Source of the DNA: Sphingomonas sp. HMP9
Lineage (GTDB): Bacteria; Pseudomonadota; Alphaproteobacteria; Sphingomonadales; Sphingomonadaceae
NCBI RefSeq assembly: GCF_013374115.1
Contig: NZ_AP022673.1
Coordinates: 896,501-960,500 of the forward strand
Reading direction: 5' to 3'
Length of the DNA: 64,000 bases
Of this stretch, positions 1-64,000 are shown piece after piece. The translations under genes and the position numbers were made by a program. Within the stretch, counting starts at the first letter, position 1. Every line of letters starts with the position of its first letter. Below the pieces are notes generated by a model. That model was not told the DNA's origin. It was given only the letters and a program-made list of their open reading frames with translations, and did no database searches.

Positions 1-460
1 GCAGCGCACCCGCGATCGGGCAGGTGATGACGTGCTTCACGCCCATCTGCCCGGCCACCTTGAGCACCCGCGCATAGATTTCGGTAATGTCGCAGGTGGC
101 GATGATCGTCGCGCCCGAATCCTCGAGCAGATGCGCCAGCTCGCGCTCGACATAGAGTGGGTTCACATTGACGACGACGCCGCCCGCCTTGAGGATCGCG
201 AAGAACAGGATCGGATAATAAGGCGTGTTCGGCAGGCAGAGCGCGACGCGCGTGCCCTTCACGACGCCGAGATCCTGGAGGCCCCGCGCGGCGCAGTCGA
301 CGGACTCGCCGAGCTCTGCATAGGTCAGCGTGCGCCCCATGAAATCGAGCACGTTGCGCGACCCGAACCGGCGGACCGACGTGTCGAGCATGTCGCCCAG
401 CAACCGCGGTTCGCCCAGCAATGGCGCGCCGATCGCTGTGCCCCCGGAAGTGTCCTGCAT
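1..460 (-). CDS. Long-chain acyl-CoA synthetase (FadD-like), N-terminal part, cut by window edge
   Basis: The minus strand encodes the first ~153 residues of an AMP-forming acyl-CoA ligase; the rest lies left of the window. Visible stretches typical of FadD N-terminal domains include GRTLTYAELG, GVVKGTRVALCLPNTP, FFAILKAGGVVVNVNPLY and LLEDSGATIIATCD. The enzyme activates fatty acids to acyl-CoA, the entry step for the beta-oxidation genes that start divergently at 592. I chose the ATG at 460 because GGAGAG lies just upstream of it; in-frame ATGs at 472 and 493 lack a comparable ribosome site. The AMP-binding P-loop and the C-terminal lid are outside the window, so chain-length preference cannot be judged. 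Confidence 0.85.
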   Translation of the reverse strand, partial: MQDTSGGTAIGAPLLGEPRLLGDMLDTSVRRFGSRNVLDFMGRTLTYAELGESVDCAARGLQDLGVVKGTRVALCLPNTPYYPILFFAILKAGGVVVNVNPLYVERELAHLLEDSGATIIATCDITEIYARVLKVAGQMGVKHVITCPIAGAL

Positions 461-507
461 CTCGCTCTCCATAACTCGATGTGCGTAAGCCATATTGTCG
501 GCCGCTT

Positions 508-539
508 CACCTTGACGTAAAGGTGAGGTATCGCACCTT
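508..539. promoter_or_regulatory. Inverted-repeat operator in the fadD-like/thiolase divergent gap
   Basis: Three half-sites follow one another: CACCTT (508-513), AAGGTG (520-525) and CACCTT (534-539). The first pair extends to 7-bp arms around GACGTA; the second pair has an 8-nt spacer. The shape recalls operators of MerR-family regulators of acyl-CoA catabolism such as LiuR (from memory). A TTGACG at 512-517 lies 19 nt before CTTAAG at 537-542, a spacing typical of MerR-type promoters. No regulator gene is adjacent, so its identity is inferred. Confidence 0.5.
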
Positions 540-591
540 AAGGGTAACCCGCAAGCGTTAACCGGGTCGACCGCAATATGAGAGGATCATC

Positions 592-1728
592 GTGACCAAC
601 GTCGTCATCGCCGGGTACGCCCGTTCGCCGTTCCACCTCGCAGGCAAGGGCGAGCTCGCCCGCGTCCGTCCCGACGACCTCGCCGCGCAGACGATTCGCG
701 GGTTGCTCGACAAGACCGGCGTCGATCCCGCCGAGATCGAGGACATCATCCTCGGCTGCGCGTTCCCCGAGGGCGAGCAGGGTCTCAACGTCGCCAAGCT
801 GATCGCGCAGATCGCCGACCTGCCGATCTCGGTCGGTGGCATGACGGTCAACCGGTTCTGCGGATCGTCGATGAGCGCGATCCACATCGCGTTCGGACAG
901 ATCGCAGTCGGGGCCGGCGAGGCGTTCATCTGCGCCGGGCTCGAGTCGATGAGCCGCGTGCCGATGGGCGGCTACAACCCCCTCCCCAACCCCGCGCTCG
1001 CGAAGAAGAGCGCCGGCGCATACATGGGCATGGGCGAGACCGCCGAGAACGTCGCGCGCCAATACCAGATCACGCGCGCCGAGCAGGACGCGTTCGCGGT
1101 GAAGAGCCAGGACAAGGCCGCCGCGGCGCGCACCGATGGCCGACTGGCTGACGAGATCGTGACGATCCAGACCAAGGCTGGCCCGGTCAGCCAGGACGGC
1201 ACGATCCGCGCCGGAACCACCACCGAAGCGCTCGCCGGCCTGAAGCCTGCGTTCAGCAGCGACGGTTCGGTGACCGCCGGCACGTCCTCGCCGCTGACCG
1301 ATGGCGCGTCCGCGGTGCTGGTCACCTCGGAGGAGTTCGCCAAGAAGCATGGCCTCACGATCCTCGCACGGATCAAGTCGATCGGCGTGTCGGGTTGCGC
1401 GCCCGAGACGATGGGCCTCGGCCCGATCGGTGCGTCGAAAAAGGCGCTCGAGCGTGCCGGGATCACCGTCGCCGACCTCGATGTGGTCGAGATCAACGAG
1501 GCGTTCGCGAGCCAGGCGATCGCCTGCATCCGCGATCTCGGACTGAAGGACGAGACGATCAACCTCGATGGCGGCGCGATCGCGATCGGCCATCCGCTCG
1601 GCGCGACCGGCGCGCGGATCGTCGGCAAGGCGGCTTCGCTGCTGTCGCGCGAGGGCGGCCGTTATGCGCTCGCCACCCAGTGCATCGGTGGCGGTCAGGG
1701 CATCGCAACGGTGCTGGAGCGCGCATGA
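592..1728 (+). CDS. fadA: Acetyl-CoA acyltransferase (3-ketoacyl-CoA thiolase)
   Basis: A 378-residue thiolase catalysing the last step of beta-oxidation, splitting 3-ketoacyl-CoA with CoA into acetyl-CoA and a shortened acyl-CoA. The acyl-accepting Cys is at about residue 90 in NRFCGSSMSAIH. The catalytic His is in AIGHPLGATG near residue 336, and the second Cys is in ATQCIGGGQG near residue 366. The start is GTG, preceded by GAGAGGA; the nearby ATG at 578 runs into a stop. The stop overlaps the next gene (ATGA), so the two are translationally coupled. Length and motifs are complete. Substrate range is inferred from the FadN-like neighbour and the FadL porin. Confidence 0.93.
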   Translation: MTNVVIAGYARSPFHLAGKGELARVRPDDLAAQTIRGLLDKTGVDPAEIEDIILGCAFPEGEQGLNVAKLIAQIADLPISVGGMTVNRFCGSSMSAIHIAFGQIAVGAGEAFICAGLESMSRVPMGGYNPLPNPALAKKSAGAYMGMGETAENVARQYQITRAEQDAFAVKSQDKAAAARTDGRLADEIVTIQTKAGPVSQDGTIRAGTTTEALAGLKPAFSSDGSVTAGTSSPLTDGASAVLVTSEEFAKKHGLTILARIKSIGVSGCAPETMGLGPIGASKKALERAGITVADLDVVEINEAFASQAIACIRDLGLKDETINLDGGAIAIGHPLGATGARIVGKAASLLSREGGRYALATQCIGGGQGIATVLERA

Positions 1729-4046
1729 TGGTCGATCAGGTGAAAAAGGTCTGCGTCATCGGCGCAGGCGTGATGGGCGCGGGCATTGCGGCGCAAATCG
1801 CGAACGCCGGCATTCCTGTGCTGCTGCTCGACATCGTACCCCGTGAGGGCGACGATCGCGACGCCGTGGCGAAGGGCGCCGTCGCCAAGATGCTCAAGAC
1901 CGACCCCGCGCCTTTCATGTCGAAGCGTGCGGCCAAGCTGGTCGAGACGGGCAATATCGACGACCATCTGGACCGGGTCGCCGAGTGCGACTGGATCGTC
2001 GAGGCGATCGTCGAGCGGCTCGACATCAAGCAGTCGCTCTACGCCAAGCTCGAGACGTTGAAGCGTCCGGGTACCGCGGTGTCGTCGAACACTTCGACGA
2101 TCCCGCTCGGCCATCTGGTCGAGGGGCGTTCGGACCAGTTCAAGGCCGACTTTCTCATCACCCACTTCTTCAACCCGCCGCGCTACATGCGGCTGGTCGA
2201 GATCGTCCGCGGTGCGCAAACCGACGTCGCGGTCGCCGAGAAGGTCGAGAATTTCGTCGATCGTTTCATGGGCAAGCGGATCGTCCGTGCGAAGGACACG
2301 CCGGGCTTCATCGCCAACCGCATCGGCACCTATTGGCTGGCGGTCGCGATCAACGCGGCGATGGACCAGGGGCTGACCGTCGAGGAGGCCGACCAGATCG
2401 GCGGCCGGCCGATGGGCGTGCCCAAGACCGGGATTTTCGGGCTCGTCGATCTCGTCGGCGTCGACCTGATGCCGCTGCTGACCAAGAGCCTGTCGTCGAC
2501 GCTGCCCGCGGGCGATCCCTATTTCGACACGGTGCGCGACATGGCGCTCGTCGACAAGATGATCGCGGAGGGCTTTACCGGCCGCAAGGGCAAGGGCGGC
2601 TTCTACCGCTTCGACAAGGCGACGCGCACCAAGCTTTCGCTCGATCTCGCGACCGGCGAATACCGGCCCGAGGCGAAACCCGCCGACCTGCCCGGCAAGA
2701 CCGGCAAGGATATCGCCGCGCTGATAGCCGAACCCGGCAAGATCGGCACCTATGCGTGGACGATCCTCGGCAGCGTTCTGTCCTATGCCGCGATGCTCGT
2801 CGGCGAGGCGACCGACGACATCATCGGCATCGATGACGCGATGAAGCTCGGTTATAACTGGAAATACGGGCCGTTCGAACTGATCGACCGGGTGGGGCCG
2901 GGCCTGCTCGCCCAGCGTCTGGCCGCCGAAGGCCGCGACGTGCCCGTTATCCTGAAGACGGCGGGCGATCGTCCGTTCTACCGCGTCGAGGACGGCAAGC
3001 GTCAGTATCTGACCACCGCCGGCGACTATGCGGATGTCCCGCGTGGCGATGGCGTCGAACTGCTCGAGGATATCAAGCTCCGCTCGCAGCCGATTCTGAC
3101 GAACTTGTCGGCGTCGCTCTGGGATGTCGGCGACGGCGTAGCCGCGCTCGAATTCCACACCAAGATGAACGCGCTCGACGATCAGGTCGTGGCGTTGATC
3201 GAGGAAGCGATCCCCGTGGTGCAGGACCGCTTCAAGGCGCTGGTCGTCTACAACGAAGCCAGCAACTTCTCGGCGGGTGCCAATCTGGGTGCGGCAATGT
3301 TCGCAGTCGGTGCGGGCCTTTGGGACATGGTCGAGGCCAGCGTCGCCAAGGGCCAGGCGGCGTACAAGGCGCTCAAATACGCCCCCTTCCCTGTCGTCAG
3401 CGCGCCGGCGGGCCTCGCGCTCGGTGGCGGGTGCGAGATGCTGCTCCATTCGGATGTGGTGCAGGCGCATGCCGAGACCTATGCGGGCCTCGTCGAATGC
3501 GGCGTCGGTCTCGTCCCCGGCTGGGGCGGTAATGGCGAGATGCTCGATCGCTGGACCAAGTCGGGCATGCTGCCCAAGGGCCCGATGCCGGTGCTGACCG
3601 CGGTGTTCACGAGCATCTCGACCGCGGTCGTCGCCAAGTCGGCGGCGGAGGCGAAGGAGATGATGATCCTGCGCAAGGACGACGGCATTACCATGAACCG
3701 CGACCGGTTGCTGGCGGACGCCAAGGCCAAGGCGCTGTCGCTGGTCGACGGCTATGTCGCACCGGAGGCGCCGACCTTCCGCCTGGCGGGCGAAAGCGGC
3801 CGCACGGGGCTGAGCATGGCGGTCGCGGACTTCCACAAGAAGGGCATGGCGACCGACTACGACCTCGTCGTCGCGGATCGGCTTGCCGAGGTGCTGACCG
3901 GTGGCGAGGCCGATCTGATCGACACCGTGACCGAGGACCAGCTGCTCGACCTCGAGCGCGCTGCGTTCATGGCGAGCGTGAAGGATCCGCGCACGCAGGC
4001 CCGTGTCGTCCATATGCTGCAGACGGGCAAGCCGCTGCGGAACTGA
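1725..4046 (+). CDS. Bifunctional 3-hydroxyacyl-CoA dehydrogenase / enoyl-CoA hydratase (FadN-type)
   Basis: A 773-residue fusion enzyme performing the hydration and NAD-dependent oxidation steps of beta-oxidation. The order is dehydrogenase first, hydratase last, as in B. subtilis FadN rather than E. coli FadB. The N-terminus carries a Rossmann loop (VIGAGVMGAGIA, residues ~10-21). The 3HCDH C-terminal domains follow (DTPGFIANRIG near 190; a second GPFEL region near 385). A crotonase fold lies at ~465-700 with NFSAGANLG and ALGGGCEML as the oxyanion-hole segments. The start overlaps the thiolase stop; ATG at 1725 or 1728 are both possible. It forms an operon with fadA. Confidence 0.92.
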   Translation: MMVDQVKKVCVIGAGVMGAGIAAQIANAGIPVLLLDIVPREGDDRDAVAKGAVAKMLKTDPAPFMSKRAAKLVETGNIDDHLDRVAECDWIVEAIVERLDIKQSLYAKLETLKRPGTAVSSNTSTIPLGHLVEGRSDQFKADFLITHFFNPPRYMRLVEIVRGAQTDVAVAEKVENFVDRFMGKRIVRAKDTPGFIANRIGTYWLAVAINAAMDQGLTVEEADQIGGRPMGVPKTGIFGLVDLVGVDLMPLLTKSLSSTLPAGDPYFDTVRDMALVDKMIAEGFTGRKGKGGFYRFDKATRTKLSLDLATGEYRPEAKPADLPGKTGKDIAALIAEPGKIGTYAWTILGSVLSYAAMLVGEATDDIIGIDDAMKLGYNWKYGPFELIDRVGPGLLAQRLAAEGRDVPVILKTAGDRPFYRVEDGKRQYLTTAGDYADVPRGDGVELLEDIKLRSQPILTNLSASLWDVGDGVAALEFHTKMNALDDQVVALIEEAIPVVQDRFKALVVYNEASNFSAGANLGAAMFAVGAGLWDMVEASVAKGQAAYKALKYAPFPVVSAPAGLALGGGCEMLLHSDVVQAHAETYAGLVECGVGLVPGWGGNGEMLDRWTKSGMLPKGPMPVLTAVFTSISTAVVAKSAAEAKEMMILRKDDGITMNRDRLLADAKAKALSLVDGYVAPEAPTFRLAGESGRTGLSMAVADFHKKGMATDYDLVVADRLAEVLTGGEADLIDTVTEDQLLDLERAAFMASVKDPRTQARVVHMLQTGKPLRN

Positions 4047-4052
4047 ACTGTT

Positions 4053-4070
4053 CCCCCGCCTCGGCGGGGG
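4053..4070 (+). terminator. GC-rich hairpin after the fad operon
   Basis: CCCCCGCC and GGCGGGGG face each other across only two bases, seven bases after the fadN-like stop codon. No T-run follows, so it is either a weak intrinsic terminator or an mRNA 3'-end stabiliser. Confidence 0.5.
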
Positions 4071-4262
4071 GACAATCGATCCATGAATACTATTTCACGC
4101 CAGCGAATCAGTAAGAAGACTTGACTTGTCTTCGTACAATTCTAGTCGGGATCGATAACTGCCGTATACGGCAACAAGGTCGCGGTAACGTCGGCGGCCT
4201 TACGAGAAATCCAGCGACCGTACGCATACGGCGCGTCCAACGACACTAGGAGAGGATAGAAG

Positions 4263-4673
4263 ATGTCCCTGTTGATCGCCACCGCCCTGCTCGCAGGCGC
4301 GTCCGCCACGCCTGAGACCGTCATCGGCCGCTGGAAGACCGAGACTCACAACGCGATCGTCGAGATCGCCCGCTGCGGCTCGTCGATCTGCGGCAAGATC
4401 CTCACCTCCGACGCGCTCCGCGCCAATCCTTCGATGAAGGACGCCAACAACGCGAACACCGCGCTGCGTAATCGTCCGATCCAGGGCATGCAGATGCTCA
4501 GCGGATTCAAGCCCGATACGAACGGCGTCTGGGGCAGCGGACAGGTCTACAACGCCGAGGACGGCAAAACCTATAGCGGCAAGATCACGCCCGTCGGCGC
4601 CAACCAGCTCAAGTTGCGCGGCTGCGTCTTCTTCCCGCTCTGCAAGACGCAGACCTGGACGCGCGTGCGCTAA
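4263..4673 (+). CDS. DUF2147 family secreted protein
   Basis: A 136-residue protein with a short hydrophobic N-terminus (MSLLIATALLAGASA) that looks like a signal peptide. The mature part has the DUF2147 pattern: VIGRWKTE near residue 20, CGSSICGKI near 37, and a C-terminal LRGCVFFPLC...TWTRV. The family is a lipocalin-like beta-barrel of unknown role, often secreted in alphaproteobacteria. Four cysteines in the mature part could form disulphides in the periplasm. AGGAGAGGATAGAAG precedes the ATG. It sits between beta-oxidation and the FadL porin, but nothing in its sequence ties it to lipids. Confidence 0.75.
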   Translation: MSLLIATALLAGASATPETVIGRWKTETHNAIVEIARCGSSICGKILTSDALRANPSMKDANNANTALRNRPIQGMQMLSGFKPDTNGVWGSGQVYNAEDGKTYSGKITPVGANQLKLRGCVFFPLCKTQTWTRVR

Positions 4674-4726
4674 GCCGCCGCTCACGCCTTTTCCGATAAT
4701 CAGTACAGCTTTCACAGGACTTCCCC

Positions 4727-6061
4727 ATGACTCTGCGCACCAAAGCCCCGCTCCTCGCGGTTTCCGCTCTCGTCTCCGCCTTCGGGTTCGCCAGCACTGC
4801 CTATGCAGACGCCTTCTACCTTCAGGCCCAGTCCGCACGCGGCGCAGGCCGCGCATTCTCGGGTGAAGCGGCCGACACCGGCGCTGCATCCTTGTGGTGG
4901 AACCCTGCCGCGATCGCCGGAATCCGCGACGGCAGCGCGACGCTGAGCGCCAGTGCGATCCTGCCCAAGGGCGATGTCATCGATAACGGGACGATCATCG
5001 GTCGTCCGACCTTCTCGCCCACGACCGGTCGCCCGACCGGCCTGAACTATACCCCGGTCGGCGGCAACGGCACATCGAGCGATCCGATCAACAAGGGCGT
5101 CGTCCCGTCGGGCGCGGTCGCCTATCCGCTGACCGACCGGATCGCGATCGGCATTGCGGTGACGTCGCCGTTCAGCTTCACCACCAATTACGAGGCGAAC
5201 AGCTGGGCTCGCTACAGCGCGGACAAGACGCGGTTGCGGACGATCGACGTTCAGCCTTCGATCGGCATCGCGGTGACCGACTGGCTCCGCGTTGGCGGTG
5301 CATTGAACGTCGAATACACCGATGCGACGCTCAACAACGCGCTTCCCAATCTATCGGCGACGCTGCCCGACGGCTTCCAGGAGCTGAAGGGCGATGGCTG
5401 GGACTTCGGCTGGTCCGCCGGTGTGCAGCTGCATAACGACTTCGCAACAGTCGGGGTCAGCTACAAGTCGAGCATCCGCCACAATCTCAAGGGAAGCCTG
5501 AACATCACCGGGCTCGTCGGTCCGCTGGCAAGCTCGAACGTGTCGATCGACGGCGCCAAGGCAAGCTTCAACACCCCCGGCCAGGTGATCGTCGCCGGCC
5601 GCATCCGCGCCACCAACGCGCTGACGCTGAACGCACAGGTTGTCGCGTACAACTGGAGCAAGTTCGACGCGATCGATCTGGGCGCACCGCTCAACGTGTC
5701 GCTTCCCGAGAATTATCAGGACAGCTGGAGCCTGGCGGGCGGCTTTGATTACGACGTTACCCCTAAGGCGACGATCCGCGCGGGTGTGCAGCGTACTAAG
5801 ACGCCGACCCAAGACGGTCTTCGCGACGCACGCGTCCCCGATGCCGATCGCTGGACCTATGCGGCGGGCGGCTCGTACCAGTTGTCCTCGCACATCGCGC
5901 TCGACGCCGCAGCGCAATATGTCGACTTCGAAAACACCACGATCGACCGGGTCACGGCCGCGTATGCCGGGACCGCGGTACAGACTCCGATCGTCACTCG
6001 GGGCCTGTTGCAGAACGCACATGCGGTCGTGCTGTCACTGGGTGGCCGTGTAAGCTTCTAA
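4727..6061 (+). CDS. FadL/OmpP1-family outer-membrane fatty-acid transporter
   Basis: A 444-residue outer-membrane beta-barrel. A signal peptide ends near TAYA-DAFY (residue ~28). It is followed by the family's N-terminal hatch signature, QAQSARGAGRAFSGEAAD and SLWWNPAAIA (~residues 33-62). The remainder alternates beta strands and ends in an aromatic residue (GGRVSF), as expected for BAM substrates. FadL proteins let long-chain fatty acids or hydrophobic aromatics enter laterally through the outer membrane. Its position next to fadA and the FadN-like gene supports fatty-acid uptake, though the family also takes up toluene-like compounds. A strong hairpin at 6090-6123 ends the transcript. Confidence 0.88.
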   Translation: MTLRTKAPLLAVSALVSAFGFASTAYADAFYLQAQSARGAGRAFSGEAADTGAASLWWNPAAIAGIRDGSATLSASAILPKGDVIDNGTIIGRPTFSPTTGRPTGLNYTPVGGNGTSSDPINKGVVPSGAVAYPLTDRIAIGIAVTSPFSFTTNYEANSWARYSADKTRLRTIDVQPSIGIAVTDWLRVGGALNVEYTDATLNNALPNLSATLPDGFQELKGDGWDFGWSAGVQLHNDFATVGVSYKSSIRHNLKGSLNITGLVGPLASSNVSIDGAKASFNTPGQVIVAGRIRATNALTLNAQVVAYNWSKFDAIDLGAPLNVSLPENYQDSWSLAGGFDYDVTPKATIRAGVQRTKTPTQDGLRDARVPDADRWTYAAGGSYQLSSHIALDAAAQYVDFENTTIDRVTAAYAGTAVQTPIVTRGLLQNAHAVVLSLGGRVSF

Positions 6062-6089
6062 CGTCTCAACCAAATACTGCATGCGACAT

Positions 6090-6123
6090 GGTCGTTCTCC
6101 TCCGGGTAAGGAGGAGAACGACC
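6090..6123. terminator. Perfect 14-bp stem, bidirectional terminator
   Basis: GGTCGTTCTCCTCC (6090-6103) pairs perfectly with GGAGGAGAACGACC (6110-6123) across a 6-nt loop. It lies between the convergent FadL (+) and gamma-carbonic-anhydrase (-) genes, so it can serve both. Confidence 0.8.
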
Positions 6124-6126
6124 TTG

Positions 6127-6654
6127 CTATTCCTCGATACGTTCGAGCCCGTCGGCATAGACGCGCTGCCGGGACGCATAGGCCGCTGCCGACATCCTCA
6201 GGCCGGCGATCGCTTCCGGCGACAGCACCCGCACAGCCTTTGCGGGCGCGCCGACGATCAGGCTGCCCGCGGCAAACACTTTCCCCTCCGTCACGAGGGC
6301 GTTCGCGCCGATCAGGCAATTCTCGCCGATCACTGCGTTGTTGAGGATCGTCGCGCCCATCCCCACCAGCACGTTGTCGCCGATCGTGCAGCCGTGCAGA
6401 ATCGCGTGGTGGCCTATCGTGCAGCCCTCGCCCACGGTCAGCGGGGCGCCTGGATCGGAATGCAGCATCGCACCCTCCTGGATATTGGTGCGCGCGCCGA
6501 CGACGATCGGCGTATTGTCCGCGCGAATGACGGCGCCGAACCAGACGCTCGCCCCCTCCCCCAGTCGCGCGTCGCCGATCACGTCGGCGGACGGCGCGAC
6601 CCACACGTCGTCCGCCAGCGTCGGGCGGTGTCCCTCGATCGCATAGAGCGGCAT
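6127..6654 (-). CDS. Gamma-carbonic-anhydrase-like hexapeptide-repeat protein
   Basis: A 175-residue left-handed beta-helix protein. Hexapeptide repeats run from WVAPSADVIGDARLG (residue ~18) through IGENCLIGANALV and VGAPAKAVR (~135). Candidate zinc-ligand histidines are in AMLHSD and IGHHAILHG, the spacing seen in the gamma-class CA/YrdA group. Many members have no measurable carbonic anhydrase activity, so function is uncertain. Its ATG overlaps the malate synthase stop by one base (TGATG), so the pair is one operon transcribed leftward. Confidence 0.85.
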   Translation of the reverse strand: MPLYAIEGHRPTLADDVWVAPSADVIGDARLGEGASVWFGAVIRADNTPIVVGARTNIQEGAMLHSDPGAPLTVGEGCTIGHHAILHGCTIGDNVLVGMGATILNNAVIGENCLIGANALVTEGKVFAAGSLIVGAPAKAVRVLSPEAIAGLRMSAAAYASRQRVYADGLERIEE

Positions 6655-8762
6655 CAGGCGGCGTCCCTTTTCTTTGCCCGCGCGCGGAACGCGTGGAGCA
6701 GCGGCTCGGTATAGCCACTCGGCTGCGTGAGGCCATCGAACACCAGCGCGCGGGCGGCCTCGAACGCCAGGCTTTCGTCCTCATGCCCTGCCATTGGTCG
6801 ATACAGCGGATCGCCCGCATTCTGCGCATCGACCTTCGCCGCCATCCGCCGCAACGCTGCATCTGCCTCTTCGGGCGTGGCGATCCCGTGAAGCAGCCAG
6901 TTCGCCATATGCTGCGAACTGATCCGCAGCGTCGCGCGGTCCTCCATCAGGCCGATGTCGTGGATGTCGGGCACCTTTGAACAGCCGACGCCCTGGTCGA
7001 CCCAGCGGACCACGTAACCGAGAATGCCCTGCGCGTTGTTCTCCAGTTCCTCGCGGATCTCCTCGGGCTGCCAGTTATGCCCGGTCGCCACCGGAATCGT
7101 CAGCAGCGCATCGAGCGACGCGATCGGCTCGGCCCTGCGCTCCGCCTGCCGCGCGAAGACGTCGACGCGGTGGTAATGCGTCGCGTGCAGCGTCGCCGCG
7201 GTCGGCGACGGCACCCAGGCGGTGTTCGCGCCGGTCATCGGATGCGCGATCTTCTGCGCGAGCATGTCTGCCATCCGGTCAGGCGCGGCCCACATGCCCT
7301 TGCCGATCTGCGCCTTGCCGCTGAGCCCGCAGGCGAGACCGATCTGGACGTTGCGATCCTCATAAGCCTTGATCCACGACGAGGCCTTCATGTCGCCCTT
7401 GCGGATCATCGGCCCTGCCCGCATCGACGTGTGCATCTCGTCGCCGGTACGATCGAGGAAGCCGGTGTTGATGAAGACGACCCGGTCCTTCACCGCCGCG
7501 ATACACGCGGCGAGATTGGCGGAGGTGCGGCGCTCCTCGTCCATCACCCCGACCTTGATCGTGTGGCGCGCCAGGCCGAGCAAATCCTCGATCGCGTCGA
7601 ACAGACGATTGGTGAAGCCGGCTTCGTCGGGGCCATGCATCTTCGGCTTGACGATATAGATCGAGCCCGCGCGGCTGTTGCGGATCGGGCCCGTGCGGTT
7701 CAGGTCGTGCAGCGCGATCAGCGACGTGACGATGCCATCGAGCATGCCCTCGGGTGCCTGACCGCCGTCGGCGAGAAGGATCGCGGGTGTGGTCATCAGA
7801 TGCCCAACGTTGCGCACGAACATCAGGCTGCGGCCGGGCAGCGTGAAGGCGCCGCCGTCGGGGGCGGTGTACTGCCGGTCCGGTTCGAGCGACCGCGTGA
7901 CCGTGCGGCCGCCCTTGTCGAAGCTGGCGGTCAGATCGCCCTTCATCAGCCCGAGCCAGTTGGCATAGGCGGCGACCTTGTCCTCGGCATCGACCGCGGC
8001 AATCGAATCCTCGAGGTCGGCGATCGTGCTGAGCGCGGATTCGAGCATTACGTCGGCCAAATTCGCCGGATCGTCGCGGCCAATCGGATGCTCAGGGTCG
8101 ATCACCAGTTCGATGTGCAGGCCGTTGTGACGCAACAGGATATTGTCCGCCGCATGCCCGCCGAGCTGGCTGGGATCGGCAAGCTCGGGCGTGCCACCGG
8201 TCCAGTCGGTCCACGAGCCGCGCGCCAAGGGTACGGCATCGTCGAGAAACGCCTTCGCCCAGGCAATCACCTGCGCGCCACGGCCGGCGTCATAGCCTTT
8301 ACCGGACGCCGCACCGGCAATCGCGTCGGTGCCGTAGAGCGCATCGTACAGGCTCCCCCACCGCGCGTTCGCGGCGTTCAACAGGAAGCGCGCGTTGAGG
8401 ATCGGCACCACCAGCTGCGCGCCGGCGAGCGAGGCGACCTCCGCATCGACATTGGTCGGGGCGACCGCGAACGGTGCCGGCTCGTCGACCAGATAGCCGA
8501 TCTCGCGTAGGAACGCCTGATAGTCGGCCTGGTCGATCGGTCTTCCGGCGCGGGCGTCGTGCCACGCATCGATCTTCGCCTGAAGGTCGTCGCGAACCGC
8601 CAGCAGCGTGGCATTTTCGGGTGCGAACCGAGCGTAGACGTCGGAGACACCCTGCCAGAACGTAGCGGGATCGAGCCCCGTACCCGGCAGCGCCTGCGTG
8701 TCGATGAACTCCACCAGCGACGCGGCGATCTTCAGACCTGCCTTCTCGATCATCTCGGCCAT
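6654..8762 (-). CDS. glcB: Malate synthase G
   Basis: A 702-residue enzyme condensing glyoxylate with acetyl-CoA to malate. The length matches the monomeric G isoform (~720) and not isoform A (~530). Diagnostic segments are [18 protein letters not shown] near 370, [13 protein letters not shown] near 400, and [19 protein letters not shown] near 430. A Cys-containing region ([14 protein letters not shown]) lies near 600. Together with the beta-oxidation genes it would let acetyl-CoA be assimilated through the glyoxylate shunt; isocitrate lyase is not in the window. The gene is divergent from a LysR regulator 93 bp away. Confidence 0.95.
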
Positions 8763-8855
8763 GCTGCTCTCCTATCCTCTGGCAGCACGATAGACGCCCG
8801 CCACCTTCGCCACTAGACACTATAAAACGAAAGCTGTTGATCGCCTGGAGAACGA

Positions 8856-9731
8856 ATGGACCCCGATATCGTGCTCTTCGCCGAAGTCGTCCGGACCGCC
8901 AGCCTCAGCGCGGCGGGGCGGTCGCTCGGCATCTCCCCGGCGATGGTATCGAAGCGGATCGCGCGGCTTGAGGCGCGGCTCGGCGTGCGGTTGCTCAACC
9001 GAACCACGCGCCGGCTCGAGCTGACCGCTCGGGGGGCTGCGTATCACCGCGATATGGTGGCGATCCTCGCCGCGATCCGCGATGCCGAGGCGCGCGTGTC
9101 GGATCGAGCCCAGACACCGGCCGGGCCGCTGCGGATCAGTGCGCCGACCTCGTTCGGACGCCTCCATATCGCGCCGCACCTCAAGCCGTTCCTCGACGCG
9201 CACCCGGGGGTCCAACTCGACCTCGATTTGTCCGACGGATATGCCGACGTCATCGGCGACCGGCTCGACCTCGCGATCCGGATCGCGCCTGCCGTGCCGC
9301 CCAGCCTGACCGGCTACCGCCTCGCCGACAGCCGTCGCGTCCTCTGCGCGGCGCCAGGCTACAGTGCGCCACGCGACGCCGCCGACCTCAAGACGCACCG
9401 CCTGCTCGCGGCGAAGGGCCAGATGCCGTGGCGCCTTGCCGGCCCCGACGGCGCCGTCACGATCGACCGCCCGAGCTATGTCGCGACCAACTCCAGCGAA
9501 GTCGTCCGCGAACTCACCTTGGCGGGTGTCGGTATCGCGCTGCGGTCTCTGTGGGACGTCAGTGCCGATCTTGCGAGCGGCCGGCTCGTCCGCGTCCTGC
9601 CCGAGCTGGCCGGGTCTGCGGATGTCGGAATCTATGCGGTGCACGCGCGCGGGCTTGTGTCGTCGGGCGCGACCGCGCTACTCGACTATCTACGCGGTCT
9701 CTGGTCGCCGCTACCGCCGTGGGAGTCCTGA
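8856..9731 (+). CDS. LysR-family transcriptional regulator
   Basis: A 291-residue LTTR. The N-terminal winged helix (residues ~1-60) contains ASLSAAGRSLGISPAMVSKRI and LGVRLLNRTTRRLELT. The remainder is a periplasmic-binding-protein-like effector domain. CTGGAG precedes the ATG. It is divergent from glcB, so by the usual LTTR arrangement it is a plausible regulator of malate synthase and itself; this is inference from position only. Its 3' end overlaps the oppositely oriented MarR gene by 46 bp. Confidence 0.88.
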   Translation: MDPDIVLFAEVVRTASLSAAGRSLGISPAMVSKRIARLEARLGVRLLNRTTRRLELTARGAAYHRDMVAILAAIRDAEARVSDRAQTPAGPLRISAPTSFGRLHIAPHLKPFLDAHPGVQLDLDLSDGYADVIGDRLDLAIRIAPAVPPSLTGYRLADSRRVLCAAPGYSAPRDAADLKTHRLLAAKGQMPWRLAGPDGAVTIDRPSYVATNSSEVVRELTLAGVGIALRSLWDVSADLASGRLVRVLPELAGSADVGIYAVHARGLVSSGATALLDYLRGLWSPLPPWES

Positions 9732-10174
9732 ACCAGATCGATCGTGACGGCATCGATCCGCCGCAACATCGCGACGAATTGCTCGACCTCCGCGCCAGAG
9801 AACCCGGCAAAGATGCGGCGCTCCAGATCGAGCGCCTTTGGTGCTACCGACGCGTAGAGCGTGCGGCCGTCGTCAGTCAGTCGCAACAGATGCGACCGCC
9901 GATCGTCGGGGTTCGCATGCCGCTGCATCAGCCCGCGCTCGACCAGCGCGATCGCCGCGCGGCTGACGGTAACCTTGTCCATGCGGGTTTGCTGGCCGAC
10001 CTGCTGCTGCGTGATCCCGCCCGCTTCGGCCACCACCGCGATCAGCCGCCACTCCGGGATCGTCAGCCCGAACAGCGCCTCATACGTATCGGCCACCGCC
10101 TCGCTGACGAGGTTCGAGGTGATCGACAGGCGATACGGGATGAAATCGTCCAGGACGAGCGCGCGGTCAGCCAT
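9686..10174 (-). CDS. MarR-family transcriptional regulator, probable homogentisate-pathway repressor
   Basis: A 162-residue MarR protein. Its winged helix-turn-helix spans ~residues 45-105: LTIPEWRLIAVVAEAGG, QQQVGQQTRMDKVTVSRA, and the wing HANPDDRRSHLLRLTDDG. The characteristic DxRS...LTxxG wing is intact. It is divergent from hppD and a perfect 9-bp inverted repeat lies between them. The likely role is ligand-responsive repression of the hppD-hmgA-maiA operon and possibly autoregulation. The effector is not readable from sequence; homogentisate or 4-hydroxyphenylpyruvate would be natural guesses. Confidence 0.88.
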   Translation of the reverse strand: MADRALVLDDFIPYRLSITSNLVSEAVADTYEALFGLTIPEWRLIAVVAEAGGITQQQVGQQTRMDKVTVSRAAIALVERGLMQRHANPDDRRSHLLRLTDDGRTLYASVAPKALDLERRIFAGFSGAEVEQFVAMLRRIDAVTIDLVQDSHGGSGDQRPRR

Positions 10175-10214
10175 AGCGAGATCGTAACGATTGACACCAG
10201 TTGATCAAGACGGC

Positions 10215-10240
10215 AGATTGGTAACAACAGATACCAATCT
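10215..10240. promoter_or_regulatory. Probable MarR operator upstream of hppD
   Basis: AGATTGGTA (10215-10223) and TACCAATCT (10232-10240) are perfect 9-bp arms separated by 8 nt. The site ends 12 bp before the hppD start. A TTGACA at 10191-10196 and a TTGATCAA palindrome lie just upstream, so binding here would block hppD initiation. Assignment to the adjacent MarR protein is inferred. Confidence 0.65.
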
Positions 10241-10252
10241 AAGGATCGAGTC

Positions 10253-11323
10253 ATGGACCATATGGACGTAAACCCAATGGGTCTCGACGGGTTCGAGTTT
10301 GCCGAATTCACCTCGCCCGACCCCGACCGGATGGCCGCGCAGTTCGAGCAGTTCGGTTTCGTCGCCGCCTCGTCTCACCCAACCAAGGCCGTGATTCGGT
10401 ACAAGCAGGGCCGCATCAACCTGCTGCTCAACCGCGAAGACGGTGGCCATGCGGCGGCATTCCGCGCCGATCATGGACCGTCGGCGAGCGGCATGGCGTT
10501 CCGGGTTCATGACGCCAAGGCAGCGTTCGACGCCGCCCTCGCGCGCGGGGCCAAGGCGGCGGATGCCAGCACGGGTGCGCTCGGCGAGGGTAGCTACGTA
10601 CTCGAAGGGATCGGCGGCTCGCTATTGTATCTGGTCGACAAGCATGGCGCTGCGGGCAGCCTGTACGACGACTGGACCGCAGTCCCGGGCGCAGCCGAAG
10701 CGGAAGCCGCGAACAATGTCGGTCTCGACCTGCTCGACCACCTTACCCACAACGTGAAGCGTGGCCAGATGCGGACCTGGGCCGAGTTCTACGGCCAGAT
10801 CTTCGGCTTTGAGGAGCAGAAGTATTTCGACATCAAGGGCAAGGCGACCGGGCTGTTCAGCCAAGCGATGATCGCCCCCGACCGCGCGATCCGCATCCCG
10901 CTCAATGAGAGTCAGGACGACAAGAGCCAGATCGAGGAATTCCTCAAGGACTATAACGGCGAAGGCATCCAGCATCTGGCGCTGACCACCGACGATATCT
11001 TCGAGACGGTTGAAAAACTGCGCGCGCGCGGCGTCAAGCTGCAGGATACGATCGAGACCTATTACGAGCTGGTCGACAAGCGCGTGCCGAACCACGGCCA
11101 CGACCTCGAACGCCTGCGCCGCAACCGCATCCTGATCGACGGCAATGTCGGCGAGGAGGGTCTGTTGCTCCAGATCTTCACCGAGAACATGTTCGGGCCG
11201 ATCTTCTTCGAGATTATCCAGCGCAAGGGCAATGAAGGCTTCGGCAACGGCAATTTTCAGGCGCTGTACGAGAGCATCGAGCTCGACCAGATCCGCCGGG
11301 GCGTGATCACCGTCGACGCCTGA
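10253..11323 (+). CDS. hppD: 4-hydroxyphenylpyruvate dioxygenase
   Basis: A 356-residue non-haem Fe(II) dioxygenase converting 4-hydroxyphenylpyruvate to homogentisate, the second step of tyrosine breakdown. It has two vicinal-oxygen-chelate domains. The iron ligands are visible in the C-terminal half: His in LLDHLTHNV (~residue 165), His in IQHLALTTDD (~243), and Glu in FGPIFFEIIQRKG (~321). The C-terminal helix GNGNFQALYESIE, which gates the active site in this family, is present. Start ATG follows AAGGATCGAGTC. It opens the hppD-hmgA-maiA gene set and is probably repressed by the divergent MarR protein. Confidence 0.95.
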   Translation: MDHMDVNPMGLDGFEFAEFTSPDPDRMAAQFEQFGFVAASSHPTKAVIRYKQGRINLLLNREDGGHAAAFRADHGPSASGMAFRVHDAKAAFDAALARGAKAADASTGALGEGSYVLEGIGGSLLYLVDKHGAAGSLYDDWTAVPGAAEAEAANNVGLDLLDHLTHNVKRGQMRTWAEFYGQIFGFEEQKYFDIKGKATGLFSQAMIAPDRAIRIPLNESQDDKSQIEEFLKDYNGEGIQHLALTTDDIFETVEKLRARGVKLQDTIETYYELVDKRVPNHGHDLERLRRNRILIDGNVGEEGLLLQIFTENMFGPIFFEIIQRKGNEGFGNGNFQALYESIELDQIRRGVITVDA

Positions 11324-11332
11324 TCGCTGAAA

Positions 11333-11462
11333 CCCTCTCCCCTCGGGGGAGAGGGAAAGGCGCGCCAGCGCCGAGGGTGAGGGCACGCGAGACGCCAGCG
11401 CGTGCCCTCACCCTTCCGCCGCGCAAGCGCGCGTCTCCCTCCCTCTCTCCAGAGGGAGAGGG
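11333..11462. repeat. Cluster of three palindromic hairpins between hppD and hmgA
   Basis: Three stem-loops occur in 130 bp: CCCTCTCCCC/GGGGAGAGGG (11333-11355, 3-nt loop); a perfect 15-bp pair AGGGTGAGGGCACGC/GCGTGCCCTCACCCT (11374-11388 and 11400-11414, 11-nt loop); and CCCTCTC/GAGAGGG (11441-11447 and 11456-11462). The arrangement resembles dispersed intergenic repeats of GC-rich proteobacteria. It may attenuate transcription or set mRNA ends between the two genes. Confidence 0.65.
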
Positions 11463-11523
11463 CTAGAAGTTTGAACGGCCGGCGGTCCGGGCGTTGATCG
11501 GAACAGGTGACGGAGAGGAAGTC

Positions 11524-12849
11524 ATGACAATCCACCAGCCGATCAACGCCGCAGGCGAGACCGCCGGCCAGAGCGAGTACCTCCCCGGCTTCGGCAACCA
11601 CGTATCGACCGAAGCCGTCCCCGGCGCACTGCCGATCGGCCGCAATTCCCCGCAACGCCCGGCGTTCGGACTCTACACCGAGCAGCTCTCCGGCACCGCC
11701 TTCACCGCGCCGCGGCATGAGAACCGCCGCAGCTGGCTCTACCGGATGCGCCCGACCGCCGAGCATCCGCCGTTCGAACGTTACACCGGCGCGAAGCGGT
11801 TCGCCCCCGGCACTACCGACGCGCCGCTTGCGCCCAATCGCCTGCGCTGGGACCCGATCGAAGCACCTGCTTCCGGCACCGATCTGGTCGACGGCATGAC
11901 GACGATGCTCGCCAACCGCGATCCCGCCGACCTTGAGGGCGTCGCGCTCCACGTCTACGCCGCCAATACCGACATGACCGACCGCGTGTTCATGGACGCG
12001 GACGGCGAGCTGTTGTTCGTGCCGCAGCACGGCCGGCTGCGGCTGCTGACCGAACTCGGGCGGATCGATGTCGCCCCCGGCCAGATCGCGCTGATTCCCC
12101 GCGGCGTCCGCTTCCGCGCCGAACTCCCCGACGGAGAAGCGCGCGGCTATGTCGCGGAGAATTACGGCCCGTTGTTCCGCCTGCCCGATCTCGGCCCGAT
12201 CGGTGCCAACGGCCTCGCCAACCCGCGCGATTTCGAGACGCCGTTCGCGTGGTTCGAGGATCGCGACGCGCCGGTCGAGGTCGTCCAGAAGTTCATGGGA
12301 TCGCTGTGGACCACCACGCTCGATCATTCGCCGCTCGACGTCGTCGCGTGGCACGGCAACCTTGCCCCCTGGCGCTACGACCTGTCGCGGTTCAACACGA
12401 TCAACACGGTCAGCTTCGACCATCCCGATCCCTCGATCTTCACGCTGCTGACCTCGCCCAGCGACGTGCCCGGCCGCGCCAACGCCGATTTCGTGATCTT
12501 CCCGCCGCGCTGGATGGTGGCGGAGGGGACGTTCCGCCCGCCCTGGTTCCACCGCAACATCATGTCCGAGGCGATGGGGCTCATCACCGGCGCGTACGAC
12601 GCCAAAGCCGAGGGGTTCGCGCCCGGCGGCATCTCGCTGCACAATCTGATGTCCGGCCACGGCCCCGATCTGGCAAGCTGGCAGGGCGCGAGCGCGGCCG
12701 ACCTGAAGCCGCACAAGATCGACGGGACGATGGCATTCATGCTGGAGAGCTGCTGGCCCTACGCACCGACCGACTATGCGCTGGACCATGCGCAGCTCGA
12801 TTACGACGCGGTCTGGTCCGATTTCCCCAAGGCGATCCTGCCGCGGTGA
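11524..12849 (+). CDS. hmgA: Homogentisate 1,2-dioxygenase
   Basis: A 441-residue cupin-type Fe(II) ring-cleaving dioxygenase converting homogentisate to maleylacetoacetate. Family stretches include [13 protein letters not shown] near residue 20, [13 protein letters not shown] near 67, and the C-terminal metal site [24 protein letters not shown] (~325-350), where the H-x-N-x-MSE pattern matches family iron ligands. I start at the ATG preceded by GGAGAGGAAG; a further in-frame start 30 bp upstream gives an unsupported extension. The stop overlaps the maiA start codon. Confidence 0.94.
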
Positions 12850-13490
12850 CCCCGACGCTCCACGGCTATTGGCGCTCGACCGCCGCCTACCGGGTCCGCA
12901 TCGCGCTCGCCGTGAAGGACGTCGACTATGCGCAGGTCCCGCATGACCTGCGCACCGGCGCGCACCGCGAGCCGGGCTACCGTGCGCTCAATCCGCAGGC
13001 ACTCGTGCCGGCACTGGAAACCGACGACGCTGTCCTGACGCAGAGCCCCGCGATCCTCGAATGGATCGACGAGACCTATCCCGATCCTCCTTTGCTTCCG
13101 GCCGACGCGAATGGTCGCGCAGTCGTCCGCGCGATGGCCGCGACGATCGCGTGCGATATCCACCCGGTGAACAACCTGCGGATCCTGAACGCGCTGCGGA
13201 GCGAGTTCGGCGCCGACGATGCCGCCGTGAACCGCTGGATCGCGCGCTGGATCGGCGAGGGGTTCGCCGCGCTGGAGGTGATGATCGCGCATCATGGCAA
13301 AGGCTTCGCGTTCGGCGCGACGCCAACGATCGCCGACTGCCACCTGGTGCCGCAGGTCTATTCCGCCGAGCGCTTCGGTGTCGATCTCTCTCCCTACCCG
13401 CACCTTAAGGCTGCGGCCGACATGGCCCGCGCCCTCCCCGCCTTCGCCGCCGCGCACCCCGACCGGCAACCGGACGCGGATCGCTCATGA
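12846..13490 (+). CDS. maiA: Maleylacetoacetate isomerase (zeta-class GST)
   Basis: A 214-residue zeta-class glutathione transferase converting maleylacetoacetate to fumarylacetoacetate. It has an N-terminal thioredoxin fold ([18 protein letters not shown], then [10 protein letters not shown] and [13 protein letters not shown] near residue 65) and a helical C-terminal domain ([32 protein letters not shown]). The usual glutathione-activating SS(A/C)SxRVR segment reads STAAYRVR here, with one serine replaced by threonine. The start is GTG inside the hmgA stop (GTGA), indicating tight coupling. No fumarylacetoacetase follows. Confidence 0.9.
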
Positions 13491-13852
13491 GCGACGGCGA
13501 GCGGCTTACCGCCACGCCTAGCGGGATCAAACTCGCGCCGCTCGACACGGTCGCCGAGGGCAAGGCGCGCAACTTCGTGGTGCAGATGCGTGCCGGGCGG
13601 TTTCACGGGTTCGTGGTGCGCAAGGATGACGCGGTGGTCGGCTATGTCGATCGCTGCCCGCATATGGGCCTGCCGCTCGCGCAGGTGCTCGACGACTATC
13701 TCACCCCGCGCGGCGACCTGATCGCGTGCAGCTGGCATTCGGCGCTGTTCGCGATTCACAGCGGCGCATGCGTCGGCGGCCCATGCGCGGGCGCCCGCCT
13801 GACGCCGTGGCCGGTCGCGGTGGTCGACGGGATGATCGTCACCGCAGGCTGA
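13487..13852 (+). CDS. Rieske [2Fe-2S] domain protein
   Basis: A 121-residue stand-alone Rieske protein. Cluster ligands are Cys57/His59 in CPHMG and Cys81/His84 in CSWHSALF, a complete C-x-H...C-x2-H set. There is no signal peptide, so it is cytoplasmic. Its ATG overlaps the maiA stop (ATGA), placing it in the homogentisate operon. Small Rieske proteins of this type usually act as ferredoxin-like electron carriers, but none of the three upstream enzymes needs one. Its partner is unknown. Confidence 0.85.
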   Translation: MSDGERLTATPSGIKLAPLDTVAEGKARNFVVQMRAGRFHGFVVRKDDAVVGYVDRCPHMGLPLAQVLDDYLTPRGDLIACSWHSALFAIHSGACVGGPCAGARLTPWPVAVVDGMIVTAG

Positions 13853-13907
13853 CGCGGCGGGCGAGGTGCGCTAAGGGAGCGCACCTCCTCCCCTTCACAA
13901 TGAACCG

Positions 13908-14921
13908 ATGACCCAAAATCTCCCCATCCGCGTCGTGGCGCTGTATCGCTTCACGCCGTTCGCCGACATCGCCGCGATCCAGCCGCCGCTTGCGCTCGCA
14001 TGCTGCTCGAACGGGGTGAAGGGTACGCTGCTGCTCGCGGCCGAGGGGATCAACGGGACGATCGCCGGGTCCGAGGCGGGGATCGATGCCGTTCTCGCGC
14101 ATATCCGCGCGCTGCCGGGCTGCGCCGACCTGGAGGTCAAGGAATCGCGCGCCGGGACGATGCCGTTCCACCGCATGAAGGTGCGGCTGAAGCGCGAGAT
14201 CGTCACGATGGGCGAGCCGACGATCGATCCGCTCGACGGCGTGGGCCATTATGTCGAGCCCGCGGACTGGAACGCGCTGATCGCCGAGCCGGGGACAATC
14301 GTGATCGATACGCGCAACGACTACGAAGTGTCGGTCGGCACCTTCGCCGGCGCGGTCGATCCGCAGACACGCAGTTTCCGCGACTTCCCGGCATGGTTTC
14401 GCGCACATCGCGCCGAGCTGGTCGGCGACGGCCCGCCGCCGAAGATCGCGATGTTCTGCACCGGCGGCATCCGCTGCGAGAAATCGACCGCGTTCCTGAA
14501 GGCCGAGGGGCTCGACGAGGTCTATCACCTGAAGGGCGGTATCCTGAAATATCTCGAGACGGTGCCCGAGACGGAGAGCCTGTGGGAAGGCGAATGCTTC
14601 GTCTTCGATCAGCGCGTCGCGGTTGGCCACGGGCTCGTGCCGGGCAGCCACGTGCTGTGCAATGCCTGCCGGATGCCGGTCAGCGTCGCGGAGCGCGCCT
14701 CGCCGCTCTATGTAGAGGGGATCAGCTGCCCCAACTGCCACGACGCGCGGGACGAATCCCAACGCGCCGGCTATGCCGAACGCGAACGCCAGATGCGCCT
14801 AGCCGAAGCCCGCGGCGAAACCCATGTCGGCGCGGTACTCTCCAAGACGCACGGCAATGACGACCACCACACCCCCTCCCGTCGTCCTGACGAAAGTCAG
14901 GATCCAGAGCCAAGGACGTAG
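13908..14921 (+). CDS. trhO: tRNA uridine-34 hydroxylase TrhO (rhodanese family)
   Basis: A 337-residue rhodanese-domain protein of the YceA/TrhO group, which makes 5-hydroxyuridine at tRNA position 34 using O2. The N-terminal domain runs to ~100. The rhodanese domain follows with catalytic Cys184 and Cys190 in [15 protein letters not shown]. The C-terminal zinc-like region has CNACRMP and CPNCHDA. The last ~16 residues are encoded by a palindromic repeat (left arm from 14881) and are probably not ancestral. The 3' end is duplicated downstream at a 285-bp offset, where the copy retains the CPACHDA segment in frame. Confidence 0.88.
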
Positions 14922-14959
14922 CGCGCGTTACCCTGGATCCTGACTTTCGTCAGGATGAC
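14881..14959. repeat. Palindromic dispersed repeat, type A, copy 1
   Basis: Arms 14881-14907 and 14933-14959 are inverted copies with one mismatch. Each arm contains its own small hairpin, CCTGAC-GAAA-GTCAGG. The left arm lies inside the trhO reading frame and supplies its last codons. The structure is REP/BIME-like. Confidence 0.8.
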
Positions 14960-15165
14960 GGACTAGAGTCAGCAAACCGCGCCGCCAACGCTGTATGTCG
15001 AGGGGACCAGGTGCCCGGCATGCCATGACGCGCGCGACGCGGATCAACGCGCGGGCTATGCGGAGCGCGAACGGCAGATGCGCCTAGCTAAAGCCCGCGG
15101 CAAAACCCATGTGGGCGCGGTGCTGCCCAAGACGCACGGCTCTGACGACCACCAGCCCCCCTCCC

Positions 15166-15244
15166 GTCATCCTGACGAACGTCAGGATCCAGAGCCAAGG
15201 ACGTAGCGCGCGTTACCCTGGATCCTGACTTTCGTCAGGATGAC
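15166..15244. repeat. Palindromic dispersed repeat, type A, copy 2
   Basis: This is the second copy, carried within the 285-bp tandem duplication. The arms read GTCATCCTGACGAACGTCAG... and its complement. The right arm overlaps the stop region of the ankyrin gene and may act as its terminator. Confidence 0.8.
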
Positions 15245-15762
15245 GGACTAGGGTCAGCAAATCGCGCGGCCAACGCTGTATTGCCCTGCGACAGCGCCAG
15301 CGAGTGCACGGTGTTGCCCGCAGCATCCGCAACCGATGCGTCCGCGCCATGCTGCAGCAGCAGGTCGATGATCGCCGTCTTGTTCACCAGCGCCGCCATC
15401 ATCAGCGCGGTCTGGCCGACACCGTTGCGGCGGTTCACGTCCGCACCCGCGTCGAGCAGGATCTGCGCGATCTCGGCATAGCCCTTGAAGCAGACGCCCA
15501 TCAGCGCGGTATTGCCGCGCGCATCCGCCGCGCCGTCGACCTGCGCGCCTGCCGCGAGCAAAGCCGCGGTGGCGCCGGGCTGGCCGTTATAGCTCGCGAT
15601 CACGAGCGGCGTGTAGCCCTTCTGATCGGTCACCTCGATATCGACCCCCGCCTGCAACAAGGCGGGGATCATTTCGTCCCGCCCCGTCCGCGCGGCATCG
15701 AACAGCAATTCGATGAGCCGCTCGATCGGCGGCAAGGGGGGGAGTTCGCGCACGTCGCTCAT
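15235..15762 (-). CDS. Ankyrin-repeat protein
   Basis: A 175-residue cytoplasmic protein made of about four ankyrin repeats from residue ~30 to ~165. The repeats are GYTPLVIASYNGQPGATAALLAAG, GNTALMGVCFKGYAEIAQIL, GQTALMMAALVNKTAIIDLL, and a last degenerate AGNTVHSLALSQGNTALAAR. Ankyrin domains mediate protein-protein contacts. The start lies 2 bp from the stop of the upstream ATP-grasp gene, so it is the last gene of the DUF2170/PspA-like operon. Its 3' end runs into the duplicated repeat segment. The binding partner cannot be read from sequence. Confidence 0.85.
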   Translation of the reverse strand: MSDVRELPPLPPIERLIELLFDAARTGRDEMIPALLQAGVDIEVTDQKGYTPLVIASYNGQPGATAALLAAGAQVDGAADARGNTALMGVCFKGYAEIAQILLDAGADVNRRNGVGQTALMMAALVNKTAIIDLLLQHGADASVADAAGNTVHSLALSQGNTALAARFADPSPSS

Positions 15763-15763
15763 A

Positions 15764-16924
15764 CTAGGCCTCGATGATATGCGGCACGAACCGCGCGAGA
15801 TTGCGCGTCACCACCGTATCATCTTCCCGAACGCCGATCCCCGCGGCTTCGTTGCCAACCATCCACGCGCCGATCACCGGATGCCGCCCGTCGAACACCG
15901 GCGGCGGCGCATAGGCCTGCCGGATCGCACCCTCGGCGCCATAGCCCTGATCGAGCACCGCATGCGCTGCGTCCCCGATCACCTCGACATTGGCACCCTC
16001 GCGCGAGAACAGCGGTTTCCGCACATATTTGGGACCCAGGATCTGCGCTGCGGGATCGTCGTCGAAAAACGCCGGCAGCAGGTTGGGATGCCCGGGATGC
16101 CGCTCCCACAACAGCGGCAGGATGCCCTTGTTCGACAGGATCGACTTCCACGCCGGCTCGATCCAGCGCACGTCGGCGCGCGACAGGTTCGGCGCATAAG
16201 GCTCGCGCAGCATGAACTCCCACGGGTACAGCTTGAACGCCGCCTGCACCTCATAGCCGTCGGTATCGACGAAGCGGCCATCGGCAGCGAGCCCAATGTC
16301 CTTCATCTCGACGAACTTGGGCTCGATCCCGACCTGGCTCGCCAGATCCTCGAAGAACCGCACCGTCTGGCGGTCCTCGATCGCCGACGCATCCGCGGCG
16401 AAATGGACGAACCCACCGCTCGGGAACAGCGCACGGAACCGCTCGCGCAGTTTGTCGAACAGGCTGTTGAACTGGTCCGTCCCCGCCGGCAGCTTGCCGC
16501 TCGCGAGCAGATCCTCCAGCCACATCCACTGGAACGTCGCGCATTCGAACACGGAGGTCGGCGTGTCGGCGTTATATTCGTAAAGCTTGGCCGGACCCGT
16601 CCCGTCATAGGCGAAGTCGAACCGCCCATAGAGTGACGGCTGGCGTGTCCGCCACGTCTCGGCGACGTAGTTCCACTGCTCGCGCGGGATGGCCAGACGT
16701 TCCATCAGCTGCTGGTCGCGGACAACCTCGTCGACGAGATCTAGGCACATCGCGTGCAGCTGTTCCGAGACGGGCTCGAGATCGTCCTCGATCTCCGCCA
16801 GCGTGAAGGCATAGGCCGCGCCCTCGTCCCAATAAGGCTCGCCGTCGGTGTCGTGATAGACGAACCCGATCGCGTCCGCCCGCTCACGCCAGTCGCTACG
16901 CGGGTCGACCGCGATCCGGCGCAT
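15764..16924 (-). CDS. Glutathionylspermidine-synthase-like ATP-grasp ligase (YjfC/YgiC type)
   Basis: A 386-residue ATP-grasp protein of the glutathionylspermidine synthase C-terminal family. Visible segments are YEYNADTPTSVFECA near residue 115, WIEPAWKSILSNKGILPLLW near 260, and KYVRKPLFSREGANVEV near 300, which carry Lys/Arg/Asn residues expected for ATP and Mg binding. It lacks the N-terminal CHAP amidase domain of the bifunctional E. coli Gss, like YjfC and YgiC. It probably ligates an amine to a peptide, but the substrate is unknown. Its start overlaps the PspA-like stop (TGATG). Confidence 0.88.
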   Translation of the reverse strand: MRRIAVDPRSDWRERADAIGFVYHDTDGEPYWDEGAAYAFTLAEIEDDLEPVSEQLHAMCLDLVDEVVRDQQLMERLAIPREQWNYVAETWRTRQPSLYGRFDFAYDGTGPAKLYEYNADTPTSVFECATFQWMWLEDLLASGKLPAGTDQFNSLFDKLRERFRALFPSGGFVHFAADASAIEDRQTVRFFEDLASQVGIEPKFVEMKDIGLAADGRFVDTDGYEVQAAFKLYPWEFMLREPYAPNLSRADVRWIEPAWKSILSNKGILPLLWERHPGHPNLLPAFFDDDPAAQILGPKYVRKPLFSREGANVEVIGDAAHAVLDQGYGAEGAIRQAYAPPPVFDGRHPVIGAWMVGNEAAGIGVREDDTVVTRNLARFVPHIIEA

Positions 16925-17667
16925 CAGCTGTCCTTGCTATCGTCGCGCTGGCCGATCTGCAGCGTCTGACCGAGTTCCGGCGTCTTCGGCGCGGTCAGGC
17001 GCGCAAGCACGTCGTCCGCCGACGACTGGCCAGGGCCGATACCCGCAAGCCGCAGCTTCTCGTCGAGATCGGCGCCGGTACGACGGTCTTCCAGTTCGCC
17101 CGCGGCCTTGATCCGCTCGCCACGGATCGCCTGGCGTTCGCGGATCCGTGCGAGGCTGTCGGCGGCCGAACCGAGCTTGTTGCCCGCCCCCATGCTGCCC
17201 GACGCGACCGAGGCCTGCGCCTTCTGCACCGACTCGTTGACCTTCACGACCTCGACCTCGCGGCGGAGCTGCTCGATCTTGCGGTCGGTCTGCGCGACGG
17301 CGGTATGGATCTGCTCTTCGGCGGCGCGCATGTCCTCGACCTGCGGGCTCTTCAGCGCGATATCCTGTTCGAGATCGGCGATCCGCTGCGCGACCTGGCG
17401 CGCGAGATCCATATTACCTTTCTCGACCGCGATGCGCGCCGATGCCTCGTACTTGGCTGCCTGCGCACGGAAGCTCTCGACCTCGGTCTCGAGGATCCGG
17501 CGGCGCGCGACGAGCCCGGCGAGATCATCACGCGCTTTCCCCTGCGCCTTGTCCGCATCGCGAATTTCCTGATCGAGGATGCGGAGCGCGTTCGCGTCGA
17601 CGACCGCCGCGCCCGCTTCGTGCGCGCCGGCACGACCGAGGGTGAAAAGCTTGCTCCAGATGGCCAT
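16924..17667 (-). CDS. PspA/IM30-family protein (YjfJ type)
   Basis: A 247-residue, mostly coiled-coil protein of the PspA/Vipp1 family, the bacterial ESCRT-III-like membrane-stress effectors. The N-terminus (MAIWSKLFTLGRAGAHEAG) could be the amphipathic membrane-binding helix. It is followed by NALRILDQEIRDADKAQGKA and a long heptad region to ~165. The tail after ~180 is charged and flexible. I start at the ATG preceded by GGAGAG; an in-frame upstream start would add 29 unlikely residues. It lies between the DUF2170 gene and the ATP-grasp gene, the same company YjfJ keeps in E. coli. Confidence 0.9.
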   Translation of the reverse strand: MAIWSKLFTLGRAGAHEAGAAVVDANALRILDQEIRDADKAQGKARDDLAGLVARRRILETEVESFRAQAAKYEASARIAVEKGNMDLARQVAQRIADLEQDIALKSPQVEDMRAAEEQIHTAVAQTDRKIEQLRREVEVVKVNESVQKAQASVASGSMGAGNKLGSAADSLARIRERQAIRGERIKAAGELEDRRTGADLDEKLRLAGIGPGQSSADDVLARLTAPKTPELGQTLQIGQRDDSKDS

Positions 17668-17692
17668 GCCAGTCTCTCCGTTTGTATCTAGT

Positions 17693-18127
17693 TCAGGCGG
17701 CGGGAATCTGCGCGTGGCGCAGGTCGGTGGCCGCATCGATCGCGTTCTCGGCAAGCGTGCGCAGTTCGATGATCACGGTATCGAGCCGGCTCGACGTCGC
17801 CAGTTCGCCGAACAGCTCGTAATAATCGCGGCCGTCGACGGTGCCGATCCCGAAGTTCGACAGCGGCACCAGCTTCTGCGACTTCAGCAGGAAGGTGTTG
17901 AACGCCAACTGGTCCTCCTGCTCGTCGCACGGCCAGAGCAAGGTCGAACACGCGATCTGCGCCTCGCTGACGTTGACGAACAGCTCGAGATCGCCGTGCT
18001 GGTGCATCGTCACCAGCAATACCGGGTCCGCGCCTTCCAGGATCCGCGCGGAAAACTCGCCAGCCTTGGCAGGCTCGGACGTATCGAGCGCCGCCTTCAG
18101 GCTGCGGACGGTCCAGATTTCGGTCAA
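17693..18127 (-). CDS. DUF2170 family protein (YjfI type)
   Basis: A ~144-residue cytoplasmic protein without signal or membrane segments. Recognisable parts are ILEGADPVLLVTMHQHGDLELFVNVSEAQI (about residues 25-55), ending a stretch of alternating beta strands, and LPLSNFGI-like LVPLSNFGIGTVDGRDYYELFG (~85-105). I prefer a TTG start at 18127 because GGGAG sits 8 nt upstream. An in-frame ATG at 18202 would add 25 residues. It is the first gene of the leftward arm, 25 bp before the PspA-like gene. The family function is unknown; it is consistently linked to YjfJ. Confidence 0.8.
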   Translation of the reverse strand: MTEIWTVRSLKAALDTSEPAKAGEFSARILEGADPVLLVTMHQHGDLELFVNVSEAQIACSTLLWPCDEQEDQLAFNTFLLKSQKLVPLSNFGIGTVDGRDYYELFGELATSSRLDTVIIELRTLAENAIDAATDLRHAQIPAA

Positions 18128-18219
18128 TGCAAGAACTCCCGTGCTTGTCGCGTGGCGCACACATAGGACATTCACAAGCGCCTGCCACCCTCCCTCCGCC
18201 ATGCTTCCCCCCTTCTTAC

Positions 18220-18300
18220 GTCATCCTGACGGAAGTCAGGATCCAGGGTGACGAGGCGACGCACTGTTTGGCTCTGGATCCTGACTTTCGTCAGGATGAC
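18220..18300. repeat. Palindromic dispersed repeat, type A, copy 3
   Basis: Arms 18220-18246 and 18274-18300 match the trhO-associated copies almost exactly (CCTGACGGAAGTCAGG and CCTGACTTTCGTCAGG cores). It sits inside the divergent promoter gap between the DUF2170 and DUF2491 genes, an unusual position that puts a strong hairpin in or near one 5' UTR. Confidence 0.82.
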
Positions 18301-18387
18301 GGAGTTGTGTCGGAGTCGTCTATGACCGTTGGCGAACCCGTGCAGATCGGCCTATGCTGAAAGCCAACAAACCAACGTGAGGATTGC

Positions 18388-19029
18388 ATGTTCGATCGCC
18401 TGTTCGGCCGCAAGCCAGCGCTTGACGGCAACGCGCTGCCCGTCGTCCGCAACGTCACGCTGGGACGCACGGTGACGGTCGACCCGCTCGCCTGGCGCCG
18501 GTTCGGCGACGAACTGCTGTTCCCCTTCGACCGCGATACGCTGGTGATCGTCGCGCAGGGGCTGATCGACCTCAACGAAGGCGGCTTCGTCCACCGATTT
18601 TATACCGACGACGACATCATGTTCCAGGCGGTGTCGAACGACCGCGCCGGGCAGGACGTGACCGACGTCACGCTGTTCGCGCCTTGGGACAGCGCCTACC
18701 CGTCGTCCGCCGCCGAGCGTCCCGCATGGAAAAGCCGCCTCAAGGCGCGCACCTTCACGGCAAAGGGGCTGCCCGAGTATGGCAGGTCCTGGTTCGGCCC
18801 AGACGCGAGCGAGCAGGAGCCGGTGACGTTCTGGGAAGAACTGCACGACGACCGCGACGGGATCGTCGACCGCCGCATCTTCCAGACCTGCATGCTGTTC
18901 AGCCGCGACCTGCCAGGGGACGACGGCCGCGAACTGCTGCTTGCGATCGACATGGAAACCGAGTCCGGCGAGGTATCTTTCGAGATCATGCTGGGCGTGG
19001 CACTGGAACTCGGCGAGTTCCGCGCCTAG
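18388..19029 (+). CDS. DUF2491 family protein (YjfK type)
   Basis: A 213-residue soluble protein. It starts MFDRLFGRKPALDGNALPVV, then TLGRTVTVDPLAWRRFG, then a long beta-rich part (FVHRFYTDDDIMFQAVSND, residues ~70-90, and CMLFSRDLPGDDGRELLLAIDMETESGEVSFEIMLGVALELGEF at the C-terminus). E. coli YjfK has the same architecture. It is the first gene of the rightward arm. Function is unknown; conserved neighbourhood with PspA-like proteins suggests a role in envelope stress or membrane maintenance. Confidence 0.85.
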   Translation: MFDRLFGRKPALDGNALPVVRNVTLGRTVTVDPLAWRRFGDELLFPFDRDTLVIVAQGLIDLNEGGFVHRFYTDDDIMFQAVSNDRAGQDVTDVTLFAPWDSAYPSSAAERPAWKSRLKARTFTAKGLPEYGRSWFGPDASEQEPVTFWEELHDDRDGIVDRRIFQTCMLFSRDLPGDDGRELLLAIDMETESGEVSFEIMLGVALELGEFRA

Positions 19030-19061
19030 CGTCTGTCGCTGACGGCTTCGGGGGAACCAGC

Positions 19062-19475
19062 ATGATCGACCAATACAGCTTCGGCGCCAGCGCGCTTGCC
19101 TTCCTGATCGCGTTCGTCGCGGCGGGGGCGTTCACCATCGTGTTCAAGATCGTCTATCAGGTGGCGACGCCGTATCATGAAAAGTCTCTGATCCGCGAAG
19201 GCAATACTGCCGCTGCGATCACGCTTGGTGCCGCCTTGCTCGGCTATGTCCTGCCGCTGGCGTCGGCGTTGACGCATACCGTTACGCTGATCGAGTTCGC
19301 GGTGTGGGCGCTGCTTGCGGGCGTGATCCAGATCGTAACGTTCCTGATCGTGCAGCATTTCGTGATGCGCGATTTCAACGAGCGTATCGTCCGCGGCGAA
19401 ATCGCCGCTGCAACCTATATGGCAAGCATCTCGCTGTGCGTCGGCATCCTCAATGCCGCCTGCATGACGAACTGA
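19062..19475 (+). CDS. DUF350 membrane protein (YjfL type)
   Basis: A 137-residue inner-membrane protein with about four transmembrane helices: FGASALAFLIAFVAAGAFTIVF, the AAITLGAALLGYVLPLAS stretch, FAVWALLAGVIQIVTFLIVQHF, and AATYMASISLCVGILNAAC. The conserved loop ESLIREGNTAAAI-like KSLIREGNTAAAITLGAALLGY is a DUF350 hallmark. The ATG is preceded by GGGGGAA. It lies 32 bp after the DUF2491 gene and 11 bp before the DUF1190 gene, in one operon. Confidence 0.9.
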   Translation: MIDQYSFGASALAFLIAFVAAGAFTIVFKIVYQVATPYHEKSLIREGNTAAAITLGAALLGYVLPLASALTHTVTLIEFAVWALLAGVIQIVTFLIVQHFVMRDFNERIVRGEIAAATYMASISLCVGILNAACMTN

Positions 19476-19486
19476 GGGGCATAGCG

Positions 19487-20056
19487 ATGAAGCGTTCCAG
19501 ATCGATCGTTCTCACCAGCCTGATCGCAGGCTCGGGTATCTCGCTGACGGCGTGCGACGGCGATGTCGGCGGCAAGCCGGTCGAGGCGCAGAGCTATGCG
19601 TCGGTGCAGGAATGTCGCGCAGCGGGTGCGCTGTCGGCAGTGCAGTGCGACACCGCGTTCGAGCAGGCCAAGGCCGACGCGGCGAAAACCGCACCACGAT
19701 TTCAGGACAGGCAGACCTGTGAAGAGCAATATGGTGCCGCGCAGTGCGAACCGCGCAACAACGGCAACGGCGGCAGCTTCTTCACGCCGCTGCTGACGGG
19801 ATTCCTGGTCGGACAGGCGCTCAACGGCGGCTTCGGCAACCGTGGCGCGCCGATGTACCGCGACCGCGACGGCAATTATTACGGTGGTGCGGGCGGACGG
19901 ATCAACCGTGACTATGTCACCGGGCGAACCCGCGTAGGCTCGGATGCGTTCACACCAACTACCGCAAGAGCTCCTGCCCGCGTTCAGTCGCGCAGTTCGG
20001 TCATCTCGCGCGGTGGCTTCGGCGGCGGCTTTGGCGGGCGCAGCTTCGGGGGATAA
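19487..20056 (+). CDS. DUF1190 lipoprotein (YjfM type)
   Basis: A 189-residue protein with a lipoprotein signal: MKRSRSIVLTSLIAGSGISLTAC, lipobox LTAC. The mature part has the DUF1190 pattern of paired cysteines (VQECRAAGALSAVQCDTAFEQA and TCEEQYGAAQCEPR, residues ~42-85). It then becomes Gly/Arg/Tyr-rich (GNYYGGAGGRINRDYV) and ends in a Gly-Phe-rich tail. It would be anchored in the periplasmic leaflet or outer membrane. As the last gene of the rightward arm, it completes the set of YjfI-M homologues. Confidence 0.85.
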   Translation: MKRSRSIVLTSLIAGSGISLTACDGDVGGKPVEAQSYASVQECRAAGALSAVQCDTAFEQAKADAAKTAPRFQDRQTCEEQYGAAQCEPRNNGNGGSFFTPLLTGFLVGQALNGGFGNRGAPMYRDRDGNYYGGAGGRINRDYVTGRTRVGSDAFTPTTARAPARVQSRSSVISRGGFGGGFGGRSFGG

Positions 20057-20081
20057 GGATCGTCATCCCCCGACGCCGCGA

Positions 20082-20708
20082 TCAGCGGCGCGGCGCCATC
20101 AGCGGCCCGCCGATCTCGGTCGCAGCAATGAACGCCGGGCGCGTGCGCAGGCGGTCGAGATAGGCTGCAACCTGGGGATGCTCGGTGAGCAAGCCCGTGC
20201 TCTCAGCGATCGCCAGCATGTAGCACATCTGGATGTCCGCCAGCATGAGCTGCTCGCCCATTAGATAGGGGCCATCGCCAACGCCCGCGCTGATATAGTC
20301 GAGCGTCTTGGTCACTTCGGGGCCGGTGAACTTGGTCAGGCCGTCGGGCAGGCCGCCCATCCGCTTGCCGAACATCGTCATCATGATCGGCAGCGCCGCG
20401 GAGCTCTCGACGTACTGAAGCCATTCGTCGTGGATGGCCGCGGCGTCGCTATTGACCGGCGGCGAGAAACGCCGATCGCCGTAGCGCTCGTCGATGTATG
20501 ACAGAATCGGCGCGCTCTCGGCGAGCGTCAGGTCGCCGTCGACTAGCACGGGGGCCTTTCCGAGCGGATGGATCGCCTTCAACTCGGGCGGTGCCCGGAA
20601 GTTCGCGTCACGCTCGTATTTGACGAGGTCGTACTCGATGCCGAGCTCTTCGAGCAGCCAGAGGACACGGATCGACCGCGAGTAATTCAGGTGGTGTAGC
20701 GTTATCAT
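20082..20708 (-). CDS. Glutathione S-transferase family protein
   Basis: A 208-residue cytoplasmic GST. The thioredoxin-fold half has ITLHHLNYSRSIRVLWLLEELG (Ser in the SRSxR motif as likely thiol-activating residue), HPLGKAPVLVDG and LAESAPILSYIDERYG. The helical half ends with LMLADIQMCYMLAIAE, the N-capping box. It starts at the ATG preceded by AAGGA. Class and substrate cannot be fixed; the pattern is close to GSTs that use serine. It is convergent with the DUF1190 gene and divergent from the flavoprotein at 20811. Confidence 0.88.
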   Translation of the reverse strand: MITLHHLNYSRSIRVLWLLEELGIEYDLVKYERDANFRAPPELKAIHPLGKAPVLVDGDLTLAESAPILSYIDERYGDRRFSPPVNSDAAAIHDEWLQYVESSAALPIMMTMFGKRMGGLPDGLTKFTGPEVTKTLDYISAGVGDGPYLMGEQLMLADIQMCYMLAIAESTGLLTEHPQVAAYLDRLRTRPAFIAATEIGGPLMAPRR

Positions 20709-20810
20709 CGCGGGTTCCTTGATATACATTATCCTGCGGTGCGGAACGGCTGGCCGCGGTTGAAGGTTTCCTCGCGATATCCCCCGGCTTCTCCGGTGGC
20801 GGAGAGACAT

Positions 20811-22226
20811 ATGACGAACCTGACCTGCGACGTTGCGATCATCGGCGCGGGCACCGCCGGCCTTGCCGCCGAACGCAGCGCGCGCCGCAACGGCGCCAAG
20901 ACGCTACTGATCGACGAAGGCTTTGGCGGCACGACCTGCGCCAGCGTGGGATGTATGCCCTCCAAGCTGTTGATCGCGGCCGGCAATGCGACGCACGCGG
21001 TCGACCAGGCCAAGGTCTTCGGGGTCGAGGCATCAGCCAAGGTCGACGGCGTCGCGGTGATGGCGCGGGTCCGCAAGGAGCGCGATGCGTTCGTCGCCGG
21101 GGTCGAAACGTCGATCGACAAATTGCCCGACGCGGTGAAGATCGAGGCACGCGCAAAATTCGCAGGCGCGACGATCCTGGCCCTCAGCGACGGGCGTCAG
21201 GTCCATGCGAAATCCGTCGTGATCGCGACCGGGTCGAGTCCGGCGATCCCTGACATGTTCGATGCCGTACGTAACCGCGTGCTGACCAACGAGAGCGTCT
21301 TCGAGCTGGAGAACCTGCCCGGCTCGATCGGCGTGGTCGGCGCAGGCGCGCTCGGGCTCGAACTTGCGCAGGCGATGGCGCGGCTCGGTGTCGAGACAAT
21401 GGTGTTCGACATGGGCGAGACGATCGGTGGGCTGAAGGATCCCCATGTCGCCGAAGCGTATCACGCAATTTTGTCGCGCGAGATGCCGGTCCTGCTCGGT
21501 GTTGAGCTAAAGGCCGAACCCGATGGCGACGGCGTCGTGCTGTCCTGGACGGGCTCGGCGTCGGGCAGCAAGCGCTTCGACTATCTGCTTGTCGCGACGG
21601 GCCGGCCACCGCGGATCAAGGACATCGGGCTCGAAACGACCGGGCTCGCGCTCGATGACCACGGGATGCCCGACTACGACCCCGACACGATGCAGTGCGG
21701 CAGCGCGCCGATCTTCATCGCCGGCGATGCGGACCATGATCGCGCGGTGCTGCACGAGGCATCGGCGGAGGGCATGATCGCGGGGCGCAACGCGGCCAGC
21801 TATCCCGAGGTTACGCCGGGCAAGCGCTCCGTCCCGTTCGCAATCACCTTCACGCACCCCAATGTCGCGGTGATCGGCGACATCGCCAAGGACGACGACA
21901 CCGACAGCGTGATCGGCACCGCCTCCTATGACGATCAGGGCCGCGCGAAGGTCGAGGCGTGCAACGCCGGGCTGGTGCGCTTCTACGCCGACCGCCGCGA
22001 CGGTCGCCTAACGGGGGCGACGATGGCGGGGCCTGCGGTCGAGCACAGCGCGCACCTGATCGCCTGGGCGATCCAGAGCGGCTGGACCGCAACCGAAGTC
22101 CTCGATCTGCCCTTCTATCATCCGACGTTCGAGGAGGGGATGAAGGGCGCGCTTCGGTCGATCTGCGCAGAGGTGCATTCTCCGACGCCGCGGGATCGCG
22201 ATGATGGCTTCACGCCGGGGACGTGA
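20811..22226 (+). CDS. Dihydrolipoamide-dehydrogenase-like pyridine nucleotide-disulphide oxidoreductase
   Basis: A 471-residue flavoprotein. It has an N-terminal FAD site (VAIIGAGTAGLAAE), a redox-active disulphide in TTCASVGCMPSK (C-x4-C), and an NAD site (GVVGAGALGLELAQAMARLG near residue 175). A second FAD contact is IFIAGDADH. The C-terminal dimer domain supplies the catalytic His and Glu in FYHPTFEEG. All catalytic elements of the lipoamide dehydrogenase group are present. No 2-oxoacid dehydrogenase subunits are adjacent, so the true disulphide substrate is open. Confidence 0.87.
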   Translation: MTNLTCDVAIIGAGTAGLAAERSARRNGAKTLLIDEGFGGTTCASVGCMPSKLLIAAGNATHAVDQAKVFGVEASAKVDGVAVMARVRKERDAFVAGVETSIDKLPDAVKIEARAKFAGATILALSDGRQVHAKSVVIATGSSPAIPDMFDAVRNRVLTNESVFELENLPGSIGVVGAGALGLELAQAMARLGVETMVFDMGETIGGLKDPHVAEAYHAILSREMPVLLGVELKAEPDGDGVVLSWTGSASGSKRFDYLLVATGRPPRIKDIGLETTGLALDDHGMPDYDPDTMQCGSAPIFIAGDADHDRAVLHEASAEGMIAGRNAASYPEVTPGKRSVPFAITFTHPNVAVIGDIAKDDDTDSVIGTASYDDQGRAKVEACNAGLVRFYADRRDGRLTGATMAGPAVEHSAHLIAWAIQSGWTATEVLDLPFYHPTFEEGMKGALRSICAEVHSPTPRDRDDGFTPGT

Positions 22227-22243
22227 GCCGAGGCGGCCACCGT

Positions 22244-22349
22244 ACCACCCCGGCGAAGGCCGGGGCCCAATTGGAAAGGTCGTCGTAACGGAGCGCAGGC
22301 CGCCTTTACCAAGCGCCCCCAATTGGGCCCCGGCCTTCGCCGGGGTGGT
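22244..22349. repeat. Palindromic dispersed repeat, type B, 31-bp perfect arms
   Basis: 22244-22274 and 22319-22349 are perfect inverted copies, read as ACCACCCCGGCGAAGGCC followed by GGGGCCCAATTGG. The arms flank a 44-nt unique spacer. The CCGGCGAAGGCCGG core is a common sphingomonad intergenic repeat (from memory). It lies just after the convergent flavoprotein gene and may terminate both sides. Confidence 0.82.
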
Positions 22350-22375
22350 GATATCCGCGGCGGCGCATCGGCGAG

Positions 22376-22576
22376 CTACCCCTCCAAATCCAGATACGCG
22401 ACGACGTCGTTTTCGGTCGCAAGATACAACCCCGCCTGCACATCCTCCTCCTGCTGCGCCGCGATCCCCAGCGCCTCCCCCAAAGGCCCATAGAACAGCG
22501 TCGTCGCCGCCCCACCCTCCCCGCTATCGTCGAGATGATAGAGCCGGACCGACACACCGGAAGAAATCGTCCGCAT
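22376..22576 (-). CDS. Small acidic hypothetical protein
   Basis: A 66-residue protein beginning MRTISSGVSVRLYHLDDSG and ending NDVVAYLDLEG. Predicted pattern: a short beta hairpin, an Ala-rich helix (GPLGEALGIAAQQEEDVQAGLYLA) and a terminal strand. It is acidic, with no signal or membrane segment. The coding pattern in this frame is better than in the overlapping frames, and the gene is flanked by its own gaps. I recognise no family. The product is probably cytoplasmic. Confidence 0.6.
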   Translation of the reverse strand: MRTISSGVSVRLYHLDDSGEGGAATTLFYGPLGEALGIAAQQEEDVQAGLYLATENDVVAYLDLEG

Positions 22577-22684
22577 TACAACTCCCTACCGCAAACCAGA
22601 TGACTGAGACGTCACGGAACCAAATGCGCACCAGCGCAACTTTGCCCGCCCTCGCGAGTTACGCTAGCAGATACAGGGGTTTAT

Positions 22685-23329
22685 ATGCATCACGATGAAG
22701 GTTTTCCGGTATCGCGCCGTGGCGTGATTGCCGGCGGTGTCGCGTCAGCCACGCTGGCCGCGGCACCCAGCGCGCAGGCCCAGGCGCAGGGCAGCGTCCA
22801 GCCGGCCCCGCCCACGATGCCGGTCACGCTCAAGGTGAACGGCCGCGCAACCAAGATCAATGTCGACACGCGGACCACGCTCCTTGACGCGCTGCGCGAG
22901 AATCTGAAGCTCACCGGCACAAAGAAGGGCTGCGATCACGGCCAGTGCGGTGCGTGCACGGTGATCGTCGAGGGTCGCCGGATCAACAGCTGCCTCACCC
23001 TCGCGGTGATGCACGAAGGCGAGGAGATCACCACGATCGAAGGTCTCGGCACGCCCGAGAAGCTCCACGCGATGCAGGCCGCGTTCGTCAAGCATGACGG
23101 CTATCAGTGCGGCTATTGCACGCCGGGCCAGATCTGCTCGGCGGTCGCCACGCTCGGCGAGATCAAGGCGGGCATCCCCAGCCATGTGACGGGCGACATC
23201 GCCGCGCAGCCGACGGTCAGCACCGACGAACTGCGCGAGCGGATGAGCGGCAACATCTGTCGCTGCGGCGCCTATGCCAACATCATCGACGCGATCCACG
23301 ACGTCGCAGGTACGGAGCGCACGGCATGA
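22685..23329 (+). CDS. paoA: Aldehyde oxidoreductase [2Fe-2S] subunit, Tat-exported (PaoA/YagT-like)
   Basis: A 214-residue iron-sulphur subunit of a molybdenum hydroxylase. A twin-arginine leader is visible ([24 protein letters not shown]). The plant-ferredoxin-type cluster uses [11 protein letters not shown] and the downstream Cys in SCLTL. The second cluster uses [10 protein letters not shown] and CRCG. E. coli PaoABC, a periplasmic aldehyde-detoxifying enzyme, is the closest model. Its stop overlaps the next start (ATGA). Confidence 0.9.
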
Positions 23330-24276
23330 AGGCCTTTACCTACGAGCGCGCCACCTCGGCCAAGGAGGCCGCGAGCGCCGCGGCCCGCATGCCGGGCGCC
23401 AAGTTCATCGCCGGCGGCACCAACCTGCTCGACCTGATGAAGCTCCAGATCGAGACTCCCCAGCATCTGATCGACGTCGACGGCCTGGGCCTCGACAAGA
23501 TCACGCCGACCGCCGACGGCGGCCTGCGAGTCGGGGCACTGGTCCGCAACACCGATCTCGCCGCTGATGCGCGTGTGCGCAAGGACTACGGCGTGCTCAG
23601 CCGCGCGCTCGTCTCTGGTGCGTCGGGCCAGCTCCGCAACAAGGCGACGACCGCGGGCAACCTGCTCCAGCGCACGCGCTGCCCCTATTTCTACGACACC
23701 ACCAAGCCCTGCAACAAGCGCCAGCCGGGCAGCGGTTGCGCCGCGATCGGCGGGTTCAACCGCAACCTCGCGATCATGGGGACTAGCGAGGCGTGCATCG
23801 CCACGCATCCGAGCGACATGGCGGTCGCGATGCGTGTGCTCGACGCGACCGTGGAGACGGTGAACGCCGCCGGCGCGACGCGTGCGATCCCGATCGCCGA
23901 CTTCCACCGCCTCCCCGGCACCACACCGAACATCGAGACGGCGCTGGCGCCGGGTGAACTGATCACCGCGGTGACGTTGCCCAAGCCGATCGGCGGCACG
24001 CATATCTACCAGAAGGTGCGCGATCGTGCGTCCTACGCGTTCGCGCTGATCTCGGTTGCGGCGGTGATCCAGCCCGGCGGTCGTGGGCGGCTCGCCTTTG
24101 GCGGCCTCGCGCACAAGCCCTGGCGGGTCGAGGCGGCCGAGGCGCAGATGCCCAATGGGGCCAAGGCCACCGCAGCGGCGGTTCTTGCCGGCGCCCGCAC
24201 CACGTCACAGAACGCGTTCAAGCTGCCGTTGGTCGAACGCACCATCGGCGCCGTGTTCGAAGACGCGAAGGCCTGA
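23326..24276 (+). CDS. paoB: Aldehyde oxidoreductase FAD-binding subunit (PaoB/YagS-like)
   Basis: A 316-residue FAD subunit passing electrons from the iron-sulphur subunit to the acceptor. FAD-binding segments are [20 protein letters not shown] (~residues 24-43) and the [16 protein letters not shown] region. The inserted cysteines [20 protein letters not shown] (~123-142) correspond to the extra [4Fe-4S] cluster seen in PaoB. This insertion marks it as PaoB-type, not a generic xanthine dehydrogenase medium chain. It has no leader and would ride out with the Tat-targeted PaoA. Confidence 0.9.
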
Positions 24277-24281
24277 CGCCC

Positions 24282-26474
24282 ATGAAATTCGATACCTGCG
24301 CAACCGCCAATCCCACCGACCGGATGAAGGTGCTCGGCAAGCCGATCGACCGCATCGACGGCAAGCTGAAGACGACCGGCACCGCGCACTACGCCTATGA
24401 GCGCAACGACGTCGCCCCTAACGCCGCCTATGGCTACATCCTCGGCGCGGCGATCGCCAAGGGCCGGATCGAGAGCATCGACGTCGCCGACGCCAAGGCG
24501 GCGCCCGGCGTTCTCGCGGTCGTCACCTACCAGAATGCCGGGACGGTCGCCAAGGCCAATGCGCATACCGCACGGATGCTCGCCGGCCCCGACGTGCAGC
24601 ATTACGACCAGGCCGTCGCGATCGTCGTCGCCGAGACGTTCGAACAGGCCCGGGCCGGCGCCAAGCTGCTCCGCGTCAACTATGCCCGGACGAAGGGCAA
24701 TTTTGATCTCGCCGCCGCCAAGGGCACCGCCGTGAAGCCCAAGGACGGCAACCCCGATACCGCGGTCGGCGATTTCGCGGGCGCGTTCGCCAAGGCGGCC
24801 GTCAAGGTCGACCAGCGCTATACGACGCCCGATCAGAGCCATCAGATGATGGAACCGCATGCGACGACCGCGGCCTGGAAGGACGGCAAGCTGACCTTGT
24901 GGACGTCGAACCAGATGATCAACTGGGCGGTCCGCGACATGAGCGAGACCTTGGTCATGCCCAAGGAGAACATCCACGTCATGTCGCCCTATGTCGGCGG
25001 TGGCTTCGGGTCGAAGCTGTGGATCCGCAGCGACGCGGTGATGGCGGCACTCGGTTCGCGGGCGATCGGTGGCCGGCCGGTCAAGGTCACGCTCGCGCGG
25101 CCGCAGGTGATGAACAACACCACGCATCGCCCTGCGACGATCCAGCGCCTGCGCATTGGTGCGCAGAAGGACGGCAAGATCACCGCGATCGCGCATGAGA
25201 GCTGGTCGGGCGACCTGCCAGGCGGCGGACCCGAGACCGCGCCGAACGCGACTCGTCTGCTGTACGCGGGTGCCAACCGCATGACCGCGACGCGTCTCGC
25301 CGTGCTCGACCTTCCCGAGGGCAACGCGATGCGTGCGCCGGGCGAGGCGGTCGGCCTGCTCGCGCTCGAAGCGGCGATGGACGAGCTGGCCGAGAAGCTA
25401 AAGATGGACCCGGTCGAGCTGCGCATCGTCAACGACACGCAGGTCGATCCGGAAAAGCCGTCACGCCAATTCTCGCAGCGCGATCTGGTCGGTTGCCTCA
25501 AGACCGGCGCCGAACGCTTCGGCTGGAACAAGCGGAATCCCGTACCGGGCCAGGTCCGCGACGGGCGCTGGCTGGTCGGCATGGGCATGGCATCGGCGTT
25601 CCGCGACAACGTAACGATGAAGTCGGGCGCACGCGTCGGCATCGACAAGAAGGGCATGGTGACGGTCGCCACCGACATGACCGACATCGGCACGGGCAGC
25701 TACACGATCATCGGCCAGACCGTCGCCGAGATGATGGGCGTGCCGATGGACAAGGTCATCGTGCTGCTAGGCGACAGCAGCTTCCCGGCCTCGTCGGGGT
25801 CGGGTGGCCAGTGGGGCGGCAACAGCTCGACCGCGGGCGTCTATGCGGCATGCATGGCGCTGCGCGAGTCGGTCGCGCGCAAGCTCGGCTTCAATTCGGA
25901 CGATGTCGTGTTCGAGGACGGCAAGGTGAAGTCGGGCAACCGCAGCGTCTCGCTGTCGGAAGCTGCGGGCGATGCCGGCCTGTCCGCCGAGGACTCGATC
26001 GAGTTCGGCGATCTGACCAAGACCTATGCGCAGGCCACGTTCGGCGCGCATTTCGTCGAGGTCGGGGTCGATGCAGCCACCAGTGAGATCCGCGTCCGCC
26101 GGATGAGCGGTGCATTTGCCGCTGGGCGCATTCTCAACCCCAAATCGGCGCGCAGCCAGGTGATCGGTGCAATGACCATGGGCGTCGGCGCGGCGTTGAT
26201 GGAGGACGCGATCGTCGACACGCGCTTCGGCTATTTCGTCAATCACGACCTCGCCGAATATCATGTCCCCGCGCACGCCGACATTCCGATGCAGGACGTG
26301 TTCTTCATGGACGAGCTGGACGAGAAGTCCTCGCCGATGAAGGCCAAGGGCATCGGCGAGCTCGGGCTGTGCGGCGTCGGCGCAGCGATCGCCAACGCGG
26401 TCTACAATGCGTGCGGCGTCCGCGTCCGCGAATATCCGCTGACGCTCGACAAGGTGATCGGCAAGATGGTCTGA
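24282..26474 (+). CDS. paoC: Aldehyde oxidoreductase molybdenum-binding subunit (PaoC/YagR-like)
   Basis: A 730-residue catalytic subunit binding the molybdopterin cytosine dinucleotide cofactor. Cofactor-binding stretches include SPYVGGGFGSKLW near residue 240, MRAPGEAVGLLALEAAMDELA near 350, and SGSGGQWGGNSSTAG near 508. The catalytic Glu is expected in KGIGELGLCGVGAA near 690. It oxidises aldehydes to acids in the periplasm. No paoD-type insertion chaperone follows; the operon ends at a 12-bp stem at 26481-26518. Substrate range cannot be fixed by eye. Confidence 0.92.
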   Translation: MKFDTCATANPTDRMKVLGKPIDRIDGKLKTTGTAHYAYERNDVAPNAAYGYILGAAIAKGRIESIDVADAKAAPGVLAVVTYQNAGTVAKANAHTARMLAGPDVQHYDQAVAIVVAETFEQARAGAKLLRVNYARTKGNFDLAAAKGTAVKPKDGNPDTAVGDFAGAFAKAAVKVDQRYTTPDQSHQMMEPHATTAAWKDGKLTLWTSNQMINWAVRDMSETLVMPKENIHVMSPYVGGGFGSKLWIRSDAVMAALGSRAIGGRPVKVTLARPQVMNNTTHRPATIQRLRIGAQKDGKITAIAHESWSGDLPGGGPETAPNATRLLYAGANRMTATRLAVLDLPEGNAMRAPGEAVGLLALEAAMDELAEKLKMDPVELRIVNDTQVDPEKPSRQFSQRDLVGCLKTGAERFGWNKRNPVPGQVRDGRWLVGMGMASAFRDNVTMKSGARVGIDKKGMVTVATDMTDIGTGSYTIIGQTVAEMMGVPMDKVIVLLGDSSFPASSGSGGQWGGNSSTAGVYAACMALRESVARKLGFNSDDVVFEDGKVKSGNRSVSLSEAAGDAGLSAEDSIEFGDLTKTYAQATFGAHFVEVGVDAATSEIRVRRMSGAFAAGRILNPKSARSQVIGAMTMGVGAALMEDAIVDTRFGYFVNHDLAEYHVPAHADIPMQDVFFMDELDEKSSPMKAKGIGELGLCGVGAAIANAVYNACGVRVREYPLTLDKVIGKMV

Positions 26475-26480
26475 TACCCT

Positions 26481-26518
26481 GCCCTCCATCCGGCCGGAAC
26501 ACCGGTCGGATGGAGGGC
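26481..26518 (+). terminator. 12-bp stem after the pao operon
   Basis: GCCCTCCATCCG (26481-26492) pairs perfectly with CGGATGGAGGGC (26507-26518) over a 14-nt loop that itself contains a small palindrome (CCGGaacaCCGG). It begins 7 bp after the paoC stop. No T-run follows. Confidence 0.7.
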
Positions 26519-26564
26519 GAAACCGGCTCTGGCGCGCACGATTGGGTTGCGCTAGAAAACCTGC

Positions 26565-27524
26565 ATGACCGTACCCGCCATTCTAAAAAACCTGCGACTC
26601 CCCGTCATCGGGTCACCCCTGTTCATCATTTCCGGACCGGAACTGGTGATCGCGCAGTGCAAGGCGGGTATCGTCGGGTCGTTCCCGGCACTCAACGCGC
26701 GTCCGCAGACGCTGCTCGACGAATGGCTGCACCGGATCACCGAGGAATTGAGCGCCCACAACCGCGCCAATCCCGATCGCCCCGCCGCCCCCTTCGCGGT
26801 CAACCAGATCGTCCACAAGTCGAACGACCGTCTCGAAAGCGACCTCGCGACCTGTGCCAAGTGGCAGGTGCCGATCGTCATCACCTCGCTCGGCGCACGC
26901 GAAGACCTGAACACTGCGGTGCACGGCTGGGGTGGCATCACGCTGCACGACGTGATCGACGACCGTTTCGCGCGCAAGGCGATCGAAAAGGGCGCGGACG
27001 GGCTGATCGCGGTCGCGGCCGGTGCAGGCGGTCATGCGGGTCGGCTATCGCCGTTTGCGATCATCCAGGAAATTCGTCAGTGGTTCGATGGCCCGCTCGC
27101 GCTATCGGGCTCGATTGCGACCGGGGACGCGGTGCTGGCGGCGCAGGCGATGGGCGCCGATTTCGGCTATATCGGCTCGCCGTTCATCGCGACGACCGAA
27201 GCGAATGCGGACCCAGCGTACAAGGACGGGATCGTTGCAGGCAAGGCCTCCGACATCATCTATTCCAACCTCTTCACCGGCGTGCATGGCAATTACCTGC
27301 GCGCGTCGATCCAGGCCGCGGGGATGGACCCCGACAACCTTCCCGAGGGCGATCTGAAGACGATGGACTTCGGCGGCGGCAACGGTTCGAAGCCGAAGGC
27401 TTGGAAGGACATCTGGGGCTCGGGCCAGGGCATCGGCGCGGTGAACAAGGTGGAAAGCGTTGCCGACCGCGTCGATCGCCTCGAACGCGAATACCGTGCG
27501 GCGCGGGCCCGTCTTTCGCTCTGA
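26565..27524 (+). CDS. Nitronate monooxygenase (2-nitropropane dioxygenase family)
   Basis: A 319-residue FMN-dependent TIM-barrel enzyme oxidising alkyl nitronates. Family segments are LRLPVIGSPLFIISGPELV at the N-terminus, IVGSFPALNARP near residue 42, GADGLIAVAAGAGGHAGR (~142-160, flavin phosphate and substrate region with the GGHAG signature), and LSGSIATGDAVLAAQAMGADFGYIGS (~180-205). Single gene between the pao terminator and a convergent poxB gene. The natural role may be detoxification of propionate-3-nitronate; this is knowledge of the family, not shown here. Confidence 0.88.
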   Translation: MTVPAILKNLRLPVIGSPLFIISGPELVIAQCKAGIVGSFPALNARPQTLLDEWLHRITEELSAHNRANPDRPAAPFAVNQIVHKSNDRLESDLATCAKWQVPIVITSLGAREDLNTAVHGWGGITLHDVIDDRFARKAIEKGADGLIAVAAGAGGHAGRLSPFAIIQEIRQWFDGPLALSGSIATGDAVLAAQAMGADFGYIGSPFIATTEANADPAYKDGIVAGKASDIIYSNLFTGVHGNYLRASIQAAGMDPDNLPEGDLKTMDFGGGNGSKPKAWKDIWGSGQGIGAVNKVESVADRVDRLEREYRAARARLSL

Positions 27525-27554
27525 CGAACCTGACACCGCCAAATTTCGGCTTGC

Positions 27555-29303
27555 TCAGAACAGACGCTTGAGCAGGCCAACATTGGTCTTGCCCAGTTCG
27601 ACCACTTCGTCCCCGCGCCCGCTGATGACCGCCTTCGCCATGTAGAGCGTGAAGCCCCTCATCTGCTCCAGCGTGATCTTCGGCGGCATCGATAATTCGG
27701 TCCGGGCGGTAACCGCATCGAGCAACGCCGGTCCGGGATGCGCCAGCACCTCGCGGATACCCGCTTCGACGTCACCCGGATCAGTGACGCGTACGCCGTG
27801 CAGCCCGATCGCCCGCGCCATCGCCGCAAAGTCGGGGTTGTCGAGCGCGACGCCAGTCTCGACCAGGCCCGCTGCCTTCATCTCCATTTCGACGAACCCC
27901 AGCGTCCCGTTGTTGAAAACGATGATCTTCACCGGCAAGCCGAGTTGGCGGACCGTCAGCAACTCCCCCATCAACATCGCCAGCCCGCCGTCGCCCGACA
28001 GCGTCACCACCTGCCGCCCAGGGTAGGCTGCCTGCACGCCGATCGCCTGCGGCAACGCGTTGGCCATCGATCCGTGGTTGAATGATCCGATCAACCGTCG
28101 CCGCCCATTCATCTTAAGATAGCGCGCGGCCCATACCGTCGGCGTCCCGACGTCGCAGGCGAACACGGCATCGTCTGCCGCCTGCTCGCTCAGGACGCGT
28201 GCGACATGTTGCGGATGAATGACGCCACTGCCCGGTGTTCCGTCCGCGAGATCGTCCAGCCCCTCGCGCGACTTCGCATAATTTTCGCGCGCCGTTTTCA
28301 GGAAGCTGCCGTCGCGCCCGCTTGTCAATTTCGGGATCAGCGCGGCAAGCGTCGCCCCGACGTCGCCGACCAGCCCGATATCGATCGCCGTTCGCCGCCC
28401 GAGATTTTCGGGGATCAGGTCGATCTGCGCGACCTTGGCGTTCTCCGGATAGAATTGCCGATACGGGAAATCCGTCCCCAGCATCAGCAGCACGTCGCAC
28501 GCCATCATCGCGTCGTAGCCGCTGGAAAAACCGATCAGCCCCGTCATGCCGACGTCATAGGGGTTGTCGTATTCGACAAACTCCTTGCCGCCCAGCGCGT
28601 GCACGATCGGTGCCTGCAAAATTCCTGCAAGCGTGACGAGTTCGGTATGCGCCGTGCGGCAACCGCGCCCTGCCAGGATCGTCACCTTCTGCGCGCCGTT
28701 CAAAAGCGCGGCGAGTTCGGCGATGTCGGCGTCCGCTGGTACCGTCACCGAAGGCGGCGGCAAGAGAGCACCCTTCGACCGTGCCAGCGTGCCCGTGGTC
28801 GACCGCAGCGCGACATCGCCCGGCATCGCGACGACCGATACTCCGCGGTGACCAACCGCCGCGCGGATTGCTGTCTCCAGCGTCCGCGGCATCTGGTCCG
28901 CGTCCGAGATAGTCTCGCAATACACGCTACATTCGCGGAACAGCGCTTCGGGTCGCGTTTCCTGGAAATAGTTGGAACCGACCTCGCCGCTCGGCACCTG
29001 CGCCGCGATCGCCAGCACCGGCACGCGCGTCCGATTGCAGTCGTAAAGCCCGTTGATCAGATGCATGTTGCCGGGGCCGCAGGATCCGGCACATACCGCC
29101 AGCTTGCCCGTCAGTTGCGCCTCCGCTCCTGCCGCGAAGGCCGCGGCTTCCTCGTTGCGAACGTGGATCCACTCGATCTTGCCCTGTCGCCGCAAGCTGT
29201 CGGTCAGGCCGTTTAGGCTATCGCCAACGACGCCGTAGATCCGCTCGACGCCGGCCAGATGCAGCGTCTCGGCAAACAGGTCGGCGATAATGGTCTTGGA
29301 CAT
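27555..29303 (-). CDS. poxB: Thiamine-diphosphate pyruvate dehydrogenase (quinone)/pyruvate oxidase
   Basis: A 582-residue TPP enzyme of the PoxB group. The N-terminal PYR domain has GVERIYGVVGDSLNGLTD and the catalytic Glu in HVRNEEAAAFAAGAEA (~residue 50). A central FAD-binding domain follows, and the C-terminal TPP domain has VTLSGDGGLAMLMGE...IIVFNN (GDG...NN, ~430-460). The start is the ATG preceded by GGAG. PoxB decarboxylates pyruvate to acetate and reduces ubiquinone at the membrane; the E. coli C-terminal lipid-binding helix is not obvious here. Phage-like or acetolactate synthase alternatives are less likely given the SNYFQETRPE segment. Confidence 0.88.
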   Translation of the reverse strand: MSKTIIADLFAETLHLAGVERIYGVVGDSLNGLTDSLRRQGKIEWIHVRNEEAAAFAAGAEAQLTGKLAVCAGSCGPGNMHLINGLYDCNRTRVPVLAIAAQVPSGEVGSNYFQETRPEALFRECSVYCETISDADQMPRTLETAIRAAVGHRGVSVVAMPGDVALRSTTGTLARSKGALLPPPSVTVPADADIAELAALLNGAQKVTILAGRGCRTAHTELVTLAGILQAPIVHALGGKEFVEYDNPYDVGMTGLIGFSSGYDAMMACDVLLMLGTDFPYRQFYPENAKVAQIDLIPENLGRRTAIDIGLVGDVGATLAALIPKLTSGRDGSFLKTARENYAKSREGLDDLADGTPGSGVIHPQHVARVLSEQAADDAVFACDVGTPTVWAARYLKMNGRRRLIGSFNHGSMANALPQAIGVQAAYPGRQVVTLSGDGGLAMLMGELLTVRQLGLPVKIIVFNNGTLGFVEMEMKAAGLVETGVALDNPDFAAMARAIGLHGVRVTDPGDVEAGIREVLAHPGPALLDAVTARTELSMPPKITLEQMRGFTLYMAKAVISGRGDEVVELGKTNVGLLKRLF

Positions 29304-29511
29304 GAGCAACTCCGGACAGTGGCGAAAACCACGCATCGCCGGTGGCGGCAACGGCGGGTGGCACTCAAACGCGCTCCGGTATCATCGGGGTGCAAAACCT
29401 AAGTTCGGGCAATCAATGCGCGGTCGCAAAATGCATGATGCGATCGCCCGCGAACCGGGTATCAGGGCAACCGGGGTTGGAACGCGATAACGCGCCATTG
29501 GGGAGAGTAGC

Positions 29512-32073
29512 ATGTCGGGAGGTCTATCGCCGTTCGCGATCGCGCTTGTATTGCAGTCGGTCGCAGCGCCGGTCCCGACACGGTCGGCACCAGCATCACC
29601 TCCGGCATCGCCCGCCCCATCAGCTACACCATCCGCGATTGCCCACCCTGGCATCTGGCCAACAGCCAGTGCGCGCCCGTTGCGCGACCCAAAGGTCGAG
29701 GCGCGGATCGACGCGATCATGAAAACCATGACGGTCGCGGACAAGATCGGTCAGCTGATCCAGGTCGACATCGCCAGCATCACGCCCGCAGACCTGCGCA
29801 TCTACAAGATCGGCTCGATCCTCAACGGCGGCAACTCGGGGCCCGGCGGCAACGACCTTGCGCCGCCCGTCGAGTGGTTGAAGCTTGCCGACGCGTTCTA
29901 CGATGCGTCGATGGCGCGCACCGACGGCCGCCCGGCGATCCCGGTGATCTGGGGTACCGATGCGGTCCACGGCAACAACAACATTCCCGGCGCCACGCTC
30001 TTCCCACACAATATCGGCCTCGGCGCTGCGCGCGACCGCGACCTGATGCGCGAGATCGGCCACGTCACCGCGGTCGAGACCGCCGCAGCCGGCATCGACT
30101 GGACCTTCGCCCCCACCCTGGCCGTCGTCCGCGACGATCGCTGGGGCCGCACGTACGAGAGCTATTCGGAAGAACCACAGATCCAGGCCGACTATGCCGG
30201 CGCGGTGATCGAGGGCGTCCAGGGCAAGGTCGGCACCAAGGAATTCCTCGCCCCCGACCGCGTCATCGCGACGACCAAGCACTTCCTCGGCGATGGTGGT
30301 ACCGGCGGACGCGACCAGGGCGACGCTCGCATCACCGAAACCGTCCTGCGCGACATTCATCTCGGTGGCTATCCCGCCGCAATCGAAGCCGGCACGCAGT
30401 CGGTCATGGCCAGCTTCTCCAGCTGGAACGGCGCCAAGATGCACGGCAACAAGAGCCTGCTGACCGGCGTCCTGAAGGACAGGCTTCACTTCGACGGCTT
30501 CGTGGTCGGTGACTGGAACGGTCATGGCCAGGTCGACGGCTGCACGAACGAGAGCTGCGCCGCGGCGATCAACGCCGGGCTCGACATGTTCATGTATTCG
30601 GGCAGCGGGTGGAAAGCGCTCTACGACAACACGTTGAAGCAGGCGCAATCGGGGGAGATCGCAGCGGCGCGGCTGGACGACGCCGTCCGCCGCATCCTGC
30701 GCGTGAAAATCCGCGCCGGTACGTTCGACAGGGGCCGTCCGTCGTCGCGCGCGTTGGCCGGCAAGATGGATCTCATCGGTGCTGCCGACCACCGCGCCAT
30801 CGCGCGCCGTGCAGTGCGCGAATCGATGGTCCTGCTCAAGAACGAAGGCGGGCTACTCCCGCTGAAGCCCTCCGCCAACATCCTCGTCGCCGGTGGCGGC
30901 GCGGACAACATCTCCCAACAGGCCGGCGGCTGGTCGCTGACGTGGCAGGGCAGCGGCACGACCAACGCCAACTTCCCCAATGCCGAGACGATCTGGTCGG
31001 GCATCGACAGCGCTGTCAAGGCAGCGGGCGGCACCGCGACGCTGTCGGCAGACGGCAGCTTCGCCAAGAAGCCCGATGCGGCGATCGTCGTATTCGGCGA
31101 ACAGCCCTATGCCGAGTTCAAGGGCGATCGCCCGAACCTGGAATACAGCCCTGAGGACAAGTCCGACCTCGAACTTCTTCGAAAACTGAAGGCCCAGGGC
31201 GTGCCGGTCGTGGCCGTGTTCCTGTCGGGTCGTCCGCTGTGGGTGAACGCCGAACTCAACGCCGCCGATGCGTTCGTCGCGGCGTTCCTGCCGGGCAGCG
31301 AAGGCGGCGGTGTGGCCGACGTCGTGTTTCGCAAGAAGGGCGGCAGCGTCGCCAACGACTTCCGCGGAAAATTGAGCTTCTCCTGGCCGAAGCGCCCGGA
31401 CCAATACGTCCTCAACCGCTCCGATCCCGGCTACGACCCGCTGTTCGGGTTCGGCTACGGTCTCAGCTACGCCAAGTCGGGCACCGTCCCGCGGCTCGAC
31501 GAGACCCGGCCCGCCGGCATGGCCGCATCGTCCAACGGCACGATTTTCGGCAAGGGGCGTGTCCCCGAAGGCTGGGGGATCACGCTCGTCGAGCAGGGTC
31601 AGAAGGTTCGCTTGCTTGGCGTCACCGCGACGACCACGACCAAGCGCCTGACCGTCTCCGCTGCGGATCGCCGCCGCCAGGAAGACGCGCGGGCGTTCGT
31701 CTGGACCGGCGGTCTTGCCGAAGCCCGTATCGAGGCGTCCGGCCCGCTCGACCTGACGCGGGAGAGCAACGGCGAGCTCAGCCTCGTGATGGACGTCCGC
31801 GTCGATCGTGCCGCAGGCGGCCCCGTTACGCTTGGCATGGTCAGCAACGATGGCAAGGCGGTGATGGTGCCGATCACCAGAGCGTTGGCGGTGGCAAAGC
31901 CCGGTAACTGGCAACAGGTGATCGTACCTCTGCAATGCTTCGCCAAGCGCGGCGTCGACATGACCCGCGTCACGTCACCCTTTGCGATCGCCACCGAAGG
32001 CAAGCTCGCGCTGTCGATCTCCGATGTAAAGATCGACTCCGCTCCTGTCCCGATGACCACATGCGGTGACTGA
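29512..32073 (+). CDS. GH3 beta-glucosidase / exo-glucan glucohydrolase, secreted
   Basis: An 853-residue family 3 glycosidase. It opens with a short hydrophobic segment and a Pro/Ala/Ser-rich linker (residues ~20-45), then the TIM-barrel domain (MTVADKIGQLIQVDI, PVIWGTDAVHGNNN, VIATTKHFLGDGGT). The nucleophile Asp is residue 334 in GFVVGDWNGHG. The second alpha/beta domain has VLLKNEGGLLPLKPS and GFGYGLSYAKSG. A C-terminal jelly-roll-like extension (~residues 660-853) resembles that of exo-1,4-beta-glucosidases from xanthomonads. It may trim cello-oligosaccharides; a cellulose operon lies 2.2 kb away on the other strand. Confidence 0.9.
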   Translation: MSGGLSPFAIALVLQSVAAPVPTRSAPASPPASPAPSATPSAIAHPGIWPTASARPLRDPKVEARIDAIMKTMTVADKIGQLIQVDIASITPADLRIYKIGSILNGGNSGPGGNDLAPPVEWLKLADAFYDASMARTDGRPAIPVIWGTDAVHGNNNIPGATLFPHNIGLGAARDRDLMREIGHVTAVETAAAGIDWTFAPTLAVVRDDRWGRTYESYSEEPQIQADYAGAVIEGVQGKVGTKEFLAPDRVIATTKHFLGDGGTGGRDQGDARITETVLRDIHLGGYPAAIEAGTQSVMASFSSWNGAKMHGNKSLLTGVLKDRLHFDGFVVGDWNGHGQVDGCTNESCAAAINAGLDMFMYSGSGWKALYDNTLKQAQSGEIAAARLDDAVRRILRVKIRAGTFDRGRPSSRALAGKMDLIGAADHRAIARRAVRESMVLLKNEGGLLPLKPSANILVAGGGADNISQQAGGWSLTWQGSGTTNANFPNAETIWSGIDSAVKAAGGTATLSADGSFAKKPDAAIVVFGEQPYAEFKGDRPNLEYSPEDKSDLELLRKLKAQGVPVVAVFLSGRPLWVNAELNAADAFVAAFLPGSEGGGVADVVFRKKGGSVANDFRGKLSFSWPKRPDQYVLNRSDPGYDPLFGFGYGLSYAKSGTVPRLDETRPAGMAASSNGTIFGKGRVPEGWGITLVEQGQKVRLLGVTATTTTKRLTVSAADRRRQEDARAFVWTGGLAEARIEASGPLDLTRESNGELSLVMDVRVDRAAGGPVTLGMVSNDGKAVMVPITRALAVAKPGNWQQVIVPLQCFAKRGVDMTRVTSPFAIATEGKLALSISDVKIDSAPVPMTTCGD

Positions 32074-32124
32074 CATACCGCCTTTACCTGACAACGTCTC
32101 CGGCCGGGAGGACCGTTCGTCCAC

Positions 32125-32604
32125 GTGACAGGGCGGCGATCGGTGCGTAGGTCGTCCAGCGTGGTCACCGTCCGTTCCCTTTTACTTAAACATCGCACCT
32201 TTGCGACGTGGGTGCTCGTCTGTGCGATGGCAATGCGGATCCTCGTACCCGCAGGATTTATGCCGGTCGTCTCCGCAAGCGGCGTGATGATCGAGATTTG
32301 CGTCGGCACGGTACAGGCGCCGATCGGCGTAACCAAGGCGATGCCAACGGCGATGGTACCCGCCATGACGATCCACGGCATGGCGCATCATTCGGACAAG
32401 TCGGATCGCTCGGCTGCGGACATGCCTTGTGCTTTCTCCGGCTTGACCGCACCGTCGATGGCCGCCGCCGACCCGGTACTACTCGCGATCGCGATCGCGT
32501 TTATCACTGGTATCGTCTTCCGCTTGAGAACCGCAGCGTCGATCGCTGCGCATCCGTATCTTACACCCCCTTTGCGAGGTCCCCCGCCCTTCCCCGCCGG
32601 CTGA
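32125..32604 (+). CDS. DUF2946-type small protein
   Basis: A ~159-residue protein with a hydrophobic helix near its N-terminus (TWVLVCAMAMRILVPAGFMP), the DUF2946 feature ASGVMIEICVGT, a His/Met/Asp-rich middle (MTIHGMAHHSDKSDRS) and a second hydrophobic segment (DPVLLAIAIAFITGIVF). It would sit in the inner membrane with a metal-binding-looking loop. Members often precede a TonB receptor and a PepSY protein, as here. The start is uncertain: GTG at 32125 or GTG at 32161, both in frame. Metal (copper) involvement is inference. Confidence 0.65.
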   Translation: MTGRRSVRRSSSVVTVRSLLLKHRTFATWVLVCAMAMRILVPAGFMPVVSASGVMIEICVGTVQAPIGVTKAMPTAMVPAMTIHGMAHHSDKSDRSAADMPCAFSGLTAPSMAAADPVLLAIAIAFITGIVFRLRTAASIAAHPYLTPPLRGPPPFPAG

Positions 32605-32716
32605 TCCGTCGGTCTGCGTACAGGCTCGATCACGACGCTTCGGCTGATCCGTCACGTCGCCGGATCGACCACGGCCCGCGCAGCACCGCACGCGAGGCGG
32701 CCACCAGTGTCTTCAT

Positions 32717-32887
32717 ACAATGGTCGATGCGTCGATCAGCTATCGGATGACGGCGCAAGCGTCGGTCTCGATCCATTGCCGCACCCTGACCGACGCGTTC
32801 TACGGCGCGTATTTCCGATACCCGACGCCCAACGTGTACGTCGGCTCGCCACGCGGCGGCGAAATCGCGCTTTCCACGCAATTCTGA
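32717..32887 (+). pseudogene. C-terminal remnant of a TonB-dependent receptor
   Basis: The frame ending at TGA 32885-32887 reads TMVDASISYRMTAQASVSI then LTDAFYGAYFRYPTPNVYVG and SPRGGEIALSTQF. This is the standard last two to three strands of a TonB-dependent receptor: a VDxSxSYR strand, an LTD-x-x-Y turn, a GxPR strand, and a final aromatic residue. The plug and most of the barrel are absent; no start or receptor-like sequence precedes it. It lies exactly where a receptor belongs, between DUF2946 and PepSY genes, so a deletion probably removed the rest. Alternative: an unrelated short secreted peptide, less likely. Confidence 0.65.
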
Positions 32888-32900
32888 GCAAGGGTCCCAG

Positions 32901-34283
32901 ATGGCATTTACCAGTTCGGTCGATCCGAAAGCCTACCGCGCGCTGTGGCGTTGGCATTTCTATGCCGGCCTTATCGTCGCGCCCTTCCTGCTGATCCTGG
33001 CCGTCACCGGCTCGATCTATTTGTTCAACGACGAGATCGACGATGCGCTGTATCCGGCGCAACGCTTCGTCGCGGTCCATGCGGTCCAGGTGCCGCCGTC
33101 ACTGATGATCCATGCCGCGTTGAAGGCTCATCCGGGGACAGCGACGCGCATCGACCTGCCGGGCGCGCCCGACCGTGCGGCGGTCGTCTTCGTGACGCCC
33201 GACCACGGCGAGCCGCTGCGCGTGGCAGTAGATCCGGGAACGAGCCATGTGCTCGGCGCGACGATCTATGCCCGCACGCTCGTCGGTTTTGCGGAGGCGA
33301 TACACGGATCGCTGACGCTCGGCACGGTCGGGGACCGGATCGTCGAGCTTGCCGCGTGCTGGGCGCTCGTCCTGATCGTGACCGGGCTGTATCTGTGGTG
33401 GCCGCGAGGACGCGGCGGGCTTGGCGGTATCGTCTATCCCCGGCTCAGCGCCAGTGGACGCCTGGTCTGGCGCGACCTGCACGCGGTGATCGGGGTCTGG
33501 TCGGTCGCCTTAATCGGGTTCCTGTTGCTGACCGGCCTCCCCTGGGCCGGTATCCAGGGCGAGCTGCTCAACCGCGGCACCGCGGCGCTCGGTATCGGTT
33601 ATCCCGCATCGAACCGCACGCAGAATACGCCGGTGAGCGTGTCGATGAAGACCGCGCTCGGCGAAGCACCCTGGACGATGGAACGCGCGCCGATGCCGAC
33701 AACCGCCGCGACGGCGGCACATGCCGGGCATGCGGGCCACGAGATGACGATGGCGGTCCGCGACGACGCGGCAGTGGCAGGGATCGACCGGATCGCAACC
33801 TCCGTGAGGCGCGACCACCATATCGCCGGTGCCTATCGCCTGTTCCTGCCAAGCGGCCCGACCGGCGTCTACACCGCCTACACCTATCCCGATCAGCCGC
33901 AGGGGCAGCGTACGCTGTACTTCGATCGCTGGACCGGCGGGCTGATCCGCGAAGTCGGCTACCCCGATTATGGCTGGGCGGCGAAGGCGATCGAGCTCGG
34001 CGTCCAGCTACACATGGGCAATTACTTCGGGCTCGCGAACCAGCTCGTGATGCTGACGACCTGCATCGCGATCGTGCTGCTGGTCATCAGCGGCGTCGTG
34101 ATGTGGTGGAAACGCCGCCCCAAGGGCCGCCTTGCCGCGCCCGCCCGCGTGCCCCCTACGAGGATCAAGGGCGCGGTCGCCATCCTGACCGCCGCAGGGG
34201 TGCTATTCCCGATTCTGGGGGTGTCGGTGATCGTGATCTTCCTGATCGACCGGCTGGTCCTGCTGTTTGTCGCGAAGCGATAG
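32901..34283 (+). CDS. PepSY-domain membrane protein (iron/siderophore reductase-like)
   Basis: A 460-residue inner-membrane protein. TM1 is the family-typical WRWHFYAGLIVAPFLLILAVTGSIYLF (residues ~15-45). PepSY domains occupy the periplasmic loop to ~150. TM2 (AACWALVLIVTGLYLWWPRG) and TM3 (VALIGFLLLTGLPWAG) follow. A large loop carries HAGHAGHEM, a possible metal-binding stretch, and TM4-5 lie at the C-terminus (CIAIVLLVISGVVMWWKRR, LFPILGVSVIVIFLIDRLVLLF). Such proteins accompany TonB receptors and are thought to reduce or release imported iron or copper. Here the receptor is only a remnant. It is convergent with bcsZ, 8 bp apart. Confidence 0.82.
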   Translation: MAFTSSVDPKAYRALWRWHFYAGLIVAPFLLILAVTGSIYLFNDEIDDALYPAQRFVAVHAVQVPPSLMIHAALKAHPGTATRIDLPGAPDRAAVVFVTPDHGEPLRVAVDPGTSHVLGATIYARTLVGFAEAIHGSLTLGTVGDRIVELAACWALVLIVTGLYLWWPRGRGGLGGIVYPRLSASGRLVWRDLHAVIGVWSVALIGFLLLTGLPWAGIQGELLNRGTAALGIGYPASNRTQNTPVSVSMKTALGEAPWTMERAPMPTTAATAAHAGHAGHEMTMAVRDDAAVAGIDRIATSVRRDHHIAGAYRLFLPSGPTGVYTAYTYPDQPQGQRTLYFDRWTGGLIREVGYPDYGWAAKAIELGVQLHMGNYFGLANQLVMLTTCIAIVLLVISGVVMWWKRRPKGRLAAPARVPPTRIKGAVAILTAAGVLFPILGVSVIVIFLIDRLVLLFVAKR

Positions 34284-34291
34284 CCGAACGA

Positions 34292-35383
34292 TCAGGGGAA
34301 CGCCGCGGCGAGGCATTGCAACGCCGCCGCGTAATAGTCGCTCGCGAGCGTACCGGGAGCCCGCGTACCGAGCGCGCGGCTCACTACCGCGCGACCACCC
34401 AGGGACAGCGGGTATTCGGCGGACTGCTCCGACACCACGTCGATCCAAGCCGGGATCCGTTCCACGGGCATCGATCGCCACCAGGTTCGAATCGGCTCGA
34501 CCAGTGCGGTCCGGCCCGACACGCTGGCGAACAGCGGCACGCGGATGGCGTCGAAGCCGAACCGTGGCGGCTTGTCCGCAGCCGGTGCGATCGCGCCGGT
34601 GTTCGAGACGTCGATCCAGTCGGTCGGCAGGCGGTGCGCGCCGAACCGCGCCGCGGCGATCAACGCCTCACCGTCGGTGATCACCCGCCGCCAGACCGCC
34701 GCGTTGCCGGTCTTCGCGAACAGATCGAGCGCGGGCCAAACATAGTAGCAGGGATTGATCGTCGTGCGCGCCGCCGTCGAGAACCCGTCCAGCCCCGGCA
34801 GCAGGAGCATCCGCCCGCCCACCGTCTTGACGAGTCTGGTGGATATCGCCTCGACGATAGCGCGCGACCGCGCGGCATAGCGGGGATCGCGCCAGCGGTT
34901 CGTCGCCTTCGCCAGCGCATAGGCGATGAGCAGGTCGCCATCGGTCGCGTTGTTGCGATCGGCAACGGGATTGGCGGAACGCGGGTCGTAACGCCAGACG
35001 TAGAGCGCAACGTCGGGACGAGCGAGTTTCGCTTCGGTCCAGCCAAGAATCTTGTCGAATGCAGCGCGGTCGCCGGCGGCCTGCGACAGCAACAGGCCAT
35101 AGCTCTGGCCTTCGCTGTGGCTGACGCCGCCATTGCCGTTATCGACGATCCGGCCGTCGTCGGCCATGAACCGTTGCTTAAAGACCGCCCAGTTCACGCC
35201 GTTCGCTGCGCCGGTCGCAGGCAGGGTCCCTGGTTCGATTGCCGCGCTGTTCTCGGTCGTGCTTTTCCCGGCCGCGGCGTTTTCTGTGGTAAGTGTTCGG
35301 TCGTCCGGTGCGCGTGCCTTGCTGCATCCGGCGATGGCCAGACCGGCCATTCCCGCCATGACGTGTCGACGATCAACGTCCAT
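34292..35383 (-). CDS. bcsZ: Endo-beta-1,4-glucanase of the cellulose operon (GH8, BcsZ)
   Basis: A 363-residue GH8 cellulase. It starts with a lipoprotein-type leader, MDVDRRHVMAGMAGLAIAGC, with an AGC lipobox at about residue 20; E. coli BcsZ is instead a soluble periplasmic protein. Catalytic Glu is in GVSHSEGQSYGLLL (~residue 90), and YVWRYDP, NNATDGDLLIAYAL and PCYYVWPALDLF line the cleft. BcsZ trims nascent cellulose and affects its export. It is the last gene of the leftward bcs operon; its start overlaps the bcsD-like gene by 11 nt. Confidence 0.9.
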   Translation of the reverse strand: MDVDRRHVMAGMAGLAIAGCSKARAPDDRTLTTENAAAGKSTTENSAAIEPGTLPATGAANGVNWAVFKQRFMADDGRIVDNGNGGVSHSEGQSYGLLLSQAAGDRAAFDKILGWTEAKLARPDVALYVWRYDPRSANPVADRNNATDGDLLIAYALAKATNRWRDPRYAARSRAIVEAISTRLVKTVGGRMLLLPGLDGFSTAARTTINPCYYVWPALDLFAKTGNAAVWRRVITDGEALIAAARFGAHRLPTDWIDVSNTGAIAPAADKPPRFGFDAIRVPLFASVSGRTALVEPIRTWWRSMPVERIPAWIDVVSEQSAEYPLSLGGRAVVSRALGTRAPGTLASDYYAAALQCLAAAFP

Positions 35384-35828
35384 GCTTCAGTCGTGCCTCC
35401 GTATCGCTCCACCACAGGGTGCGCGTCGTAAGATTGGCGCCGCTGCCGAGCGTATGCAACCAGGCGTCATAAGCTCCCTCCAGTAACGGCCTTAGGGTCT
35501 GTTCAGTTGCACCGCCGAGCACCGGCGCCAATCGCCGGGCAAAGCCGGTGTGCGTAATCAGCAGGCCGTCCTCGGCAAGCTCGAACCGCACTTCGCCGCA
35601 GTCATGCTCGCGCCACAGCCGGTTGATCGCCGCGGCGAGCGCCGCGATGTCCTGCGCGTCGCCGACCGGATGCGCCGCAGCGATCCGTGCGCCGACCGCG
35701 CGGAAGAATGCACGTCGCTGCGCGGTGGTGGCGCCGCCGCCGACCTCGGCAACGATGCTGCTCAGCAATAGCGAAGCGGCCGTGGTTTCGGTTGCGTTGT
35801 CGGTGGACCATTCAGTCATCGCGTTCAT
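35373..35828 (-). CDS. bcsD: Cellulose synthase accessory subunit D-like protein
   Basis: A 151-residue soluble protein. The BcsD pattern is recognisable: SLLLSSIVAEVGGGATTAQRRAFFRAVGARIAAAHPV at residues ~18-55, AALAAAINRLWREHDCGEVRFELAEDGLLITHTGF at ~63-98, and a C-terminal helix WLHTLGSGANL. In Komagataeibacter, BcsD forms a periplasmic octamer that bundles glucan chains. No signal peptide is visible here, as in the known family. Its ATG overlaps the bcsC stop (ATGA). The similarity is by eye, so the assignment leans on operon position too. Confidence 0.68.
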   Translation of the reverse strand: MNAMTEWSTDNATETTAASLLLSSIVAEVGGGATTAQRRAFFRAVGARIAAAHPVGDAQDIAALAAAINRLWREHDCGEVRFELAEDGLLITHTGFARRLAPVLGGATEQTLRPLLEGAYDAWLHTLGSGANLTTRTLWWSDTEARLKHGR

Positions 35829-38800
35829 TTGGCTCCCCCCAAGGACTGGCGCAATTCGAAAGTCGATCGGTAGTCGTCATACGTCCCGAACGTGTTGGCG
35901 CTGGCCGAGGCGCCGATCCGGGTGTTTGGGTTCAGGCGATAGAACAACGATCCATCCGCCGAAAAGGCGAAACCAGTGTTGCTCAGGCTATCATAGTAAG
36001 AGCGCACGTCGGTGTTTCGTGCTTTCAACGCATCGAGTTCGGCCTGTGCTGTTGGGTCGGTCGGATAGATCGGCGCGCGATCCTGTTCGAAGCTCTGATA
36101 GCCTGGCGCAACGCCCAGGCGCCCCTCCCACCGCGTCGAATTATACGCGTAGCGGATGGGCAGGCTCATGCTCAGGAAGCTTTGCGGGCTGAAATAGCCG
36201 CCATGCCCGTAGGTGAAGTAGTTCTGGTTGTTGTCGAACGCCTGCCAGTTGAGGTTGAGGCCGCCGGTCAGCGTCGAATGCCCGTCGCGGTACAGCGGCA
36301 AATAGCCCCCGGCGTTCGCCTGGTACCCGCGGTTCCTGCGGACGTTCTCGCCGGTATAGCGATAGCCGGAGACATCGGCGTAGACGCCAGTGCCTTCGTC
36401 ATCCCAGGAAAGCGAGGCACCGCCGCCAGTCCGCATGACCTGACCCCAGCGTTCGCCCGTGACGGGATCGCGCGTGCCGGCATAGGATACCACGCTGTCG
36501 GTGACGGGCTCGCGCTTCACCCAGCCTTGCGCCGACACCGTGCGCGAGATCTTGGGCTTGGCGGTGAAGCCCCACGTCACGTCGGTATTGTCGAACCCGA
36601 TCGGCGTCGACCCGACCTCGATCCGAACGCCGGGGCTGTCATACGAGGCGGCGACCGCGACGCCGGACGCATGCTGCGTATCCGCCTGGACCAGTTCGGA
36701 AGGCAATGCATTGACGATCCCTCTGGCCTCGGGCGTCGCATTGCGGCCGAACCGAGCAAGCGCAGAGCCGGTCGGGCGGCCGGAGTCGATCACGACCGGT
36801 GTTGCCGAGACGGAGACGCGGCCGCCAGCGACGCCGGTGGAGAGCGTCGCGGTACCCGACAATTCGCGCAGTTCGCTCAACCCGGTCTCGCCCGAGCGTT
36901 CGCGGAAGCCGAGCTTCATTTCCGCGCGTGGACCCGTGTCGTCGCTCAAACGCGCAATATCGTCGCGCAGGCGGATGAGCGTGGCATCGCCGCCAGCAAC
37001 GCCGGCCTGCGGCACCGCGCCGTTCGAGGACGCATAGCCGCCCGGCGCGGAGCCGCCCGGTGCAAAGGCTCCGGGCGAAAAAGCCGCCGGTGTCGGAACG
37101 CCCGTCGAGCCGGCGCCGTATCCGGGCGCCACAGTGAACGCCATCGGGGCCGAAGACCGTCCGGGCGTCGAAGCCGGGATCGGTCCTGCGCTGAGGGCGA
37201 ACGGGTTGGTGGCGACGATGGGTGCCTGTTCGGCTTGACGGAAGGGATTGCCCGAGCCCATGCCCGCGGCGAACGGATTGGCGCCGCTCAGCGGGGCACC
37301 TGTTCCGGAACGCGCGGCATAGGCAGCCTCGGCGCGACGCAAATAGCGTTTTGCCGCCCCTCGGTCGCCGCGGGCCTGCTCCATCTGCCCGGCAGCGGCG
37401 TAGATCTCGTAATCGTCCGGGTAGGCGGACAGCGCGCGGTCGACGGTCGCGGTGGCGACGTCGTGATTGCCGCCCGCACCTGCGCTGCCGATCAGGCCGA
37501 TCAGCGCGCCCTTGTCCCGCGGATTTGCCGCAAGCACCATCTGGTACGTCTGCGCCGCCTGCGAGGGCATGTTCCCCGACTGGTACAACCGACCGAGCGC
37601 GCCCAGCACGTCGGCATTGCCCGGCGCCGCGGTCCACGCCTGTTGCAGCAGGTCGAACGCCTGCGCGTTCTGACCGGCGAGCCGCATCCGGTCCGCCTGC
37701 GACGACGCCGCGATGCCCTCGAGCCGGGCAATAGCCGGCGCCGCGGACGCGGATCCGGCCGATGCCGTCCGCGCGCGATCGATCGCGCTGGCGACCGCGG
37801 CATCCTGCCCGGTCCGTGCCAGCACGCGGACGATCGGATCGTAATCCGCCGCCGTCGCCGGGCTCGCGGCGAGTGCGCGCTCGGCCAAGGGAACCGCCCC
37901 GGCCTGATCGCCCAGATCGTTCAGACCGCCCGCGATCGCTGCCATCGATGCAGCGCTCAGCGACGGGGTCGTACCGATCTGGCGCAGCGTCGCGATCGCT
38001 TCGCCGCCACGGCCCTGCGCCGCGATCGCCTTGGCGCGCGCCACGGCAGCGTCGACGGCGATCTGCGCCTCGAAACGGCGGATCGCCGGCGTCTTCTGCG
38101 CTTCGGTCAAGCGCGACAACAACGACGTCGCCTGCGCCTGCCGACCACGCTCGTTGTGGAGCATCGCCGCGGCGTAGAGCGCGTCGGCGGTACCGATCGT
38201 CTGGATCGACTGGATCAGCGCCTCCGCCTCGGGCGCGCGTCCCTGCCCGATCATGTACCGCGCATATTCGTAGCGGATCCACGGGTCCGCCGGATCGAGC
38301 ATCAGCCCGCGCTGGAACAGGGCATTCGCCTTGGCAGGATCGCCGTGCGTCGCGGCCTGCAACGCGTCGTTGCGCACCACGCGGCTTTCGAGCTGCGCCG
38401 GGCTGCCGCCGGCCGACCCCGCCTGGCGGGCCAGATCAGCCGAATCCGCATAGCGGCCCTGGCGTTCGTAGATGTCGGCCAGCAACGCCAGCGCGGGTCC
38501 GCGATCCTTGACGCCGGTACGTGCGAGCGCTTCGGCCTGGGCCTGCGCACCGACGACGTCGCCGGCCGCAAGCCGCGAACGCGCGTCGTCGAGCCCGGCG
38601 TAGAATTGCGCGGACGACAAGGCTTCCGACCAGCGCGCCCGGTTGCCGCGTGCCGAGGCTCGCGACAGGAGTTCGGCAGACTCTGCGAAACGCGACTGCC
38701 GCAACCGGACGACGCCAAGGCCCCCCGCCGCATCGGCATCGTTGCGGTTGCTGGCAAGCGCGGCCTCGAACTGGCGTTGCGCCTGCGCGAGATCGCCCTG

Positions 38801-39211
38801 GTCGAGCGAACGGAAACCCGCCGCGCGCGCATCCCCGCCGCGATCCGACGGTGTCGGTGCGGCTGCCCTGCGTGCCGGGGCCGGTACCGTGCGCGATGCG
38901 GTCGCTGGCGCGGGTCCGGGGCCGGTCATGCTCGCTGGAGCCTGCGCGGGCGCCGTGCTCGGTCGTGCGGCCGGTGCCGGCGCTGGTGCACTCGATGCCG
39001 ACAACGCGCGACGGGCTTCTGCGTTCGACGGATCGATCGCGAGCGCGCGGCGATACGCGGTCCGCGCCAGATCGGCGCGGCCTCGTGATTGCCAATACCG
39101 CCCCTGCTGGACGAGTGCGCCAACCCCGGCGACCTGTGCCACCACGGGCTGGACGAGGAGCGGCGACGCGATCCCCGCGGTCAGCAGCGCAATCGTCGTG
39201 AAACGGATCAT
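35825..39211 (-). CDS. bcsC: Cellulose export outer-membrane subunit BcsC (TPR + porin)
   Basis: A 1128-residue protein. A signal peptide ends near VVAQVAG (residue ~25). TPR helices run to ~640 (LVQQGRYWQSRGRADLARTAYRRALAIDPSNAEA and many later ones such as ALLADIYERQGRYADSADLARQ). An Ala/Pro-rich linker interrupts them at ~65-115. The C-terminal ~380 residues (from TLIRLRDDIARLSDDTGPRAEMKLG, ~747) form the BcsC barrel through which cellulose leaves the cell. An outer-membrane barrel ends at FELRQSLGGAK. It starts inside the bcsAB stop (ATGA). Confidence 0.92.
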   Translation of the reverse strand: MIRFTTIALLTAGIASPLLVQPVVAQVAGVGALVQQGRYWQSRGRADLARTAYRRALAIDPSNAEARRALSASSAPAPAPAARPSTAPAQAPASMTGPGPAPATASRTVPAPARRAAAPTPSDRGGDARAAGFRSLDQGDLAQAQRQFEAALASNRNDADAAGGLGVVRLRQSRFAESAELLSRASARGNRARWSEALSSAQFYAGLDDARSRLAAGDVVGAQAQAEALARTGVKDRGPALALLADIYERQGRYADSADLARQAGSAGGSPAQLESRVVRNDALQAATHGDPAKANALFQRGLMLDPADPWIRYEYARYMIGQGRAPEAEALIQSIQTIGTADALYAAAMLHNERGRQAQATSLLSRLTEAQKTPAIRRFEAQIAVDAAVARAKAIAAQGRGGEAIATLRQIGTTPSLSAASMAAIAGGLNDLGDQAGAVPLAERALAASPATAADYDPIVRVLARTGQDAAVASAIDRARTASAGSASAAPAIARLEGIAASSQADRMRLAGQNAQAFDLLQQAWTAAPGNADVLGALGRLYQSGNMPSQAAQTYQMVLAANPRDKGALIGLIGSAGAGGNHDVATATVDRALSAYPDDYEIYAAAGQMEQARGDRGAAKRYLRRAEAAYAARSGTGAPLSGANPFAAGMGSGNPFRQAEQAPIVATNPFALSAGPIPASTPGRSSAPMAFTVAPGYGAGSTGVPTPAAFSPGAFAPGGSAPGGYASSNGAVPQAGVAGGDATLIRLRDDIARLSDDTGPRAEMKLGFRERSGETGLSELRELSGTATLSTGVAGGRVSVSATPVVIDSGRPTGSALARFGRNATPEARGIVNALPSELVQADTQHASGVAVAASYDSPGVRIEVGSTPIGFDNTDVTWGFTAKPKISRTVSAQGWVKREPVTDSVVSYAGTRDPVTGERWGQVMRTGGGASLSWDDEGTGVYADVSGYRYTGENVRRNRGYQANAGGYLPLYRDGHSTLTGGLNLNWQAFDNNQNYFTYGHGGYFSPQSFLSMSLPIRYAYNSTRWEGRLGVAPGYQSFEQDRAPIYPTDPTAQAELDALKARNTDVRSYYDSLSNTGFAFSADGSLFYRLNPNTRIGASASANTFGTYDDYRSTFELRQSLGGAK

Positions 39212-42200
39212 GCCTTGTCCTCCGACCCGAGCCGGCGACGCTGCTGACGCACCAGCAGAAGATACAGCGGTCCTGCCAGCAGCAGCGCGATCAGCAGCCC
39301 GCTCAAGGCCATCAACAACGGTCGCTCGCTGAACCACCAGCCGATCCGCATCCAAACCGGCAGCGATCCCGACCAATAGGTCTGGCCGACCGCGAAGCTG
39401 CGCATGCCCTCGCCATTGGTCACCGACAGGTCGCCTTGCACCTGCGCGTTGATCCGCTGTTCGGCGAGACCCTGGACGAGTTCGGGCAGATCGGCGGTAT
39501 TGGTGCTCAACACCGCCACCACCGTCCGTGCCGCATCATAAGGCGAGCGGAAACTGACGAACCCGTCGAAACGCTCGGCCGTGGTCAGGAACGCGTTGGT
39601 CTCGCCGACATCGTTCGCACCATAGGGCGAGATCAGGCCGAAGACGCGCTCGACCGGCGTGCGCTCGGCCACGCGCAGGCTGCCATTCTCGATCCGCATC
39701 GGCGCACCGGCGAACAGCGCGGTCGCGCCCGCGGTCCGCGGAATGCCGATGACCAGCACGTCATGACCCTCGAGCCGGTCGCCATCGGCGGCCTGCGTGA
39801 CGGTCACGCCCGTCGTCGCGGCCCCCGTCGAGTCGCCGAAGCGCCCCATCATCGCGAGGAACGCCTCGACGATACCCAGGTCGGGCGAAGCGGGCACCAC
39901 GACGACGGTCTCGGCGAGGTCGGGGCTGATCGTGAACGGATAGCCTGCGTTCGCGAAGGTCGCCAGGCTCGGCATCCGCTGTGCATGATAGGCGTGCGTC
40001 AGGTCGATCGCGCTGTCGGGATCGATCGCGACGCGGACGTTCTCGGGCAATGTGCCCTCGCACCTCTTCTTGTTGCCGAGGATCAGGTTGTAATCGAAGA
40101 TCAGCTCGTTCTGGCCGAACAGATTATAGTTGGGCAGTTCGACTTTGGCGCGCGCCTGGCTCGACGACGCGCCGTCCTGACCGCCGATCAGCGCCGTCCA
40201 CCACGTCGCACCGGCCAACGGCAACGTCCTGAGATACTGGTTGTTGATCGAGATATCGAGCCGCGACGCGCGCCGATCGAGCCACGGCGCGGACGGATAG
40301 CGATAGCGCAGGTCGAGCGACGCGCCGCCCCGCGGCCAGAAGAACAGGTCGGGCGCGGTCCGGAACGCAGCCGTTAGCGGGCCTGGCGGAAGGCCGACGC
40401 CCTGCAACGCGCGGGGGTCCATGATTTCGCCCAGTTTGACGGCACGATCGGAGCGGAGCCAGCGCGGTGCGGCGTAGCGCGCATAGGTCGGGATACGGAC
40501 ACCGTCGAACGACGCCCCCGCACCACCGATCGTGCCGCGCCCGGTCGCGAGCGCCGCCGCGGCAAGCTTCAGCTCGCGCTCGTCGCGGCCCATCACCAGC
40601 AGCAGCTGGCCGAAACCATCGAACGGATTGCGCATCACCAGCGCCGATGGCCCGGTGATGTTCGGCACGTAGCTACCGACGCGCATGCCGGGACGCAGGA
40701 ATACGATCGCGTTGCCGCGCGGGATGCGGCCATAGCTCGGCTTGAACGCGAACCCGCGATAGCTGGCCAACTGCCCGAACCACGATGCGACACTGGCCGC
40801 GGCTTCGAGCTCGCCGTTGGAGGGCGCCGCGCCGAACACAAACGGCAGGTTGAGCGGCAGATTGTCCGCACGATCGAAGAACGGCGATGGCAGCCGGGCA
40901 AGGTCCGGTCCGAGCGGCAGTCGCTGGATCGTCAGGTCGAGCGCCGAACGCGTATTGCTGACGTTCGCCCAGAGCGAGCTGTGGAACGGGTCCTCGCAAT
41001 CGCGCGTGTAGTGGCCGATCAGGCGCAGGTTGAGCTGGTTGTCGCCCGGCAGGAACAGCGCGGGATTGACCGCCATGGTGAGTTGCTGGCCGCCGGCGCC
41101 GTCGGGCGTGAGCCGAACCGTGCGGACGACCTCGCCGTTCAGGATCACGACAAACTGGCTGAGATCGGGCAGCAAAGCCGGCGACCAGGCCAGCGCGAGC
41201 GTCAGGTTGGCCGCGGTCACGACCTCGTTGCTGCGAAGGCCGAACGGGATCGCGATCTCGCCGCGGGTGCCCGCAAGGCGGATCGCGCTACGGATACGCA
41301 GGTCGCGGAACGTGAGGCGTTCCTGGCGGATACCACCCGTCGTCTCGGGCGCCGATACCGGAACCACTGCCGCCTGCGCGGCCACAGGCTGCGGCAGGCC
41401 GACGCTCATCACCAGCGCGGCGGCGGCAAGCGATGCCGTCGCAGCCTTTAGCCGGCTCCGTTCGCGACGACGTTCCGCGCGGTTGATGCCGAGCAGGCGC
41501 TTCAGCGTGACGAGATCAACGACCAGAATGTCGCGGAGCGAGCGCAGGGTCGAGACCGGACGCCGCGGCGCCTCGGGCTCCCAAGCATCGTTGCGACCCA
41601 TGACGGCGCGGACGAGTTGACGTAATTGAAGCATGTCGAGTTCCAGAAACCGCATGGTGGCCATGGTCTTGTCGACGCGTAGCGTCTGGACCGGGAGCGT
41701 GAGGATCTCATCACCCATTGGCAACGCGACGTGCGTCACCGCGCGGTCCGCGAGCGTCACGCCGGGGGGCGCCGTAATCGCGAGCCCGCCCATCGACAGA
41801 TCGATCGTCTCCGAATCGACGACGTGGCCGTCGGCAAAATAGAGCGTCGCCGGCAACTGTACGGGGATGCGGATATATTCGCGGACCTGTCGCGTCTCGC
41901 GCGCGACCGACACGGCAGCGAGCAGGATGACGAGACTGAAGACCGCCCACACCGTGTTCAGCACCAGCGTATCGCCCTGGATGTTGAACAGGTGCGCGAA
42001 GAACACATATTTGACGACGCCGAACACTATCCCAAACAGCACCAGCCCGATGCAGATCAGGTGCGGACGCGCGGTCGCGGTATCGAAATGCGTCTTGTCG
42101 AGCAGCGAGCCCTTGTCAGTGACGTTGAACTTGCCGCCATGCGGCCGGAACAGCGTTACGACGGTCGGCCGGACGAGGTGGAACGCGAGGATCGTCTCGT

Positions 42201-43560
42201 ACACTTCGCCCCAGAACGGCCGGCGATCGCCACCCTGCAACCGCCCGCCCGAAACCTGCGCGCAATAGAGATGTGCTGCGGCATAGGCGAAGATCATGCC
42301 TGCAGAAGCGTGGATGATGTTCTCGCCAAGGATCAGGTACGCCAGCGGACTGGTCAGGAAGGCGATGCGCGGCAGCGGAAACTGGAAATGCAGCATCGCA
42401 TTCAGGTAACAAAACCGCTGTTGCAGGCTCAGCCCGCGGCCGAACAGCGGATTGTCGATGCGCAGGATTTGCGTCATCCCTCGCGCCCAGCGGATACGCT
42501 GGCCGATGTGCAGCACGAGCCGCTCGGTCGCGAGCCCGGCCGACAGGCGTATGCCGAGATACGCGGTCGACCAGCCCATGCGTTGCAGGCGCAGCGCGGT
42601 ATGCGCGTCCTCGGTGACGGTCTCGAACGCGAATCCGTTGGTGTCGGCGAGCGCCTCGCGGCGGATGATCGCGCACGATCCGCAGAAGAAGGCGGCGTCC
42701 CACAGATCGTTGCCGCGCTGGACCGCGCCATAGAAAAGGTCGCCCTCGCCCGGCAGGTCGCGGACCGAACCCAGGTTGCGCTGGACCGGATCGGGCGAGT
42801 AGAAATGATGCGGTGTCTGGACGAGCGCGAGTTTCTTGTCGCGCTGGAACCAGCCGACCGTCATCTGCAGGAACGCCCGCGTCGGCACGTGATCGCAGTC
42901 GAAGATCGCGATCAACGCGCCTTCGGTGTTCGACATCGCCGCGTTGAGGTTGCCCGCCTTGGCATGGTTGTTGTCAGCGCGCGTGATGTAGCCGCAGCCG
43001 ACAGAGCGCGCGAACGCGCGGAATTCGGGGCGGCGGCCGTCGTCGAGCAGATACACGCTATACCGATCGCGCGGGTAATCCATGTCGAGCGCCGCGATCA
43101 CGGTCGTCCGGACGATCTCCAGGCTTTCGTTATAGGTCGGGATATAGACGTCGACGGTCGGCCATTCGTGCGGCTCGCCCTGAGGCTCGACCGACTGGCG
43201 ATCGAGCGGCCATGCGGTCTGGAGCACACCGAGCGCGAGGATCACCCAGGCATAGAGTTCGGCAAGGTACAGCCCTAGGCCGAGTACGGTGCCAAGCGCG
43301 CTTTCGAATTCGAGCGTCGCGGTGGTCCGCCAGAACAGATAGCGCGTCGACACGACCAACGACAGCAAGGCGAGCACCAGCGTCCCCCGACGCGATTTCG
43401 ACCGGCCGAGCACGATCGCGCCCAGGATCGAGACCCCGGCAAAAATCCACTGCGACTTCAGGTCGAGCGGCACCGTCACGACGACCAGCGTCAGCAAGGC
43501 AGCGACGACGATGCCGAGCGTATCGGCGCGAAACGCCTTGCGGACCGATCCGCGCGTCAT
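39208..43560 (-). CDS. bcsAB: Fused cellulose synthase BcsAB
   Basis: A 1450-residue fusion of catalytic BcsA and periplasmic BcsB, as in Komagataeibacter. Membrane helices lie near 13-30, 40-52, 60-75 and 90-115. The GT2 domain has DDG (173-175), DCD (221-223), TED (316-318) and QRIRW (354-358). More helices (~400-555) precede a PilZ domain with RxxxR (560-564) and DLSMGG (587-592), so synthesis is c-di-GMP-activated. A leader-like hydrophobic segment (~703-730, ending PVAAQA) begins the BcsB part, which ends with a membrane anchor (LLMALSGLLIALLLAGPLYLLL). It starts inside the bcsQ stop. Confidence 0.95.
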   Translation of the reverse strand: MTRGSVRKAFRADTLGIVVAALLTLVVVTVPLDLKSQWIFAGVSILGAIVLGRSKSRRGTLVLALLSLVVSTRYLFWRTTATLEFESALGTVLGLGLYLAELYAWVILALGVLQTAWPLDRQSVEPQGEPHEWPTVDVYIPTYNESLEIVRTTVIAALDMDYPRDRYSVYLLDDGRRPEFRAFARSVGCGYITRADNNHAKAGNLNAAMSNTEGALIAIFDCDHVPTRAFLQMTVGWFQRDKKLALVQTPHHFYSPDPVQRNLGSVRDLPGEGDLFYGAVQRGNDLWDAAFFCGSCAIIRREALADTNGFAFETVTEDAHTALRLQRMGWSTAYLGIRLSAGLATERLVLHIGQRIRWARGMTQILRIDNPLFGRGLSLQQRFCYLNAMLHFQFPLPRIAFLTSPLAYLILGENIIHASAGMIFAYAAAHLYCAQVSGGRLQGGDRRPFWGEVYETILAFHLVRPTVVTLFRPHGGKFNVTDKGSLLDKTHFDTATARPHLICIGLVLFGIVFGVVKYVFFAHLFNIQGDTLVLNTVWAVFSLVILLAAVSVARETRQVREYIRIPVQLPATLYFADGHVVDSETIDLSMGGLAITAPPGVTLADRAVTHVALPMGDEILTLPVQTLRVDKTMATMRFLELDMLQLRQLVRAVMGRNDAWEPEAPRRPVSTLRSLRDILVVDLVTLKRLLGINRAERRRERSRLKAATASLAAAALVMSVGLPQPVAAQAAVVPVSAPETTGGIRQERLTFRDLRIRSAIRLAGTRGEIAIPFGLRSNEVVTAANLTLALAWSPALLPDLSQFVVILNGEVVRTVRLTPDGAGGQQLTMAVNPALFLPGDNQLNLRLIGHYTRDCEDPFHSSLWANVSNTRSALDLTIQRLPLGPDLARLPSPFFDRADNLPLNLPFVFGAAPSNGELEAAASVASWFGQLASYRGFAFKPSYGRIPRGNAIVFLRPGMRVGSYVPNITGPSALVMRNPFDGFGQLLLVMGRDERELKLAAAALATGRGTIGGAGASFDGVRIPTYARYAAPRWLRSDRAVKLGEIMDPRALQGVGLPPGPLTAAFRTAPDLFFWPRGGASLDLRYRYPSAPWLDRRASRLDISINNQYLRTLPLAGATWWTALIGGQDGASSSQARAKVELPNYNLFGQNELIFDYNLILGNKKRCEGTLPENVRVAIDPDSAIDLTHAYHAQRMPSLATFANAGYPFTISPDLAETVVVVPASPDLGIVEAFLAMMGRFGDSTGAATTGVTVTQAADGDRLEGHDVLVIGIPRTAGATALFAGAPMRIENGSLRVAERTPVERVFGLISPYGANDVGETNAFLTTAERFDGFVSFRSPYDAARTVVAVLSTNTADLPELVQGLAEQRINAQVQGDLSVTNGEGMRSFAVGQTYWSGSLPVWMRIGWWFSERPLLMALSGLLIALLLAGPLYLLLVRQQRRRLGSEDKA

Positions 43561-44276
43561 TCCGCTGGCTCCGTGGCCGCGACGAGGCCGCATCGGGCCT
43601 CGATCGCGATGGTCATCGCGGCGAGATCGGGGAGTACCACGCTCTGCTTGGCGTAGCGCGCAATCGGCTGGAACGATGACAGCGCCTCGTTCACCGCCTC
43701 GTCGCGGCGGACCGTCGCGATCAGAGCGTCGCCGAACAGCGCGCGCAGGAAGATCTGCGAATGGCGCGACAGTTTGCGCGTGTCGTCGACCTGGTTGAGC
43801 ACGAAGACGGTCTGTTCGAGATCGATCGTCGGCGTCCCCGGCTGGACCTTCGTCAGGGCCGCGAGCGACGTTGGCTGCGGCACGAGCGCGCAAAGATGCA
43901 GCGCGGCGTGCGGCAACAGGCTGGTCTTCAGCGCGAGGTCCGCCGAGGCCACGTCGGCCAGCACGATCCGCTGGCTATCGAACGGTGACGCGCCCGAGCG
44001 CGCGATCAGGCGCCCGAACGCGCCGCTCTGGACGGCAGCATAGCCCGACAGCAATTCGACGCCATCGACGACGATACCTTCAGTCGTGGCATCGGTCATC
44101 GCCGGAATTTCCTGCGCGGGCAGCATCCCGAAGAACAGCTTCAGCGCATCGGCGTGCGTGAAGTCGATCGCGGAGACATCATGTCCCCGTGCGGCCAGGC
44201 CGAGCGCAAGACGCGCCGTCAGAAACGTAGTTCCAACGCCGCCGACCGGCGAATGACACAGGATCAACGGCATCAA
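43557..44276 (-). CDS. bcsQ: BcsQ, MinD/ParA-like ATPase of the cellulose operon
   Basis: A 239-residue deviant-Walker ATPase. The P-loop is SPVGGVGTTFLTARLALGLA (residues ~9-28); as in E. coli BcsQ, the GGVGTT form lacks the usual second Lys. VSAIDFTHADALKLFFG corresponds to the Walker A' region and IVLADVASADLALK to Walker B. BcsQ localises the synthase at the pole and is needed for secretion in enterobacteria. It overlaps the upstream bcsR-like stop and the downstream bcsAB start by 4 nt each. Confidence 0.85.
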   Translation of the reverse strand: MMPLILCHSPVGGVGTTFLTARLALGLAARGHDVSAIDFTHADALKLFFGMLPAQEIPAMTDATTEGIVVDGVELLSGYAAVQSGAFGRLIARSGASPFDSQRIVLADVASADLALKTSLLPHAALHLCALVPQPTSLAALTKVQPGTPTIDLEQTVFVLNQVDDTRKLSRHSQIFLRALFGDALIATVRRDEAVNEALSSFQPIARYAKQSVVLPDLAAMTIAIEARCGLVAATEPAE

Positions 44277-44566
44277 CGGCGCTCCGCATTGTCGTCGGAA
44301 AGGCCGGACAGGAACGCGCGCAGGCTGCCGCCCTGTCTCTGGCCGGGCTCGCCGCGGGCCGACATGTCGTCGTAATCGCTCAGGAAATTCCTCACGGGCG
44401 CCTTATCCACAGACGCGCGTTCGGCACGGCCGACGACCCGCTCGTCTTCCAGCAACGCGGCGAACAGAGGCCATGGCTCGACATCGGCAATGGGGTCGGC
44501 GAACTGGCGATACTGGAAATCACGCTGTCCCAGTCTCGCTAATAGTGCCTTTGCATCGGGTCGCAT
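44273..44566 (-). CDS. BcsR-like small cellulose-operon protein
   Basis: A 97-residue soluble protein. Residues ~14-40 (RDFQYRQFADPIADVEPWPLFAALLEDERV) resemble the short E. coli BcsR pattern of an FxY segment followed by a WPLL motif. The rest is charged and poorly structured (SDYDDMSARGEPGQRQGG). In enterobacteria, BcsR pairs with BcsQ as a regulatory complex on the synthase. Position as first gene of the operon, immediately before bcsQ with a 4-nt overlap, fits that role. Sequence similarity is short, so the name is tentative. Confidence 0.62.
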   Translation of the reverse strand: MRPDAKALLARLGQRDFQYRQFADPIADVEPWPLFAALLEDERVVGRAERASVDKAPVRNFLSDYDDMSARGEPGQRQGGSLRAFLSGLSDDNAERR

Positions 44567-45225
44567 CTGGAACTCCTTGTCGTCAGACCCTCCCCCAAAA
44601 ACCCCATCAATTGGTTAATACTCACGATGATTTATCTACAATCAAAAGAATACCATGTGCAGCACGGGTGGAAAAATCACTTAGTATCGAAGCGTTACGG
44701 GAATATTTTGAGCAAGATACGAGAGACGGTACCAGCAAAACCTTGGCGCCTCACCTTACGTGCAACCGTTTTTGATCGCGGGACATACGCGCGCTGATCG
44801 GTCCTGCGACCGGGTTGGCGATCGATTCGCCTGACCCGGTACGCATATCAATTCTGTTACAACCAAAATTGCTCGCAATTTTTAGGGACCGTCGAGAAAT
44901 CGAACGGCGGTGAATTGTAATTATATGACCGGTAAATCAGGCATTTAACGCGCCTCCAATTTAAAATTTAACTTGCGGTTAATCTGAATCAGGTACACAG
45001 ATCAAGAGAGTTGGAGCTGATCAATCGGCGCGACCGCCGCGACGGACCATTTGAAGTCCGAGCTAGCTAGTCGCACGCAGATACCGTGGGACCGACAATA
45101 GTCGAGCCATATCAGCTTCCAAGTCTTCGTCCTCGCTTAGGGCGCACTAACCTTTCCTCGAACGGCTCCCGCTGCTGCGGATGGGAGATCCGTGCCTTCC
45201 ATCCGCGGTGACTTTCGAGGTGTTC
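44567..45225. promoter_or_regulatory. AT-rich divergent control region between the bcs and two-partner-secretion operons
   Basis: About 660 bp without a convincing gene. The segment 44610-45010 is clearly AT-richer than its surroundings, with runs such as CAATTTAAAATTTAAC and GTAATTATATGACC near 44920-44970. It probably holds promoters for both the leftward bcs operon and the rightward TpsB gene and could bind a nucleoid protein or biofilm regulator. I see no defined operator, riboswitch or terminator. Confidence 0.4.
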
Positions 45226-45313
45226 ATGTACAAGTCGACCCTATGGGCCGCTGCGCTTGCGGCCGCGAGCCCGGCTGCCTTGCTGATTTCGACGCAATCG
45301 GCGCTGGCGCAAG
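45226..45313 (+). other. Signal peptide of TpsB, out of frame with the mature protein
   Basis: ATG at 45226 encodes a near-ideal leader, MYKSTLWAAALAAASPAALL then ISTQSALA-Q, cut after ALA. The mature TpsB reading frame is the next one. Removing one G of the GG at 45313-45314 would join them as SALAQVPVGAGGQLQQIPP. In the sequence as given, this frame continues to an unrelated stop near 45714. Confidence 0.75.
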
Positions 45314-45319
45314 GTTCCC

Positions 45320-46909
45320 GTGGGTGCAGGTGGGCAACTCCAGCAGATTCCTCCGACTCCGCTCAACGACACGCCCGCGCCCGATTTCGGGTTCGAACGC
45401 AAGACACCCGTCGTCGTTGCTGCCACGGGTGGCCCCAAGACGCTCGTCCGGTTGCTGCGCGTGACCGGTGCGACGCTGTTTCCCGAAGCCGACTTGATCG
45501 CCGCGTCGCAGTTCACGCCGAACAGCGAACTCGACCTGTCGGACCTGAAGACGCTCGCGGCGCGGATCACGTCCTATTACGCCAGCCGCGGCTATTTCGT
45601 CGCGAACGCCTACCTCCCCGAACAGGACGTACGGAGCGGCGCCGTCACGATCGCAGTAATCGAAGGCCGTTTCGGCGCAGTCGGCGTGAAGAACGAGTCG
45701 CGCCTCTCGGATAGCGTTGCGAACGGCATTCTCGCCGGGCTCGACGTCGGCGACCCGGTCGCGGTCGCACCGCTCGAACGTCGCTTGTTGATGCTGTCGG
45801 ACCTGCCCGGCGTACGCGTGCAATCGACGCTGAGCCCCGGTACCGCGGTCGGCACGTCGGACCTGCTGGTCGACATCACGCCCGGCCAGAGCATCACCGG
45901 CAGCGTCGAGGCCGACAATGCCGGCAACCGCTACACTGGCGCCTATCGCGTCGGTGGGTCAGTCAACTGGAACAACCCGACCGGCTCGGGCGATGTGCTG
46001 AGCCTGCGCGCGCTGACGTCGTTCTCGGGGCTGGCATACGGCCGCGCGTCGTACCAGGCGCCGATCGGCCAGGTCACGCTGGGTGTCGCGTTCGCGCATC
46101 TCGACTATTCGCTCGGCAAGGAATTCGACAGTCTCGACGGCAGCGGCAACGCCGACGTTGCCAGCGTCTATGCCAGCTATCCGCTGATCCGGTCGCGCGA
46201 CAGCAATCTGTACGTGACCATCGGCGGCGACGTGAAATGGTTCGAGGACCGGATCGGCATTGTCGACGTCACCAGCTACCGCCGCGCGCAGGTGATCACG
46301 GCTGGGCTCAGCGGCGACGAGCATGATACGCTGCTCGGCGGCGGCTGGAGCGCGTATTCGCTCAGCTATTCGGTCGGCAATCTCGATATCCGCGGCGCCT
46401 ATGAACGCTCGGTCGACGCGCTGACCGCGCGCACCGACGGTCGCTACGGGAAGCTGCAGTTCAGCCTTGCGCGGTTGCAGACGATCGCCGGCCCGCTGTC
46501 GCTGTTCGCCTCGGCGCGCGGGCAGATCGCGTTTAGCAACCTCGACATCTCCGAGCGGATGGAGCTGGGCGGCGCCTATGCGGTGCGCGCCTATCCCGAG
46601 GGCGAAGCGTATGGCGACCAGGGTTATGTCGCCACCGCCGAGGCGCGACTGGCACTGCCGCAAGTCGTGCCGGGTGCGCTCCAGCTGTTCGGGTTCGTCG
46701 ACGTCGGCGAGGTCGATTACGTCAAGCACCCGTATTTCGACGGATCGAACCACGCCAAGCGCAGCGCGTACGGCGCCGGGCTAAGCTGGGCGGGACCCTA
46801 TGGACTTGCCGCCAAGGCGACCTACGCACGCAAGCTCGGCGACGCGGATGCGACGTCCGCTCCCGACAAGTCGGGCCGTGCCTGGTTCCAGGTTTCGAAG
46901 ACCTTCTGA
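45320..46909 (+). CDS. Two-partner-secretion outer-membrane transporter (TpsB; FhaC/ShlB family), frameshifted at its 5' end
   Basis: A ~529-residue Omp85-type transporter that exports its TpsA partner. POTRA domains lie in the N-terminal part (ELDLSDLKTLAARITSYYASRGYFVANAYLPEQ and GAVTIAVIEGRFGAVGVKN, ~residues 70-135). The barrel contains the conserved AVRAYPEGEAYGDQGY loop (~420) and ends in an aromatic residue (VSKTF). As written, the only start in this frame is GTG 45320, giving no signal peptide. A perfect signal peptide sits in frame just upstream except for one base, so I regard the gene as frameshifted by mutation or sequencing error. The TpsA gene follows 56 bp downstream. Confidence 0.85.
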   Translation: MGAGGQLQQIPPTPLNDTPAPDFGFERKTPVVVAATGGPKTLVRLLRVTGATLFPEADLIAASQFTPNSELDLSDLKTLAARITSYYASRGYFVANAYLPEQDVRSGAVTIAVIEGRFGAVGVKNESRLSDSVANGILAGLDVGDPVAVAPLERRLLMLSDLPGVRVQSTLSPGTAVGTSDLLVDITPGQSITGSVEADNAGNRYTGAYRVGGSVNWNNPTGSGDVLSLRALTSFSGLAYGRASYQAPIGQVTLGVAFAHLDYSLGKEFDSLDGSGNADVASVYASYPLIRSRDSNLYVTIGGDVKWFEDRIGIVDVTSYRRAQVITAGLSGDEHDTLLGGGWSAYSLSYSVGNLDIRGAYERSVDALTARTDGRYGKLQFSLARLQTIAGPLSLFASARGQIAFSNLDISERMELGGAYAVRAYPEGEAYGDQGYVATAEARLALPQVVPGALQLFGFVDVGEVDYVKHPYFDGSNHAKRSAYGAGLSWAGPYGLAAKATYARKLGDADATSAPDKSGRAWFQVSKTF

Positions 46910-46965
46910 CCGCACCCTTCGCCCCCGAATTTTGCGGCCATCCGCCGCCACCAAGGATACCGCAA

Positions 46966-49683
46966 ATGACCCCCATCCCCTCGTCGATCAGAAACACCAG
47001 ACGCCCCGCTCCCACGGCCACGCGCATGCGGCGCGGCGGGTTGTTCGGCACCACCGGTCTTGCGCGGTTCGCATGGCTGATCGGGTTCAGCCTCGCCGGC
47101 ACCGTGGCGGCACGGCCGGTCGAGGCGCAGACGCTGCCGACCGGCGGTGAGGTCGTGGCTGGCCAGGCGAGCATCGCGACCGGCACCAAGTCAGTGACCG
47201 TGACGCAGACCAGCGACCGCGCGGCGATCAACTGGCAGTCTTTCTCGATCGGCAAGGGCAAGAGCGTTGTCTTCGACCAGCCGGGCAGCAGTTCGGTCGC
47301 GCTGAACCGCGTGCTGGGTACGGACCCTTCGGTCATTCTCGGGAATCTGTCGGCGAACGGCAAGGTGTTCCTGGTCAACGCGAACGGCATCCTGTTCGGC
47401 CAGACCGCGAACGTGAACGTCGGCGGACTTGTCGCCTCGACGCTGAACATCTCCGATGCCGATTTCCTTGGCGGCAAGAATAGTTTTGCCGGCACCAGCA
47501 ACGCGTCGGTGCAGAACGACGGCCGGATCACCGCAAAGAACGGTTATGTCGCGCTGCTCGGCGCGAACGTCGGCAACGGCGGGACGATCAAGGCGAACTT
47601 CGGCACGGTCGTGCTGGCGGGTGGCGAGGCGATCACGCTCGATGTCGCGGGCGACGGGCTGCTCAACGTCGCGGTCGACAAGGGTGCAGTCGGCGCGCTG
47701 GTCCGCAATGGCGGGCTGATCCGCGCGGATGGCGGCAAGGTCGTGATGACCGCGCAGGGCGCCGGCGACCTGCTCCACACCGCGGTCAACAATACCGGCA
47801 TCGTCGAGGCGCGCACGCTGCAGAACCGCGGCGGCACCATTCTCCTGCTCGGCGACATGAAGACCGGCACCGTCAGCCTCGCCGGGACACTCGACGCGAG
47901 TGCCCCGGTCGGCGGCAATGGCGGCTTTATCGAGACGTCGGCGGCCACCGTCAACGTGGCGGACAGCGCCAAGGTATCGACCTTCGCACGGTCCGGCGCG
48001 ACCGGCATGTGGCTGATCGATCCGCAGGATTACGTGATCGGCGCAGGCGGCAATATCTCGGGCGCCACGCTGTCGGCGCAGCTCGTGACGACCAGCATCA
48101 CGATCAGCACGATCCCCGCGGCGGGCGACACGACCACCGGCAATGGCGACATCTTCGTCAACGACGCAGTCGCGTGGACCGCGTCGGGCGTGCCGACGAC
48201 GCTGACGATGAACGCGTTTCGCGACGTCAACATCAACGCGCCGATCACCGCGACCAACGGCAACATCGTCGCGTGCTGCGGCCGTGACGTAAACGTCAAC
48301 GCCGACCTGACGACGACCAACGGCAGCATCCTGCTGAACGCCGGGCGCAACGTGCAGGTGTTTCACGCGATCACCACCACTGATGGCAACATCGCGTTGT
48401 GCGCAGGGCATGACGTGATGATCGATGCTGCGGTCACGCTCACCCGCGGCACGACGATCCCCGCCCAAAGCCTGGGCTTGCCGGTCGGGCTGACGCTGAT
48501 CGCCGGGTCCGACGGCACCGGGCCGGGCGTCAACGGCGGCACGATCGTGTTCTCCGCGCTGTCGCCACCGACCACGGTCACCGCGGCGCCGGTGTCGATC
48601 AACTACAACCCGGTCTCGTACACGACGCCGACCGACTTCTCGACCGAGTTCGTCCTGACCGAAGGCGCGGCGATTACCCAGCGCATGCTGCTGTTCCCGA
48701 CCGCCCAGAAGGTCGCCGACGGCACCAATACAGCGGTGCTTAGCGGGTTCAACACCAACGCTACGTCGGGAACGCCGACCGGCGTCTCGCTGGTCGCCGG
48801 CCCGAACGCGACCGCGACGTTCGACAGCACCGGCGAAGGCACGGGCATCGGCGTCAGCTTCAGCGGCTACACGCTGACCGGCGCCAACGCGGACCAATAT
48901 GCGCTGGCGAGCTCGTGCTGTGTCGCCGGGTTCCGGACGACCGGGACGATCACGGCGGCTCCAGCACCGGCCCCGGCTCCAGCGCCGGCCCCCGCTCCGG
49001 CACCGTCGCCAGCGCCTGCTCCAGCACCAGCGCCCGCTCCGGCACCAGCGCCCGCTCCGGCACCAGCGCCGGCCCCGGCACCAGCACCGGCGCCCGCTCC
49101 GGCACCAGCGCCAGCTCCAGCACCAGCTCCGGCACCGGCACCAGCGCCTGCTCCGGCACCAGCGCCCGCTCCGGCGCCAGCACCTGCTCCGGCGCCAGCG
49201 CCTGCTCCAGCACCGGCGCCTGCTCCAGCACCGGCACCGGCACCAGCACCGGCACCTGCTCCAGCGCCTGCTCCGGCACCGGCACCAGCGCCTGCTCCGG
49301 CACCAGCGCCTGCTCCGGCTCCAGCACCGGCACCAGCGCCTGCTCCGGCACCAGCGCCTGCTCCAGCACCGGCGCCTACGCCTACGCCTACGCCTACGCC
49401 TACGCCTACGCCGACTCCCACACCCGTGCCGGACTTGCCCAACGCCACGCGGCCGCTCCTCGACGTGCCGCCCGTCCCGGTTCGTGTTCCGACGCCGCCG
49501 ACGATCGATATCGTCGAGGGTGGTGTGACCTATCCGGCGCCCGAGCGTCCCGGGTTCGTAATCGTCGAAACGCCCGACACGCCGCCCGTGCAGCCCGTTC
49601 AGCCGCTGTTCGTGCAACCCACGCCGCCGACGCCGACCGCACCAGTCGTCCCGGTCTATCCGCGCAAGCAGGCGCGCCATTGA
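46966..49683 (+). CDS. Two-partner-secretion adhesin TpsA (filamentous-haemagglutinin N-terminal domain) with long Ala-Pro stalk
   Basis: A 905-residue exoprotein. An extended leader (~residues 1-53, ending RPVEAQ) is followed by the TPS secretion domain: VVAGQASIATGTKSVTVTQ, AAINWQSFSIGKG, and the diagnostic NANGILFGQ near 145, close to the NPNGI box. A beta-helical part follows with repeats such as ITATNGNIVACCGRDVNV. A YDG/MBG-like module lies near 540-660. The Ala-Pro tract (~665-804) and a Pro-Thr stretch (~805-820) precede a Pro-rich tail ending KQARH. No classic anchor is seen. Confidence 0.88.
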   Translation: MTPIPSSIRNTRRPAPTATRMRRGGLFGTTGLARFAWLIGFSLAGTVAARPVEAQTLPTGGEVVAGQASIATGTKSVTVTQTSDRAAINWQSFSIGKGKSVVFDQPGSSSVALNRVLGTDPSVILGNLSANGKVFLVNANGILFGQTANVNVGGLVASTLNISDADFLGGKNSFAGTSNASVQNDGRITAKNGYVALLGANVGNGGTIKANFGTVVLAGGEAITLDVAGDGLLNVAVDKGAVGALVRNGGLIRADGGKVVMTAQGAGDLLHTAVNNTGIVEARTLQNRGGTILLLGDMKTGTVSLAGTLDASAPVGGNGGFIETSAATVNVADSAKVSTFARSGATGMWLIDPQDYVIGAGGNISGATLSAQLVTTSITISTIPAAGDTTTGNGDIFVNDAVAWTASGVPTTLTMNAFRDVNINAPITATNGNIVACCGRDVNVNADLTTTNGSILLNAGRNVQVFHAITTTDGNIALCAGHDVMIDAAVTLTRGTTIPAQSLGLPVGLTLIAGSDGTGPGVNGGTIVFSALSPPTTVTAAPVSINYNPVSYTTPTDFSTEFVLTEGAAITQRMLLFPTAQKVADGTNTAVLSGFNTNATSGTPTGVSLVAGPNATATFDSTGEGTGIGVSFSGYTLTGANADQYALASSCCVAGFRTTGTITAAPAPAPAPAPAPAPAPSPAPAPAPAPAPAPAPAPAPAPAPAPAPAPAPAPAPAPAPAPAPAPAPAPAPAPAPAPAPAPAPAPAPAPAPAPAPAPAPAPAPAPAPAPAPAPAPAPAPAPAPAPAPAPAPAPAPAPAPAPAPTPTPTPTPTPTPTPTPVPDLPNATRPLLDVPPVPVRVPTPPTIDIVEGGVTYPAPERPGFVIVETPDTPPVQPVQPLFVQPTPPTPTAPVVPVYPRKQARH
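48958..49377 (+). repeat. 420-bp Ala-Pro coding repeat (about 70 dipeptides)
   Basis: The tract is 70 six-base units GCN-CCN, broken by a single Ser codon near its start. It is followed by a Pro-Thr run of CCT-ACG units (49378 to about 49425). Codon choice alternates in longer patterns (for example CCAGCGCCTGCTCCGGCACC recurs), suggesting expansion by slippage or recombination of units longer than 6 bp. The opposite strand is an open Gly-Ala frame, which I take as a by-product. Confidence 0.92.
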
Positions 49684-49684
49684 T

Positions 49685-50386
49685 ATGATCGATGGCCAGC
49701 GCCGGCGCGTGACGCGGCGAGCAAACCGGCGCGTCCGTCTCGGGCTGCTCGCCCTCGGGATCGCGGTCGCGTCGCCGGTGGTGGCGCAGCCGGCGACCCA
49801 GACCACGCCCCAGACCACGGATGGCGCGCAGTTCAAGGGCGAGTCGGTTTCCGCCGACGCGCGCGCTACGGCAAACTGGGTGGCGGCATCGCACGACAAT
49901 CACGCGCTGCCGTTCGTCATCATCGACAAGGTGAATGCGAAGGTGTTCGCGTTCGACGGCGCTGGCCTGTTGCGCGGTGCGGCGCCCGCATTGCTCGGAA
50001 TTGCGCGTGGCGACGACAGCGTGCCGGGGATCGGCCAGCGCAAGCTCGCGACGATCACGCCGCCGGAGCGCACCACGCCCGCGGGACGGTTCCAGGCGTC
50101 GCTCGGTCGCGATTTCGAGCAGGACATATTGTGGATAGACTATGACGCGGCGCTGTCGCTGCACCGAGTGATCAAGGGGCGGCGCGTGGACGACCGCGCC
50201 GGGCGGCTCGCCTCGCCGAGCCCAAGCGACAACCGGATCTCCTATGGCTGCGTAAATGTGCCGCCGGGGTTCTACGACGGGGTCGTGAAGCCGCTGTTCA
50301 CCGGGACTGTCGGGATCGTCTACATCCTGCCGGAGACGAAGCCGTTGCGCAGCGTGTTCGCCGTGCCGATGCGCGCCGAAGGCTGA
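49685..50386 (+). CDS. L,D-transpeptidase family protein (YkuD domain)
   Basis: A 233-residue secreted enzyme. A basic N-region and hydrophobic core (RRVRLGLLALGIAVASPVVAQ) give a signal peptide ending near residue 35. The YkuD active site has His160 in LSLHRV and Cys189 in SDNRISYGCVNVP. L,D-transpeptidases cross-link peptidoglycan or attach proteins to it. The ATG starts 1 bp after the TpsA stop (TGATATG), so it belongs to the TpsB-TpsA operon. A role in fixing the adhesin or reinforcing the wall is inference. The catalytic set is complete except that the upstream Gly/Thr-rich strand is divergent. Confidence 0.85.
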   Translation: MIDGQRRRVTRRANRRVRLGLLALGIAVASPVVAQPATQTTPQTTDGAQFKGESVSADARATANWVAASHDNHALPFVIIDKVNAKVFAFDGAGLLRGAAPALLGIARGDDSVPGIGQRKLATITPPERTTPAGRFQASLGRDFEQDILWIDYDAALSLHRVIKGRRVDDRAGRLASPSPSDNRISYGCVNVPPGFYDGVVKPLFTGTVGIVYILPETKPLRSVFAVPMRAEG

Positions 50387-50487
50387 TCCTCCCTTTGCAA
50401 GAGGGTGGCTGGCACTGGCCCGACAGAGGGGAGGACACCAAACGGGCGTGATCGCGCCCTCCCCCTCCGTTGCCTGAAGGCGCCACC

Positions 50488-50503
50488 TCCCCCTTGCGGG
50501 GGA
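50488..50503. terminator. Short GC hairpin between convergent genes
   Basis: TCCCCC-TTGC-GGGGGA (50488-50503) lies between the L,D-transpeptidase (+) and the prolyl-hydroxylase-like gene (-). On the plus strand it is followed by AGATTAAT. It is a modest bidirectional terminator candidate. Confidence 0.45.
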
Positions 50504-50523
50504 AGATTAATCAGCTTGGCGCT

Positions 50524-51240
50524 TCACTGGCACCAAGGGCGTTCGCGGTACCATTTCGTCAGAACGTATTTGACGCCCTGCTCGACGGGCATGCCTTGGT
50601 GGAGCGACCCCGGGTTCGGCGCACCATAGTCGTCCATATTGTTCCAGATCACGAGATTGCCCGCTTTCGGCGCGATCATCACGCCCGCGGTCGGGTAATT
50701 CGTCCGCCCCCCCGCTTCGGGTTCGTTGAGGAACGTCATCGCCGACCAGGTGCGCTGGCCGCCCATCGTCACCTGGTCCAGCCAATAGGGCTGCCCGGTA
50801 TCGAAGAAGTCGTGATGCGGCTTGAACTCCTGCCCGACCGCATAACGCTGCCCCTGCAAGGCCTCACCATAGCGCGGCTCGAGCCCGGTGAGCAGGTCGA
50901 GCTTGGTCTCGACTGCGGTAACGGGCGCAGGACCGGGATAGAGATAACAGGTTTCACTGGTGCGATGCGACGAGACCGGCGCATCGCCCACGACTGGCGA
51001 CGGCACCCGGTTGGCGTCGATGAGCGCGATCAACGCGGCACATTCGTCGAGCGTCAGAAAGTCGCGGACGATGTAAAGCTCCATGCCGTTCGCGGGCATC
51101 CGCACAGCACCGGGATAGCACAGTAGCTGATCGCGAATCTGCGCAGCGGAATCCGCCCTGCCAAGCGCCTCGATCTGACCGTCGCGTCGATCGGGAAATC
51201 CGGTGTCCGGGACGGCGCATGAAACGTCGAGATTGGCCAT
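50524..51240 (-). CDS. 2-oxoglutarate/Fe(II) oxygenase, prolyl-4-hydroxylase-like
   Basis: A 238-residue enzyme of the P4H alpha-subunit-like superfamily. The double-stranded beta-helix core carries the iron ligands His and Asp in EFKPHHDFFD (~residue 145) and the distal His in SLHQGMPVEQGVKYVLTKWY (~215), with Lys near it to bind 2-oxoglutarate. The AMTFLNEPEAGGRTNYP strand is typical of this family. The N-terminal ~50 residues are an extension without clear homology. Bacterial members hydroxylate proline in proteins or peptides. The adjacent Pro-rich TpsA is an obvious but untested substrate idea. Confidence 0.87.
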   Translation of the reverse strand: MANLDVSCAVPDTGFPDRRDGQIEALGRADSAAQIRDQLLCYPGAVRMPANGMELYIVRDFLTLDECAALIALIDANRVPSPVVGDAPVSSHRTSETCYLYPGPAPVTAVETKLDLLTGLEPRYGEALQGQRYAVGQEFKPHHDFFDTGQPYWLDQVTMGGQRTWSAMTFLNEPEAGGRTNYPTAGVMIAPKAGNLVIWNNMDDYGAPNPGSLHQGMPVEQGVKYVLTKWYRERPWCQ

Positions 51241-51723
51241 AAAGTCCGCACCGCTCCTGATACTCGGCAGGTAGAGTATGATGCTGATTTTTAAAGTAGA
51301 TTAAGTTTTTTACAAGCTGCATCCTTTGGCGCGGATCGACGTTTCTCCTGTACGACCAACACAGGTTAGGCCGGTGGCGCGACTACATCGCGAACTGTTG
51401 CTCTCATGGATGCGCGTAAGTCGCACCTACCGAAGAGTTCGTAAACATCCCCCTCTGCTGCCGGCGTGAGCTCTGGATGACGCTATTTTATCGACATCGG
51501 CGGAGACTAACCATGAACCCGAGATTTCTCGTGGGCGCTGGACCGCGGTTCGGCGTGCATTTTCCCTTGCAGGACCAACGCGTTTCGCAGCGCATCAAGG
51601 ACCGGCAAACCGAGCGCTTTCGGTAAGCACGCGCGGGTCGCGCGCTGAACGCGAGCCCGACCCACGGAAATCTTATCAATTCTACTCTTACTCGTCCTCG
51701 CGCCTCGCGGGGCCCGGATAGTC
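51241..51723. other. Gene-poor gap with one possible 37-codon ORF
   Basis: About 480 bp without a convincing gene. Part of it near 51280-51315 is AT-rich and may hold the promoter of the leftward oxygenase. One short frame, ATG 51513 to TAA 51626, has GGAG at a good distance and encodes a basic 37-residue peptide beginning MNPRFLVGAGPRFGVHFP. It lacks any recognisable feature, so I do not call it a gene. Confidence 0.3.
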
Positions 51724-52167
51724 ATGCTTAAAAATCTTCTCGCCGGCGCTGCGGCGTCGCTGCTCGCGGTCCTTCCACAACCCTCGACCGCCCAGACCGT
51801 GGTATTGCCGGGTGCGCTGTTGCTCGCGGGCTACCGCGCCACCTGCGGACCGGTCGACACGATGATCCAGCCGATCGACGACATCGCCGCCGCCTATAAG
51901 GGCCGCATCATCCTCCACCCGCGCGTCCTCGACTTGCCGCGCGCACAGCAACTCTTCTGGTACACGCACGAATGCGCGCACCAGATCTTCGGGCCAGGCG
52001 AAGCCGCCGCGGATTGCTGGGCCGTGCAGCAGGGGAAGATCCAGGGCTGGCTCACGCGAGACGAACTGACGAAGCTGGGCGGGACGATGCGCTATTATCC
52101 GGGTGACGCCACACATACCGACGGCGCGGCGCGGGTCGTGGCGATGGATGCCTGCTTCGCACGATAG
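51724..52167 (+). CDS. Secreted small protein with HExxH zinc motif
   Basis: A 147-residue protein. The signal peptide MLKNLLAGAAASLLAVLPQPSTA ends near residue 23. The mature part has HECAH at 82-86 (a zincin HExxH signature), followed by GPGEAAADCWAVQQGK, whose Glu/Asp about 7-11 residues later could be the third ligand as in gluzincin-like folds. Cys41, Cys84, Cys98 and a C-terminal Cys suggest disulphides. I recognise no named family. Whether it is an active peptidase is unknown. It is a single gene with about 200 bp of non-coding DNA after it. Confidence 0.7.
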   Translation: MLKNLLAGAAASLLAVLPQPSTAQTVVLPGALLLAGYRATCGPVDTMIQPIDDIAAAYKGRIILHPRVLDLPRAQQLFWYTHECAHQIFGPGEAAADCWAVQQGKIQGWLTRDELTKLGGTMRYYPGDATHTDGAARVVAMDACFAR

Positions 52168-52375
52168 GCGGAATGGGCACGCGATCGCTCACCGCATATC
52201 GAACACGATCATCGTAGAACTTTAGTCGGTCCGCGAATGCTCACGGCAATGGTCGTGCGACTGTCGGGCACTATCGCGGCGGCCGACGATCATCCCGTCC
52301 TCCGTGTTACCCACAGGCGCGCCGATCGATCACGATCTGCCGCGCGCCTGAACCCATCCGCTGGCGTCGATGCCT

Positions 52376-53290
52376 CTAGACCGAGCCGGTCCGCATGAGG
52401 CTGCGAACGTCATCCGTAACCTGGTTGTTGGCGCCGAGCCGCTCGATCAACTGCGCCGGACGGCTCCCGCGCAGGCCAGCGGTCGTCAGCTGCGTGTCGC
52501 GGACATAGGTGTAGACGCCACTGACCGCGAACGCCTGGACATACGCGATATGCGCCGACTGTGCAGCCTGCGTCGCCACGAACGTCTCGGAGTCGAAGAA
52601 GGCACGGCGTGTGAGCGGGGTTTCGAATGCCAGTTCGACCACCGCGATCAAGGCACGTTCGGCAGGCACGCTATGATCGACGTTGGGCGCGGGCGGCGCG
52701 GGCGCGGCATTGTCGTAGCGGTCCGGCAGGTGCAGGCGCAGTTTGAGTACCGCCGGGTCCGCCGCCAGCGTCTCGGCGAAATCGGTCATGAACGTGCCGA
52801 AGGCGTCCGCATCGTCGCTCGCCGCGCCGAAATGGACGTGGATCCGGTCGAAGCCGTCGTCGCCATTGGGGATGGGATCGGCGATGCGGTCGACCAGCGT
52901 GCGCGAACCGTCGGGCAGCGCATAGGCGACGGTAGCCGCGAACATGTTCTGTTCGTCGGCGAACAGGATGTGGCTGGCGGCGTTGAACACGTCCTGATCC
53001 GCCTTTGATGCGAAGCCAATCTCGACTCCGCCATCGAGCTCGTAATCCGCAAACGGCGAGATCCCGTCGATGACCGGCCAGAGATGCGCGTCCTGTTCGC
53101 GGTCCAGATGGTTCTGGACGTACCAGCCCAACCCCGGAATGCGTGAACACAGGGGACCGTGGACGTCCCGCCAATAGGTCGCGAAAACCTCATGCGGGAC
53201 GCGGGGACGGCGCAGCACTGTCGTGTAGCTGTTGATGACGATGCTGGCATCGCGCTCGGCATAGTCGGTCGTGGTCGAGACTTTGGGCAT
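52376..53290 (-). CDS. EthD-domain-like protein
   Basis: A 304-residue cytoplasmic protein. Residues ~15-45 (INSYTTVLRRPRVPHEVFATYWRDVHGPL) show the EthD pattern in which a substrate-binding strand is followed by F-x-x-YW-x-x-HGPL. The dimeric ferredoxin-like fold appears to occur twice, with a second related half near 140-240 (FDRIHVHFG...FGTFMTDFAE). I start at the ATG preceded by AGGA; the upstream in-frame extension overlaps an unrelated region. EthD proteins accompany oxidative degradation genes. It lies downstream of an MFS transporter in the same direction, 92 bp away. Confidence 0.6.
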   Translation of the reverse strand: MPKVSTTTDYAERDASIVINSYTTVLRRPRVPHEVFATYWRDVHGPLCSRIPGLGWYVQNHLDREQDAHLWPVIDGISPFADYELDGGVEIGFASKADQDVFNAASHILFADEQNMFAATVAYALPDGSRTLVDRIADPIPNGDDGFDRIHVHFGAASDDADAFGTFMTDFAETLAADPAVLKLRLHLPDRYDNAAPAPPAPNVDHSVPAERALIAVVELAFETPLTRRAFFDSETFVATQAAQSAHIAYVQAFAVSGVYTYVRDTQLTTAGLRGSRPAQLIERLGANNQVTDDVRSLMRTGSV

Positions 53291-53382
53291 GATTGTGTTC
53301 CTGATCGCGGAAAAAGATCGAACGTTCGAAGGCGGGGTGCAGGGCCAGCGCGGGAGAGGGAATGTCCGCGTGAACCCGATCG

Positions 53383-54612
53383 TTACCCGGTGCTGCGCGA
53401 CTGCAGACGGTTGACCACCGGCGTGACGAGCACCGCAAGGATCGCGATCGCGGCGGCGACATAGCCGACTGCGCCCAGTCCGAGATGCTGGATCACCGAG
53501 CCGCCGATAATCGCACCGAGACCGATGCCGGCGTTCGCCATCGACACGTTGAGCGTGCCGGCCAGCGCCTGCGCGTGGCTCGCCGACTGCATCACGCGGA
53601 CCTGGCAGATCGGGTAGAGCGCAGTATTGGCGATGCCCCAGACGGCGAGCGCCACCGCGAGCCAGGCATGCGAGCCCGCGACCAGCGTCGTCGCCGCCAT
53701 GCCGACCGCCAGCACCAGCGACGTGATTGCCGTCACCAGCAACGGCCCGCGACCGACGAACTGTCCGCCCAGCCAGTTGCCCGCAAGACCGACGATGCCG
53801 AAGCCCATCAACCACCAGCCCACCTGCCCCGCCGGGATATGCGCGATCTGCTCCAGCGTGTCGGCGAGATAGGTATAGGCGGTGAACATCGCGGTGAAGA
53901 CGATCACCGACAGCACGACGTTGCCGAGGAAATACGGATCCTTCAGGATGCGCGCCTGTTCGGCGAGCTTCACGCGCGCCGGCCGTGCCAGCGTCGGCAT
54001 CACGACAAGCAGCAGCACTGCCATCAGCAGCGACAGCCCCGACAGTCCCCAGAACGTCCCGCGCCAGCCGAATGCTGTCGATGCGAGCGTACCGAGCGGA
54101 ATCCCGAGCACCATCGCGCCGGAAATGCCGAGATAGACGTTCGCGACGGCCTTGCCCGCCTTTTCAGGGCCTGCGAGTTCACCCGCGGTTTCGCTCGCCG
54201 TGCCCCAGAACACCGGGAGTGCAAGCGCCGGCAGGAACCGCGCGAGGCCCAGGATCCAGATATCGGGTGCCGCCGCGGCCAATGCGTTCGCGGCCGCGAA
54301 GATCACGAGGATCACGACGAACAGCCGCTTGCGTTCGAAATGCGACAGCATCGCCGTCAGGAACGGTCCTGCGAGCATCACCGTGAACGCGAAGAGCGTC
54401 ACGAGCTGGCCGGCGACGGTGATCGAGATGCCCAGGTCGCGCGACAGGCTCGGGAGCAGGCCGACGATGATGAACTCGGTCGTGACGATCACGAAGGCGG
54501 AGATCGCCAGCAGCAGCACGGCCAGGCCATGCCCTGCGGACTTCGCGCTGGGTGGTGAGGCGAGCGGTGAGGCGGGCGGCGCGGCATTAAGAGGACGAAC
54601 GGGGGACGACAT
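53383..54612 (-). CDS. MFS efflux transporter (DHA1, AraJ/sugar-efflux-like)
   Basis: A 409-residue, 12-helix permease. TM1 is GLAVLLLAISAFVIVTTEFIIVGLLPSLSRDLGIS, where the TEF...GLLP segment is the usual start of this drug/sugar-efflux subgroup. The inter-helix 2-3 motif is GPFLTAMLSHFERKRLFV. The start ATG is preceded by CAGGAG; an in-frame extension upstream is unsupported. It is divergent from a LysR regulator 94 bp away, a classic regulator-transporter pair. Substrate is unknown. Confidence 0.87.
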   Translation of the reverse strand: MSSPVRPLNAAPPASPLASPPSAKSAGHGLAVLLLAISAFVIVTTEFIIVGLLPSLSRDLGISITVAGQLVTLFAFTVMLAGPFLTAMLSHFERKRLFVVILVIFAAANALAAAAPDIWILGLARFLPALALPVFWGTASETAGELAGPEKAGKAVANVYLGISGAMVLGIPLGTLASTAFGWRGTFWGLSGLSLLMAVLLLVVMPTLARPARVKLAEQARILKDPYFLGNVVLSVIVFTAMFTAYTYLADTLEQIAHIPAGQVGWWLMGFGIVGLAGNWLGGQFVGRGPLLVTAITSLVLAVGMAATTLVAGSHAWLAVALAVWGIANTALYPICQVRVMQSASHAQALAGTLNVSMANAGIGLGAIIGGSVIQHLGLGAVGYVAAAIAILAVLVTPVVNRLQSRSTG

Positions 54613-54706
54613 GGGCAAGCTCCTGTAGCTGCCGTCTGTACGCGCGACAAAAACAGGCGTCCTGCGGCATGTTTTCGCGTATGGCGGGACAATAATTCCA
54701 GAATGG

Positions 54707-55621
54707 ATGCGCATGATCCCCTCCGAACGGCTCAAGGGCATCGAAGCCTTTGTCTCCACCGCCGACGCCGGCAGCTTCACCGCGGCCGGCGTCCGGCTTA
54801 ACCTGACCAACTCGGCGGTCAGCAAGAGCGTCGCTCGGCTGGAAGCGCGGCTGGGTAGCCGGTTGTTCGAACGCACCACGCGCCGGCTCACGCTTACCGA
54901 TGTCGGCGCCGCCTTCTACGAAACCTGCGTCCGCGTGCTCGACGACCTTGCCGACGCCGAAGCTGTGCTCGCGGCGCACCGGTCGGAGATCGTCGGGAGA
55001 CTGAAGGTCGACGTGCCGATCGCGTTCGGGCGGATGCAGGCGATGCCGTTGTTGCTCGCCTTTGCCGAACGCCATCCCAATTTGCGCCCGAGCATCACCT
55101 TTACCGATCGGAAGATCGACCTCATCGAGGAGGGCATCGACGTCGCGATCCGGATCGGCGCGTCGGAGCCGTGGGCGGACAATCTCGGTCACCGCCATCT
55201 CGGCAGCGAGCGCGTCATCATCTGCGCCGCGCCCGCCTATCTTGCACGGCGCGGGACACCGTTATCGGCGGACGATCTCGCTCGGTTCGACTGCGTCCTC
55301 TACGGGCGCAGCGACGGCAGCACGATCAAGTGGCGCTTTGCCGACGGCACCGGCGGTATCGACGAGCGCACGATGGATGGCCGCATCGTCCTCGGCAGCG
55401 CAGAGGCTCAGGTCGGTGCGGTCAAGGCTGGTTTCGGTATCGCGCAACTCGCGACCTGGCTGATCGAGGACGAACTGGCGCGCGGCGACCTGGTCGAGGT
55501 CCTTCCCGAACTCGCGACCGCCGGGCTGCCGCTGCATCTGGTGTGGCCACGACGGCGGCAACTCAGCCCGAAGGTGGATGCTCTGCTGGATGCGCTGACC
55601 AGCGGCCTGCGGATCGCATGA
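54707..55621 (+). CDS. LysR-family transcriptional regulator
   Basis: A 304-residue LTTR. The HTH is at residues ~5-65: GIEAFVSTADAGSFTAAGVRLNLTNSAVSKSVARLEARLGSRLFERTTRRLTLT, of which the first 60 residues are the DNA-binding part. It closely matches the AaeR/DsdC-like group with the FGRMQAMPLLLAFAERHPNL effector entry. Two in-frame starts exist (54707 and 54713). Divergence from the MFS gene suggests it controls that exporter and itself; the ligand is unknown. Confidence 0.88.
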   Translation: MRMIPSERLKGIEAFVSTADAGSFTAAGVRLNLTNSAVSKSVARLEARLGSRLFERTTRRLTLTDVGAAFYETCVRVLDDLADAEAVLAAHRSEIVGRLKVDVPIAFGRMQAMPLLLAFAERHPNLRPSITFTDRKIDLIEEGIDVAIRIGASEPWADNLGHRHLGSERVIICAAPAYLARRGTPLSADDLARFDCVLYGRSDGSTIKWRFADGTGGIDERTMDGRIVLGSAEAQVGAVKAGFGIAQLATWLIEDELARGDLVEVLPELATAGLPLHLVWPRRRQLSPKVDALLDALTSGLRIA

Positions 55622-55690
55622 CGGCGAGGTGAAAAGCGCGTCATCCCGCCAAATCCTGCAACTCGCAATGCCATCGCCGGTTGAGGACGG

Positions 55691-56464
55691 ATGACCCTCT
55701 TCAACGATCAAATCGCCATCGTCACCGGCGGCGAGTCCGGGATCGGCGCTGCCTGCGCCAAGGCCCTGGGCGAGGCCGGCGCGCGCGTCGTCATCACCTA
55801 TTTCAAGGACGCGGCCGCGGCGCAGGCGGTATGTGCGGCGATCGGCGGCACCGACCGCGCGATCGCCGTCCAGGCCGACGTCAGCGACGAGGCGGCGATC
55901 GAACACCTGTTCACGCAGGCGGAAAGCGCGTTCGGCACGGTCACGTTGCTAGTGAACTCGGCGGGCCTGAACATGAGCGGCGTGATGCTCGTGGACATGG
56001 AACTCACGCAGTTCGACCGGGTCATCCGCTCCGATCTGTACGGCCCTTTCCTCACCTGCCGCCGCATGGTGCGCGCGCTCGAAGACAAGGATGCCAAGGG
56101 TCGGATCGTCAACATCTCGTCGATCCACGAACGCGCACCGCGCCCCGGCGGCGTCGACTATGATTCCGCGAAGGGTGGCCTGTCGCAGCTGACGGCGACG
56201 CTGGCGCTCGAACTCGCACCCAAGGGCGTTGCGGTGAACGGGGTCGCGCCGGGCATGATTCTGACGCCGATGAATCAGTCCGCGCTCGACCATCCGCAGG
56301 AACTCGCCGCCAAGGAAGCCGCGATCCCGTGGAAGCGCGCCGGACGGCCCGACGAGGTGGCGTCGCTGGTGACGTTCCTGCTGTCGCCCGCCGCGGATTA
56401 CATTACGGGCACGACCGTGACGATCGACGGCGCGCTGTCGCTGACCGTCGCGCAGGGCGCGTGA
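55691..56464 (+). CDS. Short-chain dehydrogenase/reductase
   Basis: A 257-residue classical SDR. The cofactor loop is VTGGESGIGAACA (residues ~11-23). The NSAG strand is LLVNSAGLN (~88). The active site has Ser in NISSIHERA and the YDSAKGG Tyr-x-x-x-Lys (~residue 156). VNGVAPGMILTPMN and the C-terminal TGTTVTIDGAL are typical. The closest named group is glucose 1-dehydrogenase-like, but substrate is not certain. It overlaps the next gene by one base (TGATG). Confidence 0.88.
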   Translation: MTLFNDQIAIVTGGESGIGAACAKALGEAGARVVITYFKDAAAAQAVCAAIGGTDRAIAVQADVSDEAAIEHLFTQAESAFGTVTLLVNSAGLNMSGVMLVDMELTQFDRVIRSDLYGPFLTCRRMVRALEDKDAKGRIVNISSIHERAPRPGGVDYDSAKGGLSQLTATLALELAPKGVAVNGVAPGMILTPMNQSALDHPQELAAKEAAIPWKRAGRPDEVASLVTFLLSPAADYITGTTVTIDGALSLTVAQGA

Positions 56465-57360
56465 TGATCACCTACGCCGTCGAGCAACTCGACACCGTCA
56501 CGATCTCGGCCACATCGGTGATCGACGGCATGGACCTGATGAGCCCGTTCGTGTGGCAGGAAGGCGACCTCTACCGGATCATGGTCCGCGGCGTTCCGCA
56601 CCCGCTCGGGCCGCACGACCCGACCGGAATCATCGCCCGCGGCGAGAGTCGCGACGGCCTCTCGTTCACGATGGACCCCGGGCTCGCGATCACCCCCGGT
56701 CCCGGCGCGGAGGACATGGGTGGGTGCGAAGACCCGACCGTCCTGGTGACGCCCGATCACGAATACCTGATCTATTACACCGGCGTCGATGCGGACCGCG
56801 CGCAAGGCTGCATGATCCTTGCCGCGGGCCATGACCTGACCGCGCTGGTAAAAGAGGATCTGGTGCTCAAGGCGCCGCCCGGCGAGGGCAACATCAAGGA
56901 AGCCACGCTGGTGCAGACGAGTGCCGGCGACTGGCGACTGCTTTACGAATACGCGGCGAACGGCGCCTCGCGGATCGGCATGGCCGGCGGCCCGACCGCG
57001 AAGGGTCCGTGGACCGTGCTGCCCGATCCGTTCGGTATCCGCGAAGACAGCTGGGACAATTGGCATTTGTCGACCGGGCCCATCTGGCAGGCGGAGGGCT
57101 CCGACTCGGTCATGTTCTACAATGGCGCGACGCACGATGCGCGCTGGAGGATCGGCTGGATCAGCTTCAGCCCGGACTTCGCGCGGGTCACCGGACGCGG
57201 TCTGGAACCGCTGCTCGTGCCGCCGCCTGCACTGAGTCGCGAGGCAACCGATATCGCCTTCGCCGCATCCACCGTCGCGGATGGTGACCGGATCGCACTC
57301 TATTATTCGCTGGAGGACAGGATGCTGCGACGCGCGCTGATCGGACGATACAGCCGCTGA
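56464..57360 (+). CDS. GH130-like five-bladed beta-propeller glycosidase/phosphorylase
   Basis: A 298-residue cytoplasmic protein without a signal. It has alternating strands of a beta-propeller. GGCEDPTVLVTPDHEYLIYYTGVD (~residues 83-106) resembles the EDP active-site loop of GH130 mannosyl phosphorylases and related GH43-type folds. KEATLVQTSAGDWRLLYEY and DSWDNWHLSTGPIW form further blades. Translational coupling to the SDR suggests a two-step carbohydrate pathway. Exact family and substrate are uncertain; GH43/GH32-like hydrolases are alternatives. Confidence 0.58.
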   Translation: MITYAVEQLDTVTISATSVIDGMDLMSPFVWQEGDLYRIMVRGVPHPLGPHDPTGIIARGESRDGLSFTMDPGLAITPGPGAEDMGGCEDPTVLVTPDHEYLIYYTGVDADRAQGCMILAAGHDLTALVKEDLVLKAPPGEGNIKEATLVQTSAGDWRLLYEYAANGASRIGMAGGPTAKGPWTVLPDPFGIREDSWDNWHLSTGPIWQAEGSDSVMFYNGATHDARWRIGWISFSPDFARVTGRGLEPLLVPPPALSREATDIAFAASTVADGDRIALYYSLEDRMLRRALIGRYSR

Positions 57361-57369
57361 CCGCATTAA

Positions 57370-57399
57370 GGGTCGCGGACGGCACGCCGTCCGCGACCC
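57370..57399. terminator. Strong 13- to 14-bp hairpin, bidirectional
   Basis: GGGTCGCGGACGGC (57370-57383) pairs with GCCGTCCGCGACCC (57386-57399). It is followed on the plus strand by CCCGTTTTAC. It separates the GH130-like gene (+) from the small secreted gene (-), which are convergent. Confidence 0.8.
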
Positions 57400-57405
57400 C
57401 CCGTT

Positions 57406-57627
57406 TTACCCGTGGGCGCGGGCGGCGGCCTTCTGTGCGCGCGCCTGCTTGACGTAGTGGTGATGGGCGGCGACGCACCCGATGGCGGCACCGGCAACCG
57501 CATGCCCCTTGCCGACGAAATGCCCACCGACGCCACCGGCAGCAGCACCGCGGATGCAGCCCTTCGCCAAGACGGGGGACGCCGTCATCGCGAGGAGCGG
57601 GAGAGCAAGCAGGGGAATGAAGCGCAT
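57406..57627 (-). CDS. Small secreted Gly/Ala-rich protein
   Basis: A 73-residue protein with a clean signal peptide (MRFIPLLALPLLAMTASPVLA). The mature part (KGCIRGAAAGGVGGHFVGKG, then HAVAGAAIGCVAAHHHYVKQ) is a short glycine-zipper with two cysteines, ending in a basic tail. The pattern resembles glycine-zipper small envelope proteins of sphingomonads. Function is unknown. Confidence 0.65.
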   Translation of the reverse strand: MRFIPLLALPLLAMTASPVLAKGCIRGAAAGGVGGHFVGKGHAVAGAAIGCVAAHHHYVKQARAQKAAARAHG

Positions 57628-57859
57628 GTGGGTATCCTTGAAAGCACTACAGGGAGACCTGAAATACCGCTCAAGCCGCCATCGTGTTCCGTGAGAAATG
57701 CGTCATGTTCGAGATAGGGTCACCGCTCGAACACAGCGCAAGCTGTCCTCGCTAAGATATTGAAGAGCAAGCGATCTTGCTGCGAACGACAAGTCCGCCC
57801 GCCCGGACACGCTGCGCTGGCGTTGCATCCCGATCCGAAAAAGCCGAAAGCTCTGAACC

Positions 57860-58357
57860 ATGATTGCCCTGTATCTCGCTGCGTTGTCGATGACGCCGAA
57901 CGCCGCCATGAAACCGACCGGGCCGGACGCGGCGAAATGCACGGCGGGTAGCACCCATTCCGCCATGCTCGTCGTCGTCGCGGGGTTCAAGGCGCGCACC
58001 GGCACCGTGCGCGTCCGCACCTTCGGCGGAGCGCCCTCGACCTATTTCGACAAGAAAACAGCGCTGTTGCGGACCGAAGTTCCGACGCCGCGCGAAGGTC
58101 GGGTCGCGATCTGCATGCCCGTCGATCGGCCAGGCATCTACGCGGTCGACGTCCGTCACGACATCAACGCCAACGACAAGACCGATCGCAGTGATGGCGG
58201 CGGGGCGTCCGGCAACCCGCACGTCACGCTGTTCGACATGCTGTTCTCGCGCAAGCCCGATCCGAAGATCGTCCAGGTCCGCGTGGGATCGGGCACGACG
58301 GTCGTGCCGGTCACCCTCACCTATTTGCAAGGCGGATCGCTGCAACCGATCCGCTGA
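57860..58357 (+). CDS. DUF2141 family secreted protein
   Basis: A 165-residue protein with a short hydrophobic N-terminus and the DUF2141 arrangement: GFKARTGTVRVRTFGG (~residues 43-58), VAICMPVDRPGIYAVDVRHDINANDKTDR (~82-110) and a C-terminal strand VVPVTLTYLQ. The D-x-N-x-N-D motif could bind calcium. The family is often exported and sometimes linked to carotenoid genes, but its role is unknown. The next gene on the opposite strand is a broken TonB receptor. Confidence 0.75.
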   Translation: MIALYLAALSMTPNAAMKPTGPDAAKCTAGSTHSAMLVVVAGFKARTGTVRVRTFGGAPSTYFDKKTALLRTEVPTPREGRVAICMPVDRPGIYAVDVRHDINANDKTDRSDGGGASGNPHVTLFDMLFSRKPDPKIVQVRVGSGTTVVPVTLTYLQGGSLQPIR

Positions 58358-58361
58358 GCGA

Positions 58362-59845
58362 TCACCAGCCGATCGCGCCGCCCAGCCTGAACGTGCGGGG
58401 GCGTAGTGGCGTGTATTCGTTGCGTGCCGCAAGCGCGAACGGGTTGCCGCCGGCAAAGCGATCGCCTTTCACGTCGAACAAATTCTCGACCGTGGCGGTC
58501 AACGGGACGGTGTTCCTGGTCCATGTGCCGCCGAGGTGCGTGCTGCCATATTCGCCCTGCGCAATGTCGAGTGGCGCCTGCGTCCCGACGGTCGAGCGCC
58601 CGACATAGCGCCAACCGGCATCGACGCTCGCGCGCGCCGCGGTGCCGACCGACCATTCATAGCCAATGTCCCCGAGACCGCGAAGGGCGGCGTGTTGGGC
58701 AAGCGAGCGCCGACCTGCCGCCGCAGTGCCGGATCCGGATCGGTGACGCGCGTCTCGTTGAGGAACATCGCCATGTCGATCCGGAGGCCGGCCAGTGGAA
58801 CCCAGTTGGCGCTCGCCTCCAGCCCGTAGATATGACTGTTGCCGAGATTGGTGGTGAACGGAAAGCCGGATCGATCGACCAGGTCCGCCTGGATATGCCG
58901 CCAGTCGGTCAGCGATGCGCCGATCGATGCGGCAAGCCCCAGCGGCCCCTGCCGCTCCCTGCGCAGGCCGATCTCCGCGACGTGGATGGTATCGGGAATG
59001 AGGTCGGCAACACGGCCGACGCCCGGCGCCACGGTAACGCCGCCGGTCCGAAAACCCGACTGATAGCGCGCATAGGCCGCCAGCGTCGGGGTCAACAGCC
59101 AGGAAGCACCAAATGTCGGATCGAGCCGGGTCGAACTGCGCCCGCGGATGTAGGTCGTCGTCTTCAGCCTCGCGATCGGATCGCCGTCGGTGCGCTGGTG
59201 CGTCAGTCGTGCGCCCGCGGTGATGGTCAACGCCGGGCTGATCGCGATCCCTGCTTTGCCGAACACCGCGGCATCCCGCGTCCGGTTGGTGACGCCGACG
59301 ATGTCGCGCAACCTGTCGGGCGCACCATAGCGGCGCGCATACGCATCGCGCGCGTGAATGAGCGCGACACCGATCAGCCAGCCGGCGCCGTTCGGCCTTG
59401 CGCGGGACAGCCGCGTCTCGTGCGAGAACAACCGGCTGCGCTCGTCGGTGTCGTAGGCGATCGGCGTATCCGGCCGGATCGGTCGCGTGGCGTCGAACCG
59501 GCTTTCCGCATCGCGGTGGACGAACCCGGTCGCCGAGACGAGGTGCAGCCCGTCTTCCCAACGCCTGTCGACGACGACACGCCCGAGGAAATATTGCTGG
59601 GTGAACGGCTGGGCGAGCAGCGACGCGCGCGACAGCGGCGCCATGCCGCGCTCGGCATATTGCAGGTCGGGGGCGGTCACGTTCTGGATCACGGCGCCCG
59701 CGTCGATCGTCCACCCGCTTGCCGGAACGACGCGGACGTCCAGGCGTCCGCCCGACGTCGTCTCGCCGTGCTCGCCGAAGCCGTCGTGGCGCAGCGTGCA
59801 CCTGCCATCCTTGCTGGCGGTCGCAGCATCGCGCTGGAAAACCTG
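58362..59845 (-). pseudogene. TonB-dependent receptor, truncated at its 5' end and frameshifted
   Basis: The minus strand encodes most of a TonB-receptor barrel in two frames. From about 59845 to 58671: FGEHGETTSGGRLDVRVVPAS, APDLQYAERGM, LFSHETRLSRARPNGAGWLIG, GASWLLTPTLAAYARYQSGF. From about 58670 to 58362: GDIGYEWSVGTAARASVDAG, TVENLFDVKGDRFAGG and the C-terminal end FRLGGAIGW. Adding one base in the CCCC at 58670-58673 would join them (PPFAVSGDIGYEW). The signal peptide and plug are missing: frame stops at 59846-59848, next to a histidine-kinase fragment. Confidence 0.82.
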
Positions 59846-59862
59846 TCAACGCTATCGACACC

Positions 59863-60208
59863 GCGCCAAGGCTATCCTGGCGCGATCACCCTCGCGCTGG
59901 AAAACCTCGTCGACAATGCCGTACGCCATACGCGGACGGGTACGACCATCATCGTCCGCGTGAACCGGGATGGCAGCGTAAGCGTCCTCGACGACGGCGA
60001 AGGCATTCCCGTCGAGCATCTGACCCGTCTGAAGGAGCGGTTCTGGCGTGCCGACGGGCCCCGTTCCGAGGGCTCTGGCATCGGCCTGTCGATCGTCGAC
60101 CGCGTCGCGCGCGCGCGCCACGGCATCCTGAACATCAGCCCGCGGGCCAGTGGCAGCGGACTGGAGTTCCGGATGACCTTGGGGTTGTCCGATCGGCTCG
60201 CGTCGTAA
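59863..60208 (+). pseudogene. Histidine-kinase C-terminal fragment (ATPase domain only)
   Basis: The plus strand reads ALENLVDNAVRHTRTGTTII, then VLDDGEGIPVEHLTRLKERFWRADGPRSEGSGIGLSIVDRVA (N, G1, F and G2 boxes in order), and ends SDRLAS. The dimerisation/phosphoacceptor domain, sensor and membrane part are missing; no plausible start precedes it. A 16-bp direct repeat (TCGCGCTGGAAAACCT at 59829 and 59892) marks the junction with the TonB-receptor remnant. It is non-functional as a kinase. Confidence 0.75.
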
Positions 60209-60229
60209 AACGCGGGCCGATCGGCATCG

Positions 60230-61033
60230 CTAGGTGGAGGGCAGAGACCCCAGCGTATCGGTGACGCGTCGCCGCAGATCGGGATCGCGCGTGATCTCCA
60301 GCATGGCGCTCAAGCTGCCGCGCGCGGCCGTCACATCGCCATCGACCAGTTCCAACCGTGCGCGCTCCCACCACGCATGCCCATAGGCGGGGGCCATCAA
60401 GGTCATCCGCGTATACAGCTCCAGCGCGCGTCGGCCGAACCCTGCCTGCTCGGCGCGCGTCGCCTGGTTCAGCAGCAGCCGCACCAGGATCGCGCGGTTC
60501 GGCATCGTCGCGACGTGGTTCACCGCGGCGGCAGGCCCGCTCTGCGATGCGAGCACCAGGGCGGCCAGCGCCTCGCGGTCGACGCGGATCCCGCCCCTAA
60601 ACGGATCGACGATCACGGGTGACGCTTCAGCGCCGACCATCACCAGCACGTGCCCGGGGACATCGAGCGCGTCCGCCGTCCATCCGACCCGGCGTGCCGC
60701 GCCCACATAGAGGATCGAGAGGCTGACCGGCAGGCCGCGACGCCGGTCGATGACGCGGATCAGGTCGGCGTTGGCGGGATCGTCATAGGTCTCCCGGTCG
60801 CCGACGAAGCCGAACTCCTCGCCCACCACCTCCGACAGGCTGTCGGCCCGGGCTTCCGCGGTAACGGCGTTGCGGCCGACCGTATCGAGACGCGTCGCCA
60901 CGGCATCGATCAGCATGCGGTAGGGGGCCGGGTCGACACCTGCATGATCGAGCAGCGCGAGCGACAGTGCGGCCTCGTCGAGAATGATGTCGTCCTCGTC
61001 GAGGAGACCGAGGCGGATCAGGTTTTCGTTCAT
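60230..61033 (-). CDS. SirB1-family transglutaminase-like protein
   Basis: A 267-residue cytoplasmic protein. The N-terminal helical domain is followed by RRGLPVSLSILYVGAARRVGWTADALDVPGHVLVMVG (residues ~97-133), the transglutaminase-like core in which the usual Cys is replaced by Ser (PVSLS), as in many SirB1 members. C-terminal tetratricopeptide-like helices (ATRAEQAGFGRRALELYTRM, HAWWERARLELVDGDVTAARG) complete the family. I start at the ATG at 61033; an upstream in-frame start adds 15 residues without a ribosome site. Function of the family is unclear. Confidence 0.82.
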   Translation of the reverse strand: MNENLIRLGLLDEDDIILDEAALSLALLDHAGVDPAPYRMLIDAVATRLDTVGRNAVTAEARADSLSEVVGEEFGFVGDRETYDDPANADLIRVIDRRRGLPVSLSILYVGAARRVGWTADALDVPGHVLVMVGAEASPVIVDPFRGGIRVDREALAALVLASQSGPAAAVNHVATMPNRAILVRLLLNQATRAEQAGFGRRALELYTRMTLMAPAYGHAWWERARLELVDGDVTAARGSLSAMLEITRDPDLRRRVTDTLGSLPST

Positions 61034-61144
61034 CCACCGGAGATGGGTGCGCGCGCCGACGCTGCAATGCGGCCGCACGAGATTTGACCGGGCGCAGCTA
61101 TCGGCGCGTTTGCGCGTTCATCAAGACCAACGTGGAGACCATCG

Positions 61145-61729
61145 ATGAAGCTCTATTATTCCCCCGGCGCATGTAGCCTCGCCGATCATATCGCGCTGCA
61201 TGAGGCCGGCCTTTCGTTCGAGCATGAGAAGGTCGATCTGAAGGCCAAGCGTACCGAAAGCGGTGTCGATTACACGACGATCAATCCGAAAGGGTACGTG
61301 CCCGCACTGACGCTCGACTCCGGTGAGACGGTGACCGAGAATATCGCGATCCTCGACTGGATCGCGCATCAGGACACTGCACTCAAGCCCGGCGGCACGA
61401 TGGGGCATACCCACCTGCTGGTCGCGCTCGCCTATATTTCGACAGAAATCCACAAGAGCTTCAAGCCGTTCTTTTCCGGTGGCAGCGACGCGGAGAAGGC
61501 GAAGGCCAGCGAGACGATCGTCAAGCGGCTGGGGTATCTCGCCGACACGATGCAGGGCGAGTATCTGCTCGGCGACACGCTTAGCGTAGCCGACTGCTAT
61601 CTGTTCGTGATGCTGTTGTGGGCAGCAAAGAACGCAATCGACGTGCCGGCGCCGCTCGAGGCATTCCGCGAGCGGATGAAGGCACGCCCGGCGGTCCAGA
61701 AGGCGATGACGCATGAGGGGCTGATCTGA
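61145..61729 (+). CDS. Glutathione S-transferase (beta-class-like)
   Basis: A 194-residue cytosolic GST. The N-terminal half has KLYYSPGACSLADHIALHEAGLSFE with Cys10 in the beta-class active-site position, NPKGYVPALTLDSGETVTENIAILDWIA (~residues 50-78), and the C-terminal N-capping box LGDTLSVADCYLFVMLLWA (~140-160). The start is the ATG in ACCATCGATG. It is a single gene, divergent from SirB1. Role is probably in general detoxification. Confidence 0.9.
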   Translation: MKLYYSPGACSLADHIALHEAGLSFEHEKVDLKAKRTESGVDYTTINPKGYVPALTLDSGETVTENIAILDWIAHQDTALKPGGTMGHTHLLVALAYISTEIHKSFKPFFSGGSDAEKAKASETIVKRLGYLADTMQGEYLLGDTLSVADCYLFVMLLWAAKNAIDVPAPLEAFRERMKARPAVQKAMTHEGLI

Positions 61730-61897
61730 TGCAGACGGGCGTCGCGGAAGGCGGTCACGATGTATCGATCGACCCCACGCGATGCCCGTGATCCTCGTCC
61801 GGGCGCTTCAGCGTAACGATGCGATCATGCTCAAGAAGATGCGTGCCGGACGACGTCCGCTTATACTTTATTGGTTTCTTTTCCGATTTCGCCGTCC

Positions 61898-63871
61898 ATG
61901 GACGGTCGCATGAGTGGCTTAATCTCTCGCCTCAGACAGTTGCGGCATTCCGATCAGGCGATCGCCGCGTCGGTGCGGGCGACTTTGCTCGAATCTCTCT
62001 ATGCCTCGCCGCAGTCGCTGGTCATCGGTGCACTCACCAGCAGTGGCATCACCGGGATCGTCGCGATCGTCAGCAGCAATCGCTGGCTGATCGCCTGCGC
62101 GGTGGCGATCGCCCTCGTTGCGGGGATCCGAGTGATCGACGTGATCAGGCGACGTCGGCAGCCACGCCGAGCGAAACCGTCGAAAAACAGCTGGGCGGGA
62201 CGGCAGGAGTTTCTCTATCGCTCGGGCGCGCTGGGGTATTCGGCGCTGCTCGGCACGTTCGGGTTGCTGACGCTGATCCATAGCGACGATGGCGTCCTGC
62301 AGTTGCTCGCAGTGACGACGACGATCGGCTACGCGGCGGGGATTGCCGGCCGCAACGCCGGTCGACCGTGGATCGCGCTGTCGCAACTGTGCTTTGCCTC
62401 GTTACCGCTGACGGTGGGACTGATGATATCGCTGCAGCCGCTCAAGATGGCGCTGGCGGCGGTGATCGTCCTGTTCGTGGTCGCGATGATGGACATCACC
62501 TTGCAGACCTATGGCGTCATCCTGAAGGCGACCCTGGTGTCGCGCGAGAAGGCGGCGCTCGCCGAGCATCATGCCGCCATCGCGCGTCGTGACGACCTGA
62601 CGGGCGTGGCCAACCGGACCGCGTTCCGGGAATGGTTCGAGGCGCGGTTGCAGGCCCTGGGCGACGGCGACGGGCGTCTGGCGATCTACTGGATCGACCT
62701 GGACCGGTTCAAGGAGATCAACGATTCGTTCGGGCATCTGGCCGGCAATGCGCTGCTGGCGGGGGTAGCGCAGCGGCTCGATGCGGCGTTCGGTGCGACC
62801 GGGATCGTCGCGCGGCTCGGCGGCGACGAGTTTGCGGTGATCCGCGACGTCGACCAGCAGATCGACGCCGTCGCGACGGGCGAGCAGATCATCGGGCTGG
62901 TCGAACAACCGGTCCATCACGACGGACGCGCGCTGTGTGTCGGTGCGTCGCTCGGCATCGCGATCGCACCGACCGACGGCATCGACGCGGACACGTTGTT
63001 GAAGAACGCGGATCTCGCTTTGTACCGGGCGAAAGACAGCGGCCGTGGCCAGATGCGCTTCTACGAGCCGCTGATGGACGAGAAGATCGAGCGCACTCGC
63101 GATCTCGGCGCGGAAATGCAGGGCGCGCTCGAACGCGGCGAGTTCCACCTGATGTTCCAGCCGATCTTCGACCTGACGGGCGAACGCATCCTGTCGTGCG
63201 AGACGCTGCTGCGCTGGACCAACCGCCGCTTCGGCGTGATCTCGCCGGCGGAGTTCATCCCGATCGCCGAGGACAATAGCCTGATCGTGGTGATCGGCGG
63301 CTGGGTGATCCGCGAAGCGTGCCGGATCGCCAGCGGCTGGCCCGCGGACGTGACCATCGCGGTCAACCTGTCACCGATCCAGCTGCGATCGGCAAACCTG
63401 CCGACCGTCATCATGAGCGCGCTGGCCACCAGCGGCCTTGCGGCGGACCGGCTCGAGCTTGAGGTGACGGAGTCCGTTCTGCTCGAAGACATCGATGCGT
63501 CGCTGGCGGCGCTGGACGCGATCAACCGGCTCGACGTCCGGACCACGCTCGACGATTTCGGGACGGGATATTCGTCGCTCAGCTATCTGACCAAATTCCC
63601 GTTCCAGACACTGAAGATCGATCGATCGTTCATCGCGGACCTGGAGCAAAGCCCGGCATCGGTCGCGATCGTCCAGACCGTGATCGAGCTGGCAGCCAAG
63701 CTGGGAATGCAGACGGTGGCCGAAGGGGTCGAGACGCACGCGCAGCTCGACCAGCTGCGGCGTACCCGCTGCGACGCGGTACAGGGTTTCCTACTGGCAC
63801 ACCCGATGCCGGCAAACATGATCGCGAGCATGCTTGCCGGCGCAGGCTTCAAGGCACAGGGACAGTCCTGA
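61898..63871 (+). CDS. Membrane GGDEF-EAL c-di-GMP signalling protein
   Basis: A 657-residue protein. Hydrophobic segments near 45-85 and 110-200 (SLVIGALTSSGITGIVAIVSS, LLQLLAVTTTIGYAAGIAG-like stretch, MALAAVIVLFVVAMMDITL) make a multi-helix membrane sensor. The GGDEF domain is complete, with LGGDEFAVIR at 308-312. The EAL domain has ETL (435-437) in place of EAL, plus NLSPIQL, EVTESVLLEDI, DDFGTGYSSLSYL and KIDRSFI, so metal and substrate residues look intact. Both activities are possible. c-di-GMP is also the activator of BcsA in this window. Confidence 0.9.
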   Translation: MDGRMSGLISRLRQLRHSDQAIAASVRATLLESLYASPQSLVIGALTSSGITGIVAIVSSNRWLIACAVAIALVAGIRVIDVIRRRRQPRRAKPSKNSWAGRQEFLYRSGALGYSALLGTFGLLTLIHSDDGVLQLLAVTTTIGYAAGIAGRNAGRPWIALSQLCFASLPLTVGLMISLQPLKMALAAVIVLFVVAMMDITLQTYGVILKATLVSREKAALAEHHAAIARRDDLTGVANRTAFREWFEARLQALGDGDGRLAIYWIDLDRFKEINDSFGHLAGNALLAGVAQRLDAAFGATGIVARLGGDEFAVIRDVDQQIDAVATGEQIIGLVEQPVHHDGRALCVGASLGIAIAPTDGIDADTLLKNADLALYRAKDSGRGQMRFYEPLMDEKIERTRDLGAEMQGALERGEFHLMFQPIFDLTGERILSCETLLRWTNRRFGVISPAEFIPIAEDNSLIVVIGGWVIREACRIASGWPADVTIAVNLSPIQLRSANLPTVIMSALATSGLAADRLELEVTESVLLEDIDASLAALDAINRLDVRTTLDDFGTGYSSLSYLTKFPFQTLKIDRSFIADLEQSPASVAIVQTVIELAAKLGMQTVAEGVETHAQLDQLRRTRCDAVQGFLLAHPMPANMIASMLAGAGFKAQGQS

Positions 63872-63879
63872 ACATCTGG

Positions 63880-64000
63880 TTATGCGGCCTTGTCGAGCAA
63901 CCGCGTCTGCGCACCGACAAGGCGGCGCATCAGTTTCAGATCGGCCTCGCTAAGCCGCAGCGCGGCGTCCGCCCACAGGTCGACGACGACCTCGAGCTCG
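63880..64000 (-). CDS. C-terminal end of an unidentified protein, cut by window edge
   Basis: The minus strand from the right edge reads ELEVVVDLWADAALRLSEAD followed by LKLMRRLVGAQTRLLDKAA and a TAA stop at 63880-63882. It is helical and acidic-to-basic, with no family I can recognise from 40 residues. It converges with the GGDEF-EAL gene, 8 bp apart. Confidence 0.6.
   Translation of the reverse strand, partial: ELEVVVDLWADAALRLSEADLKLMRRLVGAQTRLLDKAA

Follow-up and report, generated by a model that had tools for sequence, protein, structure and literature searches.

A Sphingomonas copy of a known PspA-type envelope stress gene set, with the DUF1190 tail as candidate substrate of its GspS-like ligase

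Described relatives and layout of the locus

The closest described system is the third operon group of CesT/Tir-PspA proteins of Ravi et al. 2024 (PMC11237479), which in the accessible part of that paper comprises DUF2170-PspA, a GspS-like ATP-grasp enzyme, DUF350, DUF1190 and DUF2491, together with a ligand-sensing potassium channel. In Escherichia coli the same six families stand in a row on one strand (yjfI-J-K-L-M-yjfC, with no ankyrin gene), and ygiB-ygiC is a bare pair of a tail protein and a ligase, with the same kind of tail. YgiC and YjfC have solved structures and are named peptide--spermidine ligases in RefSeq, a claim also carried by the title of a 2023 Biochemistry paper. A preliminary description of our locus had called the biochemistry of these genes not established; the RefSeq names, that title and the operon as already outlined in the accessible text of Ravi et al. 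speak otherwise. The bac operon of Pseudomonas aeruginosa shares DUF2170 (8q8o) and a PspA-domain protein with our locus; its description, in the part available (PMC10948618), proposes a sigma-54 site and does not mention the ligase, DUF1190 or DUF2491.

The window analysed here (64,000 nucleotides of the Sphingomonas sp. HMP9 genome) contains, between 15235 and 20056, six yjf-type families and an ankyrin protein in two opposed operons, as judged from open reading frames and Pfam (Table 1). It is a Sphingomonas copy of the known envelope stress gene set. The six YjfI/J/K/L/M/C homologues of the preliminary description are borne out by Pfam scores of the 7e-36 class or better, except for DUF350 (6e-33); the DUF1190 protein reaches 124.3 bits against PF06693 (gathering cut-off 22). 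PspA, DUF2170, DUF350 and DUF1190 were scored from translations whose starts were slightly off, with no effect on the family assignments. The start of the DUF2170 gene is unsure (ATG at 18202, GTG at 18175 or GTG at 18160), and its product has a predicted CesT/Tir-like fold, assigned by kinship. The arms are tight, since the PspA and ligase genes overlap by one base and the ankyrin gene starts one base past the ligase stop.

Table 1. Features of the locus (window coordinates)
Feature	Position	Strand	Evidence
Ankyrin-repeat protein, 175 aa	15235..15762	-	PF12796 3.4e-23
GspS-like ATP-grasp ligase (YgiC/YjfC-like), 386 aa	15764..16924	-	PF03738 (GSP_synth) 1.8e-143
PspA/IM30 family protein (YjfJ-like), 247 aa	16924..17667	-	PF04012 2.1e-52
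DUF2170 (YjfI/BacA)	17693..18202 at most	-	PF09938 8.9e-45; PDB 8q8o 5.4e-24
Divergent inter-arm region	18203..18387	.	REP-like palindrome pair 18219-18246, 18274-18301
DUF2491 (YjfK-like), 213 aa	18388..19029	+	PF10679 2.4e-51
DUF350 (YjfL-like membrane protein), 137 aa	19062..19475	+	PF03994 6.1e-33, slightly short translation scored
DUF1190 (YgiB/YjfM-like), 189 aa	19487..20056	+	PF06693 7.4e-36
Codons of conserved C-terminal tail RSSVISRGGFGGGFGGRSFGG, proposed polyamine acceptor	19991..20053	+	Tail alignments and counts

Compared with the third group as given in the accessible text of Ravi et al., the window adds the ankyrin gene, has opposed arms and lacks the channel, with 185 bp between the arms. 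Among the sampled loci (numbered with L; genomes with G), L043 and L062 carry an Ion_trans_2/TrkA_N gene in the inter-arm gap; in 29 of 72 full loci the gap is ∼0.2 kb or less (measured from ORF ends, some starts being over-extended). Channel-less members are thus common and the potassium channel, absent from the window, is not defining for the group; we rejected it as an obligate part. A scan for promoters and terminators gave no signal above shuffled sequences, and none of the canonical Psp partners pspB, pspC and pspF was found among the scanned window neighbours of pspA. The sole PspC-domain match of the genome lies ∼0.3 Mb from the locus.

Conservation of the neighbourhood

All six genes are found in 72 of the 196 loci fetched, which were picked via DUF1190 or via the ligase; a full set at this frequency is not due to chance. 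The preliminary description had taken the two arms as one coordinated system, and the tabulated co-occurrence supports one conserved unit: the full loci form one operon in 28 cases and opposed arms in 44, and the neighbourhood is conserved in relatives, though its presence is patchy among close kin of the window (within the order 3 of 118 genomes have DUF1190, within the family 19 of 298, own genome included in both). DUF2170, PspA and DUF2491 are found together and always with the ligase, DUF350 and DUF1190, bar three incomplete loci (L179, L182 and L217) on contigs of 3.5-8.5 kb; because the loci were picked by DUF1190 or ligase, PspA and DUF2170 may well occur elsewhere without DUF1190 or the ligase, as they do in P. 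aeruginosa (PMC10948618). The sampled loci are all from Pseudomonadota as far as named, the samples overlap and species may recur, and one sample, the best 80 of 589 relatives, leans to close kin.

The ankyrin gene is a different case. A profile built from one sequence places it 3' of the ligase in five of 80 ligase loci, L174-L177 and L180, which are the closest Sphingomonas relatives, and found none in L035-L110 or L111-L150. We therefore rejected it as a core part: of the seven-gene set first described, the six families hold and the ankyrin gene falls outside the conserved set.

Could the neighbourhood reflect shared regulation only, with unrelated arms and a structural tail (RGG/FG self-association)? 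The opposed arms in 44 of 72 full loci would fit, as would the many loci with ligase and tail protein but no PspA and the DUF2170-PspA pair described without a ligase for the P. aeruginosa bac operon (in the part of PMC10948618 available). However, the ligase has links to both arms, standing with DUF2170-PspA in 31 full loci and with DUF1190 in 13, and we hold this explanation to be very improbable.

The ligase and its tailed partner

Among solved structures, YgiC (7uk8) and YjfC (7uk6) come closest to the ligase. The enzyme consists of the GSP_synth domain alone, with no amidase domain, scores 144.7 bits against NCBIfam NF007801 for the bifunctional glutathionylspermidine synthetase/amidase, GspSA (cut-off 882), and keeps R101, D103, E116, N118 and a DTPT signature, all in invariant columns. 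GspSA, which uses glutathione, and trypanothione synthetase belong to the same ATP-grasp family, and their R-x-D...E-x-N residues, which in GspSA presumably have a metal/ATP role, are kept in alignments with the window ligase. GspSA differs in having a CHAP amidase domain (14 of 14) and DSAS in place of DTPT: SAS follows E-x-N-x-D in 13 of 14 GspSA (FAK in one), whereas TPT follows it in 185 of 187 partnered ligases, the other two giving no regex match (this count treats L117 as tail-less and leaves out L071 and L087).

A tail protein is present in 188 of 194 non-GspSA ligase loci, a count partly judged by eye that includes L117, where the partner lies ∼5 kb from the ligase. The by-eye calls were made because a regular expression for the tail (105 of 114 ligases partnered, a few false matches) missed true tails in ∼10 loci. 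Since 85 of the 194 loci had been picked via DUF1190, the figure for the 109 picked via the ligase is given separately: 103 have a tail protein. Of the six loci without one, three (L179, L182 and L209) run into contig ends; in L166 the ligase has DTPT but no partner was found, and L150 and L165 have neither DTPT nor partner. The 115 places matching PF03738 comprise 14 GspSA, the window, 98 within the 194 and two others (G252 and a fragment in G225). At the GspSA loci a tail partner was found in 0 of 14 (four regex matches there are unlike the tail).

The partner in the window has a lipobox-like LTAC (by eye), four further cysteines and a hydrophobic segment (SFFTPLLTGFLVGQAL), the cysteines being invariant in the alignment. 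It ends in the pattern RGGFG...GG at the C-terminus (window tail ISRGGFGGGFGGRSFGG). Partners with differing N-terminal parts have this tail in common: where Pfam gives no DUF1190, small proteins with the same tail occupy the spot (of eight scanned, seven did not match DUF1190 at E 0.1 and the eighth scored below the cut-off). A GG end is found in 144 of 162 partners detected by the DUF1190 profile (shuffled mean 8.5, largest 18), in 13 of 19 partners picked by eye for the tail, and in 73 of 92 after thinning of similar tails; among all 181, eye-picked ones included, the last residue is S in 19 and T, E or A in five, the other 157 ending in GG. YgiB of E. coli ends in SMGG and YjfM in HWGG, both beside the named ligases, and E. 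coli makes spermidine. Some Bradyrhizobium have two tail proteins per ligase.

L197 ends in GG but lacks the motif, and L203 carries the motif but ends differently. In genome G012, where PF03738 gave no match, the DUF1190 protein has KGGV in place of RGGF and ends in EGS, a decayed tail. Seven DUF1190-profile matches with no ligase in the locus (L100-L106) all lack the GG end. Six of them are weak or partial, however, and in G278 and G426 a ligase lies elsewhere. This leaves L100 as the one loss case, and ligase loss is a single event here.

A proposed reaction and its alternatives

We propose, with moderate confidence, that the locus encodes a PspA-type envelope-maintenance module around a substrate-ligase pair, in which the ligase joins a polyamine, probably sym-homospermidine, to the DUF1190 tail. 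The ATP-grasp ligase would activate the C-terminal glycine carboxylate and join it to the polyamine, so that the envelope protein would end in a polycation. Together with DUF350, PspA, the CesT/Tir-like DUF2170 and DUF2491, the modified DUF1190 would then work at the inner membrane to stabilise or remodel membrane under stress. While gene content, linkage, tail conservation and the kept ligase-site residues are read from the sequences themselves, the tail as substrate, the homospermidine amine, the timing of the modification and the membrane role are what we infer. The preliminary description had guessed at a ligase acting on a peptide and a polyamine, a guess backed by the RefSeq peptide--spermidine ligase names; in our reading, unlike in that description, the likely acceptor is the DUF1190 tail itself. 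A comparable reaction is known for SUMO and ubiquitin, whose GG-terminated tails become conjugated to spermidine according to the accessible part of PMC12270671: there too a C-terminal GG carboxylate meets the amine with ATP, but by eukaryotic E1/E2 chemistry, and we draw an analogy without claiming homology.

A real difficulty for the proposal is that the lipobox or N-terminal anchor on the partner makes the tail predicted periplasmic, whereas the ligase needs cytosolic ATP. Modification might precede export, or the mid segment, weakly hydrophobic (median mean hydropathy 0.89), might bring the tail back to the cytosol. In 44 of 44 aligned DUF1190 proteins the cysteine domain has a net charge of zero or below and the remainder is net positive. 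We rejected a tail that is always cytosolic by the positive-inside rule: in short partners (e.g. L111 and L123) the tail follows a single membrane segment, and such a rule is therefore not general.

A tail that only binds a partner would likewise be conserved next to a ligase gene. The ligase might then make a free peptide-polyamine metabolite from another small peptide, the DUF1190 tail being an unmodified motif that binds ligase, metal, membrane or PspA. GspS-fold kin act on small peptides, and GspSA, which makes glutathionylspermidine, offers a parallel. The tail charge (median +4 over the last 40 residues) would suit membrane binding, and DUF1190 is predicted to be exported. The title activity of YgiC/YjfC is likewise on a peptide, and the accessible text of Ravi et al. 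2024 (PMC11237479) calls DUF1190 a metal-chelating lipoprotein. But free-metabolite synthesis leaves unexplained the GG conservation (144/162), the common tail on differing N-terminal parts and the 14 partnerless GspSA loci, and we consider it rather unlikely.

As for the amine, the genome has no SpeE-family (spermidine synthase) match and no NspC match, and most Sphingomonas contain sym-homospermidine, as stated in the part of PMC12453569 available. Because there is no spermidine synthase family match, the amine here is perhaps homospermidine. Its candidate genes seem present: a deoxyhypusine-synthase-family gene (PF01916) near a decarboxylase-family gene offers a putative route. A synthase of the saccharopine-dehydrogenase type was rejected (of two PF03435 matches, one received no name and the other resembles amino-acid dehydrogenases, below cut-offs). 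The same missing spermidine synthase, and the DTPT signature of partnered ligases against the DSAS of GspSA, would also suit a ligase that joins a non-polyamine amine (an amino acid or aminolipid) to the tail, which would then be anchored and not cationic. We judge this improbable, as RefSeq gives the E. coli relatives the peptide--spermidine ligase name and homospermidine resembles spermidine.

What is added here to the known gene set is a candidate ligase substrate: the sequence comparisons suggest the DUF1190 tail, an idea that may already be published. A wider, tentative reading of polyamine addition to the tail is a widespread, dedicated bacterial protein-tailing system in which a GspS-family ligase, recognising RGGFG...GG, would add spermidine or, in cells that use it instead, homospermidine to the GG of small anchored envelope proteins that otherwise vary, with PspA, DUF350 and DUF2491 as add-ons that use the product. 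Should the tail prove to be the substrate, a group of uncharacterised envelope genes would be tied to a single reaction open to testing: the capping of a protein's C-terminus with a polyamine. Structures have been solved for the E. coli relatives of the enzyme that would carry it out. The polyamine level would then be linked to PspA-type membrane defence, and the tail would serve as a sequence tag for finding more substrates, among them several small proteins outside Pfam.

Gene content and setting of the locus

All six families of the preliminary description, the homologues of YjfI, J, K, L, M and C, were identified in the locus. In E. coli K-12, yjfI, J, K, L and M and yjfC are consecutive (ygiB-ygiC is a separate pair); the window has the same six families, but as opposed operons. 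Ravi et al. (2024, PMC11237479) reported an operon group that joins a DUF2170-PspA pair to a GspS-like ATP-grasp, DUF350, DUF1190 (to them a metal-chelating lipoprotein), DUF2491 and a potassium channel; all of these except the channel are common to that group and the window. The locus is ordinary, and its gene set has already been described as a kind. One study proposes that yjfIJKL, raised in evolved strains, is an operon for heat tolerance (PMC12492005), and a DUF2170 structure has been reported (PMC10948618).

Features of the locus and its surroundings (window positions)
Feature	Position	Content
Homogentisate breakdown look-alike	11494–13852	451-aa ORF resembling homogentisate dioxygenase, glutathione-S-transferase-like ORF (both by eye), small Rieske protein (PF00355)
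REP-like palindrome pair, 26-base arm	14882–14958	
REP-like palindrome pair, 26-base arm	15167–15243	touches 3' end of ankyrin gene
REP-like palindrome pair, 26-base arm	18219–18301	in divergent region
Two opposed operons	15235–20056	
Minus arm, transcription order		DUF2170, PspA, GspS-like ATP-grasp ligase, ankyrin protein
Plus arm, transcription order		DUF2491, DUF350, DUF1190
Putative molybdenum-hydroxylase-like subunits	22685–24276	2Fe-2S and FAD-binding, judged from translations

All six copies of the REP-like arm in the window (at most three mismatches) fall within the three pairs, and the genome holds 239 copies at no more than two mismatches (control, 0). Among related loci, the pair between the arms occurs in L176 and L177 and was not found in L174, L175 and L180.

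Arrangement in other genomes

We collected 196 loci: a search of 397 phylum genomes gave 76 around DUF1190 matches, 40 more were added, and 80 were ligase loci taken from named genomes (the best 80 of 589 relatives). Setting aside those truncated by a contig boundary, their gene sets are nested: tail protein and ligase; these plus DUF350; and these plus DUF2491, PspA and DUF2170. All six genes occur in 72 loci, on one strand in 28, in opposed arms as in the window in 31, and in opposed arms with the ligase in the DUF1190 arm in 13; found in either arm, the ligase is tied to both. The window layout, present in 25 of 127 rows of a quick ligase tree, requires five changes (shuffled mean, 23.2), and 22 of the 25 group with Sphingomonadaceae and Caulobacteraceae. 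Presence among close kin is patchy.

The C-terminal tail beside the ligase

The window DUF1190 protein (189 residues) ends in ISRGGFGGGFGGRSFGG. Among the nearest DUF1190 homologues listed, 116 of 120 end in GG and 119 carry R[GS]GFG. The 70 DUF1190 proteins that share a locus with a ligase (one from the window, 69 from phylum loci; two extra cysteine-domain ORFs of L098 are excluded) end in GG (57), S (10), T (two) or E (one). Where no Pfam DUF1190 adjoins the ligase gene, its place is taken by a small protein bearing this tail, often encoded immediately upstream.

Overall, 188 of 194 ligase loci have a tail partner (103 of 109 in the ligase-chosen subset), counting L203 (which has the motif but a different end) and L197 (which ends in GG but lacks the motif) because both match DUF1190. 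Of the six without one, three are cut by contig ends (L179, L182, L209), two have divergent ligases lacking the E-x-N-x-D-TPT signature (L150, L165), and L166 is the sole exception left without explanation. At distances above 4.5 kb from a ligase, 36 of 2795 ORFs (false reading frames included) pass a loose tail test and one a strict test. No tail partner was found at 14 loci of glutathionylspermidine synthetase/amidase (GspSA), a glutathione-using relative with a CHAP amidase domain in 14/14, although a regex for the tail matched in four. One genome (G012) has no PF03738 match, and its orthologous DUF1190 tail lacks both motifs, a single event.

Some Bradyrhizobium-type loci (L112, L115, L202, L223) have two small tail proteins ahead of a single ligase, one with RGGFGSFAH and a Gly-rich end, the other with a GFGGT segment and, in three of four, a His/Gly-rich end. 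Downstream of the ligase, L098 and L249 encode additional short proteins that carry the DUF1190 cysteine region and no tail. In L117, a small secreted-looking protein with an HKKNVP..K..KSPGPND-like segment at the end occurs in three copies between tail protein and ligase (∼2204–3075, reverse strand).

Ligase, amine and membrane topology

In GspSA and trypanothione synthetase, the reaction links spermidine to glutathione through the glycine carboxylate. With an enzyme of this family retained beside a protein whose C-terminal Gly-Gly is conserved, the two are best read, from sequence, as putative enzyme and substrate: the ligase would join an amine to the C-terminal glycine of the tail protein. 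The window ligase, from a Sphingomonas-like genome, shares 97% identity with its counterpart in Sphingomonas sp. H160509, and its R-x-D...E-x-N residues are conserved. E-x-N-x-D is followed by TPT in 185 of 187 partnered ligases versus SAS in 13 of 14 GspSA, as expected if their peptide sites differ. Of the two closest solved structures, YgiC (7uk8) gives the window ligase a higher score than YjfC (7uk6). RefSeq names both products peptide--spermidine ligase, a claim reportedly made in the title of a 2023 Biochemistry paper. They have also been termed peptidylpolyamine synthetases (PMC12568646), and YgiC is described as lacking Gsp activity (Sui et al. 2012, as cited by PMC12506659). In a min mutant, YgiC, marked cytoplasmic, is listed with the proteins that changed in amount in the inner-membrane fraction (PMC4858940).

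Searches of the genome for the spermidine synthase family and for NspC gave no match. A deoxyhypusine-synthase-family gene (E 8e-88) is present, and ∼0.65 kb away lies a decarboxylase-family gene with no NCBIfam name above cut-off; such pairs can make homospermidine. Given these results, and since sym-homospermidine is the major polyamine of most Sphingomonas species (PMC12453569), homospermidine is the predicted amine.

Whether the tail is the substrate seems to us evenly poised, mainly because the partner, with a lipobox or membrane anchor and cysteines, is predicted to be exported, whereas the ligase needs ATP and has no signal peptide (by eye). The tail might be modified before export; alternatively, in DUF1190, a mid segment might turn the tail back. 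Net charge is zero or below before this segment and positive after it in 44/44 DUF1190 proteins, which fits a turn-back, but the segment's weak hydropathy does not. As a general solution turn-back was rejected, as short partners cannot do it.

Among the papers listed in our literature searches, largely outside subscription journals, none was seen to describe the tail rule, and we make no claim of priority for it. What merits following is the rule itself, together with its extension to small proteins that Pfam does not recognise and the lack of such partners at GspSA.
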